Source: a virus
DNA: 24,409 nt
Virus record (IMG/VR): IMGVR_UViG_3300025728_000030
Location: 1-24,409 of that record
Reading direction: 5' to 3' (one strand)
Below the pieces are notes generated by a model. The model did no database searches, was not told where the DNA came from, and saw only the letters and a list, made by a program, of their open reading frames with translations. Both the position numbers and the translations under genes were made by a program. Positions 1 through 24,409 of this stretch are shown piece after piece; position 1 is the first letter of the stretch, and the number at the start of each line of letters is the position of its first letter.

Positions 1-441
1 GTCGCCGAGCACCTCGCCGAGGGTGGTGTTGCTCCAGCTGCGTTCGTGTTTTGTTGTCAAACTCTTGCGCAGGTCGGCGGATCGAGCGCGAATGGTCAAC
101 ACGTCCGGGGCGCCGCAGTGTTCGGTTTCGTCGACGGTGTACGTGCCTTTGTCGACTAGCCCTGTATCGCTCCAGCCCAACCACAGACGAATCACCGCTC
201 CGGTGGGCGGGATCGCGAGCAGGCCGTCGTGGTCGCTAAGCGTGATGCTGAGCTGGTCGGCTTCAATACCACGATTGTCGGTGAGGTCCAGGCTCATCAG
301 GCGCGGGCTGATCAAATGGGCGATGTCGTTGCCGTCCACGGTGATGCGGTACGCCGGCACAGGGTAAGCAGCTTCGCGCTGGTAGCGTGAAAGGGCCTTG
401 TCCAGGTAGCCGGTGACGCGGGAGAGGGCCGCGTCGATCAC
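1..441 (-). CDS. D: Late control/baseplate hub protein D, N-terminal part (runs off the left edge)
   Basis: The - strand reads open from a GTG at 441 to the window edge, giving 147 codons that start MIDAALSRVTGYLDKALSRY. The GTG overlaps the TGA of the U gene (GTGA), the usual tight junction of P2 tail genes. The protein resembles P2 gpD, which is about 390 residues long and forms the hub between tail tube and spike; the visible part (PAYRITVDGND, then SLDLTDNRGIEADQLSITL) is its typical N-terminal beta domain. No in-frame stop is seen. The remaining 60% or so and the early region of the prophage lie outside the window. The GTG start is inferred from the overlap; an ATG start within the first 30 codons is not available. 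Confidence 0.88.
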   Translation of the reverse strand, partial: MIDAALSRVTGYLDKALSRYQREAAYPVPAYRITVDGNDIAHLISPRLMSLDLTDNRGIEADQLSITLSDHDGLLAIPPTGAVIRLWLGWSDTGLVDKGTYTVDETEHCGAPDVLTIRARSADLRKSLTTKHERSWSNTTLGEVLGD

Positions 442-878
442 AGCAGTGCCCTCATGATGCTGATGCCCACGCTGGTTCCGGCGCCGATCAAGTCGATGCG
501 GTCGTCATCAATGCGCTTGAGGCTCAACATGAATTCGATACGCCGGGGCGTGCCGTCACGGAAAAATAGAGTCTTGGTTTCGCTAAGGCTTTCGATGATC
601 CATAGGCCGTAGATCCGGCCGCTGCCTTCGACCATGGGCCACGCTTTACCGGTGTTGGCCATCAGACGCAATGCATCGAGGCTGAGCGCGCTGCCGGCCA
701 GTTCCGGCAGGATCAGGCCGGGCAGGGTGATCGAGTCTTCACCACGGCCCAAAAACTGCCGTGCAGGTGCCGCGCCGACACGGTTGCTGCTCGCGTGTCG
801 CCATTCGGTTTGACGTTGCAAGGCCTGATAGGCCGCAGTGGAGAGGCTGAAGACGAACATGCCCAATGCCAGCATCAT
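438..878 (-). CDS. U: Tail protein U (tail terminator-like)
   Basis: A 146-residue protein starting MMLALGMFVFSL, followed by the YQALQRQTEWRH segment typical of P2 gpU proteins, which cap the tail tube during assembly. An ATG at 884 overlaps the T stop (TAATG), but the GGAG at 890-887 is only 2 nt from it and 8 nt from the ATG at 878, so 878 is preferred. P2 gpU is about 159 residues, so the length fits. The gene lies between the tape measure gene and D exactly as in P2, and its stop overlaps the D start. It is expected to be co-transcribed with FI-FII-E-T-U-D. Confidence 0.88.
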   Translation of the reverse strand: MMLALGMFVFSLSTAAYQALQRQTEWRHASSNRVGAAPARQFLGRGEDSITLPGLILPELAGSALSLDALRLMANTGKAWPMVEGSGRIYGLWIIESLSETKTLFFRDGTPRRIEFMLSLKRIDDDRIDLIGAGTSVGISIMRALL

Positions 879-883
879 GTGCA

Positions 884-3442
884 TTACTCCAGGTCGGCCA
901 AACGGCTGCGTTGACGGGCTTGTTTCTCGTGGTGGACGCGCATCATCTCGGCGCGTACCGCACGACCAATCGCCAACGGATCCATACCTGGGGCAGGGTG
1001 GATGTTGATCTGGTAAGTGTCGTGGCTGTCTTGAATCGATGGTGTGCGCGGTTTGAGGGGAGAACGGCTGTCGACGGTCAGCGAATGGTTTCTCGCGTCC
1101 GGCATAAAGCCAATCGCTTTGGTTGCGTCGCTGAGTCGCTGAGTCAACACGCTCAGCACGCCGATCGGTTGACGCTGATGACGCTCCAGTCCTTGAGTGA
1201 GGCCAGCCATGGTAAAACCGCCCAACTCGGCAAAGACGCGGGAAGGACTGTTGATACCGAGCTTTTCCTTGAACCAGCCAATGGTCGAGTCGCCGATATC
1301 GCCCATGACATTTTTCAGCTCACCGAGGCCAGCCTTCAGCCCTTTCACCAGCCCGTCGATGATCATCCCACCGAACTCGCTAAACCGGCCGGGCAGCTCA
1401 ATGCCAAGGTATTTCAGGACAGCAGCGAAGGCCTTGTACAGCAAGCCCACGGGGCTGAAGTTGATCAGGGTCTTGAGGATGCCGGTCGTACCACCGTTGA
1501 AACCGGCTTTGATCTCTTTCCAGGCATCGGTGAAGTAGAGCTTCACCGCGTCCCAGTTGTCGTAGAGCAGATACGCGGCGCCGGCAAGAGCGGTGATGGC
1601 CATCCCGATGGGATTCAACATCAGCGCACGTCCGATAAGCAGCAGCGCCTTGCCCACAAAGGGCAATACCTTGCGACCAAGACTCCACAACAGGCTGATC
1701 AGGCTCGGCAGGCGAATCCCCATGCTCAGGAGCATGAGCCGCAACGCCACGAAGGGCAGCATGACACCGGCAACCGTCACCATCAGACCGCCGATTACCA
1801 TCGCTAAACCCGCGATGATTGCTGAGGTTTTGACAATGGCGGCCGCCAATTCTGGATGTTCGGCGACCCAGCTTTTCACACCGCGAATAACCTCTGTGAG
1901 CGATTGGATCAGCGACCGTAAAGGCCCATCCTGCTGATCCTGTAATTCAATGCCCAGATCCTGCCAGGCACTGCCTAACGTGATCAGGTCACCTCTCAAA
2001 TTATCAGCCATGATTTTGGCGGTGTGAGCGGCTTCCCCTTGGCTTTCGCGCAGGCTGGCAATCAGTTTTTGCAGCTCGCCATTGCCGGCCTGGTCCACCA
2101 ATTGGGCCATGCCTTTGACGGCTTCTTCACCGGCAATAGCCTTGAACAACCCACCTTTTTTCGCGGTGCCCAAGTGTTGGGTTTTGTCGTGGATCTCTTT
2201 GAGGATGTCCGGCATTTTCCGCAGGTTGCCGTGCGCGTCGGCGGTTCGGATCTGCAGTTGCGCAAGTGCTTTTTCAGCGGCTTTCGGTGGTGACGCCAGG
2301 CGGTTCATGATCGAACTCAGCGCCGTGCCGCCCATGCTGCCTTGCAGCCCGGCATCACCCAATTTACCGGCCATTGCGGCGGCGGTTTCCAGTTCGACGC
2401 CGTAGGTCTTGGCCATCGGCGCGGCGTATTTCATGGTCTCGCCGAGCATCTGCAAATTGGTGTTGGAACGGGTAAACGTGCCGACGAGTACGTCGCCCAG
2501 TTTGCTCATGTGCTCGGCCTTCATGCCGAGTCCGGAGAGGATGTTTGAAGCGATATCGGCGGTCTGGGCCAACTCGGTGCCGCCAGCGGAGGCGAGGTCG
2601 AGCATGCCAGGCATGGCGGCTCTGATGGCTTTAGGCTGGAAGCCGGCCATGCCCAGAAAACCCTGAGCATCGGCGGCTTGGCCGGCAGTGAATTGTGTGG
2701 AGCTGCCCAACCCACGCGCCTGCTTGCGCAGATCCGATAGCTCAACAGCGTTTTGATCGAGGCGGGTGATCGCTTGTACTTTGCTCATGCTGGCGTCGAA
2801 TTCAATGCCGGGCATGATCATCTTGGCGCCCGCATACAGCGCTGTTCCTCCGCTAGCAGCGGCGGTGGCGCCTTTACCAGCCATTAAGGTGGCGACATCT
2901 CGTTGATTTTGTAGTGCGGTGCGTGCCGCTGTAAGCCTTCGCTGTTGAGCCGCCAATGCCGCCAAACGTCGGGTCTGCTCCGCGATGCTTTGATTGGCCG
3001 CATCGGTTTGCTCACGCAGACGGCGTTCGTGCTGACTGAGGTTTTGGGTACTAAGGCCCGCGTCGTGCAGGCGAGTACGAAGGCGCTGTAACTGCCCGCT
3101 GCTTTGCTCGTGTTGCTGCTTGAGCTTTTGCGCTTCACGTATCGCCCTGCGTAGGTCTTGCGTCATCGCCTTGGTCGGCGCGGCAGTGGCGACGATTTGC
3201 TGACTCAGCGTTTTGACTTTGTCGCGTGCAGCACTCAGCGCCTGCGCCGTAGTCTCGGCGGCCGCGCGTTGCGAGCGCCAGGCGCTCACATCTTTTTGCT
3301 GTGAGTTGAGTGCCTTGAGCTTTTCGCGGGCCTCCTTCAAGGCACGGGCTGCGCCGATGCCGCTGTTGTTGATCGCCCTCAATGGGCGGGTGGCTTGATC
3401 GATGGCACTCAGCAATACCCGCAGCTTCAGATCATTCGCCAT
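884..3442 (-). CDS. T: Tail tape measure protein T
   Basis: A protein of about 852 residues that sets tail length, comparable to P2 gpT (about 815). The first 190 residues are rich in K, Q, R and E with heptad-like spacing (coiled coil). Around residues 210-310 comes the conserved phage tape-measure segment (FDASMSKVQAITRL, then SSTQFTAGQAADAQGFLGMAG). A long hydrophobic stretch follows at about 530-630, able to form several membrane-type helices (IIAGLAMVIGGLMVTVAGVM), and then INSPSRVFAELGG near 725-740, a motif common in tape measures. The reading frame is open from a GTG at 3451, but GAGGAG lies 8 nt before the ATG at 3442 (MANDLKLRVLLSAIDQ), so that start is chosen. It overlaps the end of the E' frame, as in P2. 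Confidence 0.93.
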   Translation of the reverse strand: MANDLKLRVLLSAIDQATRPLRAINNSGIGAARALKEAREKLKALNSQQKDVSAWRSQRAAAETTAQALSAARDKVKTLSQQIVATAAPTKAMTQDLRRAIREAQKLKQQHEQSSGQLQRLRTRLHDAGLSTQNLSQHERRLREQTDAANQSIAEQTRRLAALAAQQRRLTAARTALQNQRDVATLMAGKGATAAASGGTALYAGAKMIMPGIEFDASMSKVQAITRLDQNAVELSDLRKQARGLGSSTQFTAGQAADAQGFLGMAGFQPKAIRAAMPGMLDLASAGGTELAQTADIASNILSGLGMKAEHMSKLGDVLVGTFTRSNTNLQMLGETMKYAAPMAKTYGVELETAAAMAGKLGDAGLQGSMGGTALSSIMNRLASPPKAAEKALAQLQIRTADAHGNLRKMPDILKEIHDKTQHLGTAKKGGLFKAIAGEEAVKGMAQLVDQAGNGELQKLIASLRESQGEAAHTAKIMADNLRGDLITLGSAWQDLGIELQDQQDGPLRSLIQSLTEVIRGVKSWVAEHPELAAAIVKTSAIIAGLAMVIGGLMVTVAGVMLPFVALRLMLLSMGIRLPSLISLLWSLGRKVLPFVGKALLLIGRALMLNPIGMAITALAGAAYLLYDNWDAVKLYFTDAWKEIKAGFNGGTTGILKTLINFSPVGLLYKAFAAVLKYLGIELPGRFSEFGGMIIDGLVKGLKAGLGELKNVMGDIGDSTIGWFKEKLGINSPSRVFAELGGFTMAGLTQGLERHQRQPIGVLSVLTQRLSDATKAIGFMPDARNHSLTVDSRSPLKPRTPSIQDSHDTYQINIHPAPGMDPLAIGRAVRAEMMRVHHEKQARQRSRLADLE

Positions 3443-3889
3443 CGACAGCACTCCTCAACCTGGCGCGCTCGCGCCATTCCATCAGCTCCTGCAGGCTCAG
3501 CGAATCCATGTCCGTTGGTGCCCAATGAAAAACCACCGCCAAGTCAGCCATGGCGTCCTCTACGCAACGAGGCAGACATCCGTCTTCGCCGACTTCTGCA
3601 ACAAAAAAGCGGAAATCTTGCTACCACAGGCCAGCAGATCCGCCGGGTCCATGCCGGCGGCTTCCGGCGTGGTAATGCTCGGCGACGTGATGCGCGGCAA
3701 GATCTTGATCAGGGTGGCCACGTCCATGTTCAGCAACTCGATCAACTGCACGCCGCGCAGTTCGCCCGATTGGGGTTTGCGCAGGGTGAGCGCATCGATA
3801 GTGGTTTTACCGCGAGTGATGGGCGTGTCGAGAGTGACGCGGTTGTCCTCGACAGTAGGATTGGTTACCTGTGTTTCAGTACTGTGCAT
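3432..3889 (-). CDS. E': Tail assembly fusion protein E+E' made by -1 frameshift
   Basis: The slippery heptamer T TTT TTG at 3608-3602 is in the right phase (GCT TTT TTG in the E frame). After a -1 slip, translation continues as VAEVGEDGCLPRCVED, MADLAVVFHWAPTDMDSLSL, QELMEWRERARLRS up to a TGA at 3434-3432, giving a protein of about 152 residues. The second part is the conserved GpE+E' extension (LAVVFHW, D-LSL-ELMEWRERAR) found in P2-like phages. P2 uses the same TTTTTTG sequence at this gene and makes a similar E+E' of about 142 residues. The frame ends inside the first codons of T. The sequence shows site, phase and conserved extension; that slipping happens is inferred from P2. Confidence 0.85.
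3560..3889 (-). CDS. E: Tail assembly protein E (zero-frame product)
   Basis: A 109-residue protein (MHSTETQVTNPTVED...) of the P2 gpE family, a tail assembly chaperone that acts with the tape measure protein and does not stay in the virion. The conserved part, TRGKTTIDALTLRKPQSGELRG then DLLACGSKISAFLLQ, is easy to see. The zero-frame product ends at a TAG (3562-3560), 14 codons beyond a TTTTTTG slippery heptamer at 3608-3602. A fraction of ribosomes is expected to shift there and make the longer E+E' protein (separate entry). The gene lies 27 bp after FII and before T, the P2 position. Confidence 0.9.
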   Translation of the reverse strand: MHSTETQVTNPTVEDNRVTLDTPITRGKTTIDALTLRKPQSGELRGVQLIELLNMDVATLIKILPRITSPSITTPEAAGMDPADLLACGSKISAFLLQKSAKTDVCLVA

Positions 3890-3916
3890 AGCGAGTGTCC
3901 AATGGGGTGGGGAAGG

Positions 3917-4432
3917 TCATAGGCCGATCGCGGCGCGCTGCTTTTCGAGCAGGTCGACGCCGTTCACGTTCTCGATGAAATTGAGCAGATCGATCTCGAT
4001 GATGTCTTCGTTATCGACGATGAGCTTGTAGTAGGAACAGGTGGTGGTGATGCTGTGTTCAGTGTCTTCGCCGGGCTGGGCATCGCCCATTTCGATGGTC
4101 TCGTGACGACCGCGCATGACCAGTTCCACGGCGCTGACGTCGCCCGTGTCGTCTCGCTGAAAGGCGCCGGAGAATCGCAGCGCCACACCCGAAGCGTTCA
4201 CCGCGCCGAACTGTCGCAGCGCGATCAGATCCAGTCCGCCGGTCTTCCATTCGAACTGGATGCCGTCATCGGAGAACCCCAGGTCAGCTTTGACCGGGCC
4301 GTTCATGCCACCGCCGCGATAACTTTCCATTTTTCGTCCGAGCGGGGGCAGGGTGACGGACTTGACAACGCCGACGTAGCTGTTGGCATCGTTGAACAGG
4401 TTGAGGTTTTTCAGTTTGCGCGGCAGGGCCAT
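3917..4432 (-). CDS. FII: Major tail tube protein FII
   Basis: A 171-residue protein, against 172 in P2 FII, forming the inner tube of the contractile tail. It starts MALPRKLKNLNLFNDANSY, the well-conserved N-terminus of this family, and contains GLDLIALRQFGAV and RFSGAFQRDD followed by a C-terminal beta region (TCSYYKLIVDNEDIIEIDLL) that packs into tube rings. Its start lies 15 bp downstream of the FI stop, so both are translated from one message. Base composition and codon use match the other structural genes. Confidence 0.95.
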   Translation of the reverse strand: MALPRKLKNLNLFNDANSYVGVVKSVTLPPLGRKMESYRGGGMNGPVKADLGFSDDGIQFEWKTGGLDLIALRQFGAVNASGVALRFSGAFQRDDTGDVSAVELVMRGRHETIEMGDAQPGEDTEHSITTTCSYYKLIVDNEDIIEIDLLNFIENVNGVDLLEKQRAAIGL

Positions 4433-4447
4433 GGCGCCGTTCTCCGG

Positions 4448-5617
4448 TTAGCGGTTGATCTGGCTGGCGAAATTGATGAGGTAGCGGTCGGTGATGCGTT
4501 GGCGCAGGGTCAGGTCTTCCAGCGGCGGGATCGGTGTGTAGTCGTAATCCAGCCAGAGTTTGCCGGCTTTGAGCGTGTCTTTGGTGTTGATGTCTTCGGG
4601 GTACCAGCAGCCTCCGCCGACCAGATAACCGCCAGCGACTTTGGTGCGAAACTCGGCGTTTACCGACTCGATCATGTCGCGCACCAATGAGGCGTGCAGC
4701 GGCTTGTCCATCGCCCACATCTGCGCGCCGGCCATGGTGTCGGCCAGTACTTGCGCGGAGCGGGTGTAACTCTCGAAAGCGAACAGCGGGTCGTCGCTGC
4801 AGGTGCGGCTGCCCCAGAAGCGAAAACCGCCCTCATTGATCAGCGTGGTGACGTCTTGACCGTTGAGGTAGTTGGCGTCGGTGGCCGGGTTTTGCAGGTC
4901 CCAGAACACATCGGCGTTGATGCCGCTGACACCGTTGACTGTCACGTTGGACAGGGTTTTGTGCCAGCCCACTTGCTGATCGATTTTGGCGCGCACGCCC
5001 AGTGCGTTGGCCACGGCGCTGGCAGTGGCGGTCTTGTTGGTGACTGTGCTCCAGGTCTGAAAGTCGGGCCAGATGACCATCACTTCCCGAGCGCCGAAGT
5101 TGCGACGGTAGGCGACGGCCTCTTCTTTGATCTGGCAGCCCCAGGCGCTGACATAAGCGAATGCGCGCAGTTGTTGAGCGAGCGATGTGAGGGCGGTGGC
5201 CACGGGCAAAGAGTCGAGCCCAGGCACGCCCAGAATGCGCGGTACCAATCCTAGTCGAGACTTGGCGGCCAGCAATGCTTTCATACCGGTGTATTTGCCG
5301 GTTTCGGTGGTGGTGCCGATCAACGCGCTGGCGGTCTCCGCTTCGTCCTGGCCTTCCTTCACGCGCACCACAATGACGTAGGGTTTGGACTGGTTGGCGA
5401 TGGCTTGCAGGCTGACCGCCAGCGTGCCTTTTTCACCGGCCTTGCCAATGGCGCTCTGTACGCTGCTGATCAGCACGGGTGTATCCAGTGGGAAGGTCGA
5501 TGCATCGGCGTCATCGGCGGTGCAAACCATGCCGATTACGGCGGTGGGGATCGTGCGGATTGGGCGCGAGCCATCGTTAAGTTCGATGACTCGGACGCCG
5601 TGAAGATAATCGGACAT
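4448..5617 (-). CDS. FI: Contractile tail sheath protein FI
   Basis: A 389-residue protein (P2 FI: about 396) that forms the contractile sheath. It starts MSDYLHGVRVIELNDGSRPI, the standard start of P2-like sheaths, and continues with TAVIGMVCTADDADASTFPL. In the C-terminal third FWGSRTCSDDPLFAFESYTR and KPLHASLVRDMIESVNAEFR are typical of the family. The frame stays open upstream to about 5776, but that extension looks unlike a sheath N-terminus, so 5617 is chosen. This is the first gene of the FI-FII-E-T-U-D operon. A dyad thought to bind the late activator (5694-5714) lies 87 bp upstream of the start. Confidence 0.94.
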   Translation of the reverse strand: MSDYLHGVRVIELNDGSRPIRTIPTAVIGMVCTADDADASTFPLDTPVLISSVQSAIGKAGEKGTLAVSLQAIANQSKPYVIVVRVKEGQDEAETASALIGTTTETGKYTGMKALLAAKSRLGLVPRILGVPGLDSLPVATALTSLAQQLRAFAYVSAWGCQIKEEAVAYRRNFGAREVMVIWPDFQTWSTVTNKTATASAVANALGVRAKIDQQVGWHKTLSNVTVNGVSGINADVFWDLQNPATDANYLNGQDVTTLINEGGFRFWGSRTCSDDPLFAFESYTRSAQVLADTMAGAQMWAMDKPLHASLVRDMIESVNAEFRTKVAGGYLVGGGCWYPEDINTKDTLKAGKLWLDYDYTPIPPLEDLTLRQRITDRYLINFASQINR

Positions 5618-5693
5618 GGAAGCGGCCTGTGCATTGATCGTGAAGTCGATGCACAGGTTGCCGATGGAGGATGATGACGTCGCGGGGTGGATG

Positions 5694-5714
5694 TTGTAGG
5701 AGGCTGGGTTACAA
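5694..5714 (-). promoter_or_regulatory. Probable late-activator site of the FI operon (TTGTA-N11-TACAA)
   Basis: A perfect 5-bp dyad, TTGTA then 11 bases then TACAA, centred at 5704. It overlaps the stop codon of the fibre assembly gene and lies 87 bp before the sheath start. P2 late promoters carry a TGT-N12-ACA dyad bound by the zinc-finger activator Ogr; the TGT-N13-ACA core here has the same layout with one more base. A weak -10-like CATCAT (5676-5671) follows 30 bp from the centre. Three further copies occur in this window. Binding by an Ogr homologue is inferred. Confidence 0.65.
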
Positions 5715-6272
5715 CCCGGTAGGGTCTGGAGGTGCTGGCCAATCGATGATGTCGGGGAACTGCTCCTGCTGTTCAATGCGGTTGAGATCTACGCTGTAGC
5801 GCATCCAGCCCAGTAACAACGTCAGCTCTTGAGGTGTTGCAGTACCCAACTTCTCCGCGTACTGAAGCGGTGCGATGCGCAACTGCGCGTTACGCAGCAG
5901 GTCGTCGCGATGCTGTAGAGCCTGAGCGCTTTGAGTTGCACGCAGGGCCGATTCGTCGAGCGTCCATTGTTCGTTGATCCATCGGAAGTGTTCGCCTGGC
6001 CATAATTGGGTGGTTAAAGCTTCCGGCAGCTCGCCTAATTGTTGCCACGATTGGCTCGCACCATCTGCCTTCTGGAAAACTGTTCCTCGCAAATCGCGTA
6101 CCTGCCGGACTTCTCCATCGAGCAGTGCCCACGTTGTACCTGGCTCTGTCGGCGTGAGCTCTTCAGGTACCTGCACGGCGTTGCCGGGAAGCTGGGGGCC
6201 GAAACCGGGAATATCCGGGAACGTCACCGGGCCGGCCAGCGCCCCGGCGTCATCAATCAAATAGGTAATCAT
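5709..6272 (-). CDS. G: Tail fibre assembly protein (G-like)
   Basis: A 187-residue protein starting MITYLIDDAGALAGPVTFPD, of the caudoviral tail-fibre assembly family, which helps the fibre protein fold or attach. The C-terminal block RIAPLQYAEKLGTATPQE, LTLLLGWMRYSVDLNR, then DIIDWPAPP is the family hallmark (a tAP-type W-P-x-P ending). The middle, GTTWALLDGEVRQVRDLRGT to FRWINEQWTLDE, is variable, as usual. It follows the fibre gene after only 7 bp, as H-G do in P2. The stop overlaps the late-activator site of the next operon. Confidence 0.82.
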   Translation of the reverse strand: MITYLIDDAGALAGPVTFPDIPGFGPQLPGNAVQVPEELTPTEPGTTWALLDGEVRQVRDLRGTVFQKADGASQSWQQLGELPEALTTQLWPGEHFRWINEQWTLDESALRATQSAQALQHRDDLLRNAQLRIAPLQYAEKLGTATPQELTLLLGWMRYSVDLNRIEQQEQFPDIIDWPAPPDPTGL

Positions 6273-6279
6273 CCAGACC

Positions 6280-7779
6280 TCAGATCAGTTTAATTCGGGC
6301 GGGGTAGGCGATATTGCGTGGGCGAGTTTCGTCGTTACCCATCCGCCCGATTAACGGCGGCGATGTGTTGTAGGCCACTACGTGGTTGATTTGAGCAACA
6401 GAAGTTGATGCAGCAGAAAGAAGCGCTACGCGGTCACCCTTGCCGGAGCCGAAAGAAACAGGGTGGGTGTGACGCTCAAACGTGTCGGGTGTCCATGAAC
6501 CGGCGATCCGCCCGAGAACTTGCCACTCACCGGCGCCGTCCGTCTGCGACTCATTCGAGGCAACAATCTCTGACTCTCCGACGGAAATAATGGTGGTGCC
6601 TTTTGGAAAATCGCCGCCCTCCAACATCATGCCGATCTTGACGCGCATGCGGCCGCGGATATCGCTGATAACCGGACTTCCTCGCGTTGTGGTACCTGTC
6701 AGAGTCGATTTATCGACGCGCCGGTCTTCATCAAGCACCCTGAAAAACTCGCCTCTTGCCTCGGGTAGCCGAAACGTCGTTTTGTGATCGCCGATCGTCC
6801 ATGCACCTTCCAGGTAACTATGTTTTTCCGGATAGAGCATCCCCGATTGTTGAGCGTGATCCCACAACCATGGCCACTCATTTCTGTCGAGTAATTGTCC
6901 GCTCATGGCGCCGTAACCACCGGGGCTGAACACGGTGGTGGTTTCGAAAACCGGTCGCCCCAATGTTGTGCTGTCGAAACGGCCTAATGGCCACCAACTC
7001 CCGGCACCGTCACTGCGCAAATGCCACCAATCACCAGCGCCCATCAGCACGAGAAACGGATAACCCGCTGGGTTCAAGTGCGTATGAAACATGAGTGTGT
7101 CTTTGCCATGTGCCTTGATGACCAGGCGATTGATGCTGTTGTCTTTGCGGTGAACAATCACGTCCCGTGTGCCGAGTCGGGTATCAGCTGCTGGCAGCTG
7201 GATGTTCAAGGCGCGGGTACTGGCGTCTATCAGGACGATGCCCATCTCTTGGGGTTTCAACGTTCGGGATGACGATACGTTGGTGAAAGCTGAGCGCGCG
7301 ATGAGGGAGCGATCCACATAGTCTCGGGTCGCCAGAACCACCGCCGGATCAATCTTGAGCTGAATGTTGGCGGTGCCATTGGTGATGATGTGCATCCGCA
7401 CCACCTGGTTACGCCCCGACCCTTGCGCAAGCAGTGGCTTGTAGCTGGGTGGCAGATTTGCAACCGCACAAAACACACCGTCGCTGTCTTCCAGTGCCAG
7501 CTCCCTCATCCACCAGCCACCCACTTCCGGGGGGAGTACCACTTCGGCGATCAGAACGTTTGGATCGGTAGGGGACGTGTGCAGCTGGTTGAGGGGTGCG
7601 CGATGAACCTGATTGATCAGTTGAGTCTGTGAGGCATCAGGTGTGGGGGCGACGCCGTTGGCATCGCCGATCAGCATGTGGCTCGGCTGCCAGGGAATGC
7701 CGAGGGCGTCGCAGTTGGTTTTCTTGGCGGCGCCCAGCGTGGTTAGCAGGCCGCCGAAAATAGAGTTCTGATCAACCAT
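6280..7779 (-). CDS. H: Tail fibre / receptor-binding protein H
   Basis: A protein of 499 residues starting MVDQNSIFGGLLTTLGAAKKTNC, the N-terminal baseplate-attachment domain of P2-like fibres (ALGIPWQPSHMLIGDANGVAPTPD, VHRAPLNQLHTSPTDPN, EVVLPPEVGGWWMRELALED). The middle and C-terminal parts include FETTTVFSPGGYGAMSGQLL, a collar-like RLPEARGEFFRVLDEDRRVD and a HTHPVSFGSGKGD segment. It is shorter than P2 gpH (about 669), and the distal part, which binds the host receptor, is usually the most variable. An in-frame ATG at 7791 is an alternative start; neither start has a strong Shine-Dalgarno, and 7779 fits the family N-terminus. The gene overlaps the end of I. Confidence 0.85.
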   Translation of the reverse strand: MVDQNSIFGGLLTTLGAAKKTNCDALGIPWQPSHMLIGDANGVAPTPDASQTQLINQVHRAPLNQLHTSPTDPNVLIAEVVLPPEVGGWWMRELALEDSDGVFCAVANLPPSYKPLLAQGSGRNQVVRMHIITNGTANIQLKIDPAVVLATRDYVDRSLIARSAFTNVSSSRTLKPQEMGIVLIDASTRALNIQLPAADTRLGTRDVIVHRKDNSINRLVIKAHGKDTLMFHTHLNPAGYPFLVLMGAGDWWHLRSDGAGSWWPLGRFDSTTLGRPVFETTTVFSPGGYGAMSGQLLDRNEWPWLWDHAQQSGMLYPEKHSYLEGAWTIGDHKTTFRLPEARGEFFRVLDEDRRVDKSTLTGTTTRGSPVISDIRGRMRVKIGMMLEGGDFPKGTTIISVGESEIVASNESQTDGAGEWQVLGRIAGSWTPDTFERHTHPVSFGSGKGDRVALLSAASTSVAQINHVVAYNTSPPLIGRMGNDETRPRNIAYPARIKLI

Positions 7780-8398
7780 TGAGGTAAACATCCAGTTCGT
7801 CGAGGGTGTAAAGGCTTAAGCCGCTGTAGCCCCGGACTGATACGTCGATATCCGGGTTATTCCACGGATACACGTTGATTTCGTCGCCGTCGTAAACGGC
7901 GCATCCAACGAACGTGTCGAGTCGGGATTCCAGAATGATGTCGAGGCCCGTCAGATGGCGGGTGAGGGGTTTGGCGTCATCAATCATCCAGACCAGTTCC
8001 TGGTACATGGCTTCGGTGATGCCAGAGTCAAGGACGCCGATGCGTAAGGTGAAGGTGCCAGGTGTCCCGAGTGGCATGGACTGCCACCATTCGGCGATTT
8101 CGATCAGGTAGCCCAGCGGTTCGACTACACGGCGCAAGGCGCCGATGGTGCCCTTGTGCGAGTGGACGTAGTACGCCGCGCGGCAGGCTGCGCGCTTGGC
8201 TGGCTCCGGCCATTTGCTGTCCCAGCGATCTACCGAGAACGCCCAGGCGAGGTACGGCAGCAAGGGCAGGGGGCATTTGTCCGGGTTGTAGAGCGTTCTC
8301 AAGGGAATGGGCACGCGTTGGATTTGTGCCAGCGCTTGAGCCGCTTGGCGCTCCAGTGGTGTCGAGTTATTGGGTAGCAGCGGTTGATAGCTCATCAT
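7772..8398 (-). CDS. I: Baseplate protein I
   Basis: A 208-residue protein of the P2 gpI family, one of the wedge proteins of the baseplate. Conserved segments are LPNNSTPLERQAAQALA near the start, CPLPLLPYLAWAFSVDRWD and YVHSHKGTIGALRRVVEPLG. The start is ATGATG at 8398/8395, with the J stop (TGA) inside it, so J and I are translationally coupled. P2 gpI is about 176 residues; the extra length is in the C-terminal 30 or so residues (DEINVYPWNNPDIDVS), common in Pseudomonas relatives. Its stop overlaps the fibre gene start. Confidence 0.9.
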   Translation of the reverse strand: MMSYQPLLPNNSTPLERQAAQALAQIQRVPIPLRTLYNPDKCPLPLLPYLAWAFSVDRWDSKWPEPAKRAACRAAYYVHSHKGTIGALRRVVEPLGYLIEIAEWWQSMPLGTPGTFTLRIGVLDSGITEAMYQELVWMIDDAKPLTRHLTGLDIILESRLDTFVGCAVYDGDEINVYPWNNPDIDVSVRGYSGLSLYTLDELDVYLNG

Positions 8399-9306
8399 TC
8401 GAAGCCCAGCGCCAGTTCGACATGCGTGCAGTAAGGCGCCTGGTACTTGGTGGCGACGATGTCGACCCAGTCCTTCAGCATGACTTTACGCACCCCCTCC
8501 ACGTGCAGCGCGGCGTGGACGATGGATTCGGACACCTCCAGCGCCAAGCGACGGCGCTGATGGACGAATTGCAGCAGCCGCGCTTGGGCGGCAGCCAGGA
8601 TCAGTTCGGTTTCGGGTCCGTTGGTCAGCGGGTAGAGCTTGGCTTTGACTTGATAGGTGAGGATCTGCGCACCCTGCACGGTCAGGCGATCTGCGAGTGG
8701 CCGGCGGTCGTCGTCGCTGAGGTAGGTTTTGACCTTGTCGAGCAGTGCCTGTGACGCGGTACCGTCGCCCAGCACGGATTGCACGGTGACCACGGCTTCG
8801 GCCGGGGCCGGGCTTTCGGCGGTGGCGTCGGCGACCTGGCCGTCTGCGGACCGGGCGTGGAAGATGTAGCTGTTGCGCGGGCCGGCGGTGCTGAGGCCTT
8901 CCCATGCCATCTGTGCGCGCTCGCGCAGGCTGTCGTCACTTTCCATCAGTTTGGCCAGCGGCGGCACGGTTGTCGAGTTCGCGGCCTGAATGACCAGTCG
9001 CTTGACGTTGAAGTTAGCGGCGAGCTGATCGAGGTCGGTGCCCTTGGCCAAGGCGAGCATGTTGGCGACTGAGGCTTCGTTGACCCGCTGCCGCCAGATG
9101 ATTTCGCGGTAAGCGTTTTCCTCGAGCAGTTTGGTCAGCGGCTCCGACTCCATGTTGAGGCGTGCAGCGATCTCGGCTTGTTCCTCCACAGGCCAAAGAC
9201 TAATGGCGTAGGCTTTACGCTCGGCGAGAATCTGCTCATAGTCGATCTGTTCGACGATCTGCGGTGCCGGCAGTTGGCCGAGGTCGATGGCCACAAAAGT
9301 GTTCAT
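8395..9306 (-). CDS. J: Baseplate wedge protein J
   Basis: A 303-residue protein (P2 gpJ: about 302) starting MNTFVAIDLGQLPAPQIVEQ. Diagnostic segments are ERKAYAISLWPVEEQAEIAA, ENAYREIIWRQRVNEASVAN and MLALAKGTDLDQLAANFNVK. It is the larger wedge protein linking the hub to the fibres. The frame is open far upstream (to 9669), but the preceding stretch is low-complexity R/P-rich shadow sequence; the ATG at 9306 overlaps the W stop (ATGA-type junction) and gives the family length. Confidence 0.93.
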   Translation of the reverse strand: MNTFVAIDLGQLPAPQIVEQIDYEQILAERKAYAISLWPVEEQAEIAARLNMESEPLTKLLEENAYREIIWRQRVNEASVANMLALAKGTDLDQLAANFNVKRLVIQAANSTTVPPLAKLMESDDSLRERAQMAWEGLSTAGPRNSYIFHARSADGQVADATAESPAPAEAVVTVQSVLGDGTASQALLDKVKTYLSDDDRRPLADRLTVQGAQILTYQVKAKLYPLTNGPETELILAAAQARLLQFVHQRRRLALEVSESIVHAALHVEGVRKVMLKDWVDIVATKYQAPYCTHVELALGFE

Positions 9307-9647
9307 ACGCTGCCTCCCAATTGCAGCGGCACGCTGAGGCTCAGCGGCTGATTGCTGTCGACCAGGGTGCCCTCCAGATCCAGCGACGACTGTCCTTGAA
9401 GGTTCGCACCGACGAACTGCACACGGCTGAGGTTGATGCGGGTTTCCCAACGCATCAGGGCCATGACGGTGGCGGCGTACACCTGCAGGCGGGTGAAGTC
9501 GTTGAACGGTTGATCGACCAGCTCGGTCAGCAGGCTGCCGTATTCGCGGCGCATGATGCGGGTACCGATTCGGGTGGTGAGTATGTCGGTGATGGACTGG
9601 GCAATGTGTTCGGCCAAGCCGAGGGCTGCGCCGGTTTCTCGGTTCAT
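9303..9647 (-). CDS. W: Baseplate protein W
   Basis: A 114-residue protein (P2 gpW: about 115) of the T4 gp25-like family: MNRETGAALGLAEHIAQSIT, then DILTTRIGTRIMRREYGSLL with the conserved RIMRREYGS, and a C-terminal strand region. Gp25-like proteins sit at the junction of wedge and sheath and start sheath assembly. The ATG at 9647 overlaps the V stop (ATGA), and the stop overlaps the J start. The same frame is open further upstream, but that part is antisense-like R/P-rich sequence out of phase with V. Confidence 0.93.
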   Translation of the reverse strand: MNRETGAALGLAEHIAQSITDILTTRIGTRIMRREYGSLLTELVDQPFNDFTRLQVYAATVMALMRWETRINLSRVQFVGANLQGQSSLDLEGTLVDSNQPLSLSVPLQLGGSV

Positions 9648-10216
9648 TCCGGTTGCCCCGTTTTCGCACCGCCGGGCATGACGCCGCCGTGCGGGTGGTT
9701 GACCAGGCTGATGTTGGCTGCGACGACGTCCTCGGATACGGTGACCTTTCCGGTGATGTTCTGGTTGCCGGTTTGGGTGTAGTCGCCTTCGTGGGTGATT
9801 GGGCCGACGATGTGGATGCCGCCTGTACAGGTCAGGTTGGTGGTGCCACCTTCGGCCAGGTTGACGTTGAGGTGGTGTGCGAGGCTGTCGTAATCGATGA
9901 GGGTGCCGTCGCGGTAGGTGGTTCGGTGCAGGCCTTCGCGGTCGCCGTTGGCTGGGATGTGGTCGCTGAATAGGCCAGTGAGGACTATCCCGTTGCCGAG
10001 TTGACCGGATGGGCTGAAGAGGATTACTTGTTCGCCCTTGGTCGGCGGGTTCCATTCGCGGTCGGCGCCGGCTCGAGTAGCGATCCATGGGAGCCAGGCG
10101 GTTGTGAGTGATCCGGTTTTCACCTGCACGCGCGGGGGCTTCATCTGGACGGCAGCTATGGTGCCGAGGCGGATGAGGTTTTCGATAAGGCGGGCGAGGG
10201 TGGTTAGGTTGTTCAT
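9644..10216 (-). CDS. V: Baseplate spike protein V
   Basis: A 190-residue protein (P2 gpV: about 211), the membrane-piercing central spike. The N-terminal two thirds are an OB-fold/beta region (WLPWIATRAGADREWNPPTK, GEQVILFSPSGQLGNGIV). The C-terminal helix of beta strands ends in NHPHGGVMPGG, where H174-P-H176 is the HxH motif that binds the iron ion at the spike tip in P2. It is the first gene of the V-W-J-I-H-G operon. The start codon lies inside a perfect inverted repeat (10214-10237) and no clear Shine-Dalgarno is present. A late-activator dyad is centred 57 bp upstream. Confidence 0.93.
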   Translation of the reverse strand: MNNLTTLARLIENLIRLGTIAAVQMKPPRVQVKTGSLTTAWLPWIATRAGADREWNPPTKGEQVILFSPSGQLGNGIVLTGLFSDHIPANGDREGLHRTTYRDGTLIDYDSLAHHLNVNLAEGGTTNLTCTGGIHIVGPITHEGDYTQTGNQNITGKVTVSEDVVAANISLVNHPHGGVMPGGAKTGQPE

Positions 10217-10237
10217 GGCGCCAATTTTGGCGCCATG
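10214..10237 (-). repeat. Perfect inverted repeat covering the V start codon
   Basis: Two 11-bp arms (10214-10224 and 10227-10237) separated by 2 bp; as RNA this could form a 9-bp GC-rich stem with a 6-base loop. The outer arm contains the ATG of V. The mirrored arm contains another ATG (10236) that reads seven codons, MAPKLAP, and stops at a TGA overlapping the V start. The structure may lower or couple V translation, but only if transcription starts upstream of it. Confidence 0.6.
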
Positions 10238-10262
10238 CGTTGATAGATGCAGTCCCGTAGGT

Positions 10263-10283
10263 TTGTATCTGTTGGATCTACAG
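10263..10283 (-). promoter_or_regulatory. Probable late-activator site of the V operon (TTGTA-N11-TACAG)
   Basis: A dyad TTGTA-N11-TACAG centred at 10273, in the short gap between the nuclease gene and V. It matches 9 of the 10 arm bases of the perfect FI copy. A -10-like TATCAA lies at 10245-10240, with the same 30-bp distance from the dyad centre as the CATCAT at FI. P2 has its V promoter, controlled by Ogr, at this position. Function is inferred from position and similarity between copies. Confidence 0.62.
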
Positions 10284-10306
10284 TATCTATGTAGGGTTCC
10301 GTTCGT

Positions 10307-11407
10307 TTAACGTGGCAGCGACAGTAAAAATTTATCAGTCAAGTCAAATAGAAGGTCTGTTGGGTCGCTTCCGTTTTCTTTCATGTGAAGCATTTTACAA
10401 ATTTCTTTGTCTTTTAAGATTAGTATCAGTTTTCCAGACTCACGCATTGCCCCTTGAGCCATTTTTGTCGCACTGTCGTGTGCGCCTTTTCTGGTGATCA
10501 TTATCGCTACACGTCTTAAGGCTTTTTCTAATAAATATTTCTCTGTCGTGAGCACTTGGCCCTGTTTGATAGGTTCTTTGTAGTTTTTAAATTCGAAAAT
10601 TATATACCTGCTATGCATTTGTTGAAGGACGAAATTCCAGAATTCAGTAGAGGGTTTAATGCGGCAGACATAATCAAATCGATTAAGCTCGTCATCTGTT
10701 CTTTTTTGTTTGCTCCAGCCGGCTAAGTGGTCGTTAAAAAGATACTTAAGTATTTCTTCGCATAATTTTTCAAATTGGCTCCAGTCGGAGTTTCCAGGAG
10801 GAAGATTATGCAGCTCCCTGCAGAGTCTAGATCCTGTGTCATCTAAAGGCTCTATTGGTTTTGGGTTCGAAGGTGGAGGTGTCAGAAGTTCCGCTATATC
10901 TTCGACATTAGTCTTGAGTTCAGCTGATCTATCATCGGTGTTTTTTTGATCAGCACTTGAGTTGTAGAACTCTTCAATTGAGACTGAAAGATTGTTGCTG
11001 TCTATTTCTAATAGAGCATATAGCTCCTCAGTAAGAACTGGTGATGAGGATGCGAAATCTAGGAGTAACTGACGATCGACGATAGTTATATCGTATGTTC
11101 TTTCAAGCTGTGTTTTTTGCTCGCTTGTAAGGGCGCAGGACGCTATTAACATACCTTTAATGTCAGTGTTTTTGGTTCGTGCAAATTGGATTTGTCGTGC
11201 TGCAGTACTGAGTAGTTTTAATTGTGCTCTTGGTGTTTTGTAGAATTTTGTCTCTACTGCCCAAGTTTTATTGTTCTTTTTTATTAGTAGATCAATATAA
11301 TCTAAGTTGGACTTGACTATCGTAAATCCCAGGTTTCTTAATATTTTTTCAACGAGTTTTTCGAAATTTCTTCCTGATATACTGGTTTCTTCCATGCTAC
11401 TCACCAT
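10307..11407 (-). CDS. Putative double PD-(D/E)XK nuclease, cargo gene (probable defence)
   Basis: A 366-residue protein (362 if it starts at the ATG at 11395, which has GGTGAG 4 nt upstream). Residues 13-120 look like an Mrr/restriction-endonuclease fold: helix NFEKLVEKILRNLGF, acidic D36/D39 in LDYIDLLI, and E52-T-K54 in WAVETKFYK. Residues 208-320 repeat the pattern: FEKLCEEILKYLF, D244 in RFDYV, and E271-F-K273 in IIFEFKNYK. A polar, proline-rich linker (about 145-190) joins the halves. It is not a P2 structural gene; it sits between S and V, is strongly AT-rich against its neighbours, and lies 56 bp after S on the same strand, so it may be read through from R-S. A TATAAA (11435-11430) might give it its own promoter. 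A phage-exclusion role is inferred; a DNA target is unknown. Confidence 0.72.
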   Translation of the reverse strand: MVSSMEETSISGRNFEKLVEKILRNLGFTIVKSNLDYIDLLIKKNNKTWAVETKFYKTPRAQLKLLSTAARQIQFARTKNTDIKGMLIASCALTSEQKTQLERTYDITIVDRQLLLDFASSSPVLTEELYALLEIDSNNLSVSIEEFYNSSADQKNTDDRSAELKTNVEDIAELLTPPPSNPKPIEPLDDTGSRLCRELHNLPPGNSDWSQFEKLCEEILKYLFNDHLAGWSKQKRTDDELNRFDYVCRIKPSTEFWNFVLQQMHSRYIIFEFKNYKEPIKQGQVLTTEKYLLEKALRRVAIMITRKGAHDSATKMAQGAMRESGKLILILKDKEICKMLHMKENGSDPTDLLFDLTDKFLLSLPR

Positions 11408-11463
11408 TATTTTAATTGCTAGAGGAGGTTTTATAAATTGTCTTGTGGTCAGATGAAAAGGAG

Positions 11464-11922
11464 CTACTTTGTCAGATGGCTTAGTAAGTTGTTTTTAATC
11501 AAATCAATGTCCGCGTCAGTAAATCCCAGTAATTTGCGTTGATCGTAGGCAATATTTGGTGCCCCGCGCGCAGCGCGATCTTTCAAACCATATTGATGCA
11601 CCTTTGAGATCTTCGCAATCCTCCCTACAAATCCGACACTGATAGCACCCCCCTCGCCCTGTATCTTCAGAAAGCTAGTTGTGCGCAGCTTCTGAAACAT
11701 CCTCACCTTCCGCTTGACCCGGTCCGGCTTATCGCGAAGGTTGCGCTTCTTGCGTGGCACATACTTGCTACCGTCAGGGTTCTGCTGGGCAATGATTCGC
11801 TGCTGTTGGCTACGACGCAAAGCTTGGCCGAGACCGCGGGTGAGGTTGTTACGCGACACCGGCTCAAGCTGTGCAAGTAACCCCGCCGCCCACTCCTCCA
11901 ACGCTTCCAGTCGGTTGGTCAT
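11464..11922 (-). CDS. S: Tail completion protein S
   Basis: A 152-residue protein of the P2 gpS / phage virion morphogenesis family (P2: about 150). Conserved features are MTNRLEALEEWAAGLLAQLE at the N-terminus, LRRSQQQRIIAQQNPDGSKY followed by VPRKKRNLRDK, and KVHQYGLKDRA near the end. The ATG at 11922 overlaps the R stop (ATGA). It works with R in finishing the tail end that joins the head. The 5' part is GC-rich like other phage genes. The next gene downstream is the AT-rich nuclease rather than V, so the P2 order is interrupted here. Confidence 0.9.
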   Translation of the reverse strand: MTNRLEALEEWAAGLLAQLEPVSRNNLTRGLGQALRRSQQQRIIAQQNPDGSKYVPRKKRNLRDKPDRVKRKVRMFQKLRTTSFLKIQGEGGAISVGFVGRIAKISKVHQYGLKDRAARGAPNIAYDQRKLLGFTDADIDLIKNNLLSHLTK

Positions 11923-12395
11923 CGCGGGAGTACCCATTCGCTGCCAGTGCCCTGAGTCCCTAGTACCCAGCTCGGATCGCTGAAGTTAGCTACCTTTTGC
12001 GGTTCGCTTGAGTGGTGGGTTGTGTAATTGCCTTGGTCGTCTTTACCCACTACTACACGTTCGGTCAGACATAGGGTCAGGCTCAAATCGACTCTACTGT
12101 TGTCGAGGATATCGACTTCGAATTGGATGCCTTCAGTGGCGCTGCTTAGGTTTTCCAGTATTTCTGGCTGATGGGCACCTAGCCAATCGAGCAGAGGTAG
12201 TATTACGCTATCAGGGTGGCTAGCAAAGTTCGTGAGGATAATTTGGAGGTTGAATATATATTCGAAGGACATTGTTCGCGCGGAAGTGCATCGAACTTTA
12301 CCGTTGTTGATGAAAATAAGGAGTCGTTCCGGCGAATGCTTGAGTTCGTATATACTTGTTAAGAGATGAGCGCGAAGGGCAGAAGGTTTGTTCAT
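11919..12395 (-). CDS. R: Tail completion protein R
   Basis: A 158-residue protein (P2 gpR: about 155) starting MNKPSALRAHLLTSIYELKH, with SPERLLIFINNGKVRCT, FEYIFNLQIILTNFASHPDS and LPLLDWLGAHQPEIL, all characteristic of the family. The frame is open to 12464, but the ATG at 12395 matches the family start. The 5' half is more AT-rich than most structural genes, as is the upstream spacer, perhaps because accessory DNA was exchanged next to it. In P2 the gene before R is a lysis gene on the same strand; here an opposing operon starts 255 bp away, so R and S need a promoter of their own or read-through antisense to that operon. Confidence 0.9.
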   Translation of the reverse strand: MNKPSALRAHLLTSIYELKHSPERLLIFINNGKVRCTSARTMSFEYIFNLQIILTNFASHPDSVILPLLDWLGAHQPEILENLSSATEGIQFEVDILDNSRVDLSLTLCLTERVVVGKDDQGNYTTHHSSEPQKVANFSDPSWVLGTQGTGSEWVLPR

Positions 12396-12563
12396 GTTAA
12401 ATGCTCGATAATATATAGGATCTGAGTGCTGCCTGGTTTGATTCGACTGGTGTAGTGATACCAAGTCACTCTGGGTTTTATTTTATAGCGAGATATGTGT
12501 TTGAGGTTTCAGGTGCAGAATAGATATTATGAGCCTGTAGGGAGAAATAGTAATTCGTTTCGC

Positions 12564-12584
12564 GTGTAAGGCGGCGCAGTACAA
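12564..12584. promoter_or_regulatory. Probable late-activator site between R and the ptuA-like gene (GTGTA-N11-TACAA)
   Basis: A dyad GTGTA-N11-TACAA centred at 12574, differing at one arm base from the perfect copy at FI. It lies 179 bp before the R start on one side and 77 bp before the ptuA-like start on the other. Because the dyad is symmetric, the sequence does not tell which direction it serves. Toward the + strand it would sit about 60 bp before the predicted start of transcription of the ATPase-nuclease operon, close to the -55 position of Ogr sites in P2. Confidence 0.55.
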
Positions 12585-12599
12585 AATTTTAATTTTGAG

Positions 12600-12627
12600 T
12601 TGAAAGTTTGTTTTGGGTTTTTATTGT
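12600..12627 (+). promoter_or_regulatory. Possible sigma70-type promoter of the ATPase-HNH operon
   Basis: TTGAAA (12600-12605) and TATTGT (12622-12627) are separated by 16 bp, matching 5 of 6 and 4 of 6 consensus bases. Transcription would start near 12634, leaving a leader of about 17 nt that just holds the Shine-Dalgarno AAGGAGG (12637-12643). The surrounding sequence is AT-rich, so chance matches are likely and the call is tentative. Confidence 0.35.
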
Positions 12628-12650
12628 ACTTGGACTAAGGAGGCGGCGAA

Positions 12651-13790
12651 GTGAGCGAGAAGGAAAAAGATGTGTGGATGATTCCTGAAGACTATTTTAG
12701 ACAGAAGTTTAACCATCCAGTAAATATACTGACAGGGGTTAATGGTAGCGGTAAAAGTTACTATCTGAATACTTTGGCTCGAAGCTATTTAGGTTACGGT
12801 TGTGAAGTTATAGCTGTCGCGACATCCGTTTACGATAAGTTTGACTGCAGGTCAAGAAGATTTCATTTTTTAGGGGGTAGGTCAGGTAGAAATATTGTTG
12901 TAAAGACTGTGAAGGAAGCTTTGGTTCGCGCCTTTGGAGAAAAAAGTAACAGCATATCGCACTTGTTAAAAGTTCTTAAGTACACCAGATTTGGTGCCGA
13001 AATCAGAGTGCAATTAGACGGCTTTAATTATGAGGGTCTTTTATCGGCGAAGAAAGGGGAGCATTCAAGTGGCATCTATCAAGCGTTGTCTTTTTTGAGT
13101 TTCTACTTTGATGAACTGAAGAGTCCTGATGTTGTTGTTGTGGACTTAGAAAAGTTTTCTCCCGAGTCGAGCTTGTATAAAGGGCTTGGAGAGGTGATAG
13201 CTAACGAATCAATCCTTAAAAAAATGAAGGTAATTAAGGGTGTGGGGTTGGAGTTGGACAGGAATAGCCAAATAATTCCGCTGTCGGATGCAAGCTCAGG
13301 GGAGTTAATGATTCTCTCAACATTGATGCATATTTCCAGCTATATAGATTCTAATTCTATAATTTTGATTGATGAACCTGAGAATAGTCTGCATCCTCGA
13401 TGGCAGCAGCAATATGTGGAAAATATACTGGATTTGTTTTCGTATTATCAGCCTAAATTAATCATTGCTACTCACTCACCCTTGATAATTCCACTGGAGG
13501 CAGAAGGGGCTGGTATTTATGAAATTTATGATGGTATCGCCTACAAAATCGATCAGCCTTCTAATAATAATGAAGAAGTGCTGGCCGATGTTTTTGGTGT
13601 TGTTACTCCAGAAAATAGATTTCTATCAGATGAAATGGTGCGTTTGCTAAATCGTCTGGATGAAGACAGTTTGCAGGTTCAAGAAGCTTTGGATGTCGTT
13701 AATAACTATCGGCGAAAGTCTATGGATGAAAAAGTGCTAGCTTTTTTAGATGGCGTTGAGGCGCTGATATTGCAGACTAAGGTGGGCTAA
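12651..13790 (+). CDS. ptuA: Septu-like ATPase (PtuA-type ABC/AAA_21 family)
   Basis: A 379-residue soluble protein with a complete ABC-type ATPase set: Walker A GVNGSGKS (29-36), signature-like SDASSGE (212-218), Walker B SIILIDEPE (236-244, D241/E242), D-loop SLHP and switch histidine in THS (274-276). The pattern belongs to the RecF/SMC-like stand-alone ATPases found in anti-phage systems such as Septu (PtuA), where the ATPase controls a nuclease partner. The start is GTG, supported by AAGGAGG 7 nt upstream. It is shorter than many PtuA proteins, the region between Walker A and signature being compact. An HNH gene follows after 5 bp. The operon is AT-rich and runs against the flanking phage genes. 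Septu identity is inferred from the pairing; a related ATPase-nuclease pair is possible. Confidence 0.8.
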   Translation: MSEKEKDVWMIPEDYFRQKFNHPVNILTGVNGSGKSYYLNTLARSYLGYGCEVIAVATSVYDKFDCRSRRFHFLGGRSGRNIVVKTVKEALVRAFGEKSNSISHLLKVLKYTRFGAEIRVQLDGFNYEGLLSAKKGEHSSGIYQALSFLSFYFDELKSPDVVVVDLEKFSPESSLYKGLGEVIANESILKKMKVIKGVGLELDRNSQIIPLSDASSGELMILSTLMHISSYIDSNSIILIDEPENSLHPRWQQQYVENILDLFSYYQPKLIIATHSPLIIPLEAEGAGIYEIYDGIAYKIDQPSNNNEEVLADVFGVVTPENRFLSDEMVRLLNRLDEDSLQVQEALDVVNNYRRKSMDEKVLAFLDGVEALILQTKVG

Positions 13791-13795
13791 TAATT

Positions 13796-14428
13796 ATGCC
13801 CAATCGACCGAGATTCTCAGCTGGCGAAATCGCTTCGATGCGTGATGCATCACGTATAGGGCATACTGCGTGGGATAACAATCCTAGACTCGATAGCTTA
13901 AAGCAGAAATTAAAGGAATTTGGCAAACTCAAAACTTCCCATCATTGTTGTTACTGTATGAGGGATCTATATGGTGAATTTAATATGGTGCTTGATATAG
14001 AGCATATATTGCCTAAGTCTAAGTTCCCTAAGTTTATGTTTACGGGAAGAAATTTAGCAGTTTCGTGCAAGCGTTGTAATATGTTTATTAAAAAATCGAG
14101 GATTGACTTTTTGGTTCCTCCTCTGGTTGTTGGGCGAGAAAGAGTTTTCAAGTCGAGATACTATCAGTTTATTCATCCTAATCTAGATAACTATGAGGCA
14201 CATCTGCTGCGAAGTGCTGTTCACGCTGGAAGAAAAGTTATAGTCAAGTATAGAGTTGTCAGCGGTAGCGCAAAAGGACGATTCACATATGATTATTTTA
14301 AACTTGAGTATTTAGAGCGTAATAGTTTTGATAGTGCTCAGGGAGGGAGAGGAAGGCCGGAGATTAGAAATGCAATTATCGAATCGGATTTCAATGCTCT
14401 TGTTGAATCCATGCTTTACGGAAGATAA
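13796..14428 (+). CDS. ptuB: Septu-like HNH nuclease (PtuB-type)
   Basis: A 210-residue protein with an HNH/zinc-finger core: C51-C-Y-C54, then D67-I-E-H70 followed by ILPKSKFPKF, then N86 in RNLAVS and C91-K-R-C94-N95. This CxxC...EHxxPK...N...CxxCN order is that of PtuB and of other HNH nucleases paired with SMC-like ATPases. The start is 5 bp after the ATPase stop, with AAGGTGG about 10 nt upstream, so both are made from one message. The C-terminal 90 residues (KVIVKYRVVSGSAKGRFTYD) have no feature I recognise. The stop is only 6 bp from the convergent stop of gene X. In Septu the ATPase and HNH protein form a complex that degrades DNA on infection; here that role is inferred. Confidence 0.8.
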   Translation: MPNRPRFSAGEIASMRDASRIGHTAWDNNPRLDSLKQKLKEFGKLKTSHHCCYCMRDLYGEFNMVLDIEHILPKSKFPKFMFTGRNLAVSCKRCNMFIKKSRIDFLVPPLVVGRERVFKSRYYQFIHPNLDNYEAHLLRSAVHAGRKVIVKYRVVSGSAKGRFTYDYFKLEYLERNSFDSAQGGRGRPEIRNAIIESDFNALVESMLYGR

Positions 14429-14434
14429 GGATGT

Positions 14435-14647
14435 TTAAATCCAGAGGAAAACAGTTAGCAAGCGTTGTTCTATCATAATGCTTTCGGGCATTTTTATTAG
14501 AAGCTCTTTAGGCAAAATCGAACCGTGGTCAGCCAATCCTGGGTTGGCTTCGAGCACCGCCTCAGTCACACCAGCGGTGCGACCGTAATGACGCCAGCAA
14601 AGCGCGTCGACGGTGTCATTCTGCTGGGTGCGTATGCTGACGGTCAT
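14435..14647 (-). CDS. X: Tail protein X
   Basis: A 70-residue protein (P2 gpX: 67), starting MTVSIRTQQNDTVDALCWRH and continuing YGRTAGVTEAVLEANPGLAD, a LysM-like fold typical of the family. The last 25 residues (KELLIKMPESIMIEQRLLTV) are more AT-rich and unlike the usual proline-rich end, close to the boundary with the inserted operon. The ATG overlaps the L stop (ATGA). In P2 the next gene downstream is the holin; here the next thing is the stop codon of the opposing HNH gene, 6 bp away. Confidence 0.88.
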   Translation of the reverse strand: MTVSIRTQQNDTVDALCWRHYGRTAGVTEAVLEANPGLADHGSILPKELLIKMPESIMIEQRLLTVFLWI

Positions 14648-15117
14648 CAGATCAACTCAACTGTGGTGCGGCCAATACCGAGGAAGTCGCGTACAGCCCA
14701 TCGTTGGTCGCGGCGCAGTTCGTCGATGCTTGGGGTCAGTTCGTCGGCGTTCTGGTTGCCACTGTTGGTGCTGTCGTAGGAGCGGTAACGTTCGCAGATC
14801 TCCGCGCCGGTCGCGGCGTAGATCGCTCTTTGGTAGAGGTGAACGAGTTCAGATTTATCCTCGATTTGCTCGGCCGGGACGTCCGCAAGAGTGGCGTAGC
14901 CTTCGGACTGTTTGGCGCGGCGCCAGGTAGCGAACTCGCGGTTGACGCTGATGGCTGCAGCGATGGTCGCGGCTTCCAATCGGATAGGTGTGACGCTGGC
15001 GTCGATGCGCAAGGTGCCGCGCACGTCATCCAAATCAATCGGAGGCCAGAAAGGATCGGTGTTGATGTGGCCACCGTGGGCCTTGGTGCCGTTACCGCTC
15101 GCTACGAATCCGCTCAT
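14647..15117 (-). CDS. L: Head completion protein L
   Basis: A 156-residue protein (P2 gpL: about 169) of the head completion/stabilisation family. Visible family segments are FWPPIDLDDVRGTLRIDASV, TPIRLEAATIAAAISVNREF, LVHLYQRAIYAATGAEICER and the C-terminal WAVRDFLGIGRTTVELI. It closes the portal opening after packaging and joins the tail. It begins 118 bp after M, the longest gap in this operon apart from accessory DNA; that gap holds no ORF or clear signal. Its stop overlaps the X start. Confidence 0.92.
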   Translation of the reverse strand: MSGFVASGNGTKAHGGHINTDPFWPPIDLDDVRGTLRIDASVTPIRLEAATIAAAISVNREFATWRRAKQSEGYATLADVPAEQIEDKSELVHLYQRAIYAATGAEICERYRSYDSTNSGNQNADELTPSIDELRRDQRWAVRDFLGIGRTTVELI

Positions 15118-15235
15118 GAATCTGCGCTCTGTTGTAAGTCGCCGGTGGTCGGGGCTTCACGTTCAGGAGGGGAGTCCTGGCCGATCCGCCCCGAGCCGGC
15201 GGGGTGCGTGGGGACGCTCGGGTTGCTGTCCTGAT

Positions 15236-15934
15236 TCAATGACCAGAGCCAGCCAGTTTGTTGAGCAGGCGTTCGGCCCGCTCCAGATCCTTTTTGCCAC
15301 CGCAGGCGTCGTGCAGGTCGATGGCTTTCTTCAGCAGGTCGATGCCGGCTGGCACTTGACCGGGTTGGCCGGGGCTCTCGTCTGTGATGCTTTCCAGCGT
15401 TGCGCGGCCCATGGCCAGGAACAGCTTGGCGCGGGCTTGATCCGGCATGTCTTCGGTGTCGGTCAATTCGGCAGCGCGTTGCAGGAAGGCCAGGTCGAAC
15501 GGCTCTCCGACCTTTTGCGCCTTGAGGGCAACGGTGGCGATTTCTTCCGCCACCAGGCAACCGGTTGTGCGCTCGAACCGGTCAGGCATGATCAGTTTGT
15601 ATTTCAGGACGTAGTCGGCAATGTCCAGAGCGCCGCTATAGTCTTCCGCATCTATGCGCCAGACCATGATGGTCGTCATCACGTCGTCTTGTGCACCTTG
15701 GCCACGCTCCAGCACGCCCTGCACATAGGGGATGTACTCGGGCAGTAACTGGCGTTTGAGCTCGGCTTTACCCTGGTTCGATTGCACCTGCTTCAGGCGT
15801 AGTCGGTCTTGCAGCAGTTGGTTGAGCTGATGCTCGTAAGCGGTGGCGCCGGCCATGGTTTGAGTGGGACTGGCCGCTGCCGCTTCGATGGCCGCATTGA
15901 CGCGCACAAAGTGGCGTCGGCATGGATTGGTCAT
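15236..15934 (-). CDS. M: Terminase small subunit M
   Basis: A 232-residue protein (P2 gpM: about 247) starting MTNPCRRHFVRVNAAIEAAA. It contains YEHQLNQLLQDRLRLKQVQS, then VMTTIMVWRIDAEDYSGALD and IADYVLKYKLIMPDRFERTT, which are highly typical of the family. The protein supplies the endonuclease/cos-recognition partner of the P-encoded ATPase. It starts 10 bp after the N stop. The C-terminal 50 residues (GIDLLKKAIDLHDACGGKKD) are a helical repeat-like end common to the family. Confidence 0.93.
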   Translation of the reverse strand: MTNPCRRHFVRVNAAIEAAAASPTQTMAGATAYEHQLNQLLQDRLRLKQVQSNQGKAELKRQLLPEYIPYVQGVLERGQGAQDDVMTTIMVWRIDAEDYSGALDIADYVLKYKLIMPDRFERTTGCLVAEEIATVALKAQKVGEPFDLAFLQRAAELTDTEDMPDQARAKLFLAMGRATLESITDESPGQPGQVPAGIDLLKKAIDLHDACGGKKDLERAERLLNKLAGSGH

Positions 15935-15944
15935 GGTGTTGGCC

Positions 15945-16952
15945 TCAACTCAAGGTGATGTTTTCGGCCATGGCTGCGCAGCCCAGATCTTCAATCACGT
16001 AGCTTTCGTTAACTGACTCATAGTTCTCGATGCGGTCGCGTTTTGCGTTGTCGACGACGGTGCGGCGGCGGGTGCCTTCCTGCCAGTAGATCGACAGGTT
16101 GTCGAGGCGAGTGACCATCAGGCTGTTCGGTGGGAAGTGCGGCACACGCACAGCTGGCAGGTTGCCCAGACGTTTCTGGCTGGTGACGATGTCAGCGGCC
16201 AGCATTTCGGTCGGCGCCTGTGTTTTGTTGATGATCGGGAAGTATTTATCGGCCAGTAGTTGCCGACCACAGATGACGACCAGGTCGGTGTCTTCTTGAT
16301 ACCAGGGATCGATGAACTCGTTGACCATGCTGACAATCAGGGCGTCGATGTTTTCGAAGTCCTTGCCGGCGCCGATTTCGATTTTGCCGCTGTCCGCCAC
16401 GACCTCGGCCATAACGCGAGCTTCGTTTTCGGTGCGCATTTTTTGCAACCAACCGATGTTGACGTCCTGCAGCAGCGGGTGGGTTGTCGGGTTCGACGTG
16501 GCGGCACGGCTGGTGCCGTTCCAGCCGATCATGATCCGGTTGAGTGCCTGAGCCTTGATGATCGCGTCACGGATGCGTGCCTGGAAATCCTTGAATTTTG
16601 CCCACTGATCCAGCTTCTGATAACGCAGCCCCGTGTCGAAGTTCGTTTGCGTGCAGGTGTACCCGCGATTGTCCAGGCTGCTCGGGTCACGGGGTTCGCG
16701 ATCCTTCACGGTGGTGTCGGTGGTGCTGGCAATAGTGCCGTCGATACCGATGCCGATCTTCTCGCCGGACTGCTCGGACACGCCGTAGATGTTGATCGAG
16801 CTGAGGAACGTGCTGGATTCTTGAATGCGGGTTTCCAGCGTCTGGGCAACGGTCGGCGCGGCGGTGAATTTGGTGGTGACATCGCTCACGCCGTGCAGTT
16901 GAGCGAGCTGCTGCAGGTAGGCGTTGAACAGAACGCGTGTGTCGTTACGCAT
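15945..16952 (-). CDS. N: Major capsid protein N
   Basis: A 335-residue protein (P2 gpN: about 357) starting MRNDTRVLFNAYLQQLAQLH, followed by the typical FTAAPTVAQTLETRIQESST and FLSSINIYGVSEQSGEKIGI. The region YQKLDQWAKFKDFQARIRDA and the C-terminal YYESVNESYVIED-type ending (ENYESVNESYVIEDLG) are conserved. The HK97-like fold is known for the family. An AAGGA 8 nt upstream supports the ATG at 16952. In P2 the O protease removes the first 31 residues of N; a similar cut is expected here. Confidence 0.95.
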   Translation of the reverse strand: MRNDTRVLFNAYLQQLAQLHGVSDVTTKFTAAPTVAQTLETRIQESSTFLSSINIYGVSEQSGEKIGIGIDGTIASTTDTTVKDREPRDPSSLDNRGYTCTQTNFDTGLRYQKLDQWAKFKDFQARIRDAIIKAQALNRIMIGWNGTSRAATSNPTTHPLLQDVNIGWLQKMRTENEARVMAEVVADSGKIEIGAGKDFENIDALIVSMVNEFIDPWYQEDTDLVVICGRQLLADKYFPIINKTQAPTEMLAADIVTSQKRLGNLPAVRVPHFPPNSLMVTRLDNLSIYWQEGTRRRTVVDNAKRDRIENYESVNESYVIEDLGCAAMAENITLS

Positions 16953-16996
16953 GGTGGTCGTCCTTGGTTATTCGGGGCTGTGGCGGGGGCTGACTA

Positions 16997-17827
16997 TCAG
17001 CAGTCAGTCACTACCGAGTTATCGCCGCCGGTTACCGGAGGGCGCGTTTTTTGATTGGGGTCTTGGGAGGTGGAGAGCTGGGTCTTCAGTTCAGTGAAGT
17101 CTTTGCTCAGTTGATCCAATCGAGTTTGCAGGCCTGTAGAAAACTTCTTTTCGGCAGCCATTTGCGCGGGCAGATCCTTGACGTGCTCGGCGACGGTTTC
17201 GACGGCTTGGCTGATTTGAGCGAACTCGCTCTCATCCTTGTTTTGCTTGCCGCTGAGCAGGTTTCTCACGGTGCTGAGCAGGTGAGCGCCGATGCTCGGT
17301 TTATCTTCGACTTCTTCGAATGTCAGCTCGGTTTCCAGCGCCTCGGTGAACATCGAGGTTGCGGAGTAGTGGCGATCCTTGAACGGGCTGACGTCCGGTT
17401 TCTGGGCCGAGAACGACAACACGTCGGTGCCGAGACTGGCGGGTGAATCGGTCACTCCGAGCCCCACGATATAAGCCTCACCGGTATCGGCGAAGCTGTC
17501 GTCGATTTCGATGGAGGTGTAGATCTTCTGTTTGGCTTTGTTCATGGCGATCAGGTCGGCCGTTGGTTCGACCTGGGCGAACAGGGCCAGTTTTTTTTGG
17601 CCGTTGATGTCCACTTCTTCGGTTTTCACGGCCAATACGTCGCCGTAGGCCTTGAATGGGCTGTCGGGTAGCAGACTGCGGAAATGCTCAAGCCAGATGC
17701 GTGCGCCGTAGGTGGACGGATTGAAGTTTTTCGCAGCCTGTTCCAGCCAGTTGCGTTTGATGGTGCGCTTGTCTGAGGTCGCTCCCTCGACGGCGACGCG
17801 GAACCAATTGCTGCGGAATTTCTTCAT
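16997..17827 (-). CDS. O: Capsid scaffold and maturation protease O
   Basis: A 276-residue protein (P2 gpO: about 284) starting MKKFRSNWFRVAVEGATSDK. The N-terminal half is the serine protease: D19, H48 (in IWLEHFRS) and S105 (in KIYTSIEI) line up with the Asp19/His48/Ser107 triad of P2. The C-terminal part, from about residue 170, is charged and helical with coiled-coil character (VRNLLSGKQNKDESEFAQIS, EHVKDLPAQMAAEKK) and acts as the scaffold. The frame is open to 18022, but AGAGG upstream and the family N-terminus support 17827. It heads the O-N-M-L-X operon, divergent from P. Confidence 0.93.
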   Translation of the reverse strand: MKKFRSNWFRVAVEGATSDKRTIKRNWLEQAAKNFNPSTYGARIWLEHFRSLLPDSPFKAYGDVLAVKTEEVDINGQKKLALFAQVEPTADLIAMNKAKQKIYTSIEIDDSFADTGEAYIVGLGVTDSPASLGTDVLSFSAQKPDVSPFKDRHYSATSMFTEALETELTFEEVEDKPSIGAHLLSTVRNLLSGKQNKDESEFAQISQAVETVAEHVKDLPAQMAAEKKFSTGLQTRLDQLSKDFTELKTQLSTSQDPNQKTRPPVTGGDNSVVTDC

Positions 17828-17913
17828 GGCGGGAAACCTCTTTGCTTGGGCGCTGAATACCTGCGATGAGGGGCATGGTCGTGACGCGCGCGAGTTGCGG
17901 CAATGAGGCGGGA

Positions 17914-17934
17914 CTGTGGCGAAGGGCGGTACAA
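17914..17934. promoter_or_regulatory. Probable late-activator site in the O/P divergent promoter region
   Basis: A dyad CTGTG-N11-TACAA centred at 17924, differing at two arm bases from the perfect FI copy. It lies between the divergent genes O (97 bp away) and P (36 bp to 17960, 57 bp to 17981). P2 has two divergent Ogr-dependent promoters here. Only one dyad is seen, so it may serve both directions, or one weaker site has been missed. No convincing -10 is visible on either side. Confidence 0.5.
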
Positions 17935-17959
17935 AAGGCGGCGCTATTGAGGCGCCGGC

Positions 17960-19738
17960 ATGGGCGGCAGCATCGCGGCCATGACTACGACCGCACTGTT
18001 GCCCATCGATCCACGCCGCCAATCCAAGTTTTTGTATTGGATGGGATGGCGCGTCTGCGAGATTGCCGAGGCCACAGGCGAAAAGGAAAAAACGCTACAC
18101 AGCTGGAAGGCTCGCGATGAGTGGGACCGGGCCGACAACGTCGAGCGAATCGGCGGGGCGCTGGAAGCGCGGTTGGTGCAGTTGATCCTCAAGGAGGGGA
18201 AAAGCGGCGGCGACTTCAAGGAGATCGATCTGCTGCACAGGCAGCTTGAGCGACAAGCACGCATTCAGCGCTTTCAGGGTGGCGGTACCGAAACTGACCT
18301 CAACCCGAATCTGGCGAAACGCAACGCCGGGCCGAAGAAAAAGGCCGTCAAAAACGAGATTGACGAAGACCAGATCGAGCTGCTGCGCGAAGCGTTCATC
18401 GATGGCTGTTTTGACTATCAGAAAGACTGGTACCGCGCCGGCAATCAGCGCACCCGCCTCATCCTCAAGAGCCGGCAGATCGGTGCGACGTACTACTTCG
18501 CCCGCGAGGCGTTCATCGATGCGCTGGACACCAGGCGCAACCAGATCTTTCTGTCGGCTTCGAAGAACCAGGCATACCTGTTCCGGGGCTACATTCAGGC
18601 GTTCTGCCGTGAGGTGATCGGCGTCGAGCTGACTGGCGATCCCATCGTTCTGCCCAACGGCGCCGAGCTGTTTTTCCTCGGCACCAACGCCCGCACTGCC
18701 CAGGGCTACCACGGCAATTTCTACTTCGACGAGTTCTTCTGGACGTTCAAGTTCGAGGAACTGAACAAGGTCGCCTCGGGCATGGCGATGCACAAGAAGT
18801 GGCGCAAGACCTACTTCTCCACGCCGTCGAGCATGGCTCATGAGGCGTACACGTTCTGGACGGGCGAGCGCTTCAACAAGGGCAAGCCGGCCGCGCAGCA
18901 AACGAAGGTGGACGTTTCCCACGGCGCGCTCCAGCAGGGGCGGTTTTGCGAGGATCGGCTGTGGCGGCAGATCGTCACGATTCTGGATGCGGAGCGGGGC
19001 GGTTGTGACCTGTTCGATATCGAGGAACTGCGCCGCGAATACAGCCCCGAGGCGTTCGCCAACCTGCTGATGTGCGAGTTCGTCGACGACGGCGCGAGCA
19101 TCTTTCCGCTGACCCTGTTGCAGTCGTGCATGGTGGACAGCTGGGTCGAGTGGGCCGAGGACTACAAACCCTTCGCCATGCGCCCGTTCGGCGATCGTCA
19201 GGTCTGGATTGGTTACGACCCGGCCGAGACGGGTGACTGTTCCGGCATGGTGGTGGTCGCGCCACCGCTGGTACCGGGCGGCAAGTTCCGCATCCTCGAA
19301 CGCCACCAGTTCCGTGGCATGGACTTCGCCGCGCAGGCTGCATTCATCAAGAGCGTCTGCGACCGCTACTGGGTGACGTACATCGGCATCGATGTCACCG
19401 GTCTGGGCAGCGGCGTGGCCCAGCTGGTGCGCCAATTCTTCCCGGCGGTGACCACCTTCAGTTATTCGCCCGAAGTCAAAACCCGCCTGGTACTCAAGGC
19501 CTATGACGTGATCCACAAAGGCCGGCTCGAATTCGATGCCGGCTGGACCGACATGGCCCAGTCGCTGATGGCCATCCGTAAAACCGTCACCGCCGGCGGA
19601 CGCCAGTACACCTACACCGCCGGCCGCAACGACAACACCGGCCACGCCGACCTGGCTTGGGCACTCTTTCACGCATTGCACCACGAACCGCTTGAGGGGC
19701 AGACCACTGCCAACACCGGGCGCATGGAGATTTACTGA
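17960..19738 (+). CDS. P: Terminase large subunit (ATPase and nuclease) P
   Basis: A 592-residue protein (P2 gpP: about 590) that drives DNA packaging and cuts cos. An N-terminal helix-turn-helix-like part (MGWRVCEIAEATGEKEKTLH, 28-47) precedes the ATPase domain with the atypical Walker A LKSRQIGAT (169-177) and Walker B NFYFDEFFW (253-261, D257/E258). The nuclease domain has acidic residues in WIGYDPAETGD, YIGIDVTGLGSG and GHADLAWALF. The ATG at 17960 has GAGG 7 nt upstream; the internal ATG at 17981 (MTTTALLPIDPRRQ) is nearer the P2 start and has no clear Shine-Dalgarno, so the true start is open. Its stop overlaps the portal start (TGATG). Confidence 0.95.
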   Translation: MGGSIAAMTTTALLPIDPRRQSKFLYWMGWRVCEIAEATGEKEKTLHSWKARDEWDRADNVERIGGALEARLVQLILKEGKSGGDFKEIDLLHRQLERQARIQRFQGGGTETDLNPNLAKRNAGPKKKAVKNEIDEDQIELLREAFIDGCFDYQKDWYRAGNQRTRLILKSRQIGATYYFAREAFIDALDTRRNQIFLSASKNQAYLFRGYIQAFCREVIGVELTGDPIVLPNGAELFFLGTNARTAQGYHGNFYFDEFFWTFKFEELNKVASGMAMHKKWRKTYFSTPSSMAHEAYTFWTGERFNKGKPAAQQTKVDVSHGALQQGRFCEDRLWRQIVTILDAERGGCDLFDIEELRREYSPEAFANLLMCEFVDDGASIFPLTLLQSCMVDSWVEWAEDYKPFAMRPFGDRQVWIGYDPAETGDCSGMVVVAPPLVPGGKFRILERHQFRGMDFAAQAAFIKSVCDRYWVTYIGIDVTGLGSGVAQLVRQFFPAVTTFSYSPEVKTRLVLKAYDVIHKGRLEFDAGWTDMAQSLMAIRKTVTAGGRQYTYTAGRNDNTGHADLAWALFHALHHEPLEGQTTANTGRMEIY

Positions 19739-20760
19739 TGACCGAACACCTCGCCAACCAAACGTTGCCCGCGACGACACCCGCCACTGGCGCGGGAACT
19801 CAGGTGTTTTCCTTCGGTGAGCCGACGCCGGTGCTGGGGGGGCGGGAGGTTTTCGATTATCTGGAGTGCTGGTTCAACGGGCGGTGGTATGAGCCGCCGC
19901 TGTCGCTGGATGGGCTGGCCCGGTCGGTGGGGGCGAGTGTGCACTTGCATTCCGGGTTGATGTTCAAGCGCAATTTGTTGAGCAAGACTTTTATCCCGCA
20001 TCCGCTGCTGTCGCGGGCTTCGTTTGAGCAGTTCGCGCTGGACTTCCTATGCCTGGGCAATGGGTACCTTGAGGGGCGTCGTTCGCGGTTGGGCGGGGTG
20101 CGCAAGCTGGAGACGCCGTTGGCCAAGTACATGCGCGCTGGGCCGGATGGGCAGTTTTACCAGATGCGGGGGTGGAAGGATGAACACGCCTTTGAACCGG
20201 ACAGTATTTTTCACCTGCGCGAGGCGGACCTGCATCAGGAGATTTATGGGTTGCCGGAGTGGATCAGTGCGTTGCAGTCGGCACTTCTCAACGAGTCGGC
20301 AACGCTGTTCCGGCGCAAGTATTACGAGAACGGGAGCCATGCGGGGTTTATCTTGTATATGACGGATGCGGCGCAGACTGAGGCGGATATTGATGCGTTG
20401 CGCAAGGCACTGAAAGAGTCGAAGGGGCCAGGTAATTTCAGGAATTTGTTCGTCTACTCGCCGACCGGTAAGAAGGACGGGATTCAGCTGATCCCGGTGA
20501 GCGAGGTCGCTGCGAAAGATGAGTTCAACTCGATCAAGAATCAGACTCGGGATGACGTGCTGGCGAGTCTGCGGATTCCGCCGCAGTTGATGGGCCTTGT
20601 TCCGCAGAACGCGGGTGGGTTTGGGTCGATTCGGGAGGCGGCGCAGATCTATGCGGCCAATGAACTGGAGCCTATACAGACGCGAATGACTCAGCTGAAC
20701 GACTGGCTGGGTGAAGAAATTATGAGATTCAAGCACTACGAAGTAGGTGGGGAGGCGTAA
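19738..20760 (+). CDS. Q: Portal protein Q
   Basis: A 340-residue portal protein (P2 gpQ: about 344). Family signatures are FSFGEPTPVLGGREVFDYLE near the start, HSGLMFKRNLLSKTFIPHPL, DFLCLGNGYLE, DLHQEIYGLPEWISALQSAL, and the C-terminal LRIPPQLMGLVPQNAGGFGS. Twelve copies form the ring through which DNA enters. The ATG overlaps the P stop. Nothing else on the + strand follows; the next gene is convergent, after about 110 bp that contain a stem-loop. This point marks the end of the structural region and the start of the accessory region. Confidence 0.95.
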   Translation: MTEHLANQTLPATTPATGAGTQVFSFGEPTPVLGGREVFDYLECWFNGRWYEPPLSLDGLARSVGASVHLHSGLMFKRNLLSKTFIPHPLLSRASFEQFALDFLCLGNGYLEGRRSRLGGVRKLETPLAKYMRAGPDGQFYQMRGWKDEHAFEPDSIFHLREADLHQEIYGLPEWISALQSALLNESATLFRRKYYENGSHAGFILYMTDAAQTEADIDALRKALKESKGPGNFRNLFVYSPTGKKDGIQLIPVSEVAAKDEFNSIKNQTRDDVLASLRIPPQLMGLVPQNAGGFGSIREAAQIYAANELEPIQTRMTQLNDWLGEEIMRFKHYEVGGEA

Positions 20761-20785
20761 AAATCCCCGCGTAGCAAACGAGGCG

Positions 20786-20813
20786 TCGGGCTGGTGGTGT
20801 AACACCAACCCGA
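20786..20813. repeat. Inverted repeat between portal and accessory operon
   Basis: Arms of 11 bp (20786-20796 and 20803-20813), matching at 10 positions, with a 6-bp spacer. There is no T-run on either strand, so it is a poor intrinsic terminator, though it lies between two convergent stop codons. In P2 the cos site is next to Q, so this could be part of a cos/packaging signal; I cannot identify a cos cleavage sequence. Confidence 0.45.
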
Positions 20814-20871
20814 TATCGAACTATTACGACTGTGAACTAATTAACGTGTACTGAACGATGGTATACAGCTG

Positions 20872-21864
20872 TCATTTGGCATCGTGGAAAATATCCTGAG
20901 CTTTTCCGGTCGCTACGTAGTCGGCGAGACCTTGAAGTCGTCGATAATATGCGAGGACGATTTTGATAGCCGATAGCGGATCTTCGCTGGCGAGATCAAG
21001 AATATGTGAAGTGCTGTCGTCTAGCCCAAATGCCTTACAAGTATCGTCCAATAATTCGACAAGTTCAGTGATATCTTGATCTGAAAGCGCAATGTCAGTG
21101 TCTGATTTACTAAGCCAGCCAAGGTTCTGAAGATAACTGTATGCTTTTTTGTAGGCTTCGCGAGCAGGGCTTCCATCATCGTTGATGCCGTTCACAAGTT
21201 CTCGAATCGAATCGGCAACATCACCATTCATGTAGAATTTTATTTCACCAGGAGATGCGTAGTCAATTTTCCGGATCGCAGCTCTATCTTCATTTGGTAT
21301 GTTTCTATAAAGCTCTTTGAAAAAGTTTACGGAGCTAAATCCGCCTCTCCAAGGATGCTTGTGAAATACAGCGTTAATTTTGTTGGTAGCCGCTTGGCCT
21401 GTGGCGCCAAGAAGCGCAAATCCGAGAGAGTAGCAATCCTGTACTAAGTCAGAGAATCGCCTTAAATCGCTAATTTCCCACTGGCCATCTATGTCTACTA
21501 CTTTGAAATCACTGTTTAAGCTTTCTTCTGCGTGTCCTGGGATAAACATACCTGGTTCAGGTAGAGCATCGGATGGGAGTACAGCTGAGCGTTTGGTTTC
21601 GAATTCTTCGCCAACACTTCCCCACACCTCTCCAAGCTCATATTTTCCCTTGTGGAGTTTGGTTACGGCATAATGCACATCAATTTTCTCGGCATATAAC
21701 TGCTTGAGGTGCTCAGTTTTTATTCTGGAAAAATAAAACTTAAATGCTGTTTTACCATCATCATAGTTAATTCCTAAATACTTGTCTCCGTTTTTTGCCT
21801 TCGCGAGCGCAATCAATGGAATATCATAGCTAAGCAATATTTTTTCTATCGTTAGCTTAGCCAT
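20872..21864 (-). CDS. Unrecognised accessory protein, second gene of a cargo pair
   Basis: A 330-residue protein starting MAKLTIEKILLSYDIPLIAL. GGAGG 6 nt before the ATG at 21864 strongly supports this start over an in-frame one at 21888. The first 100 residues look like a beta-rich domain (KNGDKYLGINYDDGKTAFKF YFSRI); the rest is mostly helical, ending in ILDLASEDPLSAIKIVLAYY. I see no signal peptide, membrane segment, Walker motif or nuclease motif, and do not recognise the family. The start overlaps the upstream gene by 8 nt (ATGGCTAA), so the two are coupled. The pair lies beyond the portal, where P2 carries tin/old and phiCTX its cytotoxin gene, so a cargo role in defence or host conversion is likely but unproven. 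Base composition is clearly more AT-rich than in the structural genes. Confidence 0.8.
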   Translation of the reverse strand: MAKLTIEKILLSYDIPLIALAKAKNGDKYLGINYDDGKTAFKFYFSRIKTEHLKQLYAEKIDVHYAVTKLHKGKYELGEVWGSVGEEFETKRSAVLPSDALPEPGMFIPGHAEESLNSDFKVVDIDGQWEISDLRRFSDLVQDCYSLGFALLGATGQAATNKINAVFHKHPWRGGFSSVNFFKELYRNIPNEDRAAIRKIDYASPGEIKFYMNGDVADSIRELVNGINDDGSPAREAYKKAYSYLQNLGWLSKSDTDIALSDQDITELVELLDDTCKAFGLDDSTSHILDLASEDPLSAIKIVLAYYRRLQGLADYVATGKAQDIFHDAK

Positions 21865-22321
21865 TAAGAGCCTCCACCTTCCCAGCAATAGCCGTCGGAT
21901 CGACCGAGCTATATGGCCACCAATTTACATGCGTGGGCTGGTCTTTATGCCATATACCGTAGGTTTTACTGAACGGCACCTCAACGGCATGAGTAAACTT
22001 CATTTTCACCATTCTCGGACTTTTCGCCGCGGCCCGACAGGCGGCCAGCGAAGTCATTAGAGATACAGATCTAGCTGAACACTCATCTGGATAATTATGT
22101 GTTGAAGAGCGTTTTCGCTGAGAGTCGAAATCGCTAGCGCTATGGCTGCCAGATCTCAAGAGCCTCCAAAGCGTGGGTTCGCTCGGCGCAGTTACCTTCG
22201 CTGGTGGGCAGCTATCAGGGAGGGGCTCGAGGAAGTCAAATCCATTTGTTGACATAAAGCGGTGTCCGATAGTGGCGTTGTGCTTGGCGCGCATTCTCAG
22301 CGACGATATAGAAAGCGTCAA
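21857..22321 (-). CDS. Unrecognised small accessory protein, first gene of the cargo pair
   Basis: Up to 154 residues from a TTG at 22321; in-frame ATGs at 22294 (MRAKHNATIGHRFMSTNG) and 22255 (MSTNGFDFLEPLPD) are alternatives and none has a good Shine-Dalgarno. The sequence has a proline-rich start (FLEPLPDSCPPAKVTAPSEP), a central DECSARSVSLMTSLAACRAA, and an end rich in aromatic residues (VNWWPYSSVDPTAIAG). I do not recognise a named domain. It overlaps the next gene by 8 nt and both should act together. The best ribosome-binding site upstream (AAGGAG, 22352-22347) leads instead to a four-codon reading frame, so the start is uncertain and a small frameshift in the 5' end cannot be excluded. 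Confidence 0.65.
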   Translation of the reverse strand: MTLSISSLRMRAKHNATIGHRFMSTNGFDFLEPLPDSCPPAKVTAPSEPTLWRLLRSGSHSASDFDSQRKRSSTHNYPDECSARSVSLMTSLAACRAAAKSPRMVKMKFTHAVEVPFSKTYGIWHKDQPTHVNWWPYSSVDPTAIAGKVEALNG

Positions 22322-22325
22322 AGTA

Positions 22326-22352
22326 TTAATTTTGACGCATCAATATCTCCTT
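22326..22352 (-). other. Strong Shine-Dalgarno followed by a four-codon ORF
   Basis: AAGGAG (22352-22347), a 6-nt spacer, then ATG CGT CAA AAT TAA (22340-22326). This is the best ribosome-binding site in the area, but its frame closes at once, five bases before the TTG of the accessory gene, which is in another frame. It may be a leader peptide coupling translation, or the trace of a lost start. Confidence 0.4.
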
Positions 22353-22931
22353 GATGTGCAACAATTTTTAACCTCAAGGCGCTGTCCAAATGCGAGCTCT
22401 GCGCTTTGACCGCTGCCTACATCGACTGCGGACATTATTCGCCATTCACTCTCGCGATTGATTTTGGTCCGATCGTTGTGCTCCTCCTCAACTCATGCAT
22501 CAGCACTACAAGCGACGTGCCAAGCTCGTCGATTATCGCTTGGCGCGCGCTGTCGTCCCCCCACCTCGCCCGCGGTACAAATAGGTCTTTTTTTCCGCAA
22601 TTCTGCGAAGGCTGAAGACAGTCACGGTGGGGCGTTGTCATGATAATTGTGTGGGGGGAGAAAGCCTGCGAATCCCTGCAAAGGACACGCCGGATTAGTC
22701 GTAGGGATTAGCGGCTGATCTACTACTTCGCTGAACAGTCAATTACCTATGAACGGGCTCAGCGTTAGATCTACTTAACAGTGTATCCCGAGGTGACAGT
22801 CTGGATAGAAATACTCAAGTGAAGGTTGGGGAGCGGCAGCTAAACTACAACGCATGTAGGCACTTCGGTTCGGATTGTCGACGTCATCAAGACACGTCGC
22901 CTTCGAGCCGAAGTGCATTGGCGGAGCACTA
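22353..22931. other. Intergenic stretch without a convincing gene
   Basis: About 580 bp between the cargo pair and the RHH gene. On the - strand a 68-codon frame (22641-22435) contains DDSARQAIIDELGTSLVVLM, which looks protein-like but has no Shine-Dalgarno; it may be a gene remnant. A nested inverted repeat lies at 22860-22916 (own entry). In phiCTX the cos site lies between attP and the cargo gene, so cos may be here, but no cos sequence was recognised. Nothing else is supported. Confidence 0.5.
22860..22916. repeat. Nested inverted repeat downstream of the RHH gene
   Basis: Outer arms of 13 bp (22860-22872 and 22904-22916) match at 12 positions, the exception being a possible G-U pair. 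Inside them are perfect 6-bp arms CGACGT (22879-22884) and ACGTCG (22894-22899) around a 9-base loop. The whole would form one long interrupted hairpin in RNA of either strand. It begins 15 bp past the RHH stop. No T-run follows, so it is not a standard terminator; a structured RNA, a 3'-end element or a packaging signal are all possible. Confidence 0.6.
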
Positions 22932-23414
22932 TTAGGCCTTACGGTTAACCTCCTGCATGTACTCGGTCCAGTCAGCATATGGCGTAACGTATAGGTGATG
23001 GCTGTCCAGCCCGGAAGCCGGTGGCCAGGTTACGTGTTTACTGATCACAAAAATCTCGCGGTCAGGATTGAAGTAGTAGCCTGTTACGACGTTCCGACCA
23101 TAAATGCCTGGAGTCGGCGCTCCCGTCATCGTTTCGGGATGGGAGTGCTTTTTCGTCCAGATCACCTCATTTTCGATCCAGCGTTTTATCTCCATAAATT
23201 TTTCATTCATTTCATCTGGCTTGGAAAACCAGCTGTTGAACAGCTCGGACGCGTTTTCTTGGACGCTTTCCTCGAGCGGGATACCGCCCAATGTGAGGCT
23301 GCTCAGGTACTGGGTGACGGCTTTGGTAATGATAGAGTTGCGCGGTTCTCCCGTGCGAAGCGCCCAAAGATCCAGTTGGTCTCTGACAGTGTCATTCAGT
23401 CGTACGGATAACAT
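22932..23414 (-). CDS. Ribbon-helix-helix regulator with an unknown C-terminal domain
   Basis: A 160-residue protein. Residues 2-38 (LSVRLNDTVRDQLDLWALRT, GEPRNSIITKAVTQYL) have the pattern of a CopG/Arc ribbon-helix-helix DNA-binding domain: a short strand, helix, turn, helix. Residues 50-160 are not recognised; they include FNSWFSKPDEMNEKFMEIKR and GRNVVTGYYFNPDREIFVIS and are much longer than the tail of a simple antitoxin. The ATG at 23414 has only a weak GAGA upstream. A promoter with two overlapping palindromes lies 30-85 bp upstream, strongly suggesting that the protein represses its own gene. It stands alone, with no partner toxin next to it. It could be an antitoxin-like regulator, a control protein for the cargo, or a phage early regulator. 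Confidence 0.8.
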   Translation of the reverse strand: MLSVRLNDTVRDQLDLWALRTGEPRNSIITKAVTQYLSSLTLGGIPLEESVQENASELFNSWFSKPDEMNEKFMEIKRWIENEVIWTKKHSHPETMTGAPTPGIYGRNVVTGYYFNPDREIFVISKHVTWPPASGLDSHHLYVTPYADWTEYMQEVNRKA

Positions 23415-23445
23415 ATCTATTCTCGACTATGTTGTGTTGAAGGTC

Positions 23446-23484
23446 GCATACGTTGTATGCGTTTGTGCGCATACTATGTATTGC
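23446..23484 (-). promoter_or_regulatory. Two palindromic operators in front of the RHH gene
   Basis: GCATAC-gtt-GTATGC at 23446-23460 is a perfect 15-bp palindrome; GCATAC-tat-GTATTGC at 23469-23484 is a second copy with one extra base. The second covers the -10 hexamer and the first lies just past the expected start of transcription. Spaced short palindromes over a promoter are the usual operator form for ribbon-helix-helix repressors. Confidence 0.7.
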
Positions 23485-23499
23485 ATGGCTTCTCGTCAA
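23471..23499 (-). promoter_or_regulatory. Sigma70-type promoter of the RHH gene
   Basis: On the - strand TTGACG (23499-23494, 5 of 6 consensus) and TAGTAT (23476-23471, 4 of 6) are separated by 17 bp. Transcription would begin near 23464, with a leader of about 50 nt. The overlap with the palindromes makes chance less likely. Confidence 0.6.
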
Positions 23500-23637
23500 T
23501 CCTTTTTGACTCGAATGAACCTATAGCTCAGGGGCGATTGGGGATGTTGTAGGAGTTGGTCGGCTTCAATTGCGCCTCTTCAAAATGAGCCTTTCGCTCA
23601 CCATTTGATGTTGATTTTTAGGAGCGTGGTCGGAAAA

Positions 23638-23912
23638 AAGTAATGCGATAATTCGGATATCAGTAGACAGCTGAAAGCCCCGTATTCATTGGCTTTACTG
23701 GATTACTTCAGAAAGTAATTTTGAGTAATGAAAAAGGTAATGTTGACGTAAGTGGCTGATTTATAAGGGGTTAATATATGGAAAAATTACTCCCTTAAAA
23801 GGTAACTACCTAACCTCCACATTACTTAAAAATTACCTTGTGCAGACCCCTTGCAGGCCAGTTAAACCAAGGCTCTCAGGCCGATCAGTTGAATATGTTA
23901 CCGAAATTACCT
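23638..23912. repeat. Cluster of ARGTAAY 7-mers, probable integrase arm-type sites
   Basis: Copies of A-R-G-T-A-A-Y or its complement: AAGTAAT 23638-23644; ATTACTT 23702-23708; AAGTAAT 23713-23719; GAGTAAT 23723-23729 (one mismatch); AGGTAAT 23735-23741; ATTACTC 23786-23792 (one mismatch); AGGTAAC 23800-23806; ATTACTT 23821-23827; ATTACCT 23832-23838; ATTACCT 23906-23912. Ten sites in 275 bp, in both orientations, 165-440 bp inside the attachment core. Tyrosine integrases bind short repeated arm-type sites flanking their core, so this probably is one phage arm of the attachment site. Cox- or Xis-type binding is an alternative. Confidence 0.6.
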
Positions 23913-24077
23913 TTTTCCGGTGCCGTTCCCGAAAATACCGATAACCCTCATGGTTCTTTGCGTGCTCAACTGCCGGGCAAATTCATGGGACTGCCATGGG
24001 AACGCTTGCGCGCTAACTATCGCCCTGAAACCCTCATAAACCGGGGGCCGACTTCGCGAAAATCGCAATCGGGCGGT
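23913..24077. other. Non-coding end of the prophage, between arm sites and attachment core
   Basis: No gene with a start signal is seen. Frames across this stretch run over the tRNA remnant and the terminator and are not credible. It forms the rest of the non-coding region that begins upstream of the RHH promoter at about 23500. Confidence 0.5.
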
Positions 24078-24100
24078 TTCGAATCTCTCCTTCACCGCCA
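24078..24100 (+). other. Right attachment site: 3' end of a tRNA gene (probably tRNA-Ser)
   Basis: TTCGAATCTCTCCTTCACC followed by GCCA is the T-loop, the 3' T-stem strand, the 3' acceptor strand and the encoded CCA end of a tRNA. The bases just upstream (GCGGT) do not pair with CTCTC, and no matching 5' half (expected to start GGTGAAG) lies upstream, so this is only a 3' remnant. The pattern fits Pseudomonas tRNA-Ser, the known target of phage phiCTX. The intact tRNA should be at the other end of the prophage. The remnant marks the boundary between phage (left) and chromosome (right). Confidence 0.8.
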
Positions 24101-24110
24101 CATTCAGTAC

Positions 24111-24148
24111 ACAAAACCCCTGATTTCGAAAGAAATCAGGGGTTTTGT
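24111..24148. terminator. Intrinsic terminator of the interrupted tRNA locus
   Basis: A perfect 17-bp stem (24111-24127 with 24132-24148) closed by a GAAA loop. The right arm ends in GGGGTTTTG and the left arm begins ACAAAACCCC, so both strands have a short T-run. It lies 10 bp after the tRNA 3' end, the normal place of the tRNA terminator, and is chromosomal DNA. Confidence 0.85.
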
Positions 24149-24224
24149 GGTTTCTGGTGTCTGGATTTTAATCCGCTCCGCAAGTGATCCGTGCAGGTGC
24201 TCAGCCTGATTCGCCATAGCACAT

Positions 24225-24230
24225 TACAAT
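24225..24230 (+). promoter_or_regulatory. Possible -10 element of the ybjQ-like gene
   Basis: TACAAT matches 5 of 6 bases of the -10 consensus and lies 34 bp before the start codon. No clear -35 is seen at 17 bp. It would place the transcription start near 24237. Confidence 0.35.
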
Positions 24231-24264
24231 CGCCGTTTTATCAGTAGAAAAAAGGATTGCTTCC

Positions 24265-24409
24265 ATGATCATCTCCACCACCCACGCCATTGAAGGCCGA
24301 CAGATCACCGCGTACCTGGACATTGTCAGCGCGGAGTCGGTGCAGGGCGTCAACGTGATCCGTGACATGTTTGCCGGCATGCGCGATTTTTTTGGTGGGC
24401 GCTCGCAGA
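24265..24409 (+). CDS. YbjQ/DUF74-family protein, N-terminal part (chromosomal, runs off the right edge)
   Basis: The first 48 codons read MIISTTHAIEGRQITAYLDI, VSAESVQGVNVIRDMFAGMR, DFFGGRSQ. This is the start of the YbjQ (heavy-metal-binding-like, UPF0145) family, about 105 residues long, whose hallmark is G-N-x-x-RDxFAGxRDxxGGRS. The function of the family is not established; members form pentamers. The start is supported by AAGGA 8 nt upstream. It is the first chromosomal gene past the attachment site and helps identify the host as a Pseudomonas. Confidence 0.88.
   Translation, partial: MIISTTHAIEGRQITAYLDIVSAESVQGVNVIRDMFAGMRDFFGGRSQ

Follow-up and report, generated by a model that had tools for sequence, protein, structure and literature searches.

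The closest described relatives of the locus reported here are type I Septu, in which the ATPase PtuA is paired with the HNH nuclease PtuB, and the retrons of type I-A. In the Septu system EcB88, Walker and HNH mutants abolish immunity, both enzyme activities being needed, and tRNA-Tyr is cut in its variable loop with an abortive outcome (PMC13096335). The PtuAB proteins of retron-Eco7 deplete tRNA-Tyr, and the Septu of E. coli ATCC25922 has been reported to act on nicked DNA (PMC11555353). The cos-proximal Q-A interval of P2-like phages is a known hotspot of defence cargo (PMC9122126). Septu has also been reported from P4 satellites and from further prophage hotspots, one of them in a P2-related phage of Vibrio.

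We analysed a stretch of 24,409 nucleotides (the window), which is a complete IMG/VR record and itself a fragment of a prophage. A first-pass annotation, made from the letters alone, had read two adjacent plus strand genes at 12651-14428 as a Septu operon. Both open reading frames were found at these coordinates:

12636 to 12650, plus strand: Shine-Dalgarno AAGGAGG and spacer ahead of ptuA, from the sequence
12651 to 13790, plus strand: ptuA, ABC-type ATPase, 379 aa, GTG start
13796 to 14428, plus strand: ptuB, HNH nuclease, 210 aa, ATG start

The two genes are separated by 5 nt on the same strand, and the stop codon of ptuB lies 6 nt from that of the following gene X. Other features that had been noted at first pass were confirmed. 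The strong Shine-Dalgarno AAGGAGG stands about 8 nt 5' of the GTG, the G+C content of the ptuAB stretch is about 40% against 58-63% in the phage background, and the operon lies on the strand opposite to that of genes R, S, X and L. In a promoter and terminator scan, sigma-70-like matches upstream of ptuA were not more frequent than in shuffled sequences.

The proposed PtuA/PtuB pairing was upheld by profile searches, in which the Septu models scored far above rival families. PtuA matched the PADLOC PtuA1 model PDLC00273 over residues 24-376 (8e-98) and PtuB the PtuB1 model PDLC00354 over residues 2-203 (7e-82); Pfam gave general domains only (AAA_21, 2e-17, for PtuA; HNH, 0.001, for PtuB). All the motifs listed at first pass are present and conserved in relatives, namely GVNGSGKS, SSGE, LIDEPE and THS in PtuA and CCYC...DIEH...N...CKRCN in PtuB. 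In an alignment of 40 PtuA sequences the residues G29/N31/G32/G34/K35, S215/S216/G217, D241/E242/P243/E244 and H275 were invariant, which correspond to the Walker A, signature, Walker B and H-loop motifs; in an alignment of 34 PtuB sequences the same was true of C51/C54, E69/H70, N86 and C91/C94/N95. PtuA relatives in the contig collections were retrieved with an alignment as query, a single-sequence PtuA query having given none. Across public collections, an ATPase-HNH pair of this family, adjacent and on one strand, was found at 124 loci, with a gap of 35 nt or less between the genes in 113 of them. Both proteins thus have their best matches in Septu and recur together, and the E-values combined with the same-strand pair at 124 loci place the identity of ptuAB far beyond chance. 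On profile and motif evidence, ptuAB is a member of the known type I Septu, which it resembles in genes, order, length, motifs and adjacency; what distinguishes the present pair is its location in the X-R interval of a P2-like prophage. The suggestion that PtuA, being short, may represent a compact or divergent branch did not hold, since 379 aa is an ordinary length: the top two PADLOC PtuA1 models are 375 and 386 positions long, and among 118 full-length relatives 50 measure 320-415 aa.

Other ATPase-based defence pairs also gave matches. PARIS (AriA/AriB) was represented by AriA at 3e-21, which is also the nearest PDB chain to PtuA by sequence (6e-9), and the ATPase-HNH candidates PDC-M01 by PDC-M01A at 3e-17 and PDC-M01B at 3e-10. 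However, the PtuA1 and PtuB1 scores are far above all of these and cover nearly the full length of both proteins. AriB is a TOPRIM protein, and no such partner accompanies PtuA, whose neighbour is the HNH protein PtuB. That ptuAB should belong to either of these families is hardly credible. Retrons of type I-A (Eco7/Ec78, Ec83) share with ptuAB the ATPase and HNH effector pair and its fold, but have a reverse transcriptase and msDNA, neither of which was found here, and a PtuA of about 550 aa compared with 379 aa. The retron PtuA model scored 49 bits against a cut-off of 500, and this candidate was rejected. No reverse transcriptase occurs among the scanned window proteins, and in particular no PtuC precedes ptuA, the flanks consisting of P2 structural genes and an Mrr-like gene, in agreement with the earlier description of a non-retron Septu.

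Folds were predicted with AlphaFold, with a mean pLDDT of 86 for PtuA and 91 for PtuB. A Foldseek search with the PtuA model returned PtuA chains from retron I-A and Septu complexes in all of rows 1-49, and the first five rows for PtuB were PtuB/HNH chains of retron/Septu complexes, with weak E-values. In VIA-align the PtuA rows reached Z scores of 12-13 and one ABC transporter 12.6. Because this transporter ties the PtuA chains by Z, fold alone is insufficient to prove Septu, and the identity is established by the sequence profiles. PtuA shares only about 15-27% sequence identity with the PtuA proteins of known structure, so that target and trigger are not transferable from them.

The window carries genes in P2 order (U, T, FII, FI, G, H, I, J, W, V, S, R, X, L, M, N, O, P, Q), with P2-like markers that include the capsid (PF05125, 3e-147), small terminase, GPL, GpX, GpR, GpS and tail genes. 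Among annotated phages the window is closest to Sirocco and Dobby, two Citexvirus phages of Pseudomonas, with about 70% DNA identity over X-L. At the right end, positions 24078-24409 are 94% identical to Pseudomonas chromosome, the tRNA-Ser gene being located at 1434-1523 of the matching locus (L311), and Sirocco too terminates at a tRNA-Ser. This match indicates that a Pseudomonas tRNA-Ser gene is the integration site of the prophage. As far as gene content and attachment site tell, the carrier is a Peduoviridae (P2-like, Citexvirus-related) prophage of a Pseudomonas host. Judged from Dobby, about one third of the prophage (gene D, regulation, replication and integrase) is off the contig, and the integrase and replication part probably lies past the left contig end. 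The flanks of the operon and the attachment site are as follows:

11919 to 12395, minus strand: gene R, tail terminator, left flank of the slot (PF06891, 3e-43; ATG at 12395, starts aligned with relatives)
14435 to 14647, minus strand: gene X, baseplate/tail protein, right flank of the slot (PF05489, 5e-24)
24078 to 24100, plus strand: 3' end of tRNA-Ser(GGA), attachment site, from Pseudomonas genome comparison; chromosome follows

The first-pass annotation was thus right to place the Septu operon in a P2-like prophage, and overlooked that the operon occupies the interval of the lysis genes. In Dobby and Sirocco the X-R interval contains holin(s), an endolysin and a LysB/Rz protein, and lysis genes were located at X-R in all nine of the first-found IMG/VR relatives (L006-L014). 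In the window and in a second contig, L002, ptuAB sits where these relatives keep the lysis cassette, and the cassette is missing: homologues of the Dobby/Sirocco lysis genes were detected in neither, and no recognised lysis gene was present anywhere in the visible 24 kb of the window. An assembly or binning artefact might be suspected from the fragmentary nature of the virus record and from the deviating base composition of the operon. However, L002 is a separate contig, colinear with the window over 7.8 kb at 97% identity, in which both junctions are identical in layout. Each of L, M and N differs between the two by 44-62 nt, which shows that L002 does not simply duplicate the assembly of the window; its matching junctions indicate that the arrangement is not an assembly error, and we regard an artefact as extremely improbable.

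We surveyed 101 distinct X-R intervals. An endolysin was recognised in 82 of them, two contained the Rz protein only and 17 were without Dobby-type lysis genes, a recognised endolysin being missing in 19 of the 101 loci. The 17 include loci with an X-R spacing of 16-32 nt, intervals of about 400 nt, a small number holding different cargo, and the interval with Septu. L173, the one interval scanned from the 400-nt group, encodes a holin, and a PADLOC scan of the cargo in two other non-lysis slots (L175/L306 and L198) revealed no known system. In Pseudomonas genome loci fetched by gpR, a LysB/Rz homologue or an endolysin adjoined R in 30 out of 30, including one deletion remnant with Rz only (L318). 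The latter result suggests that isolates do not commonly lack the lysis genes, and together with the survey it indicates that the interval is variable and that loss of the lysis genes is a minority state. At L318 and L312 (G212), an apparent deletion remnant of a related prophage was observed in a Pseudomonas genome near a sequence similar to the right end of the window; short L and P pieces adjoin there, and R has an in-frame stop.

Because the operon occupies the interval of its relatives' lysis cassette, the prophage is probably without lysis genes of its own and may be unable to lyse its host. As the contig is a fragment, lysis genes could also lie on the unseen part; the cassette would then have moved rather than been lost, with Septu filling the free interval. 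The third of the prophage that is off the contig leaves room for such a move, against which stands the observation that the seemingly near-complete relatives without an X-R cassette (G001, G002, G005, G007) showed no recognised endolysin elsewhere. We consider relocation unlikely, although it deserves to be kept in mind. No endolysin was detected in the lysis-less relatives in a PF11860 search, nor among 59 leftover ORFs in Pfam and PHROG searches, considering the best 25 of 30 and the best 25 of 37 families. The corresponding records (L163/G001, L219/G002, L173/G005, L175/G007) are P2-like, with capsid, tail, replication and regulatory genes and without a recognisable endolysin, and the X-R distance is 16-32 nt in L163/G001 and L219/G002. 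A 283-aa ORF beside gene D, suspected to be a lysis gene in the lysis-less relatives, turned out to be a cytosine methylase. Rather speculatively, a lineage of P2-like Pseudomonas prophages could have given up its lysis cassette and reused the vacated X-R slot for host-protective cargo such as Septu; we hold this to be doubtful. If it were true, these prophages would persist as defence elements, or would depend for their spread on lysis supplied elsewhere, by another prophage or by the host tailocin lysis cassette. In the literature consulted we found no account of the lysis slot as a cargo site, which is weak evidence and not proof of novelty.

Taken as a whole, the data are very probably best explained by a type I Septu anti-phage cargo, with a nuclease presumably restrained by PtuA, located in the lysis slot of a Peduoviridae prophage of Pseudomonas. 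By analogy with the studied relatives, PtuA most likely assembles into an ATP-binding oligomer to which PtuB is bound in an inactive state. Infection by another phage would be sensed through some trigger that releases the PtuB HNH nuclease, and the freed PtuB would cut nucleic acid, either phage DNA or host tRNA. The infected cell would stop before new phage is made, an abortive outcome from which the remaining lysogens, and hence the prophage, would benefit. Its own Shine-Dalgarno and its orientation against the late operon suggest, by analogy with the studied relatives, that ptuAB is probably expressed in the lysogen while the late genes are silent. Compared with L002, ptuAB of the window has 7 synonymous and 2 amino-acid changes, a small count that fits selection for function. 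An operon that has decayed or fallen silent and no longer serves in defence would agree with promoter-like matches that do not exceed chance; nevertheless, both frames are full length with all motifs intact, the Shine-Dalgarno is strong and amino-acid changes relative to L002 are few, albeit on that small count, which makes silent cargo quite improbable. With its PtuA near 380 aa, the present branch is unlike the E. coli and retron forms studied so far, so that ptuAB could usefully test which of tRNA and DNA is the common target. The interest of the locus lies in its position and in the lysis-less relatives more than in the operon itself. Should the position hold in complete genomes, defence cargo would have replaced phage lysis genes, which bears on how prophage and host are tied to each other and on the persistence of lysis-less P2-like prophages.

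The closest PtuA proteins are those of L100 (52% identity) and L101 (43%), which group with the present one with clade support of 100/97; the corresponding PtuB identities are 65% and 57%. The Septu operons of L100 and L101 are located between S and V of P2-like phages rather than between X and R, and L100 retains an endolysin beside R, unlike the window. The S-V slot also houses the Septu operons of further P2-like phages (L103, L107-L111), which are more distantly related. PtuA-like genes, mostly adjoining a PtuB-like gene, were observed in the S-V interval of L103, L107-L111, L139, L140 and L190. This interval looks like a defence cargo slot separate from the Q-A hotspot. The simplest reading is that the ptuAB lineage circulates among P2-like phages and has changed slot, with direction and timing inferred. 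Like the Q-A hotspot of E. coli P2-like phages (PMC9122126), the present locus is a case of defence cargo in a P2-like prophage; here, however, Septu lies between X and R, inside the late operon, and the gpQ-proximal stretch holds other cargo. In the window, the S-V slot is filled by an Mrr-like gene. The additional genes are:

10307 to 11407, minus strand: Mrr-like, AT-rich cargo gene between S and V (N-terminal Mrr_cat, PF04471, 1e-11)
20872 to 21888, minus strand: AT-rich gene near gpQ (match to PD-T4-10_B, 9e-42)
22932 to 23414, minus strand: 160-aa ORF near the attachment site (weak match to a RelB-type antitoxin, 0.033)

A PD-T4-10_A partner for the gene near gpQ was not recognised in the next ORF (21857-22321). 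The Mrr-like gene also gave a C-terminal match to the defence candidate PDC-M36A (3e-12) and a match to PHROG 31260 (5e-96), and the prophage may carry three defence-like cargoes.
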